A stretch of DNA of 64,000 bases from Alphaproteobacteria bacterium (GTDB lineage Bacteria; Pseudomonadota; Alphaproteobacteria; Puniceispirillales; Puniceispirillaceae), in the NCBI GenBank assembly GCA_009920665.1, contig RFZL01000001.1, positions 1 through 64,000 on the forward strand, given 5' to 3'. Shown in pieces: positions 1 to 64,000 of the stretch; position 1 is the stretch's first letter; each line of letters starts with the position of its first letter. The notes under the pieces are model-generated. The model was given only the letters and a program-made list of their open reading frames with translations. It ran no database searches and was not told the DNA's origin. The translations under genes and the position numbers were made by a program.

Positions 1-39
1 GATGCACAGGCCGGACAGGATGTCGACAAGACCGGTCAT
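1..39 (-). CDS. mrpG: Na+/H+ antiporter subunit G (MnhG/MrpG), N-terminal fragment cut by window edge
   Basis: Reverse strand reads MTGLVDILSGLCI..., start codon overlaps the MrpF stop (ATGA); position in mrpE-F-G order. Confidence 0.6.
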   Translation of the reverse strand, partial: MTGLVDILSGLCI

Positions 40-347
40 GCCCCACCATCCTCGCCCGGTGGCAGATCAGGCCGCGCGCGCCCCCCACGATCGCCAAGCC
101 CGCCGGTGTCGAACAGTTTCAGGACGGCGAAGGTGCCGATGAAATTGATGATGGCGTAAAGGATCGATATATCGACAAATTCCGGCCGCCCCATCACATA
201 GCCATGCAGGGCTATGCCAAGAATCACGACAGTGCCGGTGGCATTCACGGCAAGCAGACGGTCAAAGGCGGTCGGCCCCTTCATCGCCCGCACAAGCGCC
301 ATCACAAGGGCCACAGCGCAGGCGGCCAGTCCACCCGCAAACATCAT
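36..347 (-). CDS. mrpF: Na+/H+ (multisubunit) antiporter subunit F
   Basis: ORF MMFAGGLAACAVALVMALVRAMKGPTAFDRLLAVNATGTV... typical MrpF/MnhF. Confidence 0.9.
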   Translation of the reverse strand: MMFAGGLAACAVALVMALVRAMKGPTAFDRLLAVNATGTVVILGIALHGYVMGRPEFVDISILYAIINFIGTFAVLKLFDTGGLGDRGGRARPDLPPGEDGGA

Positions 348-895
348 GCGCCACCCCCGCCTTCCAGCGCCGTCACACGGCGATCCATCTCGCCACTCTC
401 GACATCGGCGGCAAAGGACGCATCGAGAGCATGGACAAGAAACTGCGGGTTGTCGCCATTGGCGTCTTCCACCTCGATGGTCACGGTCCCCGGGGTCAGG
501 GTGATCGAATTGGCATAGGTGACAAGACCGCCGGCGGATCTCTGCGTTGCCGGCGTCATGAACATCACCGGCCGCGCCCGGCCCGCCAGAATCAACCGAC
601 CGGTTGCAATATTCGAGGTGATGATTTCCCTGAGCAGCCAGCCGAGATAGGCCGGCAGGCGCGCCATGATATGAAGTGGCAGCCCTTCCTCGTCAGTGCC
701 GCCGATCCGGTCGGCAAGCCAGGTGGCCAGCGCACAGCTGGCAATGCCAAGGCCGATCAAAAGCGGCGTGTAGTGGCCCGACATCAGCAGCCAGGCGACG
801 AACAGCACCACAAACAGCACAATATTACGAACAGGTCGGCCCACGCATATCTCCCCAACTGCAACGATATTAGAGTGCGGGGCGTGGCACTTCAA
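344..895 (-). CDS. mrpE: Na+/H+ antiporter subunit E (true start probably downstream of ORF start)
   Basis: Membrane protein with MrpE-like SNIATGRLIL...NSITLTPGTVTIEVE motif; overlaps mrpF. Confidence 0.88.
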   Translation of the reverse strand: MKCHAPHSNIVAVGEICVGRPVRNIVLFVVLFVAWLLMSGHYTPLLIGLGIASCALATWLADRIGGTDEEGLPLHIMARLPAYLGWLLREIITSNIATGRLILAGRARPVMFMTPATQRSAGGLVTYANSITLTPGTVTIEVEDANGDNPQFLVHALDASFAADVESGEMDRRVTALEGGGGA

Positions 896-1011
896 TCCGA
901 AAACAGGGCAAATTGAAAGAACAGGCGCGGTTGAATAGCACAGCCATTTTCAGTATTATTTTCAACCAATGCAGCGTGTCGGCTGCGGGTGTCAAAACAG
1001 GGGGTTTCACC

Positions 1012-1143
1012 ATGGCTGCAAGCAAGCCGCGTCCGGATCATGTTCCGGAGGAAAATGTCTATAACGGAATTCACTGGATGGTGCTGGTGACCTATCTTGC
1101 CGCCATTGGTGGCGTCGCCATACTGCTTGTGAATGCCGGCTGA
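1012..1143 (+). CDS. Small single-TM hypothetical protein (43 aa)
   Basis: MAASKPRPDHVPEENVYNGIHWMVLVTYLAAIGGVAILLVNAG; G-rich stretch upstream; hydrophobic C-terminal helix. Confidence 0.55.
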   Translation: MAASKPRPDHVPEENVYNGIHWMVLVTYLAAIGGVAILLVNAG

Positions 1144-1209
1144 CCGTCAACGCCCACCGGACATTACAGCGCATTGACCGCGCCGGTTGCGGCCTGCTAG
1201 GCGTCATCA

Positions 1210-1629
1210 ATGGATCAACTTTACCAGGAACGCATCTTGGGTTTTGCGAAAGTGGTTCGCCAGACATCCGAGCTCGGCGATGCCACCCATCATGCGATGA
1301 TTTCGAACCCGACCTGTGGTGACCGGGTCGAGGTCAGGCTTCGTGTGGAATCTGGAAGCATTGCCGCGGCGTCGACAACGGTGCGTGGTTGCGCCCTGTG
1401 CGAGGCCGGAGCCGGCCTGTTGCTTGAACTGGCGCCGGGGCTTCCCGCCAGCGCCCTGACGTCACTTGGCGATGATCTGGGAAAATGGATCGCCGGCGAT
1501 GACACGGTCGCCATTCCGGATGCCATGACTGCGTTTGCGCCTGTTCGCGCGATCCGTAACAGACATAAATGCGTGACGCTGGCTTTTGATGCCGGCAAGG
1601 CGGCACTGGCCGACAAGGCCGACGGCTAG
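1210..1629 (+). CDS. NifU/IscU/SufU-like Fe-S cluster scaffold protein
   Basis: SNPTCGDRVEVRLRV...GCALCEAGAGLLLEL: conserved Cys motifs of the SufU/IscU family. Confidence 0.85.
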   Translation: MDQLYQERILGFAKVVRQTSELGDATHHAMISNPTCGDRVEVRLRVESGSIAAASTTVRGCALCEAGAGLLLELAPGLPASALTSLGDDLGKWIAGDDTVAIPDAMTAFAPVRAIRNRHKCVTLAFDAGKAALADKADG

Positions 1630-1671
1630 CCGGCCTCACCGCAACACATCTCGCCTGAACAAGCGGCCGAA

Positions 1672-1770
1672 TCAATCAGGCCGTACAGATACCTTGCCGA
1701 AAAGCCACAGCATGAAGCACAGCGCCAGCGGAAAGCCGATCACAAGTATAAGTCCGATGTTCGCATCCAT
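1672..1770 (-). CDS. Putative 32-aa single-TM micro-protein
   Basis: Reverse strand translates MDANIGLILVIGFPLALCFMLWLFGKVSVRPD*; purine-rich GGGGGACC upstream of ATG; below the ORF-track size cutoff. Confidence 0.4.
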   Translation of the reverse strand: MDANIGLILVIGFPLALCFMLWLFGKVSVRPD

Positions 1771-1895
1771 GGTCAGGTCCCCCGGTTGATGGATCATCGG
1801 GTTATACCCCGCCCCTCACGCCATGCAAGACCAAATCGCGCTCCTGCCCTGCGGGGCGATGCCGCAAGCGATGGCGCGCCGCTGAACTACCGACG

Positions 1896-2090
1896 TCAAT
1901 CTGTCTCGCAGACCGCACCGTCACAACAGGGCATTACATTCATGTTGCAATGCGCGCACTGGCCATGGCCATGAACCCAGACAAGCTGTTCCGGCTGGCC
2001 GCAGGCGGGACAGCGCGGCATCACATGCGACGCGCCACCTGAAGATGATTCCCGATGTGTCTCGACCCTGTCCCTTGCCGCTTCTGTCAT
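1896..2090 (-). CDS. Small zinc-ribbon-like protein
   Basis: CPACGQ...CAHCNMNVMPCC paired CxxC motifs; start overlaps upstream hydroxylase stop (ATGA). Confidence 0.6.
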   Translation of the reverse strand: MTEAARDRVETHRESSSGGASHVMPRCPACGQPEQLVWVHGHGQCAHCNMNVMPCCDGAVCETD

Positions 2091-3145
2091 CTTGGACCAA
2101 GCCTTTCCCTCAGCCGTTGTCGCGCCGCCTTGCTACCATCGTGAAAAGTGCCGAACCAGGCATCGAGCGGGAAATCGACACTGCCATAATTGCACTCGAA
2201 ATAGCGGTGGTGAAGTTGATGGTGAAAGTGACCGACCATCATTCGACGGCTCTTGCCAAGCAGCAATTCGTGGAAACCGGTATGTCCGAAAATCGCCGAA
2301 AGCGCCAGCATATAGCCATGAAACATCACCAGCACAGGATGAGACGGTACTATAAGATGAACAAGCAAGGAGCTGAAATATATACAATGCTCAACCGGGT
2401 GCATGGATATTCCAGACCATGGCCCGATATTCACATTCCGATGGTGAAGCGCATGCACATGGCGATAGAACGGCCCGGTATGAAGCAGGCGATGCCCCCA
2501 GTAGAAATGAAACGCCACCCAGGGGCCGGTGGCGAGGATCAGGGCAATGAACAATACCGGGTTGGCCGTGAAGGAAATAGCCGGCGCCCACCCGTTGGCA
2601 TGCGTCCAGAGAAGCAGCACCTCATAGCCTGTCCAGATCGGCACGCCACTTGCCAGTGACCAGAACATATTGTCATGAACCTGTCTGCCAAAGGTGAAGC
2701 GGCCACCGCCACGATGACCGAACTGGGCGACATATTTGCGATCATCCCCCTGCCGGCGCAGCGTGTAGAAGAACAGGTGGAAGCCACCAGCAACGAGAAT
2801 CACAAGGCCGTAATTCAAAGCCAGAATACTGCCGACCCACCCCGCCGACAGGGTTGTCATGTCGCCAAACCATGGCGCCGACAGCGCCCACCCGCCGACG
2901 GCGATGATCAGGAACAGACTGACCTCGGACAGGGTCAGCCAATAGTCACGGTGATAGGCGGCAATGCGGCGCCAGTTCCACGGCCAGGTGAAGAGCGGAT
3001 TGTTCTCGATCGGCAGGTCAGGCGCGTAATGCCATTCCCCGGGCGCAACGGTGCTACCCTGAACATTTTCCGCCCCGGTCGGGTCAGCGGCTGTTTCCAT
3101 GGCCCTTGGTCTCACGCCGGTCAGTATCTGCCCTGACGGTGCCAA
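2087..3145 (-). CDS. Fatty acid hydroxylase / sterol desaturase superfamily membrane protein
   Basis: Histidine boxes HRLLH, HALHH and HHQLHHRYFE with multiple TM segments. Confidence 0.88.
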   Translation of the reverse strand: MAPSGQILTGVRPRAMETAADPTGAENVQGSTVAPGEWHYAPDLPIENNPLFTWPWNWRRIAAYHRDYWLTLSEVSLFLIIAVGGWALSAPWFGDMTTLSAGWVGSILALNYGLVILVAGGFHLFFYTLRRQGDDRKYVAQFGHRGGGRFTFGRQVHDNMFWSLASGVPIWTGYEVLLLWTHANGWAPAISFTANPVLFIALILATGPWVAFHFYWGHRLLHTGPFYRHVHALHHRNVNIGPWSGISMHPVEHCIYFSSLLVHLIVPSHPVLVMFHGYMLALSAIFGHTGFHELLLGKSRRMMVGHFHHQLHHRYFECNYGSVDFPLDAWFGTFHDGSKAARQRLRERLGPR

Positions 3146-3239
3146 ATTCCGCCAGTGACCGCAATCATCAAATCAGACAGCAAATTTGGGCACGGGCACC
3201 AAACCGGGCCCGGAACCTATCAACGGACCCTATCAGGGC

Positions 3240-3269
3240 AAAAAAAACCTCCGAAACCGGGAGGTTTCA
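3240..3269 (-). terminator. Rho-independent terminator downstream of tRNA-Glu
   Basis: Reverse strand AAACCTCC-CGGTTTC-GGAGGTTTTTTTT. Confidence 0.8.
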
Positions 3270-3276
3270 GAGGTGA

Positions 3277-3352
3277 TGGCATCCCGTACGAGATTCGAAC
3301 TCGTGTTGCCGCCGTGAAAGGGCGGTGTCCTAGACCCCTAGACGAACGGGAC
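3277..3352 (-). tRNA. tRNA-Glu (anticodon TTC), CCA encoded
   Basis: GTCCCGTTCGTCTAGGGGTCTAGGACACCGCCCTTTCACGGCGGCAACACGAGTTCGAATCTCGTACGGGATGCCA folds as a cloverleaf with TTC anticodon. Confidence 0.97.
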
Positions 3353-3446
3353 GCTGTGCTTGAAACGTTGTTTAGTCAAAACGACGAGGCAAATCAACCC
3401 GATTTTTTCTCCGATGACACGACCGGGAGGTTTCCCGTCAGACAGT

Positions 3447-5270
3447 TCAGGACAGGCGCTGCGCGGCATCCTCGATCTCAATTTGCATGGCCTGTCCACC
3501 ACGGAAATGGTCGCGCCTTACCCGCCCCAGAATATGCAGCGGTGTGCCATCACGCGCCGCCAGCAATGCCTCGCCAAGCGGCGTGCCGCCAGCCTGGAAT
3601 GCGATCGCCGACAAGGTACCACCACTACCGTCATCAAGGCGGCAGGAAACATGCGCCCCATCGCGCCCCACTGCCTTGGCATAGCCGATCCGACAGTCGG
3701 GAAGCGCAAATCGCGGTTCCGGATTGCCACTTCCGAATGGCCCGAGCCGGTCAAGCCAGTCGACAAGTTCGGGCAAGACGCCGGCGGTGCTTAACAGGCC
3801 TGCCACCTGGCGCACCGGACGCGGCACCGCGCCGCCAATCTCGGCTTCAAAGCGCTGGCAGAGAAAATCATGGAATTCCGCCATGCGATCCGCCTCGACG
3901 GAAAACCCGGCTGCCATGTCATGTCCACCCCCGCCAGCAAGGATGCCGGCCTGCTGCGCCGCGATCACGGCGCTGCCAAGCCTGAACCCGGGGATCGACC
4001 GCCCTGAGCCCTTGCCAATGCCGGTCCCGCCATCGGCACCATCACCGAGCGCGACAACACAGGCCGGCTTGCCAAGTGCCTCGCGAAGCCGCCCGGCGAC
4101 GATCCCGATGACGCCTTCATGCCACACCTCGTGACCGACAAGAACGACCGGGCTGGCATCCTGCTGCACCGCCAGATCCATCGCGTGGGTGCGGATTTCC
4201 TGCTCAATTTCACGTCGGCGCTTGTTCAGTTCATCCAGCGAGGCGGCGATGGCGCCAGCCTCGTCGGCGGCATGCGCCGACAGCAGCCGCACGCCGAGAT
4301 CGGACTGGCCGATGCGTCCACCTGCATTGATTCGCGGGCCGAGCATGAAACCCAGCGTATGCCCGCTTGGCGGCGTGTTGAGGCCGGCCTGGTCGGCCAG
4401 GCAGGCAAGACCGATATTCGTGCGCTGCGCCAGCACTTTCAGCCCCTGCCCTACAAAGGCGCGGTTGACCCCGGTCAGTGGCACGACATCACAGACGGTG
4501 GCGAGCCCGACAATATCAAGCTGGCGGATCAGGTCCGGCGCCGGCCGCACGTCGGTGAACACCCCCCGGCCGCGCAGTTCGCGCAACAGTGCGACAAGAA
4601 GAATGAAGGTCACACCGGCAGCGCAGAGATGACCATAGGCGCCATCCTCATCCAGCCGATTCGGGTTGATGACGCTGTGCGCTGGCGGCAATTCCGGGCC
4701 GGCAAGATGATGATCGACGACGATCACATCCATGCCGGTTTCAGCCACGGCGGCAAGTGGCGCATGCGCGGTGATCCCGCAATCGACAGTCACAATCAGC
4801 CCGGCACCGCGTTCCTGTAGCGCATGGAGGGCGGCCGCATTGGGGCCGTACCCCTCGCGCATCCGGTCCGGAATGTGGACATCAACCACCAGACCAAGCA
4901 TGCCAAGCACATTGACCAGAAGCGCCGCCGCCGCCGCCCCGTCAACATCATAATCCCCGAAGACCCCGATTGGCGTTCCGGCCTCGACGGCATCGGCAAG
5001 CCGCGCTGCCGCGCGGTCCATATCGCGAAAGCGTGACGGGTTGGGCAACAGGTCGCGAAGCTTCGGTTCCAGAAACTGGTCAATCGTCAGATCGCCAAGA
5101 TCACGGCCGGCGAGGATTCTGCTGACCGGAAGCGGCATGTCGGTAAATTGCTGGGAAATGGCGGCGGCGTGGCGGTCCAGCTCATCTCCCTCGCGGATCG
5201 ATTGCGCCGGCTCCCACCGCGCATTTGTCAGCGACGATTCGACACCGAGAAAGGCCGCCCTGCCGTCCAA
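3447..5270 (-). CDS. recJ: Single-stranded-DNA-specific exonuclease RecJ
   Basis: DHH family motifs (FGDYDVDGAAAAALL, VDHHLAG), full length. Confidence 0.95.
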   Translation of the reverse strand: MDGRAAFLGVESSLTNARWEPAQSIREGDELDRHAAAISQQFTDMPLPVSRILAGRDLGDLTIDQFLEPKLRDLLPNPSRFRDMDRAAARLADAVEAGTPIGVFGDYDVDGAAAAALLVNVLGMLGLVVDVHIPDRMREGYGPNAAALHALQERGAGLIVTVDCGITAHAPLAAVAETGMDVIVVDHHLAGPELPPAHSVINPNRLDEDGAYGHLCAAGVTFILLVALLRELRGRGVFTDVRPAPDLIRQLDIVGLATVCDVVPLTGVNRAFVGQGLKVLAQRTNIGLACLADQAGLNTPPSGHTLGFMLGPRINAGGRIGQSDLGVRLLSAHAADEAGAIAASLDELNKRRREIEQEIRTHAMDLAVQQDASPVVLVGHEVWHEGVIGIVAGRLREALGKPACVVALGDGADGGTGIGKGSGRSIPGFRLGSAVIAAQQAGILAGGGGHDMAAGFSVEADRMAEFHDFLCQRFEAEIGGAVPRPVRQVAGLLSTAGVLPELVDWLDRLGPFGSGNPEPRFALPDCRIGYAKAVGRDGAHVSCRLDDGSGGTLSAIAFQAGGTPLGEALLAARDGTPLHILGRVRRDHFRGGQAMQIEIEDAAQRLS

Positions 5271-6602
5271 TCACCCCTCCTGATCGGCGATCAGAACGGG
5301 CATCGCCACCGGCGGCGCCTGAACACAGGACAGGGACTCGATCTCGTCCAGCGCTTTCATCAACCGGTCAACTGAAACCTCATGCGTGGTCATCACCAGC
5401 GCCACCACATCCTGCGGCGCGCGCCCCTGCTGCAGCAGCGATTCCACCGAGATTCCATGGGTCTGCAGAACCGAGGTCACATCGGCCAGAACCCCCGGCT
5501 CGTCAACGACCATCAGCCGCACATAGAACGGCGTATCTGGTCCGCCGCCATTTTCGACCTTGCTGCCGTCCAGCAGCGATCCGACCGGCCGGCCGAAACA
5601 ATGGGGAATCCTGGCAGTGGCTATATCGACAAGATCGGACAGCACAGCCGACGAGGTCGGGCCGGCACCGGCACCGGGGCCTGTCAGGACAGTGGCGCCG
5701 ACCGGCTCACCTTCGAAGGCAACGGCGTTGAGCACCCCGTCAACCTTGGCAAGCTGCGTCGCGATAGGAAGCAAACAGGTCTGCATGCGCGGCATCCGTC
5801 CCGGTTCGGCGACCCCGACAAGCTTGATCCGGAAGCCGAGTTGTGCGGCATAGGCGAAATCCACCGCCGACACATCACGGATGCCGGAAATTGCCACATG
5901 GCCGAATTGCGGTGTCTGGCCGAACGCTATCGCGGCGAGAATGGTCAGCTTGTGCGCCGCATCGATCCCGTCAACATCAAGCGATGGTTCGGCTTCGGCA
6001 TAGCCAAGCTTCTGCGCGTCGGCAAGGACATCGGCAAACGCCTCGCCAGTCCGCTCCATGCGGGTCAGGATATAGTTGCAGGTGCCGTTCAGAATGCCAG
6101 ACACGCGGCTGATGCTGTTGGCGGCAAGCCCCTCGCGAAGCGCCTTCACGGCCGGTATGCCGCCGGCGACCGCGGCCTCGAACATCAGACCGACTCCGTT
6201 TGACTCGGCAAGCCCGGCAAGCTCGCTCCCGTGATGCGCCAGCAGCGCCTTGTTGGCGGTGACCACATGCTTGCCGGACGACAGCGCACCGCGGACAAGC
6301 TCCAGCGCGACCCCTTCCTCGCCGCCGATCATCTCGATAACGATATCGACATCGTCGCGGGCAGCAATGTCAGCGGCGTTCTCGACCCAGGCAATGCCTG
6401 TCATGTCAAAGCCGCGATCAGTATTGCGGCTGCGCGCGCTGACGGCGGTGATGGCAAAAGGCCTTCCGGCGACAGCCGCGATATCGGCACCGCGATGGCT
6501 GAGCTGGCGCGCCACTTCGCCGCCAACGACGCCAAGGCCGGCAATGCCGACGCGCAGAGGTTGCTTGGGGTGTTTGTCAGAGGACATGCGAGTCATTTCC
6601 AC
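5271..6602 (-). CDS. hom: Homoserine dehydrogenase with C-terminal ACT domain
   Basis: GLGVVGGEVARQL, VTANKALLA, GILNGTCNYILTRM, C-terminal ACT-like segment. Confidence 0.96.
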   Translation of the reverse strand: MEMTRMSSDKHPKQPLRVGIAGLGVVGGEVARQLSHRGADIAAVAGRPFAITAVSARSRNTDRGFDMTGIAWVENAADIAARDDVDIVIEMIGGEEGVALELVRGALSSGKHVVTANKALLAHHGSELAGLAESNGVGLMFEAAVAGGIPAVKALREGLAANSISRVSGILNGTCNYILTRMERTGEAFADVLADAQKLGYAEAEPSLDVDGIDAAHKLTILAAIAFGQTPQFGHVAISGIRDVSAVDFAYAAQLGFRIKLVGVAEPGRMPRMQTCLLPIATQLAKVDGVLNAVAFEGEPVGATVLTGPGAGAGPTSSAVLSDLVDIATARIPHCFGRPVGSLLDGSKVENGGGPDTPFYVRLMVVDEPGVLADVTSVLQTHGISVESLLQQGRAPQDVVALVMTTHEVSVDRLMKALDEIESLSCVQAPPVAMPVLIADQEG

Positions 6603-6666
6603 GGATCAAAAAGGCCCGTCAGATGTAGCCGCTGGCGCGCGAATATACAAGCCGCTGCAGGACCGG

Positions 6667-7659
6667 CTAATCCATTGTCAGGATGACAGCACCGGTCCGG
6701 TTGCCGGCCTCAATCAGCTGATGCGCGCGCACCGCCTGATCCAGTGGCAGGATTTCCTGCACCGGCACGTCCAGAACCTGCCGGGTCAGCATATCGCCAA
6801 TGATAGCGGCATAGGCAGCGGCTTCCTCGGCCTCCAGCAGATAGACAAGAATCGAGGACAGGGTGATGTTCTTGAACATCATTTTCAGGAAGGGCAGCTC
6901 CGGCGTCGGCCTCTGGACCGAGCCATAGCCGACAATGACACCCTTTTCGTCAATGATGTCGATGCTTGTCGCGATATTCATGCCGCATTCGGGATCGATG
7001 ATCCGCGTGACCCCGGTTGTTCCGGCCGCTGCCATCACCGCCGTCACAAGATCCGGGTCGCGATAATCGAACACCCGTGCTGCGCCTGCTGCGGTGATTC
7101 TGCCAGCGCCCGCCATATCGCCGGTTGTCGCCAACACAGTGGCTCCGCAATCAACCGCAATCTGCACAGCCAGCCGCGCCACACTGCCATTTCCGCCATG
7201 GACAAGAATCGTCTGACCGGCAACCGGGCCGTCCTTCAGCACCGCATAGGCCGCCGTCAGCGCCGGAATGCCGAGCGCGGCACCGGTCTCGAAGCCGACA
7301 TTATCAGGCAGTGGATGCACACAGCCAGCGTCAACCGCGATGAACTGCGCCGCCGTCCCGAAGGCACACCGCCACTGGCCATTGCGAACGAACACCCGCA
7401 ATCCGGCCATGGCCGGATCGACACCGCCACCGACAGCCTCAACTGTTCCGGCACCGTCACTGTGCGGGATGATCCGGGGAAAGCCCATCGGCCGCGATCC
7501 GGCCCGCGCCTTGACATCGGACGGGTTGACTCCGGAGGCGTGAAGCCGCACCAGCACCTCGCCGGCACCCGGTGCGGGAACCGGCATCTCGCCACAGACA
7601 AGCACATCCGCGGCGGCGCCATTGGCTTCATACCAGACTGCCTGCATCATTTCGGTCAT
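6667..7659 (-). CDS. NADPH:quinone reductase-like zinc-free alcohol dehydrogenase family (MDR) protein
   Basis: MTEMMQAVWYEANG...GEVLVRLHASGVNPSDVK...; start set downstream of the ORF start because of overlap with marR-like gene. Confidence 0.88.
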   Translation of the reverse strand: MTEMMQAVWYEANGAAADVLVCGEMPVPAPGAGEVLVRLHASGVNPSDVKARAGSRPMGFPRIIPHSDGAGTVEAVGGGVDPAMAGLRVFVRNGQWRCAFGTAAQFIAVDAGCVHPLPDNVGFETGAALGIPALTAAYAVLKDGPVAGQTILVHGGNGSVARLAVQIAVDCGATVLATTGDMAGAGRITAAGAARVFDYRDPDLVTAVMAAAGTTGVTRIIDPECGMNIATSIDIIDEKGVIVGYGSVQRPTPELPFLKMMFKNITLSSILVYLLEAEEAAAYAAIIGDMLTRQVLDVPVQEILPLDQAVRAHQLIEAGNRTGAVILTMD

Positions 7660-7675
7660 CCACGCTCTCCCGGGG

Positions 7676-8215
7676 TCACAGGTTGGTCGCGCTGCGTGCC
7701 GCCTGGTCATACAATCCTGACAGCACGCGCAGCTGGCGTGCCAGTTCGGACAGGCTGTCGGCATCAACCTCACCAAGTGCAGAAAAGGCATCAACGAGGC
7801 AGGCCTCGCGAATTGCGCGGTAGCGCCGGATCAGGTCACGCCCACGATCGGTCGTCGAATAAAGAACCTCCTTGCCCTGTTTCTCGCCGCTGATCAGCCC
7901 GGCCCTGATCAATTTCTTCAGGGCATAGTTGACGACATGCGTGTCCTCGACATTCAACTTGAAGCAGATATCGGCGAGTTTCTTGGCACGTCCCCGGTGA
8001 TTGACAGAATGCAGGCTCAGAATGTCGATCACGCCAAGGTCGGCCATCTCCGGAAAATCCGCCTGCGCTGCCGCAGTGCCGCGTACCATCCACAACCCAA
8101 AGGCATTGCTGGCGACGATCAGGCCATATTCAACCTCGCTCAGCTCGGCAGCCTTGTCGGACACCAGATGCGCCGATGACACGATCCGCCGTCCTTCCTG
8201 TCTTTCAATGCCCAT
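7676..8215 (-). CDS. MarR-family / winged-helix transcriptional regulator
   Basis: Winged-helix pattern ...LGVIDILSLHSVNHRGRAKKLADICFKLNVEDTHVVNYALKKLIRAGLISGEKQGKEVLYSTTDRG. Confidence 0.75.
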   Translation of the reverse strand: MGIERQEGRRIVSSAHLVSDKAAELSEVEYGLIVASNAFGLWMVRGTAAAQADFPEMADLGVIDILSLHSVNHRGRAKKLADICFKLNVEDTHVVNYALKKLIRAGLISGEKQGKEVLYSTTDRGRDLIRRYRAIREACLVDAFSALGEVDADSLSELARQLRVLSGLYDQAARSATNL

Positions 8216-8231
8216 TCGCCTGTCCTCGCAC

Positions 8232-11200
8232 TCACTCTTCGGCCGGGCCAAAACCACCGCCACCCGGCGTTTCGATCACGAAAACATCACCCGGTGCCAT
8301 CTGGCGAAGATCGGTCGCCGTCAGCTCTTCAATACTGCCATCGGTGCGTTCGACCCAGTTGCGGCCGACAGCCCCATCATCCCCGCCGGCCATGCCATAG
8401 GGCGGCACAATGCGGTGGTTGGCGAGAATGACCGCCTCCATCGATTCAAGGAAACGGGTGCGCCGTCGCACCCCATTGCCGCCACGATGCCGGCCGGCAC
8501 CACCCGACCCGGTGCGGATCTCGAAACTCTCCAGCAACACCGGATAGCGCCATTCCAATATCTCCGGATCGGTCAGGCGGCTGTTCGTCATATGCGTATG
8601 GACAGCGTCGCACCCGTCGAAATCCGGTCCGGCGCCCGACCCGCCGCACAGCGTCTCGTAATACTGGTAGGTGTTATTGCCATAGATGAAATTGTTCATC
8701 GTGCCCTGCGCCGCCGCCATCACGCCGAGCGCGCCATAGAGCGTGTCGGTAACGATTTGCGAGGTTTCGACATTGCCGGCGATCACCGCCGCCGGATATT
8801 GCGCCTGCAGCATGCAATCCTCGGGAAGGATGATGGTGATCGGTTTCAGGCAGCCTTCATTCATCGGAATGTCGTCATCGACAAGCGTCCGGAAAACATA
8901 GAGAACAGCCGCCCGGCATACCGCGGCCGGCGCGTTGAAGTTATTCGCGCCCTGCGGGCTGGTGCCGGTGAAATCAACCGTTGCTGCGCGGTTCTCGTGG
9001 TCGATGCTGATCTTCACCTTCACATGCTGGCCATTATCCATCGGATAGGTGAATTCACCATCTCTGAGAACGTCGATCACCCGCCGCACCGATTCCTCGG
9101 CGTTGTTCTGGACGTGGGTCATATAGGCAAGAACCGTATCGAGGCCGAACTGCGCGACCATCTTCTGAAGTTCCTGGACGCCCTTTTCGTTTGCGGCAAG
9201 CTGCGCCCGCAGATCGGCGATATTCTGTTCGACATTGCGGGCCGGATACAGCGCGCCCTCAAGCACCTCGATCATCTCCGCCTCGCGATAGATGCCCTGG
9301 TCGACAAGCTTGAAATTATCGATCAGAACGCCTTCCTCGTCGATATGCGCCGAATCAGGCGGCGCCGATCCCGGCGTCTTGCCGCCGACATCCGGATGGT
9401 GCCCGCGGCAGGCGACAAAAAACAGGATCCCGTCATTCTCGAACACCGGCGTGATGATAGTGATATCGGGAAGATGCGTGCCGCCATTATAGGGGTTGTT
9501 CAGCACATAGGCATCGCCCGGTCTGATGCTGCCCTCATTGTCGCGAAGCACCGCCCGTACCGATTCCCCCATCGAGCCGAGATGTACCGGCATATGCGGG
9601 GCGTTGGCGATCAGCGAACCGGTGGAATCGAAGATGGCACAGGAGAAATCAAGCCGCTCCTTCACATTGACCGAAAGCGCCGTGTTCTGGAGCGTGTAGC
9701 CCATCTGCTCGGCGATCGACATGAACAGGTTGTTGAACACTTCAAGCATCACCGGATCGCAGTCGGTGCCGATGGCGACCCGTTCTGGCCGCGCCACCAC
9801 GCGGCGCAGCACCAGATTGCCGATTTCCGTCATCTCGGCCTGCCAGCCGGGCTCGACAATCGTCGTTGCCGTCGCCTCGATAATCAGCGCCGGCCCGTCA
9901 ACCTTGCCACCAGCCGGGATCGCGTCACGGTAATGGACCGGTGCGGTGACCGGCTGACCGCCCATATAGGCATCAACCATTATCTGTGCGCCGCCCGCAT
10001 CGGTCTTCGCGATATGCGGCGCTGTTTCCACATCGAAGGTCAGGCCGATCGTCTCTACCGAGAGGGTCGCGGCGATCACCTTTTTGCCTGGCATCAGAAA
10101 GCCGAAACGTGACCTGTAGGCACGTTCATAGGCAGCTTCCATTTCGTCAACCGCACCATAGGGCACCTCGAGCGCGGTGTCCGACCCGTCATAGCGAAGA
10201 TGCACATAGCGCCGTGTCTCGGTGCGGTCGGCGGCGATCCCCTGACCGGCCACCTCGGCCTTGGAAATGGCGGCGAGTTCGTCAAGCTCGCGCACGAGCC
10301 GCGGCACCAGCGCGTCGGTCAGTGGTGCCTCGATGGTCCGCTCACGAAGTGCCCGTACATCGGCAAGCCCCATGCCATAGGCCGACAGCACACCGGCAAA
10401 GGGATGCACAAGAACCGTATTCATGCCAAGCACATCGGCGATCAGGCAGGCATGCTGGCCACCAGCACCGCCAAAACATTGCAGCGCGTAGTTGGTGACA
10501 TCATAGCCGCGCTGTACGGAGATCTTCTTGATCGCATTAGCCATGTTCTCGACCGCGATCCGCAGGAACCCGTCGGCAAGCTCCTCGGGCGTGCGGCGAA
10601 TGCCGGTCGCCACCTCGACCTCATCGGCCATCGCGGCGAATTTCGTGCGCACCGCCGCGGCATCCAGCGGCGCGTCCTGATCCGGACCAAAGACATGTGG
10701 GAAGAAGTCAGGCTGCAGCTTGCCAAGCAGGCGCTTTCCGGCCCGACACGGAACCGCGCGCCGTCAAACTGGCAGAGCGACCCGCCGCCCGCCGCCACCG
10801 TATGGATCAGCAGCATTGGCGCCTGCATCCGCACGCCGGCGACAACGGTCTCGAAGACACGTTCATAGGCGTTTTCGTAATGCGCGACATCGGTCGAGGT
10901 GCCACCCATGTCAAAGGTGATGACCTTGTCGAAGCCGGCCTGCTCGGCGGTACGCACCGCACCGACGATGCCACCTGCCGGCCCTGACAGGATGGCGTCC
11001 TTGCCCTGGAACAGGCTGGCCCCCTTCAGTCCGCCATTCGACTGCATGAATTGCAGGTTCACACCGCCAAGAGCACCGGCAATGCGATCGATATAGCGGC
11101 GCAGGATCGGTGACAGATAGGCATCCGCCACGGTGGTGTCGCCGCGCCCGACAAATTTGATCATCGGGCTGGTGCCATGGCTTGTCGAAATCTGGGTGAA

Positions 11201-11791
11201 GCCGATCTCGCCAGCCAGTTCGGCAATCCGCAATTCATGATCGGGAACACGATAGGCATGCATCAGCACGATGGCGATCGACCTGATACCGTCATCAAAG
11301 GCCGCCTGCAGGCGCGGACGCAAATCATCAAGGTCAAGCGGTGTCAGAACGCGGTCACCGGCGTCGATACGCTCGCGCACCTCCTCGACCCGCTCATACA
11401 GCATCTCGGGAAGCGTGATCTGCATGTCGAACAAACGCGGGCGCGCCTGATAGGCAATCCGCAACTGGTCGCGGAACCCCTCGGTCACGACAAGCAGGGT
11501 CCGGTCTCCCTTGCGCTCCAGCAGCGCGTTGGTGGCCACCGTGGTGCCCATCTTGACCGCATCGATGGCGGACTCGGGAATTGGTGCGCCATCGGACAAT
11601 GCCAGCAGATCGCGGATACCCTGCAGCGCCGCATCCTGATAGGCCTCGGGATTTTCCGACAAAAGCTTGTGCGTATGGAGCGTGCCGTCAGGCGCCCGCC
11701 CGACCACATCGGTAAAGGTGCCGCCACGGTCGATCCAGAATTGCCAGCCCGCGAGTTTGACCCCTTCAGCTTTTGCCGCTGCGCCGTCCAT
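8232..11791 (-). pseudogene. 5-oxoprolinase / hydantoinase A-B fusion, split into two ORFs by an internal deletion/frameshift at ~10727-10735
   Basis: N-terminal ORF (10442..11791) matches hydantoinase A up to FRVGPESA; C-terminal ORF (8232..10652) resumes at [14 protein letters not shown] in another frame and continues through hydantoinase B; the expected [22 protein letters not shown] block is missing. Confidence 0.85.
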
Positions 11792-11826
11792 GATATGCCT
11801 GCCTGATGATGTTGATGCTCAGAACA

Positions 11827-11864
11827 ATAACGTTGATAAAGTGTCGACAATTTGTCAACGTTAT
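11827..11864. promoter_or_regulatory. 38-bp near-perfect palindromic operator candidate in divergent promoter
   Basis: ATAACGTTGATAAAGTGTC|GACAATTTGTCAACGTTAT; 17 of 19 positions per arm symmetrical. Confidence 0.75.
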
Positions 11865-11878
11865 TTGAAGCGAGAAGC

Positions 11879-12502
11879 ATGTCTCTTGAACTGTTCCTTC
11901 CCTTCCTTCTCGCCACGGCCATCCTGCTGGCGACGCCGGGGCCAACAATCCTGCTTGTGCTGTCATACGCGCTGGCGCAGGGGCGCGGAGTCGCCCTGGC
12001 GGTGGTGGCCGGGGTAATGCTTGGCGATCTGCTGGCAATGACGGCGACGCTGTTGGGGCTGGGCGTGATCCTCGCGACCTCGGCGCTGCTGTTCACCGTG
12101 ATGAAATGGGCCGGCGCGATCTATCTGGCATGGATGGGGTGGCAGATGATCCGATCCGCCAGCACGGCATCAGTAAATCTCGCCGAGATTTCGTCGCGTT
12201 CACATATGGCGGCGTTCCGCGACAGCGCGCTTGTCACCCTTCTCAACCCTAAATCAATCGGCTTCTTCATCGCCTTCGTGCCGCAATTCATCGATACAGG
12301 CGCGCCGGCCGGCCCGCAATTCGCGGTGATGATCGCCACCTTTGTCGGGCTTGGCGGGGCGAACGCGCTGGCCTATGCGCTGCTGGCCGGACATCTTCGC
12401 CGGCATGTCACAAGCCCAGGTCTCGTTGCCTGGCTGCGCCGGTGCGGCGGCGGTGTTCTCATTGCCATGGCGGCGTTCACCGCCACCCTGCGCCGGGTCT
12501 AG
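11879..12502 (+). CDS. LysE/RhtB family amino-acid exporter
   Basis: MSLELFLPFLLATAILLATPGPTILLVLSYALAQGRGVAL typical LysE N-terminus. Confidence 0.92.
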   Translation: MSLELFLPFLLATAILLATPGPTILLVLSYALAQGRGVALAVVAGVMLGDLLAMTATLLGLGVILATSALLFTVMKWAGAIYLAWMGWQMIRSASTASVNLAEISSRSHMAAFRDSALVTLLNPKSIGFFIAFVPQFIDTGAPAGPQFAVMIATFVGLGGANALAYALLAGHLRRHVTSPGLVAWLRRCGGGVLIAMAAFTATLRRV

Positions 12503-13056
12503 CCACGCAGGTCATCCCGGCTGTTGAGGAGATCGAGAAACAGCGCAGCGCCTTTGGCCACATTGGCGCGCCAGTTCGCGGTGGCGTTCTCGTTGGCAAG
12601 GTCGGTGACGAATTTATGGCATTCGAAGGGGATTCCCGCGCGATGGCAGGCCTTTGCAAGCGCGTAGGCCTCCATATCGACGATGTCGCTTGGCACCTCT
12701 GGCGGGCTGGTGACGAAATTGTCGCCAGTGCTGAGGCGGACGCCCTTACCGCCGAGGTTGATTTCACCGGCAACCGGCCCGTCCTCGAACGGGGTTGCGC
12801 CGAGTGGCGCCAGTGGCCGTGCGTCCATGTCGCGCTGAACGATACGCGCCACCCGCACCAGCTGGCCTGCCAAGGCCGGCACAAGGCTGCCAGCGGTCCC
12901 GTAATTGATCACCCGCCGGCAGTCAGGCCGCGCCAGAACGCCCGCAACCGCCAGCGCGGCATTGACCTTGCCAATCCCGCAACAGGTTACCCGTGTCCCG
13001 TCGGGCAGTGCGATATCGGCAAGTTCAATCTCAAGCGCAACAATCAGGTCAATCAT
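12499..13056 (-). CDS. Nucleosidase / purine phosphorylase-family protein (MTA/SAH nucleosidase-like)
   Basis: GIGKVNAALAV, INYGTAGSL, IVDMEAYALAKAC motifs. Confidence 0.82.
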   Translation of the reverse strand: MIDLIVALEIELADIALPDGTRVTCCGIGKVNAALAVAGVLARPDCRRVINYGTAGSLVPALAGQLVRVARIVQRDMDARPLAPLGATPFEDGPVAGEINLGGKGVRLSTGDNFVTSPPEVPSDIVDMEAYALAKACHRAGIPFECHKFVTDLANENATANWRANVAKGAALFLDLLNSRDDLRG

Positions 13057-13210
13057 GCCACTTCCCGTAAATCCTGTGGAGCGAGTCCGACATCATCGCG
13101 TCATGTCCTGCCTATTTCAACAAAACATGCCTCTACCGGTCCACCGTGCCAGACGCTCCCTTCGAACAGCCGGTTAACAGCCTTACCGTCCTCCGGGAAA
13201 GGGGAATGCG

Positions 13211-13453
13211 ATGATCAATCTGATGGCGCTGGCACGGTTCGAGCAGCAGTTGAAATGGATCGCGCTCGGCCTCGGCATTCTCAGCACCATCGCCATCATC
13301 CGCGACTGGTACCCGTGGACGATGTTCATCGGCCTGCCCTTCTGCCTGATCTGGGCCTATTGCGCGTGGCTGCACAATGAACGCCAGCTGAAATGGATCA
13401 ATCTGATTTTCCTGGTTCTCTATGGGTATGGAATCATTGACTATTGTCTGTAA
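13211..13453 (+). CDS. Small integral membrane protein of unknown function
   Basis: 80 aa, three hydrophobic segments, SD-like GAAAGGGGAATG upstream. Confidence 0.7.
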   Translation: MINLMALARFEQQLKWIALGLGILSTIAIIRDWYPWTMFIGLPFCLIWAYCAWLHNERQLKWINLIFLVLYGYGIIDYCL

Positions 13454-13577
13454 GGCCAGACCGACCGACCATTGAAACCGGCCCCTCACGGGGACGTGAA
13501 TGGACCTGATGCCATCTTGCCTGCATTCTGGCCTCGCCTTGATTGAAGGTCCGCCTTAACCGGGAACTATTGTCACG

Positions 13578-13901
13578 ATGCTCGTCGGAACATCTTCATC
13601 ACTGTTCCTGATGCCGGTTTTCTGGTTTGTTATCGGGGTGCTGTTTCTGGGGCTTGAGCTCATCAACAGGCGCATGGTCTATTTCCTGCCGGGATGCGTT
13701 GCGGCTCTCTCTATCGCCCTGCTGATAGGCCTTCACCCCATGCTTTCGACCTTTTTGCCACAGCCGCCGTCATCAGCCGGGGCAGCCTTGCTGTTCTGGG
13801 TCGGGTTGAGTTGTGGCTGCAGCACGTTGTTCGCTTTATTGCGCCCGCGGATCCGGCGGCGCGGCCGACGCCGCAGGCAACGTCAGCTATTTAGCAGCTG
13901 A
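13578..13901 (+). CDS. NfeD-like small membrane protein
   Basis: MPVFWFVIGVLFLGLELI..., NfeD-like TM arrangement followed by basic tail. Confidence 0.6.
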   Translation: MLVGTSSSLFLMPVFWFVIGVLFLGLELINRRMVYFLPGCVAALSIALLIGLHPMLSTFLPQPPSSAGAALLFWVGLSCGCSTLFALLRPRIRRRGRRRRQRQLFSS

Positions 13902-13925
13902 GATAAATGGTGATGCCAACGTGGC

Positions 13926-14378
13926 TCAAAAGGTCAGTGGCTTGCGAAAATAAACCCGTTCAAAGCCGTTCTCGACGCCGCGTCCCGTCTCCACAAAACC
14001 GAGCCGTTCATACCACCCGATATTCCGCACCATCTTCACATTGGTGTAGAGCTGGTAGCTGTCGGTGCGGCCAAACAGATACGTCTCGACATGGGCGATG
14101 AGGCCGGTTCCGATTCCCCGGCCGCCGCTGGCCGTTGCCACCGCAATATTCTCCAGCCAGAACCCGTCCGTCTTTTCGATGAGGACGGCATAGCCGACAA
14201 CATGATTTCTCGGCTGTATCATCGCGACAAAAATGACGTCGCTTTGCAGATGATGATCAAAATCGGCAAGCATCGGCGCCGGTTTGCGGCTAATCACCTC
14301 GAGATATTGCGCATAGGCATCGGTTGCAATCGCGCGTAATGCCGAAACATCCCTTTCTGTGGCCTGCCTGATATGCAA
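13926..14378 (-). CDS. GNAT family N-acetyltransferase
   Basis: IRQATERDVSALRAIA...ENIAVATASGGRGIGTGLIAHVE acetyl-CoA binding motif. Confidence 0.92.
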   Translation of the reverse strand: MHIRQATERDVSALRAIATDAYAQYLEVISRKPAPMLADFDHHLQSDVIFVAMIQPRNHVVGYAVLIEKTDGFWLENIAVATASGGRGIGTGLIAHVETYLFGRTDSYQLYTNVKMVRNIGWYERLGFVETGRGVENGFERVYFRKPLTF

Positions 14379-14422
14379 ATGCGGCGCTCCTTCTTCAGTC
14401 CAGAAAAGGATAGCCGCATTAA

Positions 14423-14454
14423 CAAAAAAGGGGCTGCCGGTGAAAGCAGCCCCT
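14423..14454 (-). terminator. Rho-independent terminator of rplM-rpsI
   Basis: Reverse strand GGGGCTGC-TTTCACCG-GCAGCCCCTTTTTTGTT. Confidence 0.88.
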
Positions 14455-14477
14455 CCTCGATATTCTGTGGATCGTGT

Positions 14478-14987
14478 TTATCGCTTCGAGAACTGGAAGC
14501 TCTTCCGGGCTTTTGCCTTGCCATACTTCTTCCGCTCGACGACGCGTGGATCACGGGTCAGGAACCCACCAGCCTTCAGCGCCGGCCGCAAGCCGGGCTC
14601 GAACAGCGTCAGCGCACGGCTGATGCCATGACGGACGGCGCCAGCCTGTCCGGACAGCCCGCCGCCACGCACGGTGGCGACAACGTCGAATTCGCCAACA
14701 CGCTCGGCGGCCTCAAACGGCTGTGCCAGGATCATCTGCAACACCGGACGCGCGAAATATTCGGTCACATCCTTGCCGTTGATCTTCATCTGGCCGGTGC
14801 CGCGCTTGACCCATACACGGGCAGCGGCATCCTTGCGGCGACCCGTGGCATAGGAGCGGCCAAGATTATCGATCTTCGGCTCGACCGGCGCGGCGACGGC
14901 CTCGGCGGCCGGACCTTCGGTCAGGGTCTCGAGAGCGGCCATGCCTGCCGGCGCTTCGGTGGCTTCAACCTTTGTTTCGTCAGACAT
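14478..14987 (-). CDS. rpsI: 30S ribosomal protein S9 with ~40-aa acidic N-terminal extension
   Basis: [31 protein letters not shown]...[25 protein letters not shown]. Confidence 0.98.
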
Positions 14988-14989
14988 GT

Positions 14990-15469
14990 CTACCTCTTGT
15001 TCTTCGCGTTCATGCCCGCAATGTCGAGCGGGGCCGGCTTCTGTGCCTCATGCGGATGCTCCGGACCGGCATAGACATGCAGGTTGCGCATCGCGTTGCG
15101 CCCAAGCGGACCGCGCGGGATCATCCGTTCGACGGCCTTTTCGACCACCCGTGCCGGGAACCGTCCGTCGAGGATCTTGTCAGCGGTGCGCGACTTGATA
15201 CCGCCCGGATAACCGGTGTGCCAGTAATAGGTCTTTTGCGTGCGCTTGTTGCCGGTCAGTTTCACCTTCTCGGCATTGATCACGATGATATGGTCACCAC
15301 AATCCATGTTGGGTGTGTAGCTCGGCTTGTGCTTGCCGCGGACGCGCATGGCGATCAGCGAGGCAAGCCGGCCCAGAACGACATCCGCCGCATCGACCAC
15401 GAACCATTGCTTTTCGATGTCCTTCGGCGTTGCCACATATGTTCTTGGCAAGGGCATGATTGTCTCCAA
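14990..15469 (-). CDS. rplM: 50S ribosomal protein L13
   Basis: [18 protein letters not shown]...MLPRGPLGR-like motif. Confidence 0.98.
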
Positions 15470-15720
15470 AATTCACGAATTTGTCGCGGCACGGCGGGGC
15501 GCGCCGGAAACTGCCGCGGTTTATAGGCGGTAATCACACCAGGGTCAAACAGTTTATGAATTTGAAATCAAAAATAATGACATAAAAACATACAGTTAAA
15601 TTTACGGTATTATTTTACCATATATTTCTTCACCATTTCGGACCCGGCTTCACCTTTGCGCGCAAACCTTGCTCATGCTACACCACCGGCCTTAGTCATC
15701 CACATGCGCATCGAACGACC

Positions 15721-16392
15721 ATGTTCATCCTGATCGACAATTATGACAGCTTCACCTGGAATCTGTGGCATTTCCTGTCCGATCTGGGTGCCGAGGTCGA
15801 GATCATCCGCAATGACGTGGTGACAGTTGACGCGGTGCTGGCACAGCGGCCGGAGGGATTGATCCTGTCGCCCGGCCCCGGCACCCCCGAGGATGCCGGC
15901 ATTTTGATCGAACTGATCCGCGCGGCAGCAGGATCGGTGCCGGTGCTAGGTGTCTGTCTGGGGCATCAGGCGCTGGCGGTGGCCTTTGGTGGCCGGTTGT
16001 TGCGCATTGACCCGCCGGTTCACGGCAAGCTGTCGCGGGTCAGGCGTAGCCATGCCAACGCCGTGGCAACCGACATCTTCGCCGATTGCCCGCAGGATTT
16101 CCCGGTGACACGCTATCATTCGCTTGTCGTTGACGAGGATCACCTGCCGGCGGAGCTGACCGTCACCGCCCGCACCGAGGCCGGCGCCATCATGGGGCTG
16201 AGCCATGCCGAGCATCAACTGCATGGCGTCCAGTTTCATCCCGAATCCATCGCATCGGTCGCGGGCTACCGTATTCTGGCGAATTTCCTGCGGCTATGCG
16301 GCCGCAAGGTGCCGACCGGGAGCGATCTGGCGGAACTGGAGTCACAGGTACTTCGGCTCGATGAGAGATTTCCCGGCCAGATGCATCCCTGA
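15721..16392 (+). CDS. trpG: Anthranilate / aminodeoxychorismate synthase glutamine amidotransferase subunit
   Basis: MFILIDNYDSFTWNL, GVCLGHQAL, HPESI catalytic motifs. Confidence 0.92.
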   Translation: MFILIDNYDSFTWNLWHFLSDLGAEVEIIRNDVVTVDAVLAQRPEGLILSPGPGTPEDAGILIELIRAAAGSVPVLGVCLGHQALAVAFGGRLLRIDPPVHGKLSRVRRSHANAVATDIFADCPQDFPVTRYHSLVVDEDHLPAELTVTARTEAGAIMGLSHAEHQLHGVQFHPESIASVAGYRILANFLRLCGRKVPTGSDLAELESQVLRLDERFPGQMHP

Positions 16393-16420
16393 CCAAAGCG
16401 TATCCCTGATCAGTTGGCCA

Positions 16421-16867
16421 CTATCCGTTCGGGACCGGCCGCCGGCCGGTGACCCGTACATAGACACCGTCAGGATCGAACATCCGGAAATCGGTCCGCC
16501 CCCATGGCTGGTCGCGCAGCGGGTCGGTAACGGAATGCCCGCTTTGCCGCGCCAGATCATATGCCGCAACGATGTCCGGCACCTCGAAACACAGCTCCAC
16601 GGCACAGGCCGCCGGCATACCGACACAGCCGCGTCGCCGTTGGGCCGCCGGCATGTGGTCGTGCGACACAAGGTGAAGTTTCGCCTCGCCGCGTTCCATG
16701 ACGATGAAGGCCGGGGTTTCCTGCGTCACGGCAAGGCCGATGGCATTGGCATAGAAGGCGCGTGACCGGCCCAGATCCTGAGCGAAGATTTCAAAGAAGA
16801 ACCTCATATTGCTGTCCCGGTGGCGCTTCTGGCCTGCTTGTATGGTACCACACCGCCATTGAACCAA
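16421..16867 (-). CDS. VOC superfamily (glyoxalase/bleomycin-resistance-like) protein; start probably near 16807
   Basis: MRFFFEIFAQDLGRSRAFYANAIGLAV...DPLRDQPWGRTDFRMFDPDG. Confidence 0.85.
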   Translation of the reverse strand: MVQWRCGTIQAGQKRHRDSNMRFFFEIFAQDLGRSRAFYANAIGLAVTQETPAFIVMERGEAKLHLVSHDHMPAAQRRRGCVGMPAACAVELCFEVPDIVAAYDLARQSGHSVTDPLRDQPWGRTDFRMFDPDGVYVRVTGRRPVPNG

Positions 16868-16903
16868 AAGAGAGGCCGCGGAGGGGAGGCATTCTCCGCG
16901 GCC
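16865..16903 (-). terminator. Intrinsic terminator downstream of metY
   Basis: Reverse strand GGCCGCGGAG-N10-CTCCGCGGCC followed by TCTCTTTTGG. Confidence 0.65.
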
Positions 16904-16979
16904 CCTACCCCTGAATTCAGGGGATTTTCAGGACGCTCCCGCTTGGGAAAAGAGTCTGGGGGCACCCCGTTCGAAAGAC

Positions 16980-18332
16980 CTATTCGGCCGCCTGCATCAC
17001 ACCACCTGTGGCCGCATCAAGGGCCTGCGAAAGATCGGCCAGGATGTCGTCGATATGCTCGATCCCCACCGACAGCCGCACATAGCCGGGCGTAACGCCG
17101 GTATCGCGCTGATCCGCCTCGTTCAATTGCGAGTGCGTTGTCGATGCCGGATGGATGGCAAGCGAGCGCGCATCACCAATATTCGCGACGTGATAGAAAA
17201 GCTTCAGCGAATCGATGAAGGCACGACCGGCCGTATAACCATCCTTCAACTCGAACCCGACCAGCCCACCATAGCCGCCACGAAGATAGGCATGGGCTCG
17301 CCGCGCCGCGACACCGGTCTGAAGTTGCGGGTAGTTGACCCGTGCCACCGCCGGATGATTGTCCAGAAATTCAGCGACTTTCGAAGCATTCGCCACATGT
17401 TCCCTGATCCGCAGCGGCAGCGTTTCCAGACCCTGGATCAACTGGAACGCATTGGCCGGGCTGAGCGCCCCACCAAGATCGCGAAGCAGCGTCACCCGTG
17501 CCTTCAGTATAAAGGCAACCGGCCCGAGCGGGGCTGCCGCCTCGGCCCAGATCGCCCCGTGATAGGAGGGGTCGGGCGTGTTCAGCGCCGGCTGCTGGTC
17601 CGGATGCGCCGCCCAGTCGAAATTGCCACCATCGATGATCACGCCACCAATCGAGGTGCCATGTCCGCCGATATATTTCGTCAGCGAATGCACGACAACC
17701 GCCGCGCCATGCTCGAACGGGCGGGTCAGAAGCGGCGCCGCAGTATTGTCGACAATCAGCGGAATGCCAAGGGCCCGGCCTATTTCCGCCACCTCGCCGA
17801 TCGGAAACACTTCCAGCTTCGGGTTCGGCAAGGTCTCGGCATAATAGGCGCGGGTGCGCTCGTCGCTTGCCTCGGCGAAATTCTCCGGCCGTGACGGGTC
17901 GACAAAGCGCACCTCGATCCCCTGCTGGCGAAGCGTGTTCCGGAACAGGTTCCAGGTGCCGCCATACAGATCGGTCGAGCTGACAATGTTGTCGCCAGCG
18001 ACCGCAAGGTTCTGGATGGCATAGGCCGAGGCCGTCTGCCCGGACGCCACGGCAAGCGCAGCAACGCCGCCCTCGATGGCGGCCAGACGCTGTTCCAGCA
18101 CATCCGTCGTCGGATTCATGATGCGGGTATAGATGTTGCCAAGTTCGCTCAGGCTGAACAGGTTCGCCGCATGCTCGGTTGATCCGAACTGATATGACGT
18201 CGTCTGGTAGATGGGCACCGCGACGGCGTTGGTGGCCGGGTCGGCGCGATAGCCCGCATGAAGGGCAAGGGTGGCCGGGTGGTTGGATAGAGGGTGGTTG
18301 GATAGAGGGTGGTTGGACACAAGATCGGACAT
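16980..18332 (-). CDS. metY: O-acetylhomoserine (thiol)-lyase / O-acetylhomoserine aminocarboxypropyltransferase
   Basis: PLP-dependent Cys/Met metabolism enzyme: YQTTSYQFGSTEHAANLF, SLTKYIGGHGTSIGGVI; start MSDLVSNHP at 18332 placed by SD/aptamer. Confidence 0.93.
   Translation of the reverse strand: MSDLVSNHPLSNHPLSNHPATLALHAGYRADPATNAVAVPIYQTTSYQFGSTEHAANLFSLSELGNIYTRIMNPTTDVLEQRLAAIEGGVAALAVASGQTASAYAIQNLAVAGDNIVSSTDLYGGTWNLFRNTLRQQGIEVRFVDPSRPENFAEASDERTRAYYAETLPNPKLEVFPIGEVAEIGRALGIPLIVDNTAAPLLTRPFEHGAAVVVHSLTKYIGGHGTSIGGVIIDGGNFDWAAHPDQQPALNTPDPSYHGAIWAEAAAPLGPVAFILKARVTLLRDLGGALSPANAFQLIQGLETLPLRIREHVANASKVAEFLDNHPAVARVNYPQLQTGVAARRAHAYLRGGYGGLVGFELKDGYTAGRAFIDSLKLFYHVANIGDARSLAIHPASTTHSQLNEADQRDTGVTPGYVRLSVGIEHIDDILADLSQALDAATGGVMQAAE
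18277..18321. repeat. 15-bp tandem repeat (3 units) inside metY 5' coding region
   Basis: gggtggttggataga x2 + gggtggttggacaca, encoding (SNHPL)n at the N-terminus. Confidence 0.95.
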
Positions 18333-18340
18333 TGTCAGTC

Positions 18341-18402
18341 TCCTCTTTAGTGCTTTCGACAACATGCCGGGGCGCACAAGCTGAAATCAAATTGCCCGAC
18401 CG
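18341..18402 (-). ncRNA. SAM-V-like riboswitch aptamer overlapping metY ribosome-binding site
   Basis: Reverse strand GGGCAATTTGATTTCAGCTTGTGCGCCCCGGCATGTTGTCGAAAGCACTAAAGAGGAG: P1 GGGC/GCCC, UUGAUUU core, GUGC/GCAC pseudoknot, CUAAA then SD AGGAG 7 nt before ATG. Confidence 0.75.
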
Positions 18403-18474
18403 AATTGGGGGACGGCCGGCCCCTGACCCCGATGGGCCGGTGACTTGTCAACGCTGTGCAGAGAAAACGGTCAT

Positions 18475-18527
18475 GAAAAAACCGCCCCGAACCCAGCAAA
18501 CTGTAGCTAGCGCTGGTCCCGTGGCGG
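18475..18527 (-). terminator. Intrinsic terminator (expression platform) between the two SAM aptamers
   Basis: Reverse strand CCGCCACGGGACCAGC-loop-GCTGGGTTCGGGGCGG-TTTTTT, 16-position stem with two mismatches. Confidence 0.88.
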
Positions 18528-18559
18528 CTGAGAAAGCCTGGGTGACCGGTAACGGTCCG

Positions 18560-18615
18560 AGCGCTTTAGCTGCATTTTTTAATCGCCCGCAAGTTGATCA
18601 TTAAATCGGCGATAT
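18560..18615 (-). ncRNA. SAM-II riboswitch aptamer
   Basis: Reverse strand ATCGCC-GATTTAATGATCAACTTGCG-GGCGATTAAAAAATGCAGCTAAAG; P1 ATCGCC/GGCGAT, pseudoknot UUGCG/UGCAG, conserved GAUUUAA and AGCUAAA. Confidence 0.88.
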
Positions 18616-18816
18616 GAGAGAGAGTAACGCAGATCACGCTGCGCTCAAGCGGAAAATGAACAGGGTGCGGAAAAAGCAAAGAACGTTCCGGTATAACGCC
18701 CGGCATTGGCAAATCATTGTCCTGTGCGGCCGCGTCACCGAAAATGCATTTCCGGCTTCCGTCGCCAACCGGTTCCAATCGCCAGCTTGCTTGCCAGTGC
18801 CCGGCCGTCGGCTAGC

Positions 18817-18845
18817 TTGCCATTGCCGGACCGGCTTCATATAGT
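18817..18845 (+). promoter_or_regulatory. Predicted sigma70 promoter for trpDC-moaC-moeA
   Basis: TTGCCA-N17-TATAGT ~85 nt upstream of trpD start. Confidence 0.6.
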
Positions 18846-18929
18846 CTGCCGGCAGGCCATCTGCCTGACAACCCTGTCCACCATGCCGGATCCTGCGCTC
18901 AGGACCGGCAACCAGCCCTGAGGCCCCCG

Positions 18930-19961
18930 ATGACAAGCGTCATGCGCGTTCCCCTGAGAAAGCTGACCGAAGGCGACATGCCGTCTCCGGACGAGATCCG
19001 CGACTGTTTCAGCGCCATCATGGACGGCGAGGTCAGCCAGATCCAGATGGCGGCGTTCCTGACGGCGTTGAAAATGCGGGGTGAGCGGGTTGAGGATATC
19101 GCCGCCGCGGCCAGCGTCATGCGCGAAAAGGCCATGGTGATCGAAGCGCCGGAAGGTGCCATGGACATTGTCGGAACCGGCGGCGACGGCATCGGCACCT
19201 ACAATATTTCCACCGCGACGGCCTTTGTTGTCGCCGGCTGTGACGTGCCGGTTGCCAAACACGGCAACAAGGCTGTCTCGTCGAAAAGCGGCGCGGCCGA
19301 CGTGCTGTCCTGCCTTGGCATCAATCTGGATTGCGAGATGACAACCGTGCGCCGCGCGCTTGACGAGGCCGGAATCTGTTTCCTGATGGCGCCGCGCCAT
19401 CATTCGGCGATGCGCCATGTTGCGCCGGTGCGCGCCGATCTTGGCCTACGGACGATTTTCAACATGCTGGGGCCACTCGCCAACCCGGCGCTGGTCAGCC
19501 GGATCATGGTCGGTGTGTTCGACCCTGGCCTGTGCGTGCCATTCGCCCGCGCGCTGGCCGATCTCGGCACGACCCATGCCTGGGTTGTGCATGGCGACAG
19601 CGGCCTTGACGAGGTATCGACAACCGGCCCGACACGCGTTGCCGCGCTGGCCAGCGGCGACATCGAGGAATTCACCGTCTCGCCGGATGATCTGGGGCTG
19701 GCGACAGCGTCGATCGACGAGCTTCGCGGCGGCACGCCGGAGGAGAACGCGGCCAGCCTGCGCGCGGTGCTTGACGGTGCGACCGGCCCCTATCGTGACA
19801 TTGTCATCATGAACGCCGCTTCGGCCCTGGTGGCTGGTGGCTATGCACCGTCCCTGCAGGACGCGGCCGAGCGGGCCATCGAATCGATTGGCAGTGGCAA
19901 GGCCATGGCGGCCCTCGACAGGCTTGTCGCCATCACCAACAGCAATGACGGGGGCGCCTAG
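18930..19961 (+). CDS. trpD: Anthranilate phosphoribosyltransferase
   Basis: [50 protein letters not shown]. Confidence 0.97.
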
Positions 19962-19965
19962 GGCA

Positions 19966-20772
19966 ATGCAGGATGTTCTGGCAAGGATTGTCGCGGGCAA
20001 ACGCGACGAGGTGGCCGCACTGAAGGCCACTACATCGCGATCCGACCTCGAAGCGGCGGCAAAAGCCGCCTCGCCGGTTCGCGGATTTGCCACGGCTCTC
20101 GGCAGCGCCTCGACGGACGGGTACGGGCTGATCGCCGAACTCAAGAAAGCCTCACCCTCAAAGGGGTTGATCCGTGCGGATTTCGACCCTGAAACCCTCG
20201 CCCACGCCTATGAAACGGGCGGTGCGACCTGTTTGTCTGTCCTGACCGACGCGCCCTGGTTCCAGGGCGCACCGGAATATCTGGTCGCGGCGCGAAGCGC
20301 CGTCAGTCTGCCGGTGCTGCGCAAGGATTTCATGATCGATCCGATCCAGATTGTGGAATCCCGCGCGCTTGGTGCCGATTGTATCCTGCTGATCATGGCG
20401 GCGCTCGATGATGGCGAGGCGGCCGAACTCGAAGCCTGCGCCATGGAGCTTGGCATGGACGTGCTGATCGAGGTGCATGACCGGCCTGAACTGGCCCGCG
20501 CCTGCAAATTGAAATCGCCTCTCATGGGCATCAATAACCGCAATCTGAAAACCATGGAAATTTCGCTTGATGTCGGTGCCGCGATGCTGCCCGATCTTCC
20601 CGATGACAGGATCGCCGTCGCCGAAAGCGGGCTGTTTGCACCGGCGGACCTGGCACGCATGGCAGCGTCGGGCGCGCGCTGTTTCCTGATTGGCGAATCT
20701 TTGATGCGCGCCAATGATGTGGCGGCGGCAACGAAAGCCATTCTTGCCAATCCCGTTCCCGCCGGAGGGTAA
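19966..20772 (+). CDS. trpC: Indole-3-glycerol phosphate synthase
   Basis: [47 protein letters not shown]. Confidence 0.97.
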
Positions 20773-20777
20773 ATTCC

Positions 20778-21257
20778 ATGTCCGACTTCACCCATTTCGA
20801 TGCAGACGGCAGGGCCCATATGGTCAATGTCGGTGACAAGCCGGTGACCGACCGTGTCGCGGTGGCACAGGGCAGCATCACCATGGCCGCCGGCACGCTG
20901 GCGAAAATTCGCGAGGGCGGATTTGGCAAGGGCGACGTCCTCGGGGTGGCGCGACTGGCCGGCATCATGGGCGCCAAGCAGACGGCCAGCCTGATCCCGC
21001 TCTGCCACCCGCTTGGCCTTGATCATGTCGCGGTCGATCTGGAACCGGATGACGGTCTTCCCGGGGTGCAGATCACCGCCACCTGCCGGGTGACCGGCCG
21101 CACAGGCATTGAAATGGAAGCCATGACGGCGGTGTCCGTCGCGGCGCTGACGATTTATGACATGTGCAAGGCGGTTGACCGCGCGATGGTGATCGGGTCG
21201 GTCAGGTTGACACACAAATCCGGCGGAAAGTCCGGGGTTTTCAATGCCGATGAATGA
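20778..21257 (+). CDS. moaC: Cyclic pyranopterin monophosphate synthase
   Basis: [43 protein letters not shown]. Confidence 0.97.
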
Positions 21258-22503
21258 GGGGCCAAAGCACCAGACTGCCCCCCCTCTCCTTGCTGTTGCC
21301 GATGCGCTGGACCGTATCCTCAATGGACTTGTGCCGTCTGATACCGAAATCTGCAAGCTACAGGATGTCAGGGGCCGCGCATTGGCAACCGATATCGCCG
21401 CCAGGCTGAGCCTGCCACCGGCCGCGGTATCGGCAATGGACGGCTACGCCGTTCGCGCCGCCGACTGCCCGGCCCCGGGGGCCAGGCTGACACGGGCTGG
21501 TGAATCCGCCGCCGGCCGTCCGTGGAATGGCAGCATGGGTAAAGGTGAGGCCATCCGGATTTTCACCGGCGCCGTGATACCGGATGGTGCCGACACTATT
21601 CTGCTGCAGGAGGATGCGAGCGCCACCGGCGAGACAGACGGCGCGACAATCACTGTCAAAGAAGTGCCACGCAAAGGTCAGTTCATCCGGCCGGCCGGGC
21701 TGGATGTGAGCGCCGGCGACATGATTCTGACCGCCGGCACTGTGATGTCGGCACGGCTGATCGCACTGGCGATTTCGGCCGGCCACACCGAGGCCAGCAT
21801 ATGGCGCCGGCCAAATGTCGGCATTCTGTCGACCGGAGATGAATTGGTACCCCCCGGTGGAACGCCCGGCCCGGGCCAGATCATCTCCTCGAACGCGACC
21901 TATCTGGCATCATTCATCGCGGCTTGCGGGGCAGTCCCGATCGATCTTGGCATTGCCCGCGACCGACCTGGCGCCGTGCTGTCCTGCGTCCGTGCCGCAC
22001 CGGCCCCGCTCGACCTTGTGGTGACGACAGGCGGCGCCTCGGTCGGGGTTCATGACCATATTGTCGACGATCTGTCGGCAAGCGGCACCGAGCTCGGCTT
22101 CTGGAAAATCGCCATGCGCCCCGGCAAACCGCTGATCCATGGCCGCATTGATGACATTCCCCTTCTCGGGCTTCCGGGCAACCCTGTCTCCAGCGCGGTA
22201 TGCGCCAATATCTTCCTCCGCCCGGCCATCGCCCGCCTGAGCGGCGCCGATCACCACCCGCAGATGATCGCGGCGCGGCTTGCCATCGACCTGAAAGCCA
22301 ATGACCGCCGCCAGGACTATCTGCGCGCCACACTCGACTATGATTCACAAGGCCGGGCTGTCGTAACGCCGGCGCGAAAGCAGGACAGCTCGATGATCAG
22401 CATCTATGCCGGTGCCAACGCATTGGTTGTGCGCCCACCGTTTGATGAGGCGCGGCAGGCAGGCGACATGGTCATGGTGATGCCTCTCGACCCGCTGCTT
22501 TGA
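21244..22503 (+). CDS. moeA: Molybdopterin molybdenumtransferase
   Basis: [40 protein letters not shown]. Confidence 0.95.
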
Positions 22504-22538
22504 TCCGCTTTTGTTCATGTACCCTTGCGTATCCAAAA

Positions 22539-22564
22539 GAACATTGATAGAACATAGTCAGAAC
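22539..22564 (+). promoter_or_regulatory. Double (overlapping) alphaproteobacterial LexA/SOS box upstream of lexA
   Basis: GAAC-ATTGATA-GAAC-ATAGTCA-GAAC: three GAAC spaced exactly 7 nt. Confidence 0.88.
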
Positions 22565-22589
22565 GGGACCGGAATATGTGGAGGCGACC

Positions 22590-23228
22590 ATGCTCACACG
22601 CAAACAGAAGGAACTTCTGGACTATCTGACCGCGCATGCCGAGGCGCATGACGTGCCACCATCCTTTGACGAGATGCGCGATGCACTCGGCCTGGCATCG
22701 AAATCCGGCATTCACCGGCTGGTGTCCGGGCTTGAGGAACGCGGCTATATCCGGCGACTGGCCAACCGGGCCCGCGCCATCGAAATCCTGAAGCCGGCGT
22801 CGAACGCGATGGGCGAGATCGGCCGCGCCGTGGCCAGTGCCGCTGATGCGGTCAGCCTGCCGCTGCTTGGCCGGATTGCCGCCGGCACGCCAATCGAGGC
22901 GCTCAGCGATCCGTCGAACCAGCTTGAAGTGCCTGCAAGCATGCTTGGCCGGGGCGAACATTTCGCACTTGAGATCGTCGGCGACTCAATGATCGAAGCC
23001 GGCATCCTCGAAGGTGACACCGTGGTGATCGAACGCGCGAATACAGCCAATCATGGCGAGATTGTCGTGGCCCTGATCCAGAAACAGGAGGCCACACTGA
23101 AGACGCTGCTGAAAGAACCCGGGCGCATCGGTCTGCAAGCCGAAAACCCGCGTTATGAGACCCGCTATTTCCAGACAAATGATGTTGAGGTTCAGGGACG
23201 CCTGACCGGCTTGATCAGGAAATACTGA
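22590..23228 (+). CDS. lexA: LexA repressor
   Basis: MLTRKQKELLDYL, autocleavage/Ser-Lys motif region GDSMIEAGILEGDTVVI. Confidence 0.97.
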   Translation: MLTRKQKELLDYLTAHAEAHDVPPSFDEMRDALGLASKSGIHRLVSGLEERGYIRRLANRARAIEILKPASNAMGEIGRAVASAADAVSLPLLGRIAAGTPIEALSDPSNQLEVPASMLGRGEHFALEIVGDSMIEAGILEGDTVVIERANTANHGEIVVALIQKQEATLKTLLKEPGRIGLQAENPRYETRYFQTNDVEVQGRLTGLIRKY

Positions 23229-25255
23229 CCGTCACTTGCCCTTGCACGCACGAAATTCCCTACGATGTGGAGCAGATAATTGTCCGGTGGCAACGCGGCA
23301 AGGCTGAGCAGCGGGGTGCCGTCGCGGCACGGATAATCAGCGTGGACAGTGGCAATGACCGTGCGTGCCGAACCGCGGCATGCCGCGCCGAGAAGGCCGC
23401 GTGAGGTGACAACGGCGATCTGTGCCCCGTTTCCATGCCGAAACAATACCAGAGCCTGCCGCCTTGTTCTTTTATCTATGCTTTGCGCGAGGCTTCTTGC
23501 TGCATTGTCGGCCAGGAAATCGGAGAGCGGCCGCCCCCCGCGCGCGGTGAAGGCCATCGCGGTGCCACCCTCTCCCGGCAGCACGAGATGAACTCCCTGC
23601 CCGCGCGCGAACAGAATACCGGCAACTGGTGGGCGTATGACAAGCCAGACCGCGAGAATGCAGGCAAGGCAGGCGCTGCCGGCTATTTTTTGCCGCCTAC
23701 TGGCCTCAACGCACAGCAACAGGCCAAGACCGGTATAACCGACAATCAGCAATGCCGGTGATGGCGGCGTCACCGGCCATGGCGAGGCTGGCAGACTTTC
23801 AAACCAGCCGGCAACGGTCACCAACGCATTGATGCCGCTCTGCATCACCAGCAAGGCCATCTTGTGAATAAGATCCGGCACCGGCAGTGCGGTGGTGATC
23901 AGGACCGCCAGCCCGGCTGGCATGATCCACAGGCCTGTGAGCGGGATGCCGAGAAGATTGGCCACCACTCCCCAGGGCGCGACAGCCCCGAAATGATAGG
24001 CAGTCAGTGGCAGCGTCGCGGCACCGGCGATCAACGAGGCGGTGACCAGATCGGTCAGCCACCGTCCGGCCCGGTGCATGGTGCCACCGCCGGAGGTCTG
24101 GCCACGCCAGCTTTCGAACCAGATCACCAAGGCCGCCGTGGCCGCGAAGGAAAGCTGGAACCCGGCCGAAAACAGCGCCAGGGGCGAGACCAGAAGAATG
24201 GCCCCCGCCGCCAGACCGACATTCCGCACCGTCAGGCCGAGCCGGTCGATCAGCCATGCCGCGAGAATCAACATCGCCATCAGGAAAGCGCGGATGGCGC
24301 TGATCGAAAGCCCGGAGAGCAACACATAGCCAAGACCGGCAGTAACGCCGGCGACAGCTGCGAATTTGTGAACCGGCATGCGGCAGGCAAGCGATGGCAG
24401 AAGCGCCGCAAGCCCGCGCAAACAGGCAATGAGACCAAAACAGAGCAGCCCCATATGGAGACCCGAGATGGCCAACAGATGCGCCAGTCCCGAGCCACGA
24501 AACAGGTCGTAGGTCGCCTCGCTCACATAGCGGCGATCACCGATCAGCAACGCCGCCGCGATGCCGCCTGCCGGCGCTGTCATGCTGCCCGCAATCTGGT
24601 CGGCGCGGGCCTGCCGGAAGGCGGAAAGACGCGTTGCCCAGCCACGATGCGCCGGATCGTCCCGGGCGACAGCGCGCCAGTCTGTGACATAGCCGCTTGC
24701 CACGACATCACTGGCACGGGCGCGAAGTGCGTAATCCGGCGCACCATGCAGCACCCGTTTGGGCGGCGGATAGATGCGCGCCACCACCCGCGCCATCTCG
24801 CCGGCCCGTGGCACCATCTCGTCAGGACGAACCGACAGCCTGACGATTTGACCGCCGATCCGCCCCGCGATGTCAGGCGGCCCGCGGTTGGTCTTGCTCA
24901 CGCGAAGCCACATCCGCAACCGGCTGTCAAAGCGGCCATCGACATGTTCGATCATGCCGGTCACCTCGACCCGCGCCGCCCGGTCGGCAAGTCCGGAAGG
25001 CAATTGTGAGACTTGCAACAATGACGACAGAATACCGGCCAGACACCAGGCTGCGCCCACCGTCACCGGCTGCCATCGCGCCAACCGGTCGCTTGCCGGG
25101 CGAAGCCCTGCAATCACCGCGATCAGGCAGCAAATCATCACGATGCCGGCAAGGAAAGCCGACGCCAGCAGATCGCGCCAGATGATGGCAAGGGCGACCC
25201 CGCCCATCATCGCGCCGACATACAGAAGAATGCGCCGCTCCGGTATCAGGCGCAT
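23192..25255 (-). CDS. comEC: ComEC/Rec2 family DNA internalization channel/competence protein
   Basis: SGLAHLLAISGLHMGLL, Competence-domain TM architecture, N-terminal DUF4131-like segment. Confidence 0.92.
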   Translation of the reverse strand: MRLIPERRILLYVGAMMGGVALAIIWRDLLASAFLAGIVMICCLIAVIAGLRPASDRLARWQPVTVGAAWCLAGILSSLLQVSQLPSGLADRAARVEVTGMIEHVDGRFDSRLRMWLRVSKTNRGPPDIAGRIGGQIVRLSVRPDEMVPRAGEMARVVARIYPPPKRVLHGAPDYALRARASDVVASGYVTDWRAVARDDPAHRGWATRLSAFRQARADQIAGSMTAPAGGIAAALLIGDRRYVSEATYDLFRGSGLAHLLAISGLHMGLLCFGLIACLRGLAALLPSLACRMPVHKFAAVAGVTAGLGYVLLSGLSISAIRAFLMAMLILAAWLIDRLGLTVRNVGLAAGAILLVSPLALFSAGFQLSFAATAALVIWFESWRGQTSGGGTMHRAGRWLTDLVTASLIAGAATLPLTAYHFGAVAPWGVVANLLGIPLTGLWIMPAGLAVLITTALPVPDLIHKMALLVMQSGINALVTVAGWFESLPASPWPVTPPSPALLIVGYTGLGLLLCVEASRRQKIAGSACLACILAVWLVIRPPVAGILFARGQGVHLVLPGEGGTAMAFTARGGRPLSDFLADNAARSLAQSIDKRTRRQALVLFRHGNGAQIAVVTSRGLLGAACRGSARTVIATVHADYPCRDGTPLLSLAALPPDNYLLHIVGNFVRARASDGQYFLIKPVRRP

Positions 25256-25374
25256 GACGGTTTCTCCTCGCCTTTCAGGCAGCCATTGCTTAGGATGCCG
25301 CCAGTTTTCAGGGTGGCGACAGGTGGCGGCCTGCCACGCCCCTTCAAAGCCTATCAGCGAGGAATTAACAGACT

Positions 25375-26745
25375 ATGAACGTTGTCACGCGTTTTGCCCC
25401 CTCACCAACCGGATTCCTGCATATTGGCGGGGCCCGAACGGCCCTTTTCAACTGGCTGTTCGCGCGCCGGCATGGCGGCAAATATCTGCTGCGGATCGAG
25501 GATACAGACCGTCAGCGGTCAACAGCGGAAGCCGTCGACGCCATCCATGACGGGCTGTCATGGCTGGGTCTCGAGGGTGATGAGCCTGCGATCAGCCAGT
25601 CGGCCCGCGCCGCCCGCCATGCCGAGGTGGCGGCAGATCTGGTGGCCCGCGGCGCGGCCTATCACTGCTATCTGACCGAGGATGAGCTCGCAGCGCTGCG
25701 TGACGAGGCGCGTGCCGCCGGGGTGCCTGTCCGGTCACCCTGGCGGGATCGCGATGATGCGCCGGATGGTCCCTTTGTGGTTCGCATGCGGATGCCGGAC
25801 AGTGGCGAGACAACAATCGATGATTCTGTCCAGGGGCATGTGACGGTCCAGAACCGGACGCTTGACGATATGGTGATCCTGCGCGCCGACGGTACGCCGA
25901 CATACATGCTTGCTGTCGTTGTTGACGATCATGACATGGGGGTCACGCATGTCATTCGCGGTGACGATCATCTGAACAACGCCTTTCGCCAGACCATGGT
26001 CTATCATGGCATGGGTTGGGACGTGCCGGTTTTCGCCCATATCCCGCTGATCCATGGCGCGGATGGCGCGAAATTGTCAAAGCGCCATGGCGCGCTTGGT
26101 GTCGATGCCTATCGCGGGATGGGATTTCTACCCGATGCGCTGGCGAACTATCTGCTTCGCCTTGGCTGGAGCCACGGTGATGACGAGATCATTTCCCGCG
26201 AGAATGCCATTGCCTGGTTCGATCTGGCGCAAGTCGGAAAATCGCCGGCGCGATTCGATCTCGACAAGCTGTCCGACGTCAACAGCCACTATCTGCGCAG
26301 CCTTGACGCCGACAGCCTATGGGACCTCATCGCGCCGCATATCGACGCCACAAGCCCGCAGGCGCGGGCGCGGGTCGTCGCGCTGAAACCGTTGCTTGCC
26401 GAACGCGCCAGAACGCATCTGGATATCGCCGGGAGTATCGGATATCTGCTGCATGATGGCGCGCCGATGATGCAGGAAGATGCGGCGGGGCTTCTCGATG
26501 ACGAAGCCAGAACACGTCTTGTGAAGCTTGTCGGTGACCTGCCAAACGCGCCATGGAAGGGCGAATCACTGGCGACTTTTCTTAAGGAATGGCTAACCGC
26601 GAACGGGCTCAAAATGAAAGATATCGGACTGCCGCTGCGGGCCGCGCTGACAGGAACCCGCCAGTCACCCTCAATCACCGACGTAATGGCCGCGCTTGGT
26701 CCGCATGAAACCGAAAAACGCATCGGAGAAACTTGCAAAATCTAG
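25375..26745 (+). CDS. gltX: Glutamate--tRNA ligase
   Basis: RFAPSPTGFLHIGGARTALFNWLFAR, LSKRHGA. Confidence 0.97.
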   Translation: MNVVTRFAPSPTGFLHIGGARTALFNWLFARRHGGKYLLRIEDTDRQRSTAEAVDAIHDGLSWLGLEGDEPAISQSARAARHAEVAADLVARGAAYHCYLTEDELAALRDEARAAGVPVRSPWRDRDDAPDGPFVVRMRMPDSGETTIDDSVQGHVTVQNRTLDDMVILRADGTPTYMLAVVVDDHDMGVTHVIRGDDHLNNAFRQTMVYHGMGWDVPVFAHIPLIHGADGAKLSKRHGALGVDAYRGMGFLPDALANYLLRLGWSHGDDEIISRENAIAWFDLAQVGKSPARFDLDKLSDVNSHYLRSLDADSLWDLIAPHIDATSPQARARVVALKPLLAERARTHLDIAGSIGYLLHDGAPMMQEDAAGLLDDEARTRLVKLVGDLPNAPWKGESLATFLKEWLTANGLKMKDIGLPLRAALTGTRQSPSITDVMAALGPHETEKRIGETCKI

Positions 26746-26844
26746 CGATTCCGGATAATCAGAGGCTCCCCCATGCAACGCGCCACCGGGCCATGTATCG
26801 ATGGCGTTTTCACCCAATACCGTCACGTTGAAGCGAGGACAGGC

Positions 26845-28152
26845 ATGGCCACAGATACCGATACCCAAAAGACCGTCACCCTGACAGTCAATGACAGCGG
26901 GAACAGCGTCACCTTTCCTGTTCTTGGCGGCACTATCGGCCCGGATGTTCTCGACATCCGCAAGCTGTATGGCGAAACCGGGATGTTCACCTTTGATCCG
27001 GGCTATGGCGCGACCGGGTCCTGCCTGTCGGGCCTGACCTACATCGATGGTGATGAAGGTGTGTTGCTGCATCGTGGCTACCCGATCGAGGAACTTGCCA
27101 ACCAGTCAGATTTTCTCGAGGTCGCCTATCTGCTTCTGGAAGGTGAACTTCCGGGCGCGGCCGCGAAGGCCGAGTTCAACGAGGCGATCAGCCGCCACAC
27201 GATGGTTCATGAACAGCTGTCGACTTTCTATCGGGGCTTCCGTCGCGACGCGCACCCGATGGCGATCATGTGCGGCGTGGTCGGTGCGCTGTCGGCGTTC
27301 TACCATGATTCGACCGATATCCATGACCCCATGCAGCGGACAATCGCCTCACGGCGCCTGATCGCGAAAATCCCGACGCTGGCCGCCATGGCGTTCAAAT
27401 ATTCGCTTGGACAACCTTTCAACTATCCGCGCAACAACCTGTCCTACGCCGAGAACTTTCTGCATATGTGCTTTGCCGTGCCGGCAGAGGATTATGAGGT
27501 CAATCCGATTCTGGCGAGCGCGATGGACAAGATCTTCATCCTGCATGCCGACCATGAACAGAACGCCTCGACATCGACCGTGCGGCTGGCCGGATCGTCC
27601 GGGGCGAACCCGTTCGCCTGTATCGCCGCCGGCATTGCCTCGCTCTGGGGCCCGGCGCATGGCGGTGCCAATGAGGCCGTCCTCAACATGCTGAACGAGA
27701 TCGGCCACAAGGACAATATTCCGGAATTTGTCGCGCGCGCGCGTGACCGTGATGACCCGTTCCGCCTGTTCGGCTTTGGCCACCGCGTTTACAAGAATTT
27801 CGATCCGCGGGCCAAGGTGTTGCGCGAGACATGCCATCAGGTGCTCGATGATCTTGGCGTTCAGGATCCACTTCTTGAACTTGCGATGGAACTTGAAGAT
27901 ATGGCACTCAAGGATCAGTATTTCATCGATAAGAAGCTGTATCCGAATGTCGATTTCTATTCAGGAATCATCCTCAAGGCGATGGGCTTCCCGACCTCGA
28001 TGTTCACCGTTCTGTTCGCCGTCGCACGCACCGTTGGATGGGTCGCGCAATGGAACGAGATGATCACCGACCCGATGCAGAGGATCGGCAGGCCGCGCCA
28101 GCTCTATACCGGGCCGGCACAGCGCGCCTTCGTGAGTGTCGACAAGCGCTGA
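26845..28152 (+). CDS. gltA: Citrate synthase
   Basis: [68 protein letters not shown]; true start likely MATDTDTQ. Confidence 0.97.
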
Positions 28153-28176
28153 TTATTTTAAGGCGCAGTTTGTTGT

Positions 28177-29343
28177 TCAGGATTGCGATGGGGCAAGCCT
28201 GCCTGTAAAGGCGCGCGCGACATTATCCTCGAAACTGGCCGATCCGCCGCGCAGCACCGCCCGCAGTTCAGCCGCGGCCGCCATGGCATTACGGCCGGCA
28301 TCCTCATCACCAAGAACACGCAGCATCGCGCCGGTCATTTCGCGCGGTGTCGCGCCTTCCTGAAACAGGAACGGATAGACCTGCCGGTCAAGGATGGCGT
28401 TTGGAAGAATGACACGGTCCATTCTGACAAGGCGGCGACCAATACTGGCCGACACACCGGACGTGATGTAACAGGTAGCCCCCGGCACACCATGCAGCGC
28501 CGTCTGAAGGGTCACCGTTCCCGAGGCGGCAAGAACAGCATGCGCACGGCCAAGGGCGCTGAACAGCGCGCCCTCCTCCGAATCAACAGTCACCCCTGCT
28601 CCGGCGCCGGGCATGCGCTGAAACACAGCCCCGATCTCGTCCCGCATGGCTGGCAGGGTCGGGATCGTCGCGGTGATCCCGGGGTAGGTGAAACGCAGAT
28701 TGTCCAGCGTCATCAGCATTGGCGACAGCATGTGTCGGATCTCCGAACGGCGACTTCCCGGCAGGATCACGATATGCGGCGCATCACCGGACGATAACGG
28801 CCGGACCGGCCGGTCATAGACCGGATTGAACGCCTCCGGATGGCCGATGAAATGCGCTTCCACACCAAGTGGCGTGAAATAGCCGGGCTCAAACGGAAAC
28901 AGGCATAGAAGGCCATCGACCGATTGGGCGACACGATGGCGGCGCCATGCTCCCCAGGCCCAGACAGTCGGCGCGACAGCATGAACAATGGGCGCGGACC
29001 AGCCTGCGGCCGCCATGCGCCGCTTCAACCGTGCAGCAAGCCGAAGTGAAAACCCCTTCACATCGACCGTGATGACAAGTCGTGGCCGCGCTGCCATGAT
29101 CTCGTCGACAAGCCGGTTGGCAAATGCTGACAGGCGTGGATAGGCGGTCAGCGCCGCCCCAAAACCCATAACGGTCAACTGTTCCATCCGATGCTGTGTT
29201 TGCAGCCCCGCGGTCCTCATGGCCGGCCCGCCGACACCAATCCATTGCTGCGATCCATGGGCTGTCTCGATGGCCTGCATCAGGCTCGCCGCCAGCCTGT
29301 CCCCCGACGGCTCACCGGCAAGAATGAAAACCGGCACCGTCAA
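28177..29343 (-). CDS. lpxB: Lipid-A-disaccharide synthase (probable TTG/GTG start overlapping lpxI stop)
   Basis: ILAGEPSGDRLAASLMQAI, ITVDVKGFSLRLA, LPGSRRSEI. Confidence 0.94.
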   Translation of the reverse strand: MTVPVFILAGEPSGDRLAASLMQAIETAHGSQQWIGVGGPAMRTAGLQTQHRMEQLTVMGFGAALTAYPRLSAFANRLVDEIMAARPRLVITVDVKGFSLRLAARLKRRMAAAGWSAPIVHAVAPTVWAWGAWRRHRVAQSVDGLLCLFPFEPGYFTPLGVEAHFIGHPEAFNPVYDRPVRPLSSGDAPHIVILPGSRRSEIRHMLSPMLMTLDNLRFTYPGITATIPTLPAMRDEIGAVFQRMPGAGAGVTVDSEEGALFSALGRAHAVLAASGTVTLQTALHGVPGATCYITSGVSASIGRRLVRMDRVILPNAILDRQVYPFLFQEGATPREMTGAMLRVLGDEDAGRNAMAAAAELRAVLRGGSASFEDNVARAFTGRLAPSQS

Positions 29344-30152
29344 ACCCCCACCACCGTCAGCTTGAGCTTGGCAGCACGCTCGCAAATCGTCTCAGGTGCC
29401 GCCGCCAGCATCACGCCATCGGCCTGCAATGCGAGAACAGCAATACCCGCCGCGGCCGCGTTGCGCAGCGTTTCAACACCCACAACCGGCACATCAAGTC
29501 TGTCATCCTGCCCGCTTTTTCGGCATTTGACGAAAATGGCAGCGGGACCTGTCCTGTCAAGCAAGGCTTGCGAGCGTGCCATCATCGCATCGGTGCCCTC
29601 GGCCGCCTCGACAGCGATAACCCGCCTGTCCTGAATGATGATCGACTGCCCCACATCATGTTCGCCCAGCGAATTGAGCACAGCGAGGCCAAGATCGATG
29701 TCGGCACGTAACGCCGGATCAAGTTTGCCGGCAAGCAGGCCTTTTGGCATGGTTGCACGCGGCATGACACTGTCCGGAGCGACGGTTTCGATCCCGGCAT
29801 CGGCAAAATAGCCGGCGATGGCGCGGAGCAGCGCATCATCGCCACGTCCCACCGCCCTTGCAAGAATCTTCACTGCCGCCGCATCGGGCTTCAGCTGTGC
29901 CAGTGAAGGGCGCCTGATCTTGCCAGCCATCACCATGCGGGTGCACCCGGCCTCGACAAGCAGCTCCCGCGTCCGGCCAATCGCACCAAGCGGAATATCG
30001 ATGGCGTCAAACCCGGCGAATGCCGCGTCAGCCTGGCCTGAAACGGTAAAGATGATAACGTCATGACCCTGTTCGCGGGCATTTTTGGCAAGTGTCTCGG
30101 GAAGGCTTCCCTGCCCGGCAATGATCGCCAGCTTGTCCAACGCCTGTCCCAT
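29340..30152 (-). CDS. lpxI: UDP-2,3-diacylglucosamine diphosphatase LpxI
   Basis: LAIIAGQGSLPETLAKNA..., position between lpxA and lpxB. Confidence 0.93.
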   Translation of the reverse strand: MGQALDKLAIIAGQGSLPETLAKNAREQGHDVIIFTVSGQADAAFAGFDAIDIPLGAIGRTRELLVEAGCTRMVMAGKIRRPSLAQLKPDAAAVKILARAVGRGDDALLRAIAGYFADAGIETVAPDSVMPRATMPKGLLAGKLDPALRADIDLGLAVLNSLGEHDVGQSIIIQDRRVIAVEAAEGTDAMMARSQALLDRTGPAAIFVKCRKSGQDDRLDVPVVGVETLRNAAAAGIAVLALQADGVMLAAAPETICERAAKLKLTVVGV

Positions 30153-30970
30153 CAGCCCGCCTGACGCGAGGCCGCCTGGCAGATTCCATTGCGGCCGGCA
30201 TTCTCAAGAAAGGCAAAGATCTGTGCTGCCTCGGCGCTGTCGTCATAGGAGAGACGCACGGCCTCAAGACGGTCCTTGAAGACACCGCTTGCCCGAAACA
30301 GATCCCTGTAAAGACCACGAAGACGCAAAATGCTGTCTTCGCTGAAGCCGCGCCGCCCCATGCCGATGATATTGATTCCGGTCAGACAGGCACGGTTTCC
30401 CACGGCAACGCCAAACGGGATCACATCGCTGTCGACCGCGGTTTGCGAGGCAACCATGGCGTGATCACCGACGCGGCACCATTGCTGCACCGTGGCGAAG
30501 CCGCCCATCATGACATGGTCACCGATTCTGGCGTGACCGCCAAGCGAGGCATTATTGGCGAAAATGGCATGATCACCAACGACACAGTCATGTGCCACAT
30601 GTGACGCTACCAGAAACATGCCATGATTGCCGACACGCGTGCGCATGGAGTCAATCGCCGTCCCCGGGTGCATGGTGACATGTTCCCTGATGACACAATG
30701 ATGCCCGATCTCGAGGGTTGACTCCTCGCCGGCAAACCGCGTGTGCTGCGGCGACGCCCCGAGCACGGCAAAGGGATAGACCTCGCAGCCCGCCCCCACT
30801 GTCGTATGCCCATCGATAGCAACATGCGAATGCAGGGTGACACGGTCGCCGAGTACGACATTCGGCCCGACAACACAATAGGGCCCGATAGCGACCTCTT
30901 CGCCGAGGCTGGCGCCAGCGTCAACAATCGCGGTCGGATGAATGGAAACGGACATCAAATGGGCTTTCAA
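30152..30970 (-). CDS. lpxA: Acyl-ACP--UDP-N-acetylglucosamine O-acyltransferase
   Basis: Hexapeptide repeats IHPTAIVDAGASLGEEVAIGPYCVVG...VGNHGMFLVASHVAHDCVVGDH. Confidence 0.96.
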   Translation of the reverse strand: MKAHLMSVSIHPTAIVDAGASLGEEVAIGPYCVVGPNVVLGDRVTLHSHVAIDGHTTVGAGCEVYPFAVLGASPQHTRFAGEESTLEIGHHCVIREHVTMHPGTAIDSMRTRVGNHGMFLVASHVAHDCVVGDHAIFANNASLGGHARIGDHVMMGGFATVQQWCRVGDHAMVASQTAVDSDVIPFGVAVGNRACLTGINIIGMGRRGFSEDSILRLRGLYRDLFRASGVFKDRLEAVRLSYDDSAEAAQIFAFLENAGRNGICQAASRQAG

Positions 30971-30982
30971 CAGGAGTGAGGA

Positions 30983-31441
<459 letters not shown>

Positions 31442-31443
31442 GG

Positions 31444-32448
31444 CTACTCTTTCCTTTGACTTGATTTGGCGATCAGGCGTCGCAGTGCGGCGCGTTCACG
31501 CCAGGCCTCGCGTGCCTCGGTGGCGGGAAAGCCGACCACAGTCATGTTGTCGGCCACATCCTTGGTAACTCCGGACTGCCCCATGACAATTGCGCCCCTA
31601 CCGACCGTGACCTGCGAGCTGACCCCGGCCTGACCGGCCAGCATCGCACCCTCGTCAATCACCGCACCGCCGGCAAGCCCGACCTGTGCTGCCAGAACCG
31701 CACGATCTGCGATCCGGCAGTTATGCGCGATATGGACGAGGTTGTCGATCATGACCTGCCGGCCAATGGCCGTAGGACCAAGCGTGCCCCGGTCGATGGC
31801 GCAACCGGCCCCGACGCGGCTTGTATCACCGATCGAGACAGTGCCAACATGGGGAAGCATGACCGGACCGTCAGGCGTGATTTCGAAGCCGAATCCGGCC
31901 CCACCAATGACGCTTCCGGCGCCGATGACCACATCATCACCGAGATCGCAATGCGAGAGCACGGCATTTGCATCAATGCGGCAATTCCGGCCGATCCGAA
32001 CACCGTGATGGATCACCGCACCGGCACCGATGACCGAGCCCTTACCAATATCAACATCCTCCCCGACAACAGCAGCCGGGCCGACCTCCACCTCCGGCCA
32101 ATCACCGCCAGGCTGCTGCCGCCAGACGCCCTGCCGTTCGGCAACAATCGAGGCAAGCGCGGTTGCGAAATCACGCCGCGGCGCGTCACTCACCAGACAC
32201 ACGATTCCATCAGGCAGCGCCGAACACAGATCCGCTGTTGTCACGATGACGGCACCGGCCAACCCTGCCATGTCATCTGCACTCTGCGCCCCGGCCAGAA
32301 ACGTCAGATCACCCTCGCCAGCCATGGATACCGGCGCGGCATCCATGACCGGCCTGTTGCCATCACCACGAAGTTCACATCCCGTCAGTTGCGCAAGGGC
32401 GGCAGCAGTGGAGGTGGTTAATGAAAAGAACCGGGGATCAATGGCCAT
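31444..32448 (-). CDS. lpxD: UDP-3-O-(3-hydroxymyristoyl)glucosamine N-acyltransferase
   Basis: Hexapeptide repeats, GFGFEITPDGPVMLPHVGTVSIGD, IAHNCRIADRAVLAAQVGLAG. Confidence 0.95.
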   Translation of the reverse strand: MAIDPRFFSLTTSTAAALAQLTGCELRGDGNRPVMDAAPVSMAGEGDLTFLAGAQSADDMAGLAGAVIVTTADLCSALPDGIVCLVSDAPRRDFATALASIVAERQGVWRQQPGGDWPEVEVGPAAVVGEDVDIGKGSVIGAGAVIHHGVRIGRNCRIDANAVLSHCDLGDDVVIGAGSVIGGAGFGFEITPDGPVMLPHVGTVSIGDTSRVGAGCAIDRGTLGPTAIGRQVMIDNLVHIAHNCRIADRAVLAAQVGLAGGAVIDEGAMLAGQAGVSSQVTVGRGAIVMGQSGVTKDVADNMTVVGFPATEAREAWRERAALRRLIAKSSQRKE

Positions 32449-32457
32449 GCTGCACCC

Positions 32458-33150
32458 TCACTGATCCGTGCCAACGGGGCTGACAGTCACCTCGATACGC
32501 GCATTTTTGGTGCGCTCATCAAGGCGGCGAAGAACCTCATCGGACAGGTTGAGGCTTGGCAGGAAAATCAACGCCGATTCACGAACCAGCACAAGATCCA
32601 GCTTCTTTTCCTGCGCCAGGTCGGTCACGATCTGGATGGCAAGATCGCGAAGCCTCGATTGCGCGTCCTGAAAGGCGACATCGATTGCTTCGCGGCGATA
32701 CTGGATTTCTTTCTGGATCTGCGTCACAGAGGCCTCGAATTCAGCAAGCTGGCGCGCAAATTCAGCCTCGTCAAGCACCTCCCGCTGGGCCACCAACTTC
32801 CGTTCGGCTTCCTGAAGTGCCGCTTCGCGCGCGGCGAATTCGCGCTGGAACTCTCGCCTTTGCTCGTCCAGGAGCTCGCGCACCCGTGCAGCGCCTGTCG
32901 ATGCCCGCAACACCCCGTCAAGATCGATCAGACCGATGCGGGCCACAGACATATCCGTAGCACCGCTGTAAACCGGTTCACTCGTATCTGAACCTGAAAC
33001 AGCTGATTGTTGGGCGTCGGCTGCGGCACCATTCAGCATGAGGTTCAGGCAAAGCCCCAAACTTGCCATGAACGCAGGAAAGCGACCGGCGTAACGGCGA
33101 AGATTACAGCCGCGTTCCGATAGTGAACTGGAAAGTCCTTGTCTTGTCAT
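32458..33150 (-). CDS. skp: OmpH/Skp family periplasmic chaperone (start at 33150 or 33069)
   Basis: RIGLIDLDGVLRAS... coiled-coil OmpH pattern; signal-peptide-like N-terminus; between bamA and lpxD. Confidence 0.85.
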   Translation of the reverse strand: MTRQGLSSSLSERGCNLRRYAGRFPAFMASLGLCLNLMLNGAAADAQQSAVSGSDTSEPVYSGATDMSVARIGLIDLDGVLRASTGAARVRELLDEQRREFQREFAAREAALQEAERKLVAQREVLDEAEFARQLAEFEASVTQIQKEIQYRREAIDVAFQDAQSRLRDLAIQIVTDLAQEKKLDLVLVRESALIFLPSLNLSDEVLRRLDERTKNARIEVTVSPVGTDQ

Positions 33151-35398
33151 AGCTTTTCTTTGTTGTGGGTTTCGCCCAGTAGAAGGACATAGGCCCAATG
33201 AAGGTATCCCACAACAGGCCGGCGCCAATTGATGCTCTGAGCGACGAATCATTGGCGCCGATTACACCTGAGGGATAGTCGGTTTCCCAGACCGATCCAA
33301 AATCCGAAAAGACGGTCCACCGCATGCTGAGATCCTGACTGATACCCGCCCGTGAGACCACTTCAAAGGTGCCATTGAAAACCTTGTTGCCCCCAACCGC
33401 CGCGTCCGACCCGCTGTCCCGCGGGCCAATACCGCTTCCATCAAAGCCTCTGACCCGGCGTCCACCAAGAAAGAAGCGCTGGGACTGTGTAACTTTCTCA
33501 CCCAGACCTGACACCTGACCAATCCGCCCCTTTGTTCCAAGGAAGAAGGTGTTGAACATCATCGGTTTGTAATAGGCACCGGACAAGACAACCCGGTAAT
33601 ATTGGGCATCGCCGCCAATGCCTGCAAGTTCCTGCGCCACCTCGAACAGCGAGCCATCGGACGGATCGAAGCGGTTATCCAGCGTGTCACGGCCAACGGT
33701 GTAACTGACCGCGGATTTCAGGATATTCTTTCCGTTTTCGCCAGTGATCGATTGCGCCTTGGTAGATTTCTCGTTGGTTTCAGACTGTGAAATTTCATAT
33801 CCGACGCGATGGAAATAATCATTCGCTGCGGCAAAGCCGATACCAAAATCAAAACCGCGCCGCGTGATGGAGAAAGTGTCTTCCTTGATGCGCTCGTTAA
33901 AGATACTGGCCCGCCCTGTCAGGTTGCGTCCGAAAAGATAGGGTTCAGATACACCTATTCGCACATTTGACCGACTTGCCGACACATCAAGACCGAAGTT
34001 TATGCCGCGTCCTGTACCAAGGAAGTTACGTTCGTCAAGGCCAAGCGCAAAGCTCGTCTGGTCAAGCGATGAGTAGCCAAGACCGACAGAGAATTCGCCT
34101 GTCGATTGTTCTTCAACCGTCAGTTCGGTCACTGTCTGCTCTTCCGAACTGCCGGCAAGATTGCGGACCGAAACATCAGAGAAGAAACCGAGATTGCGAA
34201 TATTGCGAATGGATCGCTCAAGTTTCAGCTGGTTGAACGAGTCACCCTCGACAAGTTCGAATTCCCGCCGGATAACCGAATCAAGCGTTCGCACATTGTT
34301 CACGATCTCGATCCGTTCGATGAAATTCTTCTGGGCCTTGCCGATACCGATATTGATATCGAGTGTCTCGGCTTCCGGATCAGTGATCACCTCGGGCTCG
34401 ACATTTACAAAAGCATATCCGAGCGCGCCAAGTTCATTGGTGATATCAAGGAGTCCCTGTTCCAACGCCCTGACATCGTACCAGCCATCATCCCCGAAAT
34501 TGAAAAGCTGTCGCAGCGCTTCCAGATCTACATTTTCGATCTGGCTGTCGATCGAAATTTCGCTGACCCTGTACCGTGCGCCCTCGTTCAGAATGAATGA
34601 AACGGCAAATCCGGTGCGATCCGGCAAAAGGCCGCCCTGGACACGCGACACATCGATATCGGCATAGCCGCGCGAGAGGTAAAACTGCCGTAGTAGCCTG
34701 ACATCATAATCAAGGCGTGCCTCGTCATATTTGTCAGATGTCGAGAAAAAGGCCCACCAGTTGGATACACGGCTGGAAATGGCCCGCCTCAGCGCCCGGT
34801 CGGAAAACCGTTCATTCCCATTGAAAGTGATCGAGCTGATCTTGATCAAGGGCCCTTCCTTGACAACAAAGGCCAGATCAACCCGATTGTCATCGAGCTC
34901 GATTATCTGCGGGTCGACAACCGCCGCATACCGTCCGGCCGCCTGATACACCTCAAGCAGCTTCTGGCTGGCCTCAACCGCCAGCCTGCGCGTGTAGACA
35001 CGCCGCGGCTGGATATCAATGATGTCGAGAAGCTTTTCATCGTCGAGAGCGTCGTTCCCCTCGATATTGACCCGGTTGATGATGGGGTTCTCGACAACAT
35101 CGATGCGGAGAATGGCACCCTCGATGTCAATCTTGATATCTGCGAACAGCTCCGTCTCATAAAGGCGCTCCAGCGCGATGCTCAGCGAACTTCGCGTGAC
35201 CCGGTCGCCGACACGCACAGGCAGATAGGAAAGAACGGTTCCGACGGCCACACGGCGGTTGCCCGAAACGGCAATTTCATCAATACGGACCTGTTCGTCT
35301 GCCGATTGTGCGATAGAGGGCGCCGGTGTCCCGACCGCCAAAGCCAAAAGCAAGACAAGAACCAGCAGTGGTTTTGGCATGATTATCAGTCTCCTCAC
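33104..35398 (-). CDS. bamA: Outer membrane protein assembly factor BamA
   Basis: POTRA repeats, C-terminal beta barrel with RVRGF motif. Confidence 0.97.
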   Translation of the reverse strand: MRRLIIMPKPLLVLVLLLALAVGTPAPSIAQSADEQVRIDEIAVSGNRRVAVGTVLSYLPVRVGDRVTRSSLSIALERLYETELFADIKIDIEGAILRIDVVENPIINRVNIEGNDALDDEKLLDIIDIQPRRVYTRRLAVEASQKLLEVYQAAGRYAAVVDPQIIELDDNRVDLAFVVKEGPLIKISSITFNGNERFSDRALRRAISSRVSNWWAFFSTSDKYDEARLDYDVRLLRQFYLSRGYADIDVSRVQGGLLPDRTGFAVSFILNEGARYRVSEISIDSQIENVDLEALRQLFNFGDDGWYDVRALEQGLLDITNELGALGYAFVNVEPEVITDPEAETLDINIGIGKAQKNFIERIEIVNNVRTLDSVIRREFELVEGDSFNQLKLERSIRNIRNLGFFSDVSVRNLAGSSEEQTVTELTVEEQSTGEFSVGLGYSSLDQTSFALGLDERNFLGTGRGINFGLDVSASRSNVRIGVSEPYLFGRNLTGRASIFNERIKEDTFSITRRGFDFGIGFAAANDYFHRVGYEISQSETNEKSTKAQSITGENGKNILKSAVSYTVGRDTLDNRFDPSDGSLFEVAQELAGIGGDAQYYRVVLSGAYYKPMMFNTFFLGTKGRIGQVSGLGEKVTQSQRFFLGGRRVRGFDGSGIGPRDSGSDAAVGGNKVFNGTFEVVSRAGISQDLSMRWTVFSDFGSVWETDYPSGVIGANDSSLRASIGAGLLWDTFIGPMSFYWAKPTTKKSYDKTRTFQFTIGTRL

Positions 35399-35472
35399 CC
35401 GTCTGCAGAACTATAGCCATGCAACCAGCGTATTCAAAGCGTGCATTTCAAACATGCACCGCTCTCGACCAG

Positions 35473-36591
35473 CTAGCCGATCAGTCTTGACACGTCAAAC
35501 ACGACAAGAACAACTGTGAGGCCCAGTAGAATGGCAATTCCGCCCCGAAGCAACAGATTCTGAAGTTCCAGCGGCAAAGGTTTTCCGAAGATGGCTTCAT
35601 AGAAAAAGAAAACCAGATGCCCACCGTCAAGCGCCGGTATCGGCATCAGATTGATCAGCCCCAAATTTATCGAAATGACAGCCGTCAGCAGGATAAAGGG
35701 GATCAGTCCCTGCTGCAGGGCTGACCCGGATATTTTGGCAATACCCACCGGCCCCTGCACTTCGCCAGCCTGCATATTGCCACTTCCAAGCCGTGCCAAC
35801 CCGCGCAGGATCATCACTGACATCCGGAACGCGTCCGATGTCGCCGCAACGAGTGCACTGCCCGGCAGCAGACGTTCCCTTGTGCCGCCCTCAGCAGACC
35901 TGACACCGAGCACCCCCAGATAGATCTGCATTGATTCGTCAAAGCGCGGCGTCGGCGTTACGGTGAGGCTCAGCTCCCGACCATCCCGCTCAATGGTGAA
36001 TTCAAGCGGGCGGCCGGGACTCTCCACGACAAGTCCACGCAGATCATTGAAATCACGAACGCTGATGCCGTCAATGCCAGTCACCAGATCGCCGGGTTGA
36101 AGACCGGCCTCGGCAGCGGCAGTTTCCGGCATGACTTCTCCGATTTGTGCTGGCAGGAAAACCTTTCCGGCGGTCATGTAGACCATGGCAAACAGCAGGA
36201 TGCCGAGAATGAAATTGGCAATCGGCCCGGCCGCAACGATGCCGATACGCCACCACAGCCCCGCACCGGCAAAGCTTCCTGCAACGCTGGACGCCCCTTC
36301 GGAGGCGCCGCCAGCCTCGCTTTCATCTCCACGCATGCGGACATATCCACCAAGGGGAATCGCAGCTATACGCCAGCGCGTTCCGGTTTTGGATGACGTC
36401 CAGCCATAAATCTCGGGCCCAAAGCCGATGGAGAACACCTCGACAACAACGCCGGCGCGGCGTGCGACCCAGTAATGTCCAAGCTCATGGAAAAAGACCA
36501 CAGGAGTCAAAAGAAGCAGGAACCCGATGATCAATTGTGCAGCACTCAGGTCAGGCATGGTGGCGAAAATCTCCGGTTCTCTGTAAGGCAC
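35473..36591 (-). CDS. rseP: RIP metalloprotease RseP
   Basis: FFHELGHYWVARRAGV HExxH motif, PDZ, NLMPIPALDGGHL. Confidence 0.96.
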   Translation of the reverse strand: MPYREPEIFATMPDLSAAQLIIGFLLLLTPVVFFHELGHYWVARRAGVVVEVFSIGFGPEIYGWTSSKTGTRWRIAAIPLGGYVRMRGDESEAGGASEGASSVAGSFAGAGLWWRIGIVAAGPIANFILGILLFAMVYMTAGKVFLPAQIGEVMPETAAAEAGLQPGDLVTGIDGISVRDFNDLRGLVVESPGRPLEFTIERDGRELSLTVTPTPRFDESMQIYLGVLGVRSAEGGTRERLLPGSALVAATSDAFRMSVMILRGLARLGSGNMQAGEVQGPVGIAKISGSALQQGLIPFILLTAVISINLGLINLMPIPALDGGHLVFFFYEAIFGKPLPLELQNLLLRGGIAILLGLTVVLVVFDVSRLIG

Positions 36592-36644
36592 ACGTCCCGC
36601 AATGGGCCGCCACCAGGAGGCTGAACGATCTGGCGTCCGTCAAA

Positions 36645-37832
36645 TCAAGGCAGGCATGAATTTGCGATATCGCGCGCACGAGCATCAATATCCAACACAG
36701 CGTCCAGGGATTCAAGATCCCCGTCCGGAGGCCGTCGAAGGCATTGCTCGACGACACCGGCGATGTCCACAAAGCCGATCCGCCCGTCAAGGAACGCGCC
36801 GACAGCTATCTCATTGGCCGCATTAAGGACTGCGGGCAACACATCGCCGGATAACAAGGCCTGTCTGGCAAGACGAAAACAGGGGTATCGCTGTTCATCC
36901 ACGGCGGCAAAATCGAGCCTGCCCATGGCCGCCAGATCAAGCGGCTCCGGATTCCAGTTGAGTCTGTCCGGCCAAGCAAGGGCATAGGAAATCGGCGTCT
37001 TCATATCCGCGGTCCCGAGCTGACCAATCACTGATCCATCATTGAAATAGACCATTCCATGGATCGCCACCTGAGGATGGATCAGCACATCGATCCGGTC
37101 GCTATCCAGACCAAAAATCCATGCCGCCTCGATCACTTCAAGGCCCTTGTTCATCATCGTGGCGCTGTCGACCGAGATTTTCTGTCCCATCGACCAGTTT
37201 GGATGGCGCACGGCCTGTGCCGGCGTGATCTCTGGAAACCGTTCGATGGGCAACTCGCGAAACGGGCCGCCTGACGCGGTAAGGCAGATATGGCGAATTG
37301 CACTTGCATCCGCAGGCAACAAAGCCTGGCCGGCGCCAGCATGCCCGGCCCAGCCAAGCCAGCATTGGAAAATGGCGCTGTGTTCGCTGTCCACTGGCAG
37401 CAATCTTGCACCGTATCGCGCGGCTGTCGCCGTCACCAGCGCGCCCGCAGACACCAGCGATTCCTTGTTTGCAAGAGCCACCGTCTGGCCGGCTTCCAAG
37501 GCCGCCATCACCGATGGCAGCCCGGCAAGCCCGACAATGCCGGCGACAACCACGTCAACCGGTTCACGCGCCAGTGCGGTGCAGGCAGCGTCACCAACAA
37601 CAATCTCGATGCCGGAGCCCGTCAGGGCAGATCGCAGAACGTCAACATTCTCATCGGATGCAAGGCCAACATAGGCCGGCCGGTGGCGAAGCGCCTGTTC
37701 CGCCAGAAATTCGGCATCAGTGCCAGCGACAAGAATATGGACATCAAGCTTGTCCGGACAAGCTTCAACAAGCGCCAGCGTACTGCTGCCGATGGATCCG
37801 GTTGAACCGAAGATTGAGATTTTTTTTGCCAC
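36645..37832 (-). CDS. dxr: 1-deoxy-D-xylulose-5-phosphate reductoisomerase
   Basis: ISIFGSTGSIGSSTLALVE, ALANKESLVSAG, HPNWSMGQKISVDSATMMNKGLE. Confidence 0.97.
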   Translation of the reverse strand: MAKKISIFGSTGSIGSSTLALVEACPDKLDVHILVAGTDAEFLAEQALRHRPAYVGLASDENVDVLRSALTGSGIEIVVGDAACTALAREPVDVVVAGIVGLAGLPSVMAALEAGQTVALANKESLVSAGALVTATAARYGARLLPVDSEHSAIFQCWLGWAGHAGAGQALLPADASAIRHICLTASGGPFRELPIERFPEITPAQAVRHPNWSMGQKISVDSATMMNKGLEVIEAAWIFGLDSDRIDVLIHPQVAIHGMVYFNDGSVIGQLGTADMKTPISYALAWPDRLNWNPEPLDLAAMGRLDFAAVDEQRYPCFRLARQALLSGDVLPAVLNAANEIAVGAFLDGRIGFVDIAGVVEQCLRRPPDGDLESLDAVLDIDARARDIANSCLP

Positions 37833-37883
37833 GCGTGAAACCCTAACCGAACAACGGCCCTCGCCGCAGTTCCTATCACCTGG

Positions 37884-38669
37884 TCACATCATATACAGGC
37901 ACAACGCCGGCAATGTAAGAAGATAGCCGTCAAATCGATCCAGAAACCCGCCATGCCCCGGAATGAGCGTGCCGCTGTCCTTGACTCCAAGATCGCGTTT
38001 CAGGGCTGATTCAAGCAAATCTCCGATCTGCGAGAGGACCGCTAAAACAACGCCGCCAATCACAACCTCCGGCAGGGAAACCGGTAGCCACATCATCATG
38101 ACCAAAGACGCCAGGATCGCGCCGATAATCCCTCCAACGGCACCGGATCGGGTCTTGTTCGGCGAAATCAGCGGCGCAAGCTTCGGACCGCCGACCTGCC
38201 GTCCCACAAAATAGGCGGCGATATCACACGCCGCGATGATACCTGCCAGATAAAGCAGAATGAGATGACCGTCCGGCAAACCAAGCAATGTACGTGCCGC
38301 AAGAATGCACAGAACCAATAACCCGATGAATGTCGTTGCAAGCCGATTATGTGAAGATAGCCAGACGAAACTCACAACAATCCCGCCTAGAACCAGAAAC
38401 ACCGGCAAAAGCGACATCTGTGCCATCTTCTCCATGCCAGTGACAATCGGCGCGGGCAGGGAGAAGAGGATGAAATCGAACATCAAAGCCACACGCAGCG
38501 GCCGTGGCATCGCCAGCATCGAGACGAATTCCCAACCCATGACAAGCGCAAGCGGTATCAACAGCCATTGTGCGGCTGATTGCGATGCTGCAAACAGCGC
38601 TATGAGCGGAATGAATAACGCGGCGCCAAGAATACGGCGGCGGGTTCCCGATGGTGAGGCCGCCACCAT
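37884..38669 (-). CDS. cdsA: Phosphatidate cytidylyltransferase
   Basis: SALKRDLGVKDSGTLIPGHGGFLDRFDGYL CDS signature. Confidence 0.95.
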   Translation of the reverse strand: MVAASPSGTRRRILGAALFIPLIALFAASQSAAQWLLIPLALVMGWEFVSMLAMPRPLRVALMFDFILFSLPAPIVTGMEKMAQMSLLPVFLVLGGIVVSFVWLSSHNRLATTFIGLLVLCILAARTLLGLPDGHLILLYLAGIIAACDIAAYFVGRQVGGPKLAPLISPNKTRSGAVGGIIGAILASLVMMMWLPVSLPEVVIGGVVLAVLSQIGDLLESALKRDLGVKDSGTLIPGHGGFLDRFDGYLLTLPALCLYMM

Positions 38670-38676
38670 GCCGGAA

Positions 38677-39459
38677 TCAAACGGTACGCCGTCTGTCAGC
38701 CAGAGACGTTACTGCCTGTGCAGCGTCGATATCTCCGGCATCCTCGCCATCACCGCCAAACCGCCGTTGACGTCCGGCAAAATCCTTGATCGCCACGTCA
38801 AGGTCGTCGGTTGAGAAGTCTGGCCAGAGCGTCGATGTGAAATGCAATTCTGCATAAGACAGATCCCAAAGCATGAAATTCGACAAGCGCTGGTCACCAC
38901 CGGTCCGGATCAGCAGGTCAATTTCAGGAAGCGCAGATGAACCCATACGGGATTTTAGCAAATCTTCGTTGATTTCGTTGGGATTCAGCAAACCGTTTGC
39001 CACCTCGGTGGCAAGACTGCGCGCCGCTGAGGCAATGTCCTGACGACCGCCGAAATCGAGCGCAAGCGACAAATTCAACCCAGTGTTGCCAGACGTTTCA
39101 TGTTCCGCCCAGTCGATCAGTTTGCAAAGATGAGATGACAGGCGCGAGCGACTGCCGATCACCCGCAATTTTACGTTCTCATCATTGAGTTCGTTGATAT
39201 CACTCTCGAGAAACCCGCGAAGCAGGCTCATAAGGCCATCGACTTCAGGCCTTGGACGCGACCAGTTCTCGCTGGAAAAGGCAAATGCCGAAAGCCAGCG
39301 AATGCCACGATCATGCGCATGCCGTGCGATTGTCTTCAGCGTGTTGGAGCCCTGCTGATGTCCGCGCAACACCGGAATGCCGCGCTGACGAGACCAGCGC
39401 CGGTTGCCATCCATGATAATGGCCAGATGATGAGGTGGTGTCGGCATTTGAGCGTGCAC
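38677..39459 (-). CDS. uppS: Isoprenyl transferase (undecaprenyl diphosphate synthase)
   Basis: HLAIIMDGNRRWSRQRG, IDLLIRTGGDQRLSNFMLWDLSYAELHF. Confidence 0.97.
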   Translation of the reverse strand: MHAQMPTPPHHLAIIMDGNRRWSRQRGIPVLRGHQQGSNTLKTIARHAHDRGIRWLSAFAFSSENWSRPRPEVDGLMSLLRGFLESDINELNDENVKLRVIGSRSRLSSHLCKLIDWAEHETSGNTGLNLSLALDFGGRQDIASAARSLATEVANGLLNPNEINEDLLKSRMGSSALPEIDLLIRTGGDQRLSNFMLWDLSYAELHFTSTLWPDFSTDDLDVAIKDFAGRQRRFGGDGEDAGDIDAAQAVTSLADRRRTV

Positions 39460-39485
39460 TCCGGATTGACGGATCGATGACAGGT

Positions 39486-40070
39486 TCAGACCTGGGTGAT
39501 TTCCTTTTCCTTGTTGGCCAGAGCATCATCAATCATCTTGACATGGTCATCAGTCAATTTCTGGATATCGTTCTCGAGGTCACGACGCTCGTCTTCGGAA
39601 ATCAGGCTGTCCTTCTCCATTTTCCGAGCGTTTTCAATGCCATCTCTCCTGACATTGCGGACCGACACGCGGGCAGCCTCGGCATAACGACCAGCCACCT
39701 TGACCATGTCACGGCGGCGTTCTTCCGACAAATCGGGGATCGGCACACGTATCAAGGTACCTTCGGCCATCGGGTTGAGACCAAGATCGGATTCGCGAAT
39801 GGCCTTTTCCACCGATGCTGTCAGCGATGCATCCCAGACCGTTACCGTCAGAAGCCGCGGTTCAGGCGCGGAAATATTCCCGACCTGCGTTATCGGCATC
39901 TTCGATCCGTAGGCCTCGACCATCAGCGGCTCTAGCATGCCGGTTGAAGCCCGGCCGGCCCGCAACCCCATGAATTCCGTCTTCAGGCTGTTCAAACTGC
40001 CGTCCATACGGCGCTGGATATCATCAAGATCGACGTCTGACATTTGCCATTCTCCATTCCGGTCCATCAC
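39486..40070 (-). CDS. frr: Ribosome-recycling factor
   Basis: LRAGRASTGMLEPLMVEAYGSKMPI, IPIPDLSEERR-like motif. Confidence 0.97.
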   Translation of the reverse strand: MMDRNGEWQMSDVDLDDIQRRMDGSLNSLKTEFMGLRAGRASTGMLEPLMVEAYGSKMPITQVGNISAPEPRLLTVTVWDASLTASVEKAIRESDLGLNPMAEGTLIRVPIPDLSEERRRDMVKVAGRYAEAARVSVRNVRRDGIENARKMEKDSLISEDERRDLENDIQKLTDDHVKMIDDALANKEKEITQV

Positions 40071-40126
40071 CCACGCGGCACATCATGTGTATTCAGGATA
40101 TGATTGTGAAGAGCTAAGTGACCGAT

Positions 40127-40867
40127 CTAGCTCACAATGGTGAATTTTCCCTTGTGTTTGAGCACACGTTCGAACCCGCCGCTGTCTTCGATTGAGAAAA
40201 CCAGTATCGGGATATTGTTCTCCCGCGCCAGCGAAACAGCAGAGGCGTCCATCACCCGCAGATCCTCGGACAATACCTGCAGATAGGACAGGCTGTCATA
40301 GCGAACCGCGGCGGGATCCTTTTCCGGATCCGCCGAATAGACGCCATCGACCCGGGTTCCTTTCAGCAGCGCCGCACAGCCCATCTCCGAGGCACGTAGC
40401 GCCGCCGCGGTGTCAGTTGTGAAAAACGGGTTGCCAGTACCGGCGGCAAAGATGACAACACGCCCCTTTTCAAGGTGGCGCATCGCCCGGCGACGGATGT
40501 AGGGCTCGCACACGGCGCTGATCGGCAGGGCCGACATCACCCGCGTCGGCACGTCAAGCATTTCGAGCGCGTTCTGCATGGCCAGCGCGTTCATGACGGT
40601 GGCCAGCATACCCATATAGTCGCCGGTGGCGCGCTCCATCCCCGCAGCCGCGCCGGACACGCCGCGAAAAATATTGCCGCCACCAATGACAAGACAGGTT
40701 TCCACACCGGAAGCAATGACATCCCGCACCTCGCGGGCAACAGTGGCAACCATTTCCGGATCAATCCCATAGGCCTGCTGGCCCATCAGGGATTCACCCG
40801 AAATCTTCAGAAGAACGCGCGAATAGAGATGCTCTGATCCACCGTCCTTGTCACCGCCGTCTGTCAT
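40127..40867 (-). CDS. pyrH: Uridylate kinase
   Basis: [37 protein letters not shown]. Confidence 0.97.
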
Positions 40868-40902
40868 ACCTATCCCCCGGTCAATGGCTGGACGCTAAAG
40901 GG

Positions 40903-41826
40903 TCAGGACAGTTGCGCTGCCACCTCGGCCGCGAAGTCTGTCTCTTCTTTCTCGATGCCCTCGCCAAGATTAAAGCGGACGAAACCGGTCAGCGCAATCT
41001 CCGCGCCAGCATCCTTGCCGGCATTGGCGACAACATCGGCAATGCGGGTCTCTCCGTCGATGACCGATGTCTGCTCCAGAAGAACAACCTCCTGATAATA
41101 TTTTTTCATCCGGCCCTGCACCATCTTCTCGGCGATTTCCTGTGGCTTGCCAGAGGCCTTCGCCTGCTCGATCAGCACATCACGTTCACGCTGCACGGCT
41201 TCAGGATCGAGATCCTCAACCGACAGGCTGGCTGGCGAGGTTGCCGCGATATGCATCGCGATCTGCTTGCCAAGACCCTCCAGCGCATCGGCGCCGGCTG
41301 TCGATTCAAGCGCCACCAGAACGCCGATACGGCCAAGGCCGGGCGCGGTGGAGTTGTGCATGTAGGGAACAACGGTTCCCGAACCGACAGACATGGTGGC
41401 CATCCGGCGAAGCGACATGTTCTCGCCGATGGTGGCGATCTTGTTTGTCAGTTCATCGGCGACATTGCGGCCTGTCTCCGGATAATCGGCTGCGGCAAGC
41501 GCATCCAGATCGTCAGCGTCGAGCGCGAGTGTCGCCAGCGTCGAGGCGAATTCCTGAAATTCGGTATTGCGGGCAACGAAGTCTGTTTCGGCATTGAGTT
41601 CAATCACCGCGCCCTTCGTGCCATCCACACAAAGGGCGACAAGGCCTTCCGAGGCCACACGTCCGGATTTCTTGGCTGCTGTGGCAAGACCCTTGGTGCG
41701 CAGCCAGTCGACAGCTGCCTCCATATCACCACCGGTCTCGGCAAGCGCCTTCTTGCAATCCATCATGCCGGCGCCGGATTTTTCGCGGAGTTCCTTAACA
41801 AGTGCAGCTGTCACGCTCATCGTCAT
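40903..41826 (-). CDS. tsf: Elongation factor Ts
   Basis: [34 protein letters not shown]. Confidence 0.97.
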
Positions 41827-41870
41827 GTTCCCGTTTCAGATAAGTTGATCTATTTGTGGTTGTTACATAC

Positions 41871-41896
41871 CAAACCGCCCCGTTTCCGGGGCGGTC
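41871..41896 (-). terminator. Hairpin/attenuator between rpsB and tsf
   Basis: Reverse strand ACCGCCCCG-GAAA-CGGGGCGGT followed by TTGG; only a weak U-tract. Confidence 0.55.
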
Positions 41897-41927
41897 AGCA
41901 AATATCTTGTCCTGCGGCAGCCCGCAT

Positions 41928-42842
41928 TCAGCTGGCAGCTTCCTCACCATCTGTTTTGGCTTCAGCTGCAGCATCTTCTGCCGGAGCTTCCTCAGCCGGA
42001 GCTTTCTCGACCGGAGATTCCTCAGCAGGCGCCTCTGCATTCTGTTCCGGAGATTCCGGTGCAGTGGCTTCTGCTGCGGGCGCTTCCTCGGCCACAGCCG
42101 CCTCGGCCGGTGCCTCGGTTGCCTCGCCGACATCGCCGCCGCTCTTCATCAATTCGGTCTGCAGACCGTCGAGCACGGCTGCCTGCGCCAGCTCACAATA
42201 GAAGGAGATCGCGCGCATGGCATCGTCATTGCCCGGAATAATGTAATCGACACCTTCCGGCTTGGCGTTGGAATCAACGATGGCAATAACCGGAATGCCA
42301 AGTCGGTTGGCCTCCTCGACGGCGATGGCTTCCTTGTTTGTGTCGATCACGAACAACATGTCAGGAAGACCGCCCATTTCCTTGATCCCGCCAAGCGTCA
42401 GCTCCAGCTTGTCACGCTCACGGGTGAGTTGAAGGACTTCCTTCTTTGTCAGCTGGTTGATCTCGTCGCTGTCCATGCGGGCTTCAAGGTCGCGAAGACG
42501 GCGGATCGACCGCGAGACAGTCGCCCAGTTGGTCATCATGCCGCCAAGCCAGCGATGGTTCACGTAATACTGCCCGCAATTGCGTGCGGTTTCGGCGATC
42601 TTGTCAGCCGCGGCGCGCTTTGTTCCAACAAACAGGACACGACCGCCACGCGAGGTCACTTCGCTCAGCGCTTTCAGCGCCGCGTGCAGCATCGGCACGG
42701 TCTGTTGCAGATCAAGGATGTGGATCTTGTTACGCTCGCCGAAAATGAACGGCTTCATGCGCGGGTTCCAGCGACGTGTGCTGTGGCCGAAATGAACGCC
42801 AGCCTCAAGCATCTGGCGCATGGAAAAACTGGGTAGAGACAT
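41928..42842 (-). CDS. rpsB: 30S ribosomal protein S2 with long Ala/Glu-rich C-terminal tail
   Basis: [28 protein letters not shown]...; last ~65 aa are A/E/P-rich. Confidence 0.97.
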
Positions 42843-43033
42843 CGTAAAACTCCTGTTCTCCGGTTAAACCTCCATGCGGGGAATGAAAGGCTGTAAAGCC
42901 CTCACCGGAATGCCCCCTTGCCGACTGCTGTCGGCGGGCGCGGCCCGCATGTGTGAATTGCGCGTGGTGTACCGAAAGCGGCAAGCAAATGCAAGTCGAA
43001 ATCAAGCGCCGGTCAGTGCCGGGGCAGGCGGCA

Positions 43034-46000
43034 CTAAAGATCCTGCACTTCCAGAACGCCCGGAAGTTGACGAAGTGATTGCCGCGTCTCACCACTCAAC
43101 TTGTAACGGCCGGGAAGCGTCACCCGTACCGCCTTGCCGTCGATCTCCATCTGCAGCTTCACCTCGGCCTGCCCCGGCCCATCGTCGGACAGCAGCGATT
43201 TCAAAGCTTGCAGTGGGCGGTCATCCTGCACGAAGACACCGACGCCGCCATTCCAGGCTGCGATGGCGTCATCAAGTGCCTGTACGCGCGCTGCAGTAAG
43301 GCGCGGGCCATTTTCCTCAAGCCGGAGGTTCGCCGCGACCAGAACCGGCATGTCGCTGTCGAGCAATTCCTGGCTTTCGGCCAGAATGTCGGCAAAGAAA
43401 GTCACCTCGAACATGCCGGACTGGTCGGTGAACTGCACAAAGGCGAACTTGTTGCCACGTTGCGAAATCCGCACCTGTTTCGAGGTCACCGATCCGGCAA
43501 GATGCACCCGCGGCTTGATCATGCGGGCCTCGATCATCTCGGCAAGGGCGGCGGCCGATGTGACCTGCAGCCTTTCAAGCCGCCCCACATAGCCATCCAG
43601 CGGATGCGCCGACAGGTACAGGCCAAGCGCATCGAACTCCTCGCGCAGCCTGTCCATGCCCCCCCAGTCATCGCAGGCGCGCAGCCGCACCGTATTGTCG
43701 AGCGCGTCATCGCCGCCAAACAGGCTGTCCTGGCTCGACTGCGAATCACGCCACATGGCCTCGGCATGGCCAAGCACGCCCTCGATATTCTCGATCAATT
43801 CGCGCCTGTTGCCATGCAGGCTGTCAAGCGCACCGGCGCGAATCAGATGTTCCATCTGCCGTCTGTTGGCGGCCTCGCGCGGCAGGCGCCGCAAAAAATC
43901 CGACAGGTCGGCAAAGGTGCCATTCTGCTCACGCTCCTCGACAAGCCGTGCCATCGCTTCACCGCCAACATTGCGAATGGCGCCAAGCGCATACCGGATG
44001 GATGCGGCGGCGCCATTGCGCGGTGGCTCAACCGTGAAGCTGGCGCCGGACTGGTTGACGTCAGGCGGCAATACCGGAATATCGGCGCGCTGGCATTCCT
44101 GCCTGAACGCGGCCAGCTTGTCGGTGCTGCCGGCGTCAAGCGCCATCGAGGCGGCGATGAATTCCTCCGGGTAATTGGCTTTCAGCCAGGCCGTCTGGTA
44201 GGACACCAGCGCATAGGCGGCGGCGTGTGATTTGTTGAACCCGTAACCCGCAAAGGCGGCAATCTGGTCGAACACATCCGAGGCAAGCTGTTCGTCCAGA
44301 TCATTCGCCACCGAGCCGGCGATAAAGGTCTGGCGCTGCTTGTCCATTTCAGCCTTGATCTTCTTGCCCATGGCCCGCCGCAGCAGATCGGCCCCGCCAA
44401 GCGTATAGCCTGCAAGCACCCGCGCCGCCTGCTGCACCTGTTCCTGATAGATCATGATGCCGTAGGTTTCGGCCAGCACAGGTTCCAGTGCCGGATGCAT
44501 GTAGGTAACCTGTGACGGGTCATGCTTGCGCGCGACGTAATGCTTGATGTTCTCCATCGGCCCCGGCCGATAGAGCGCGACGACGGCGATGATATCCTCG
44601 AACCGGTCAGGCTTCAGCCCCTTGAGGACATCCCGCATGCCAGCCGATTCAAGCTGGAACACACCAACCGTGTCACCGGCGGACAGCATCTCGAACGTCT
44701 TCGCATCATCAAGCGGGATCGAGGTAAGATCGATTTCGACCCCGCGCGCGGCCAGGAAGGTGACCGCCCGTTCCAGAACTGTCAGCGTCTTCAGCCCCAG
44801 AAAATCGAATTTCACCAGCCCGGCATTCTCAACCCACTTCATGTTGAACTGTGTTACCGGCATCGGCGAACGCGGGTCGCGATAAAGCGGCACAAGCTGG
44901 TCAAGCGGACGGTCCCCGATCACCAGACCGGCAGCATGCGTCGAGGCATGACGGAACAGACCCTCGATCTTCATCGAGGTGTTGATCAGTTCCGCCACCT
45001 GTTCATCCTCGCGGCGTTGCCGGCGCAGATCCTCCTCGCTTTCAAGCGCCTGTGCGATGGTGGTCGGGTTGGCAGGATTGTTCGGAATCAGTTTCGCGAT
45101 GCGGTCAACCTGTGAATAGGGCATTTCCAGCACCCGCCCGACATCGCGGAGCGCGGCGCGCGCCTGCAGCGATCCGAAGGTGATAATCTGGGCGACACGG
45201 TCAAAGCCGTATTTCTCCTGCACATAGGCGATCACCTCATCACGCCGGTCCTGGCAGAAATCGATATCGAAATCCGGCATCGAAACGCGTTCGGGGTTGA
45301 GAAAGCGTTCAAACAACAACCCCCATCGCAGCGGGTCGAGATCGGTGACCGACAACGCCCAGGCGACAACCGATCCGGCGCCGGAGCCCCGCCCCGGCCC
45401 CACCGGAATCCCCTGTCGCTTCGCCCATTGAATGAAATCGGCAACAATCAGGAAATAGCCGGGGAACCCCATCTGATTGATCACGCCAAGTTCATAGACC
45501 AGACGCTGGCGATAGGGGGTCGCAACCTCATCACGCGCCGGCGGGTCCATGTCCGATGTGAAGACATGATGTTGCAACCGCTCTTCAAGCCCGACCTCGG
45601 ATTGTCGGCGCAGTTCATCCTCTTCATTCAACCCGCTCTCGGCCTCGAAAGGTGGCAGAATGGGATCACGCTTCTCGGCGACAACGCTGCACCGTTGCGC
45701 GATGACCAGCGTGTTGTGGACCGCTTCCGGCACATCGGCAAACAGGGCCGCCATCTCATCGGCGCTCTTGAAGTAATGCTCGGCCGAGAAGCGCCGGCGA
45801 TCTTCCTCGGCAAGCTTGCGACCAGTGCCTATACAGACAAGCACATCATGCGGCACTTCCATGTCGCGGGTCTCAAAACGACAGTCATTGGTGGCCACAA
45901 GCGGCAGCCCGGTCGCAAGCGCGGCATCAAGAAGGATCGGCTCGGCACGCTGCCCGGCGGCAAGGCCATGACGTTGAAGTTCGATATAGACGCTACCCGG

Positions 46001-46552
46001 CAGCGCAGCCGTAAGCGCGGCAAGACGTTCGTCGACGAGGCTCGTCTGGCCGTCCGCCGCCGGCTTGCCGACAAACCCGTTCTCGCTGCCGCCGGTGAGC
46101 AGGATTACCCCCTCACCGGCAGCCGCCAGTGAGTCCAGCGCGATCACCGGATCGTCACCACCCTCGACCGATAGCAAGGCTGCCGAATTCAACCGGCAGA
46201 GGGTTGCATAGCCAGCCTCCGTCTGCGCCAGCAGCACGACCTCGCCACTGCCGCGATCATCAGCGAGCAGACATTCAAGGCCGATGATCGGCTGCACGCT
46301 GGCCTGCATCATGATCTGCGAGAATTCCAGTGCGCCAAACATGTTATTGGTGTCGGTGATCGCCACGGCAGGCTGCGAATCGGCCGTGGCCAGCGCCGCC
46401 AGCTGCTTCAGCCGAAGCGTCGACTCCGCCAGTGAATAGGCTGAATGCACACGAAGATGCACGAAGGATGATGGCATGGGATCCGGTCCGGCAATACTGT
46501 TCCGCAGCAGGATATCGCAGCGCGCCGCCCCGGCAAACCGCTTTTGGCGCAT
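43034..46552 (-). CDS. dnaE: DNA polymerase III subunit alpha
   Basis: FVHLRVHSAYSLAEST PHP, PDFDIDFCQDRRDEVI catalytic, GAGSVVAWAL. Confidence 0.97.
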   Translation of the reverse strand: MRQKRFAGAARCDILLRNSIAGPDPMPSSFVHLRVHSAYSLAESTLRLKQLAALATADSQPAVAITDTNNMFGALEFSQIMMQASVQPIIGLECLLADDRGSGEVVLLAQTEAGYATLCRLNSAALLSVEGGDDPVIALDSLAAAGEGVILLTGGSENGFVGKPAADGQTSLVDERLAALTAALPGSVYIELQRHGLAAGQRAEPILLDAALATGLPLVATNDCRFETRDMEVPHDVLVCIGTGRKLAEEDRRRFSAEHYFKSADEMAALFADVPEAVHNTLVIAQRCSVVAEKRDPILPPFEAESGLNEEDELRRQSEVGLEERLQHHVFTSDMDPPARDEVATPYRQRLVYELGVINQMGFPGYFLIVADFIQWAKRQGIPVGPGRGSGAGSVVAWALSVTDLDPLRWGLLFERFLNPERVSMPDFDIDFCQDRRDEVIAYVQEKYGFDRVAQIITFGSLQARAALRDVGRVLEMPYSQVDRIAKLIPNNPANPTTIAQALESEEDLRRQRREDEQVAELINTSMKIEGLFRHASTHAAGLVIGDRPLDQLVPLYRDPRSPMPVTQFNMKWVENAGLVKFDFLGLKTLTVLERAVTFLAARGVEIDLTSIPLDDAKTFEMLSAGDTVGVFQLESAGMRDVLKGLKPDRFEDIIAVVALYRPGPMENIKHYVARKHDPSQVTYMHPALEPVLAETYGIMIYQEQVQQAARVLAGYTLGGADLLRRAMGKKIKAEMDKQRQTFIAGSVANDLDEQLASDVFDQIAAFAGYGFNKSHAAAYALVSYQTAWLKANYPEEFIAASMALDAGSTDKLAAFRQECQRADIPVLPPDVNQSGASFTVEPPRNGAAASIRYALGAIRNVGGEAMARLVEEREQNGTFADLSDFLRRLPREAANRRQMEHLIRAGALDSLHGNRRELIENIEGVLGHAEAMWRDSQSSQDSLFGGDDALDNTVRLRACDDWGGMDRLREEFDALGLYLSAHPLDGYVGRLERLQVTSAAALAEMIEARMIKPRVHLAGSVTSKQVRISQRGNKFAFVQFTDQSGMFEVTFFADILAESQELLDSDMPVLVAANLRLEENGPRLTAARVQALDDAIAAWNGGVGVFVQDDRPLQALKSLLSDDGPGQAEVKLQMEIDGKAVRVTLPGRYKLSGETRQSLRQLPGVLEVQDL

Positions 46553-47166
46553 CAGCGAGGGTGAATGTCTCCGAGTTCGGCGATCTTGCCGTCCCTGATG
46601 GTCAGACGCCTGTCCATTGTCATGGCAAGCCGTTCATTATGCGTCACGATCAGAGCCGCCGCACCGGTGCCCCGCACGATTTTCTGAAGATGCTTGAACA
46701 CGTCATCGGCCGTTTCGGGATCAAGATTGCCAGTCGGTTCGTCAGCCAGCAGCACGCGCGGCGCGTTTGCGACAGCCCGCGCGATGGCGACACGCTGCTG
46801 CTCGCCGCCAGACAGCGCCCCGGGACGATGCTCGCGCCGGTCGGCCAGACCTACCATGCCGAGAAGCTGTTCGGCGCGCGCCTCTGCCTCTCCGCGCGCC
46901 AGTCCGGCCAGCATCTGCGGGATCATGACATTTTCCAGCGCCGAGAATTCGGGCAGTAGACGGTGGAACTGGAACACGAATCCGACATGGCTTCCGCGAA
47001 GACGCCCGCGTTTGCGGCTACCAAGAGCGCCTGTCGGCGTGCCGTCGATGATCACCTCGCCAGCGCTCGGCCGCTCCAGAAGGCCGGCGATGTTCAACAG
47101 GGTCGACTTGCCGGAACCGGAAGGCCCGACAAGCGCCGTCATCTCGCCGCCCCTGGGCAAGAAATG
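46552..47166 (-). pseudogene. lolD: Lipoprotein-releasing ABC transporter ATPase LolD, 5' end missing (deletion junction at ~47158-47166)
   Basis: [26 protein letters not shown]...[15 protein letters not shown]...[11 protein letters not shown] intact, but N-terminal ~30-40 aa replaced by out-of-frame lolC sequence. Confidence 0.85.
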
Positions 47167-48346
47167 ACAATGCCAGCGCCATCGCGATGACCAGCCCGAC
47201 CTCGGTTGGATTGACCTGCGCCGGCAGGGTCGACAGGAAATAGATCTCGGCGGCAAAGAGCTCCGCTCCGGAAATCGATTCTATAAAGCCCTGGATCGAC
47301 CCGATCTGCCAGCAGAACAGCAGCCCCAGAACGGTGCCGGCCAGTGTGCCGATGACGCCGATGCTGGCGCCGGTCATCAGGAAGATGCGGATGATGGTAC
47401 CGGCCCCCGCGCCCATCGTTCGCAACACCGCGATATCGGCGTGTTTCGAGCGGACAAGCATGATCATTGAGGAAATGATGTTGAAGGCGGCGACCAGAAT
47501 GATCAGCGTCAGGATCAGGAACATCACATTGCGTTCGACGCGCAGCGCGTTGATGAAGGTGCGGTTACGCTGCAGCCAGTCAAAGGCCCGCAGATCACCC
47601 TTCAGCCGGTCGGCCACCAGAACGCGGATATTGGCGATGTTCTGGGGATCTGCCGTATAGATCTCCAGCCCCGACGCGCGATCCTTCATGCCCAGGAACT
47701 CGCCGGCCATAACAAGTGGCATGAAGACAAAACTGTTGTCATATTCATGCATCCCGACATCGAAAATACCGGCCACCCGGAATGTGCGCCTCTTGGGAAG
47801 CGTGCCGAAGGCGGTGGCCTCGCCACGGGCCGCCGTCAGGGTGATGGTGTCGCCTACCTGCGCGCCTGTCTTGAAAGCCATGCCCTTGCCGATCAACACG
47901 CCCTCGCCATCGCGAAAAGCGGCGATGGTCGGCTTGTCGAGCGCGTCCCAGAGCGGCCGTCGCGCCGCCAGGTCCGACCACCGGACACCGCGAATGACCG
48001 CGCCGATATTGACCTTGGCGCGGGTCACCATCACCTGCCCCTCAATCTGCGGGGTGACGGCGATGACACCGGGAATTTCGGCAAGCGTCAGAGACAGATC
48101 GTCGAAATTCTCGATTCCGCGATTTTCAGCGGCATAGACGCCGACATGGCCGTTCAGCCCCAGGATTCGCCCGATCAGCTCGGCCCGGAATCCATTCATG
48201 ACCGACATCACGATGATCAGTGTCGCCACGCCGAGGGTGATGCCGGCTAGCGAGAACCAGGCGATGACGGAAATGAATCCCTCCGCCCGGCGCGCCCGCA
48301 TATAGCGCATGGCCAACAACCGCTCGACAGGGGAAAACAGGCGCAT
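47155..48346 (-). pseudogene. lolC: Lipoprotein-releasing permease LolC/LolE, 3' end missing (runs out of frame into lolD)
   Basis: RLLAMRYMRARRAEGFISVIAWFSLAGITLGVATLI... intact to [18 protein letters not shown], then out-of-frame lolD translation. Confidence 0.85.
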
Positions 48347-48397
48347 CAGGGTCCTTTCATCATGGCGTCTTGGCAGGAACCGCGCCTGCCCGGCCTT

Positions 48398-49717
48398 CTA
48401 AATGGCGTCACCGGTCACCATGGTGAGAGCGGAATCTGGCGAAACTTCGACACGTTCACCCGTCGCCCGGTTCTTGACCTCGACAACACCATTCGCCATG
48501 CCACGCGGCCCGATCACGATCTGCCACGGGATACCAATCAGATCAATGCTGGCAAGCTTTGCGCCAGGGCGTTCATCCCGGTCATCAAGCAGCGGGTCGC
48601 ACCCGGCGCCGGCAAGGCGGGAATAGATATCCTCGGCGCAGGCCGAGCAAGCCCCGTCATCGGGCTTCAAATTGATCACGGCGACATCGAACGGCGCCAC
48701 CGCGCGCGGCCAGATGATGCCCTTGTCATCATGGCTTGCCTCGATAATGCCGCCGACAAGGCGCGACACGCCGATGCCGTATGACCCCATATGGACCGGC
48801 ACACTGACCCCGTCGGGACCGGCCACCGTCGCCCCCATGGCGGCAGAATATTTCTCGCCGAAATAGAAAATATGCCCGACCTCGATACCGCGGAGACTCA
48901 TCAGATCGTCAACCGCGACAGGACAGTCCGCCGGGTCATGCTTTTCATCGGCCCGCGCATAGAGCGAGGTGAAACGGTCGACAACAGGCTGCAGATCCTC
49001 GTCATAATCGACGCTGGTGACGAGATCGGCGTTCAGCCAGTCCTTGTGGAAATAGACGCCGCTCTCGCCGGTCTCGGCAAGAATGATGAATTCATGGCTC
49101 ATATCGCCGCCGATCGGGCCGGTCTCGGCCTCCATCGGGATCGCCGTCAACCCCATGCGGGCAAAGGTCTTGAGATAGGACACGAACATCCGGTTATAGG
49201 CCGTGCGGGCGCGGTCGGCATCAAGATCGAATGAATAGGCATCCTTCATCAGGAATTCACGGCCCCGCATGATTCCGAAGCGTGGCCTGACCTCGTCGCG
49301 GAACTTCCACTGGATATGGTAAAGATTGAGCGGCAGCGCCTTGTAGCTGCGAACATGCGTACGAAAGATATCGGTAACCTGCTCCTCGTTCGTCGGCCCG
49401 TAGAGCATATCACGGTCATGACGGTCACGGATGCGGAGCATTTCCGCACCATAATCATCATAGCGGCCCGATTCCTGCCACAGCTCGGCAGGCTGGATCG
49501 TCGGCATCATGATTTCGAGGGCGCCGGCGCGGTTCTGCTCCTCGCGCACGATCTGCGCGATCTTGTCGAGAACCTTCTTGCCAAGCGGAAGCCAGGAATA
49601 GATACCGGCGCTTGATTGCTGGATCATGCCGGCACGCAGCATCAGCCGGTGCGAGGCAATCTGCGCCTCCTTGGGCGTTTCCTTGAGAAGCGGCAGAAAA
49701 TAGTGGCTGAGACGCAT
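48398..49717 (-). CDS. proS: Proline--tRNA ligase (short alphaproteobacterial type)
   Basis: [50 protein letters not shown]. Confidence 0.96.
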
Positions 49718-49895
49718 GAAGCGGACCTTTCAATCGGGTGGTGCCGGCCGCGCCAATCTAAGGCGATGCCCGGCCCGATGCAAGCCGCCCTCTTCCGCAT
49801 CGATCCCGGAACGATCCCAGCCCGGCCATGGGTGGAAAAGCTGATATCATCCTGTTGCATTGCGTCCCGTCCCGATGGTGTCTATATCTCGGTAG

Positions 49896-50972
<1,077 letters not shown>

Positions 50973-51007
50973 CGCGATACTCGCACCATCTACCGGAGGA
51001 CAGAAAC

Positions 51008-52191
51008 ATGACAGTCTCCGCCACCGACATCCAAAACGCATCCGAACGGCTTGAAGGACACATTATCCGCACACCGTTCGTGCCGGCACCGGCGCTGTCC
51101 GGGCTGCTTGGCTGCGACATCAGGCTGAAGCTGGAAAATCTCCAGCACACCTCTTCGTTCAAGGCGCGTGGCGCCTTTATCGCCATGCAGGCGCTGTCCG
51201 ATGAGGCGCGCAGGCGTGGCGTCATCACAATGTCGGCCGGCAACCACGCGCAGGCTGTTGCCTATCATGCAAGGCAGATGGGCATTCCGGCGGTGATCGT
51301 CATGCCGGCGCAGACGCCGTTCGCCAAGGTGTCGCGGACCCGCGCGCATGGTGCCGAGGTGGTGCTGGAAGGCCGCAACCTGAATGAATGCGAGGGCCTT
51401 GTCAGCCGTATGATGATGAGCTGGTGATGATGGGCCAGGGATCGGTCGGGCTGGAGATGCTGAGCGAGGATGACACGCTTGAAGCACTCGTCGTTCCCAT
51501 CGGTGGCGGCGGTTTGATCGGCGGCATCGCCACCATTGCCCGTGAGATGCGCCCGAATATCAGGATCTACGGCGTCCAGACCGAACTGTACCCGGCCATG
51601 AAGCTTGCCGTGGCCAACAAGGATATCGCCTGTGGCGGTGAAACCCTGGCCGAGGGGATCGCCGTCAAGAAGCCCGGCGGTGTCACAAGGCCGGTTGTCG
51701 CCGATCTAGTCGATGACATCCTGCTGGTGAATGAACAGTCACTTGAATGGGCCGTTGGCAGTCTGATCGAACAGCAGCGCATTGTCGCCGAGGGTGCCGG
51801 TGCCGCCGGCATTGCCGCCCTTTACCAGCATCGCGCGGTCTTTGCCGGCAAGAAGGTCGGCGCCGTAATCTGTGGCGGCAATATCGACCCGCGCCTGCTG
51901 GCCTCGATCCTGAACCGCAACATGGCAAGCGACGGAAGGCTGGCGCGACTGCGGATCGATATCTCCGACGAGCCGGGCATGCTGGCCGCGATCACCGCAT
52001 CGATCGGGCGTTGCGGTGGCAACATTGTCGAAATCTACCACCAGCGGTTGTTCTATGATGTGCCGGCGAAACTTGCAAAGATCGACGCCGTAATCGAGAC
52101 GCGGGGGCCCGAGCATGTAGACGAAATCATCACCGATCTGAAGTCGGCCAGCTTCATTGTCCACCAGATGGATGACAGTTCCGGCGGTTAA
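51008..52191 (+). pseudogene. Threonine ammonia-lyase (IlvA/TdcB type with C-terminal ACT-like domain), split by internal deletion/frameshift at ~51388-51405
   Basis: ORF1 KARGAFIAMQAL...SAGNHAQAVAYHA...EGRNLNECEGL then frame change; ORF2 resumes at QPYDDELVMMGQGSVGLEML. Confidence 0.85.
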
Positions 52192-52250
52192 TTGCCGGGT
52201 GCGGCATCTGTTGCCTTGCCCTTGCCACGAAAACAGGACAGCCTTGCAGC

Positions 52251-52982
52251 ATGGATCAGGACAAGCGACTTCATCAGCTGCCGCCGCTCCAGATGCGGCT
52301 CAGCATGCGATCGGACTGCCCCTATATCAGCGGCCGGACGGAACAGCGTGTCGCCGTCGATATCTCGGAAAACCCGACCCTTCACGACGAGTTGGCGAGG
52401 GCCGGGTTCCGGCGGGTTGAAAACTGGGTCTACAAGCCGGTCTGCCCGCAATGCCAGGCCTGCCTTCCCTGGCGGGTTGCCGCCGCGCAATTCAGGCCGG
52501 GCCGTAATTTGTCCCGCATCAAGCGAACGAACCGCGACCTGACACGATCCATCGGCTCGATCCGCCCGACAAATGAGCAATATCAGCTGTTCCTTGCCTA
52601 TATTCGCGGGCGACATCATGACGGTCAGATGGCCAATATGGGACGTGATGATTTCATCGCGATGATCGAGAACAGCCCGATCGAAACATTCGTCGTCAAT
52701 TATCGCGATGATGACGGACGGCTTGTCGGCTCCGTTCTTGCCGATGTGCAGGAAGACGGGCTGAGCGCCGTCTATTCCTTCTTCGATCCGGACCAGGCGG
52801 CGCGCTCACTCGGCACCTTCATGATCCTTGACCTGATTGATTATGCGCAGGAACACGGCATGCCCTGGCTCTATCTCGGCTATTACGTGCCGGGAAGCCA
52901 GAAGATGATGTACAAGGCACGCTTCCAGCCAGCCGAGGTCTTCATCGACGGGCGTTGGCGTCCCTATGACGGGGCCGGCTGA
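52251..52982 (+). CDS. bpt: Aspartate/glutamate leucyltransferase (arginyltransferase-related)
   Basis: DCPYISGRTEQRVAVDIS, CPQCQACLPWRVA, YLGYYVPGSQKMMYKARFQPAE. Confidence 0.94.
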   Translation: MDQDKRLHQLPPLQMRLSMRSDCPYISGRTEQRVAVDISENPTLHDELARAGFRRVENWVYKPVCPQCQACLPWRVAAAQFRPGRNLSRIKRTNRDLTRSIGSIRPTNEQYQLFLAYIRGRHHDGQMANMGRDDFIAMIENSPIETFVVNYRDDDGRLVGSVLADVQEDGLSAVYSFFDPDQAARSLGTFMILDLIDYAQEHGMPWLYLGYYVPGSQKMMYKARFQPAEVFIDGRWRPYDGAG

Positions 52983-53018
52983 CCCCGCCTCCGATCGGCG
53001 CATCATTCAGGCAGACTT

Positions 53019-55241
53019 TCAGGTGAACCGCGCCGGACGCGGAAATCCTGTCGGCGGCATCTTGCCGGCACCGGCGCGCTTGCCAAGCCAGTTTGTCAGA
53101 TCGGTTTCGGTGCGGGTACGCCCGCCGCCGGCCTTCCATGACAGGCCCTTTTCGGAACTGTAGACGGTCACATCGGCGAGCCCGCCATCCTTGAAACGCT
53201 GCAGGATGACACCCTTGCCACGGGTCATTTCCGGCACTTCGGCCAGCGGGAAAACCAGAAGCTTGCGATTGACCCCGACGGTGGCAACCATATCGCCATC
53301 AGCGACGCAGCAGGCGACCGCCCGTGCCGTGCCGGAGATGTTCAGCACCTGCTTGCCGGAGCGTGTCTGCGCCAGCGCCGCCTCGGTCGGCACGACAAGG
53401 CCGTGACCGGTGCTGGCAGCTACAAGAAGCCTCTGGCCTTCAGCCTTCAGCAGGCGCACGATATCGACGTCGGCGGGAAGATCGACCATCAGGCTGACCG
53501 GCTCACCAAAGCCACGCCCACGCGGCAGCTTGTCACCGGACAGCGTGTAGAAGCGCCCATTCTCGGCAAACAGCAGGATCTTGTCCGTCGTCTCGGCATG
53601 AAGGACAAAGGCCGGGCCATCGCCCTCCTTGTATTTGAACTCGGAATCAAGCTCCTGATGTCCTTTCATGGCGCGGATCCATCCCTTTTCTGAGCAGATC
53701 ACGGTGATCGGCTCACGCTCCACGAGGATCTCGGCGGCATCAAGGTCGATCTCCGGCGCCTCCGCGCAATCAGTGCGACGGTTGTCGGACGACACAAAGC
53801 TTGCCTTCATCTCGCGGATTTCGGCTGTGATCCGCTGCCATTGCAGCGACTCATCGCCGACAAGCGCGGCAAGCTCCTCCCGTTCGGCGATCAGGCTGTC
53901 GCGTTCGGCCTTCAGGGCCATTTCCTCAAGCCGGCGCAATGAGCGCAGCCGCATGTCGAGGATCGCCGTTGCCTGTGCGTCGGTCAACGAGAAGCGTTCG
54001 ATCAGGCTGGCCCGCGGATTGTCAGCCTCGCGGATGATGGCGATCACCTCGTCAAGATTGAGGAATACCACGAGATAGCCTTCCAGCACCTCCAACCTCG
54101 CCTCGATCTTGCCAATGCGGAAATTCGAGCGTCTGACCAGCACGACGCGACGATGCGCCAGCCAGGCATTCAACGCCTCGCGAAGCGTCATCACGCCGGG
54201 GCGCCCGTCGGCGTCGAGAACGTTCAGGTTCAGCGGCACCCGGCTTTCAAGATCGGTCAGCTTGAACAGGCTCTCCATCACAACCTCGGGCTCGAGACGC
54301 CGTGACTTCGGCTCCAGAACGATCCGGATATCCTCGGCTGATTCGTCCCGGATATCGGCAAGAAACGGCAGCTTCTTGGCCTGCAGCATGTCCGCCATCC
54401 GTTCGATCAGGCGGGATTTCTGCACCTGATAGGGAATTTCGGTGACGGCAATCTGCCAGCCACCCCCCTTTTCCTTCTCCACCGACCAGCGGGCCCGCAC
54501 CCGAAACCCGCCACGACCGGTGGCGTAGGCCTCGCGGATGGTGTCGACCGGCTCAACCAGCACCCCTCCAGTGGGAAAATCAGGGCCGCGGACATATTGC
54601 AGCAACGTGTCGACCGAGGCATTCGGGTGCTTGATCAGGTGCAGCGCGGCATCGGCAAGTTCGATGATGTTGTGCGGCGGGATTGAGGTCGCCATGCCAA
54701 CGGCGATCCCCTGCGCGCCATTTGCCAGAAGGTTCGGGATTCCCGCCGGCAACAGGCTCGGCTCCTCGGACTCACCGTCATAGGTCGGCCGGAAATCGAC
54801 CGTGTCCTCGTCGATGCCGTCAAGAAGACGCTGCGCCACCTCGGTCATCCGTGCCTCGGTATAGCGCATCGCGGCGGCGTTATCGCCATCGATATTGCCG
54901 AAATTGCCCTGCCCGTCGACCAGCCGGTAGCGCATCGCGAATTCCTGCGCCAGGCGCACCATCGCGTCATAGATCGCGGCATCACCATGCGGGTGGAACT
55001 TACCCATGACGTCGCCGACCACCCGCGCCGATTTCTTGAACCCCTGATCGGGATCGAGGCGAAGCTGGCGCATGGCGTAGAGAAGCCGGCGATGCACCGG
55101 CTTCAGCCCGTCACGGACATCGGGGAGCGAGCGCGAGGTAATGGTCGACAGCGCATAGGCGAGATAGCGTTCGCTCAACGCCTCCGAGAACGCCGTATTG
55201 ACGATCCGGCCATCATCCTCGACTGTCACGTCATCGCTCAT
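53019..55241 (-). CDS. parC: DNA topoisomerase IV subunit A
   Basis: LPDVRDGLKPVHRRLLYAMRQL, FHPHGDAAIYDAMVRLAQ, AAAMRYTEARMT. Confidence 0.96.
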   Translation of the reverse strand: MSDDVTVEDDGRIVNTAFSEALSERYLAYALSTITSRSLPDVRDGLKPVHRRLLYAMRQLRLDPDQGFKKSARVVGDVMGKFHPHGDAAIYDAMVRLAQEFAMRYRLVDGQGNFGNIDGDNAAAMRYTEARMTEVAQRLLDGIDEDTVDFRPTYDGESEEPSLLPAGIPNLLANGAQGIAVGMATSIPPHNIIELADAALHLIKHPNASVDTLLQYVRGPDFPTGGVLVEPVDTIREAYATGRGGFRVRARWSVEKEKGGGWQIAVTEIPYQVQKSRLIERMADMLQAKKLPFLADIRDESAEDIRIVLEPKSRRLEPEVVMESLFKLTDLESRVPLNLNVLDADGRPGVMTLREALNAWLAHRRVVLVRRSNFRIGKIEARLEVLEGYLVVFLNLDEVIAIIREADNPRASLIERFSLTDAQATAILDMRLRSLRRLEEMALKAERDSLIAEREELAALVGDESLQWQRITAEIREMKASFVSSDNRRTDCAEAPEIDLDAAEILVEREPITVICSEKGWIRAMKGHQELDSEFKYKEGDGPAFVLHAETTDKILLFAENGRFYTLSGDKLPRGRGFGEPVSLMVDLPADVDIVRLLKAEGQRLLVAASTGHGLVVPTEAALAQTRSGKQVLNISGTARAVACCVADGDMVATVGVNRKLLVFPLAEVPEMTRGKGVILQRFKDGGLADVTVYSSEKGLSWKAGGGRTRTETDLTNWLGKRAGAGKMPPTGFPRPARFT

Positions 55242-55275
55242 CTGCGGTCCACTCCTCGATTACATTTTCACGGCC

Positions 55276-55309
55276 ACAATGCCGGGACTCGGACAATGCC
55301 AGGACCCGG
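55276..55309. repeat. Imperfect 17-bp tandem duplication between parC and recO
   Basis: ACAATGCCGGGACTCGG / ACAATGCCAGGACCCGG. Confidence 0.85.
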
Positions 55310-55350
55310 ACACCGGGCCGACATGTCACATTACCAGGATATGGGCGGTT

Positions 55351-56097
55351 TTATAGCGTGGAACCCCCATATAGGCCAGCCACCATATCGGCCAGTCGAC
55401 GCCGCTGCGGGGGCAGATCGACATGGTAGGACGCGAACACCCGGCGCTCCAGAAAATGCCCGGTCAGCGCCAGGCCGGCATCAAAATCATGGCGGTTGCA
55501 GGCGACACCGCCAAGAAAGCGGGGCAGAGCCAGCATGCGGCCGGCGAACTCACCAGCCTCCCCCTCGGCGACAGCGCGTCCTGATTTCGGGCTGACATGG
55601 GCCAGCCTGCCGGTCTGTCCGGTCACGGCGCAATGTTCCAGATCAAGGCTGAACCCGACCGATTGCAACAGGCCAAGCTCCCAGCGGATATAGCCTTCAA
55701 GCCAGCGATTGTCAGGATCCTCGATCCGCAGAAGCTGCAGCAGCGCCCCGGTGGCCTCGAACAGCACCGGTTGCGCCTCGCGTTCGGGAAGGCTGCCATC
55801 CAGCAACGCGCAGGCCGCGGCAATGGCGGCAAGTCGCAGCGGATCATCAAGAAGCAGCGCCGTTACCGGCTCGTCAAGCTCGATCGAGAATTGACCAAGC
55901 TGTTCCGACAGGCGGGCGCGCCAGCTGGCACGGACCAGATTGCCGGGCTGCAGGACGCCGCGCATCCTTGCCGAGCTGGCCCCGCGGACAAGACCGGCAT
56001 GGCGTCCCTGTGTCGGTGTCAGAAGACTGACAAGCGCGCTGTTCTCGCCATAGGGACGCACCGATAGAACCAGTGCCTCCTCAACCCATTCAGGCAT
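55351..56097 (-). CDS. recO: DNA repair protein RecO
   Basis: MPEWVEEALVLSVRPYGENSALVSLLTPTQGRHAGLVRG. Confidence 0.95.
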   Translation of the reverse strand: MPEWVEEALVLSVRPYGENSALVSLLTPTQGRHAGLVRGASSARMRGVLQPGNLVRASWRARLSEQLGQFSIELDEPVTALLLDDPLRLAAIAAACALLDGSLPEREAQPVLFEATGALLQLLRIEDPDNRWLEGYIRWELGLLQSVGFSLDLEHCAVTGQTGRLAHVSPKSGRAVAEGEAGEFAGRMLALPRFLGGVACNRHDFDAGLALTGHFLERRVFASYHVDLPPQRRRLADMVAGLYGGSTL

Positions 56098-57025
56098 TAT
56101 AATCGAGGTCCCAGACCGAATAGCGGGCGGCGTCATCCATCCAGTCCTTGCGCACCTTGACGTGGCTCATCAGATGGATGCGCCGTCCAAGCGCCTCTTC
56201 AAGTTCGATTCGCGCCGCCATCCCGATCCGCCGGATGGTCGCCCCCCGCTTGCCAAGGATGATCCCGCGATGGCCCTCACGCGCCACATAGATCGACAGG
56301 CGCACAGTGGCGCTGCCATCATCCAGCTCTTCCCATTTCTCGGTCTCGACCGTCAGCTGGTAGGGAAGCTCCTGATGCAGATTGAGGAACAGCTTCTCGC
56401 GCATGATTTCGGCCGCCAGCAGCCGCATCGGCATATCCGACAGATCATCCGGATCGAACAGATACGGGCCCGGCGGCATCCTGCCGGCCAGCCAGTCCCG
56501 CAGATCGTCGATGCCGTTGCCGGTGGTGGCTGACACCATGAAAACACGCTCGAACTCGCACATCCGCGACAACTCGTCAGCACGCTCCAGCAGCCGCTCC
56601 TGTGGGGCCAGATCGATCTTGTTCAGCACCAGCGACGCGCGGCGGCCCGATTGTGCCAACTCCTCGACAATGCGTGCCGTATCCTCGTCGATCTCGCGCC
56701 TTGCGCAATCATGGAGAAGCAGCAGCACATCGCCATCCTCGGCGCCTTTCCAGGCCGCGCTGACCATGGCGCGGTCAAGCCGGCGCTTTGGCTGAAAGAT
56801 GCCGGGCGTGTCGATGAAGATGATCTGCGACGCACCCTCCATGGCAATGCCGCGGACACGTGATCGCGTCGTCTGCACCTTTGGCGTCACGATGGATACC
56901 TTGGTGCCGACCATGGCGTTCATCAGAGTCGATTTGCCGGCATTCGGCGCACCAATCAGGGCGACAAACCCGGCGCGTGTACCGATATCCGCATCGTCAG
57001 TCATCGCCGTGCCCCCCACTTTCAA
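56090..57025 (-). CDS. era: GTPase Era
   Basis: VALIGAPNAGKSTLMNAMVGTKVSIVTPKVQTTR, KH-domain GKRGATIRRIG. Confidence 0.97.
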   Translation of the reverse strand: MKVGGTAMTDDADIGTRAGFVALIGAPNAGKSTLMNAMVGTKVSIVTPKVQTTRSRVRGIAMEGASQIIFIDTPGIFQPKRRLDRAMVSAAWKGAEDGDVLLLLHDCARREIDEDTARIVEELAQSGRRASLVLNKIDLAPQERLLERADELSRMCEFERVFMVSATTGNGIDDLRDWLAGRMPPGPYLFDPDDLSDMPMRLLAAEIMREKLFLNLHQELPYQLTVETEKWEELDDGSATVRLSIYVAREGHRGIILGKRGATIRRIGMAARIELEEALGRRIHLMSHVKVRKDWMDDAARYSVWDLDYNA

Positions 57026-57755
57026 TCACCGCCAGAAGTCGTGCCGCGGCGCGTTGCTCGGCCTGTTTGCGCGACCCGGCACTTGCCTCGATTTCGGCAA
57101 AGCCATCGATTGAGACAGCATAGGTCATTTCTGGCGCGTGGTCGGGGCCGCTTCGCGTCACAAGCCGGTAATGCGGCAGGGCAACGCCCCTGCTCATGGC
57201 GAATTCCTGAAGACGTGATTTGGCATCCTTGTCATCCTTTGCGGGCGCATCCGCATCGATTTGCCAGTACGTCATGACCAGCTCCCGCACGGGCGCCATG
57301 CCACCATCAAGATAGATCGCCGCCACCAGGCTTTCGACAACATCGGACAGGATCGACTCATTGGCCGTGACATCCATGCCGCTCTGCACCCTGATATGCG
57401 CCGCCAGGCCCAGCTTGCGTGCCACATCGGCCAGGGTGGACTGCCGTGCCGCAGCGTGAAAGCGAAGCGACAACCCGCCTTCATCATCCTCCGGATGGGC
57501 AGCGTGAAAATGCGTTGCCAGGACAAGCCCCAGAACGCGATCACCGAGAAACTCCAGCCTTTCATAGGTGACGCCCTGCACCTTCGCGCTGGAATGTGTG
57601 AGCGCCTCGACCAGCAGATCGCGGTCCGCAAAACTGTGCCCGATAGTGGCCTCAAGCCCGGACAGATCCTTGTCCTGCGCGCGCAAGCCGGTCAAGTAAT
57701 CCCATCCCCGATACGGCCATAGCGGATCGCGAAGGGCCATTTCCAGACCTGCCAC
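56997..57755 (-). CDS. rnc: Ribonuclease III (start may be further downstream)
   Basis: YERLEFLGDRVLGLVLA signature, C-terminal dsRBD. Confidence 0.95.
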   Translation of the reverse strand: MAGLEMALRDPLWPYRGWDYLTGLRAQDKDLSGLEATIGHSFADRDLLVEALTHSSAKVQGVTYERLEFLGDRVLGLVLATHFHAAHPEDDEGGLSLRFHAAARQSTLADVARKLGLAAHIRVQSGMDVTANESILSDVVESLVAAIYLDGGMAPVRELVMTYWQIDADAPAKDDKDAKSRLQEFAMSRGVALPHYRLVTRSGPDHAPEMTYAVSIDGFAEIEASAGSRKQAEQRAAARLLAVIESGGHGDD

Positions 57756-58435
57756 CAGCGCGACGTGCCATTGTGGCTGAAGAACAGGAACTGCGCCTTG
57801 CCAATCAGGTTCTCGAACGGGACCATCCCGACAGACGGTGTGCGGCTGTCATTCGAATTGTCGCGATTGTCACCCATCATGAAGAAATGTCCGGCGGGAA
57901 CGACATAGGTGCGGGTATTGTCGAGCATGCCGCCATCGGTCATCTCGCGAATGTGATGCATGCTGCCTTCCGGCATGGTTTCGACGTAGTCATCATATTT
58001 CATCACCCTGACGCCATCGGTAGCGGTGCCGATATCGGCATGCTGGCGCCGCACGGCTTTATTATTGATGTGCAATATGCCACCGCGCACAGAGATTTCA
58101 TCGCCGGGAAGGCCGACCACGCGCTTGATAAAGGCCACCGATTCATTTTTCGGTTGCCGGAACACGACAACGTCCCCGCGATCCGGCTCATCCCCGAAGA
58201 TGCGGCCGTCAAACGGCACAAGGCCAAGCGGCAGCGAATAGCGGGAATAGCCATAGGAAAATTTCGAAACGAACAGATAATCACCGACTTTCAGCGTCGG
58301 AATCATCGATCCGGAGGGGATGTTGAAGGGTTCAAACAGAAGCGTGCGGAAGCACAGCGCCAATGCGCCAGCGATGATGATGGTACGGAATGGCTCGAAG
58401 CTCTTGTCTTTTTTCTTCGTACTCATACGGCTCAA
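57692..58435 (-). CDS. lepB: Signal peptidase I
   Basis: PSGSMIPTLKVGDYLFVSKFSYGYS, GDVVVFRQPKNESVAFIKRVVGLPGDEI, GDNRDNSNDSR. Confidence 0.97.
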   Translation of the reverse strand: MSRMSTKKKDKSFEPFRTIIIAGALALCFRTLLFEPFNIPSGSMIPTLKVGDYLFVSKFSYGYSRYSLPLGLVPFDGRIFGDEPDRGDVVVFRQPKNESVAFIKRVVGLPGDEISVRGGILHINNKAVRRQHADIGTATDGVRVMKYDDYVETMPEGSMHHIREMTDGGMLDNTRTYVVPAGHFFMMGDNRDNSNDSRTPSVGMVPFENLIGKAQFLFFSHNGTSRWWQVWKWPFAIRYGRIGDGIT

Positions 58436-58481
58436 CCGGGTCCCGTTTCAATTATATAACTTGCTGTCATGCAACTTGCTG

Positions 58482-58886
58482 TCATGGTAACTGTCTTTGC
58501 GCCGAAATCACGACAAAGGCGACCGCATAGGGCGGCTCGTCGCTGATCGACAGGCTGGCCGTCGCGTTATACCCCCGAGGTGTCAGCCTCTCAAGCGCCG
58601 TTTTGCACCGCCCGGTCAGCAGCAGTTCGGGCGCGCCGCCAGCACGATTGGCAATTTCGGCGTCACGCCAGCCCATGCCATCGATACCTGACCCGCTCAA
58701 CGCCTTGTAAACAGCCTCTTTGGCGGCAAAACGTTTGGCGAAATACAGACCCGGCTCCCCGCGCAAATCCGCGGCAGCGCGCTCGGCATCGGTGAATATG
58801 CGGTCAAGGAACCGGTCACCGAAACGCGCAATCGAACTGTTGATCCGGCGCGCATCGACAATATCTGTCCCGATACCGAGGATCAC
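58482..58886 (-). CDS. acpS: Holo-[acyl-carrier-protein] synthase
   Basis: [28 protein letters not shown]. Confidence 0.96.
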
Positions 58887-59617
58887 GGGGTACGCGCCTC
58901 ATCCATCAAACGGCGCATCCTGCCAATGGCCGCATCAAACCCGACAAACAGGCTCTCGCCCATCAGGAAATGTCCGATATTCAGCTCATGCATTTGCGGA
59001 ATAGCGGCGATGGCGCCAACCGTGTCGTAATCAAGCCCGTGCCCGGCATGGCATTCCAGCCCCAGCGAGTCGGCAAGCGCCGCCGCCTCGGCAATGCGCG
59101 CCAGCTCGGACGCGCGTGATGCGGCATCATGGCAATAGCGGCCGGTGTGAAGCTCGACAATATCCGCGCCAACCGCGGCGGCAGCGCGAATTTCAGCCTC
59201 GCTTGCCTCGATGAACAGCGACAGTCTGATCCCGTCATCCCTGATCCGGTTGAAAAACGGCGTCAGTTCGGCTTCACGGCCGGCGACGGCAAGCCCGCCC
59301 TCGGTCGTCACTTCCTCGCGGCGTTCCGGCACGATACAGGCAGCGTTAGGACGGACCTCGCAAGCGATATCAACCATTTCTCCGGTTGCCGCCATCTCGA
59401 AATTCAGTGGCAGGGAAATGGCGTCTTTCAAGGCGCGGATGTCCGCGTCGCGGATATGGCGCCGGTCTTCGCGAAGATGCGCCGTGATGCCGTCGGCACC
59501 TGCCGCCTGCGCCGCCAACGCGGCACGTACGGGGTCCGGATTGTCACCGCCACGGGCATTGCGAAGGGTCGCAACATGATCAATGTTCACGCCAAGGCGA
59601 AGGGTGTTTTGGTTCAT
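58883..59617 (-). CDS. pdxJ: Pyridoxine 5'-phosphate synthase
   Basis: [44 protein letters not shown]. Confidence 0.97.
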
Positions 59618-60306
59618 TGGCCAGTCTCGCTTTTCCCTTTTCCGGGGGGCTTCGCATTGCCGGTTTCATTTGCTTCAGGTCTGTTGCCCACAGATCCAGC
59701 GTCAGCTGTCCCAGTCTGCCTGTTGTCATTCTCCGGCGACAGACCGGCCCGCCGCAGACGCGCCGCCGCCAGACGCTTCACGCGATGCCGACGCCAGCCG
59801 TCTACCGCCCAGTAGGTCAAGCCGAAGCCGGCAAACCACGCAATCGTGCCGAGGAAAAGACAGCCGACAATGATCGGCGTGAACAGCGCCCCGATCAAGG
59901 CGGCCGGGTCGGCGATAAAGGCCGCCATAAAGGAGGGAAGCGTGTCACCGATCGATTTTACCGAACCACCGAACTCGGTGATGATGAAGGCGCCAACCCG
60001 GTAATCAACGTAGAAGAACAGCGGAAATGTCCATGGATTGCCGATGAAAGTGGCAAACAGGCACGCCAGAAGATTGCCCCGGGTCAGATAGGCAAGCATC
60101 ATCCCGACCAGAAGGTGCAATCCCAGAAACGGGGTGAAGGAGACCGCAACGCCCCAGGCCGCGCCGATGGCAATCGACAGGGTTGATCCCGGCATCCGCT
60201 TGATACGCTGGATCAGGTAGGAAAACAGACGTCCAAAACCCCTTGCCGGCCAGACGATACTGCGGACCCGGTCAAACCTGGATTGGGCGCGACGGCGTTT
60301 GAACAT
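59614..60306 (-). CDS. DUF2062 family membrane protein
   Basis: [52 protein letters not shown]. Confidence 0.9.
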
Positions 60307-60378
60307 GGGGGTCCCGATTGATTAAGGTGGTTATCGCCGGTTCTCACAAACGGCGATCAGGCAGAAATGGCATCCGGC

Positions 60379-62526
60379 TCACAGGCTGTCGGCGCGTTCC
60401 ACGCTCTCTACATATTTGTTCGCCTGCAGAACCGCAATAATGGCCCGCATATGTTCAACGTCTTTAACTTCCAGGTCCAGTTCAAAACGGAAGAAATCGG
60501 GGTTGCGGTCAGCCAGGTGGATATTCGAGATGTTTCCGCCCTGCTGGCTGATTACCGTGGCAAGCGACGCCAGTGATCCGGGCTCGTTCGTCAGCACTGT
60601 ATTCAACCGGCCACTGACACGGCGCAGGCTGTCCTTGTCCCATGAAACATCCAGCCACAGTTCCGGCGCGTCGGAAAACTTGCTGAGGGTCGAGCATCCG
60701 ACCTTGTGGACGGTAATCCCCTTGCCGGTCGTGAAAATACCGACAATGGCCTCACCCGGCAGCGGATGGCAGCATCGTGCGATGGTCACGGCGGTGCCGG
60801 CATCATCACCGTCAATTTTCAGTTTCGGATGTCTGGGGGTCTCGCGCTTGCGACCCTTCCGCCCCCTGCTGTCATCGACAACAATGTCCGGGTGCAGCCG
60901 TTCAAGAACACGGATCGGTTGCAATCTGTCCTCACCAACAAGCGCAAACACCTCTTCAACCCTGGTAACACCGAACGCCGACAGCGACTGTTCGAGCGCA
61001 CGGCTACGAAATGGACGGTCATGTTCGCGGAATGTTTTTTCGATCAGCGCCCGGCCAATGCGGCTGAATTCCGTCACCCGCTGCGCGCGGTGGAACCGGC
61101 GGATGGCCGATTTCGCGCGGCCAGTCTTGACAAAACTTTCCCATTCCGCGCGCGGCTTTGCCTGATTTGACGTCAGGATATCGATCTGGTCACCATTCTG
61201 GAGTTCGGTGGCCAGTTGCCGGGTCTTACCATTGATTCGAACACCGACACAGGTCTCGCCAATCTGCGTATGCACCGCATAGGCGAAATCCACCGCCGTA
61301 GCCCCGCGTGGCAGGGCGATCAGATCACCGCGCGGCGTGAAGCAAAATACCTGATCATGATAGAGATCCATCTTGGTATGTTCGAGAAATTCATCGGCGC
61401 CGGCATCCTCGTCGAGCAGACCGACAAGCTCCTGCACCCACTTGTATTTACGCGGGCTGGTATCCTGCTTTCCATCCTTGTAGTGCCAGTGCGCGGCAAC
61501 GCCATGTTCGGCGACCCGGTGCATCTCGGGCGTCCGGATCTGAACCTCGATCCGGTGGTTCTGCGGGCCGAGGAGTCCGGTATGAAGCGACCGGTATCCA
61601 TTCCTCTTCGGGGTTGAGATATAATCCTTGAACCGGCCCATCACCGTTGGGTAATTCTGATGCAGCTGGCCAAGCCCGCGATAGCACTCCTCAACGGTGG
61701 GAACCAGAACCCGAAAGGCGACGATGTCGGCCAGCTGATCCATCGTGACAGCCTTTGTCTGCATCTTCCGCCAGATGGAATAGGGTGATTTGAGGCGGCC
61801 GGTGACACTGCATTCGATACCAATCTGCTCCAGCGTCGCCTGCAATTCGACCGAAATCGTGGGAATGGTGATTTCCGCTTCGGAGGTCAGGAATTCGAGC
61901 CTTGTCAGAATGCTCTGGCGCATGTCGCCATTCAGCACCTCGAACGCGCTGTCCTCAAGCTCGGTCTGAATCTTTGTCAGCCCGATCCGTTCGGCAAGCG
62001 GCGCATATATATCCATCGTCTCGCGCGCGATCCTGACCTGCTTCTCCGGCTTCGGGATGAAGGACAGCGTGCGCATGTTGTGTGTACGGTCGGCCAGTTT
62101 GACCAGCAGCACCCGCACATCCTCGCTCATTGCCAAAAGCAGCTTGCGAAAATTCTCGGCCTGGGCGCTGCTTGGCAGCGTCTTGATCGCAAGCCGGCTC
62201 AGCTTGGTCACACCATCGACAAGCTGCGCCACGTCACCACCAAATTCACCGTCAAGGGTCTGCAACGTTACATCGCAATCCTCGACAGTGTCATGAAGCA
62301 GCGCCGTAATGATGCTCTCTTCGTCGAGATGCATATCCAGCAGAATATTGGCCACGGCTATCGGATGGGTGAAATAGGGCTCGCCGGAGGCGCGCATCTG
62401 GCCGTCATGCGCCTTGCGGCCGAATTCAAACGCCCGCAGCAATCGGTCGGCATCGACCGCCGCGTGGTAGGCACGCATTTTTTCAATAATGGGATCAGCC
62501 GTTCCGATCATCGCCCCGTCGACCAT
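60379..62526 (-). CDS. Bifunctional (p)ppGpp synthetase/hydrolase RelA/SpoT
   Basis: HD domain ALLHDTVEDCDVTL, synthetase GRFKDYISTPKRNGYRSLHT, TGS and ACT domains. Confidence 0.96.
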   Translation of the reverse strand: MVDGAMIGTADPIIEKMRAYHAAVDADRLLRAFEFGRKAHDGQMRASGEPYFTHPIAVANILLDMHLDEESIITALLHDTVEDCDVTLQTLDGEFGGDVAQLVDGVTKLSRLAIKTLPSSAQAENFRKLLLAMSEDVRVLLVKLADRTHNMRTLSFIPKPEKQVRIARETMDIYAPLAERIGLTKIQTELEDSAFEVLNGDMRQSILTRLEFLTSEAEITIPTISVELQATLEQIGIECSVTGRLKSPYSIWRKMQTKAVTMDQLADIVAFRVLVPTVEECYRGLGQLHQNYPTVMGRFKDYISTPKRNGYRSLHTGLLGPQNHRIEVQIRTPEMHRVAEHGVAAHWHYKDGKQDTSPRKYKWVQELVGLLDEDAGADEFLEHTKMDLYHDQVFCFTPRGDLIALPRGATAVDFAYAVHTQIGETCVGVRINGKTRQLATELQNGDQIDILTSNQAKPRAEWESFVKTGRAKSAIRRFHRAQRVTEFSRIGRALIEKTFREHDRPFRSRALEQSLSAFGVTRVEEVFALVGEDRLQPIRVLERLHPDIVVDDSRGRKGRKRETPRHPKLKIDGDDAGTAVTIARCCHPLPGEAIVGIFTTGKGITVHKVGCSTLSKFSDAPELWLDVSWDKDSLRRVSGRLNTVLTNEPGSLASLATVISQQGGNISNIHLADRNPDFFRFELDLEVKDVEHMRAIIAVLQANKYVESVERADSL

Positions 62527-62574
62527 TGCAGCGCCGGCAAAACGCTGTGATCGCGCATGTCCGGCGTTCGAGGC

Positions 62575-62982
62575 TTAATCTTCGCCTGTCACCTGTGACA
62601 GGTCAACATCCTCAAATCCGGGCTCACTGTCAGTGGCCGTGCTGACATGCATGCCGGCCTCGGCGCCCTCGGCCTCGCTGTAGTCGCCGATCATTTCCGA
62701 AAGATCCACATCGACACCCGCCTCGCCCTCGACAAGCATCTCGGGCTCTTCCTGCGCGGAAAGTCGCTGCAGCTTTTTCACGATGCCTTCATTGAGCCCG
62801 CCAAAATCGACCGACTCGGCCGCGATTTCACGAAGCGCAATCACCGGATTCTTGTCATTGTCACGCTCAAGGGTCGGCAGGTCACCCTTCATGATGCCCC
62901 GTGCCCGCTGCGCGGCCGTCATCACGAGATCAAACCTGTTGGGGATTTTCTCGATACAGTCTTCTACGGTTACACGTGCCAT
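62575..62982 (-). CDS. rpoZ: DNA-directed RNA polymerase omega subunit with acidic C-terminal extension
   Basis: [30 protein letters not shown]...[14 protein letters not shown]. Confidence 0.96.
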
Positions 62983-63127
62983 GCTGGTCTCCCGTCTTCG
63001 CGCCGGACCCGCACCATCGAGACGAAAACGCATCGTGGGACAGGTCGGCAGCACCCGGTGTTTGAAACAGATCGGTGATGTAACGCAAATCAGGCCGGCG
63101 TGCAAGTCGAACTGTGCGATCTGCCCG

Positions 63128-63192
63128 CCTGACTCCGGGGCCTGACTCCGGGGCCTGATCGCGGGGCCTGATCGCGGGGCCTGATCCCGGGG
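63128..63192. repeat. 13-bp tandem repeat, 5 units, immediately 3' of folK
   Basis: cctgactccgggg x2, cctgatcgcgggg x2, cctgatcccgggg x1. Confidence 0.97.
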
Positions 63193-63193
63193 C

Positions 63194-63718
63194 CTAGTCT
63201 GACATGCGCCGGATCATCTGTTCTTCCGGCAGCACGGCAACCAGATCGCCGATCCCCCGGCCCGTCACCGGATGAACATAATCGGGAGCCACATCCTGCA
63301 GGGGCAACAGCACAAAGGCACGCTGATGCATGCGCGGGTGCGGCAGGGTAATGCGGTCATCAGCATGCTGCACACGCCCAAAATCCAGGAGATCAAGATC
63401 AAGTACCCGCGCTTCATTTCTGACCTGCCTGACACGCCCGAATTCGGTCTCGATGCGGTGCAGTCCCTGCAAGGTGTCATGCATCGAAAGCGACGTGCGG
63501 GCGGCGATCACTGCGTTGACAAACCAGGGCTGGTCTGTCAGCGGCACTGGCGCGGTTTCAAACCAGGCGGACACATGGACAATCTCGATGCCGATGGCAG
63601 GAAACCGCGCGATCGCCGCCTCGCAGCCGCCACGGGGAGTCTCGAAACCGTCAGGTACAAGGTTGGCGCCGATCCCGATCAAGATATCGATGGGATCGCT
63701 ATATTTTTTATCGAACAT
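63194..63718 (-). CDS. folK: 2-amino-4-hydroxy-6-hydroxymethyldihydropteridine diphosphokinase (ORF extends to 63769)
   Basis: [39 protein letters not shown]. Confidence 0.92.
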
Positions 63719-63781
63719 TTTTTCATAGACCATCGAATGGGTAAATTTATCTTCCAAATATCCCCACATTATGTCGCGACA

Positions 63782-63949
63782 ATGATGCCGAAATATAAAT
63801 TGAAATTTATAAAACAGACAGATATTGAAGCATTCTTTACATTTTGCAACGTTACGCGTAACTTGTGGGTATTAGCCAAACAAGTAATTCCTGTATGTGC
63901 ATATTCTAACGGTAATCAATCGAATTTTACGGGTTTTATTCACAAATGA
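63782..63949 (+). CDS. Possible AT-rich orphan small protein (MMPKYKLKFIKQTDIEAFFTFCNVTRNLWVLAKQVIPVCAYSNGNQSNFTGFIHK)
   Basis: 55-codon open frame in the AT-rich right edge of the window; no clear SD and no recognised family. Confidence 0.25.
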   Translation: MMPKYKLKFIKQTDIEAFFTFCNVTRNLWVLAKQVIPVCAYSNGNQSNFTGFIHK

Positions 63950-64000
63950 TTATTTGAAAAAGCTAATTCTCATAAATCCCTTATAAGGCACTATCGTGAC

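Follow-up and report, generated by a model that had tools for sequence, protein, structure and literature searches.

A predicted MarR-type operator of 11-bp palindromic units at a 5-oxoprolinase-type locus in SAR116-like bacteria and other Proteobacteria

Regulation of 5-oxoproline use by a dedicated repressor is known from C. glutamicum, where, according to the excerpts of PMC13274462 that we consulted, the GntR-type protein PxpR represses pxpTABC, binds 5-oxoproline with a KD of 726 nM and has as its site a 17-bp inverted repeat, agattgttcaacaatct, before the operon. The same excerpts describe the B. pertussis receptors DctP6 and DctP7 (Rucktooa 2007, as cited in PMC5812351 and PMC13274462), whose structures were solved with 5-oxoproline (KD 0.3 uM for DctP7) and whose genes are located close to one encoding a eukaryotic-type 5-oxoprolinase. 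No regulator or operator for this B. pertussis system is described in the consulted excerpts of the two papers. A loose architectural analogy is offered by QacR, a TetR-family protein, two dimers of which bind cooperatively to a single long dyad, on overlapping palindromes with shared base pairs (PMC6018408); it differs in fold and spacing from the site considered here.

The locus that we describe resembles the PxpR system, as far as the excerpts of PMC13274462 present it, in that a dedicated local repressor is predicted to act at an inverted repeat on genes for 5-oxoproline uptake and 5-oxoprolinase. The two differ in regulator and site (GntR-type with a 17-bp repeat in C. glutamicum, as opposed to MarR-type with a 38-44-bp, 11-bp-periodic palindrome here) and in the genes controlled (PxpABC enzyme and PxpT transporter, as opposed to a fused HyuAB and, in other taxa, a TRAP system). 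The system in our window has neither a GntR regulator nor the agattgttcaacaatct repeat and is a functional analogue of PxpR at most. The B. pertussis DctP6/DctP7 system (2PFZ/2PFY), in the excerpts of PMC5812351 and PMC13274462, has a gene neighbourhood of the same kind as the Bordetella marR-hyuAB locus discussed below; unlike it, the window locus lacks TRAP genes. We found no MarR-type 5-oxoprolinase regulator or half-site in a literature search that had subscription papers and RegPrecise outside its scope, and no four-unit 11-bp MarR array in the literature searched. What we propose is a MarR operator whose repeats are arranged unusually; a GntR-type 5-oxoproline repressor is already known, and priority is unproven.

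The window, that is, the whole 64-kb stretch of DNA analysed, belongs to a 2.69-Mb, 214-contig assembly. Along its minus strand, hyuAB is followed by the MarR-type gene, a zinc-type alcohol dehydrogenase gene and a homoserine dehydrogenase gene, and a LysE gene diverges from them. This gene order suggests an operon that would include marR. The features of the locus are:

7676-8215, minus strand: putative dyad-binding MarR-type winged-helix regulator (PF13463 HTH_27), separated from the end of the co-directional hyuAB by 16 bp
8232-11791, minus strand: hyuAB, fused hydantoinase/5-oxoprolinase-type gene, in two frames in the window
11827-11864, no strand assigned: reported 38-bp dyad, highly conserved core, 17/19 arm matches
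11879-12502, plus strand: LysE/RhtB-family exporter, divergent, 14 bp from the dyad

Intact relatives of hyuAB consist of one open frame of ~1,220 aa. Compared with that of genome G002, the window copy lacks 67 bp near 10730, a frameshifting deletion that breaks the gene into two ORFs and that reflects either a pseudogene in this strain or an error in the MAG assembly. Hydant_A_N, Hydantoinase_A and Hydantoinase_B are all present across the two pieces, in the fused HyuA and HyuB layout of ~1,200 aa typical of eukaryotic-type 5-oxoprolinase. No curated NCBIfam equivalog reached its cut-off for hyuAB. The relatives of HyuAB include N-methylhydantoinase and caprolactamase, which counts against reading the locus as a 5-oxoproline operon.

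A preliminary description of this DNA had reported a near-perfect 38-bp palindrome between hyuAB and LysE, with 19-bp arms and two asymmetrical positions. Our recount agrees in form, coordinates and gene distances: the arms (11827-11845 and 11846-11864) match at 17 of 19 pairs, the two asymmetric pairs comprising four bases, and extension to 11826-11865 gives 18/20 matches. The LysE ATG (11879) is 14 bp beyond its right end, and ~35 bp separate its left end from the hyuAB ATG (11791, minus strand). It is the sole spacer-free dyad with 19-bp arms and at least 15/19 matches in the 64-kb window. Because dyads with at least 17/19 matches are expected by chance at 7e-4 (~0.0007) per 64 kb, and none with at least 16/19 arose in a first-order Markov simulation of 12 x 64 kb (768 kb), a chance origin is unlikely, as had been supposed from the length and precision of the palindrome.

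The dyad is retained in syntenic loci of relatives, and in this respect it withstands the refutation that the preliminary description had set out. It is present in 10 of 10 hyuAB promoters from two SAR116-like genera (the regions upstream of hyuAB in eight same-genus genomes and in two of another genus of the family). In these promoters, the symmetric block from about -16 to +16 around the dyad centre is conserved, with 17 of 36 columns invariant, and the flanks have diverged. When the SAR116-like genomes were searched with a sequence-only model of the ten sites, none had more than one strong site, and every such site lay at hyuAB. Long near-perfect palindromes are found in terminators, transposon ends and RNA hairpins too, so that the dyad might instead be a structural element of this kind, or simply a chance palindrome. 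It matches no known RNA family in Rfam, however, carries no terminator signature that we could find, which led us to reject a terminator or RNA hairpin, and occurs once per genome; its conservation is confined to the symmetric block and common to several classes, and the chance expectation is the low figure given above. The conservation data effectively refute such an origin, to which we assign a negligible probability.

Less constant is the gene on the other side of the dyad. The divergent gene encodes LysE in five same-genus genomes, a cupin-like protein in three relatives (G001, G002 and G003) and, in G023, a Sel1/TPR-like protein (a name read from its sequence) whose start is ~180 bp away; in more distant relatives it is a TRAP receptor gene. 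Because this neighbour changes among LysE, cupin and Sel1-like protein, the dyad follows hyuAB and marR rather than LysE, and we rejected LysE as its conserved partner. One could still suppose that the exporter is the main target and that the regulator controls amino-acid export, given that LysE adjoins the dyad in the five genomes and lies only 14 bp from it in the window. This is very unlikely: the dyad persists without an adjacent LysE (the neighbour is a cupin in G001, G002 and G003, and G013 and G023 gave no LysE match close to the site), and the 58%-identical LysE of G025 has no dyad beside it. The earlier suggestion of control in both directions is supported for hyuAB; on the LysE side, where the neighbour varies among relatives, it is the position of the dyad that hints at co-regulation.

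The cupin-like genes (L067, 7213-7563; L068, 6721-7068; L069, 8395-8739) encode proteins with a weak match of the 3-hydroxyanthranilate dioxygenase type. No cupin gene lies between the operator and LysE in the window.

MarR-family proteins usually behave as local repressors with palindromic operators, and the gene at 7676-8215 encodes a protein of this superfamily. The HTH_27 domain (PF13463) occurs in 37/37 members of the regulator family and MarR_2 in 19/37, the window protein matching the former and not the latter. An AlphaFold model from a 37-row alignment (pLDDT 87, pTM 0.80) shows the arrangement of a MarR protein, and MarR structures are its best Foldseek matches, with modest TM-scores; domains and predicted structure together identify a MarR-superfamily winged-helix protein. 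Among the nearest solved folds to the model are MexR and the Bordetella regulator BpsR (6-hydroxynicotinic acid), which share with it the MarR fold and are not close relatives in sequence. In a PDB search, phmmer found no close sequence relatives of the regulator in the PDB, and a profile search gave only weak matches. The closest named relatives of the regulator come from assemblies of the SAR116/Puniceispirillum group, to which the window's family probably belongs. Judging by the co-occurrence of gene and site, this local MarR-like gene is the best candidate for encoding the binder of the dyad.

We measured that co-occurrence with a symmetric weight matrix derived from the ten SAR116-like sites, which were excluded from the test. 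Among 25 loci outside the family in which hyuAB is close to a MarR-like gene, 20 show a positive-scoring site in the 350 bp before hyuAB (top score 45.7), as opposed to none of 26 hyuAB genes in genomes without a MarR-like gene (best score -3.5). The Mann-Whitney p value for this difference, 1.4e-6, is optimistic because related genomes share ancestry and are not independent. A scan of named genomes added 80 further loci and reached the Betaproteobacteria (Acidovorax, Cupriavidus, Bordetella and Azonexus). We also considered 82 long MarR loci (13 kb or more), a few of which are SAR116-like assemblies that were absent from training. A site scoring above 5 lies within 400 bp upstream of hyuAB, marR or dctP in 71 of these loci, compared with 0/196 random windows from the same loci. 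In both Alpha- and Betaproteobacteria, beyond the syntenic SAR116-like loci, the dyad is thus conserved alongside the MarR-like regulator. Conversely, a matrix built from sites outside the ten ranks the window dyad first in the 64 kb, at 38.9 versus 10.8 for the next-best position.

Where hyuAB or dctP is missing or rearranged among the 82 loci, the site stays with marR; in Betaproteobacteria with the gene order marR-hyuAB, it is found in front of marR, and in some loci dctP is preceded by a second site. In locus L112, for example, sites at 4216 and 6279 precede one hyuAB and the other dctP, which suggests a two-operon regulon in that lineage. A palindromic site in the promoter of the operon, conserved along with the regulator, is what characterizes a local autoregulated MarR operator, and we consider it very probable, on these comparative grounds, that the dyad is the operator of the MarR-type protein encoded just after hyuAB.

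Two observations count against this reading. In nine of the 82 long loci, no site reaches a positive score. In addition, genome G003 keeps a dyad (L069, 8300-8333) and has no marR that we could find, either between hyuAB and adh (L069, 4491 to 4676) or elsewhere in its 81%-complete assembly. The G003 dyad is the most degraded of the ten, with the lowest matrix score, and is possibly an operator decaying after loss of the regulator. The same case would suit another, unlinked regulator, for instance of the GntR/FCD type, acting at the dyad, with marR linked to it only as part of a shared conserved cluster; half-sites of a similar kind do occur with other regulator families. Set against this are the tracking of marR by the site in the 82 loci despite absence or rearrangement of hyuAB and dctP, and the lack of any site at the 26 hyuAB genes from marR-less genomes, so that we regard an unlinked regulator as quite improbable and retain the MarR-type protein as the predicted binder.

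The family-wide conserved block extends weakly to ~44 bp, built of 11-bp units, and its counterparts in the window are:

11824-11867, no strand assigned: predicted operator, 44 bp in length, a palindromic array with 11-bp periodicity whose four units read ACAATAACGTT / GATAAAGTGTC / GACAATTTGTC / AACGTTATTTG
11835-11845, no strand assigned: hyuAB-side unit of the inner pair of 11-bp dyads, GATAAAGTGTC; GAYAAWWTRTC in the family consensus
11846-11856, no strand assigned: LysE-side unit of the inner pair of 11-bp dyads, GACAATTTGTC

The array is centred between 11845 and 11846, and its outer two units match the family consensus weakly in the window. Across 40 non-redundant outside sites, the consensus reads GACATAACGTT-GACAATTTATC-GATAAATTGTC-AACGTTATGTC, four 11-bp units of which the inner two are strongest, with information fading at about +/-22. 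Because the SAR116-derived matrix was used to gather these sites, the symmetry of their inner part is to some extent a product of selection; the outer units fall largely beyond that matrix. Autocorrelation of the conservation profile of the 40 sites peaks at lags of 11 and 22, and in a separate count with the 15-bp consensus TTGAYAAnTTRTCAA alone, the best dyad in these promoters most often has a second dyad 11 bp away. A spacing of 11 bp, or one helical turn, between units suggests that at least two dimers occupy the site, and the tandem-dyad architecture fits the initial proposal of a dimer or tetramer operator.

Evidence on the function of the operon comes from the genes accompanying the site. 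A hyuAB start is present in 61 of the 82 long loci, a dctP related to those of Bordetella and Aestuariispira in 53, and one or both of these genes in 75. The DctP encoded beside marR-hyuAB in Bordetella genomosp. 7 matches PDB 2PFZ with an E value of 5e-175, and that of Aestuariispira insulae matches 2PFY/2PFZ at about 1e-90. The simplest reading of these associations is a regulon for 5-oxoproline uptake and hydrolysis. The gene neighbourhood points to 5-oxoproline as the probable substrate of HyuAB, and linkage to a pyroglutamate-type DctP makes 5-oxoproline (pyroglutamate) a somewhat favoured candidate for the ligand of the regulator. Anaerobic indole-acetate degradation also employs a hydantoinase-like enzyme. 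We rejected indole-acetate catabolism as the pathway, having found no link to it in a search of papers, and the TRAP receptor matched pyroglutamate-binding proteins instead.

In the window's own genome, TRAP genes are missing from the hyuAB locus. Elsewhere in that genome (G000:C153:8933-9892, L277) is a gene for a DctP homologue that shares 43% identity with the pyroglutamate-type receptor, and no operator site was found there; an uptake gene of this kind is therefore not under the operator in this genome, which counts against reading the locus as a 5-oxoproline operon.

Taken together, we propose that a MarR-type repressor would bind the 11-bp-periodic site, most likely as at least two dimers, and would thereby cover the promoter of hyuAB as well as, in the window, the short stretch before LysE. 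It would hold the operon off, its own gene included, and would be autoregulated if marR is co-transcribed from the hyuAB promoter; a small ligand from uptake or metabolism, most likely 5-oxoproline, would then release it. Overlap of dyad and promoter is an assumption here, because a sigma-70 promoter scan gave no match at the threshold of the tool and no good -10 box near the dyad. An invariant TTGACA resembling a -35 element does lie inside the site in 10/10 SAR116-like promoters.

The missing -10 box also bears on the sense of regulation. Activators exist within the MarR family, and because no strong -10 box shows where the site lies with respect to RNA polymerase, the protein might bind the dyad as an activator or dual regulator instead of a classical repressor. 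We consider this unlikely, given that a site between two close divergent start codons, with an invariant TTGACA, has a position typical of repression, and that locally encoded catabolic MarR proteins are mostly repressors. Repression thus stays our preferred mode of action. The full proposal, in which several MarR dimers on a 44-bp operator of four 11-bp palindromic units control an undescribed, widespread proteobacterial 5-oxoproline regulon, is tentative, and we doubt it slightly more than we trust it.

These results turn a palindrome into a testable regulon, with a regulator family and a site, targets and ligand that are all predicted, in dozens of sampled Alpha- and Betaproteobacterial genomes. 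The four-unit, 11-bp operator would provide a clean case for how MarR dimers pack on DNA. If the proposal is true, the regulator would represent a second means of sensing 5-oxoproline, unrelated to the GntR-type PxpR, and biosensors for 5-oxoproline might be derived from it.
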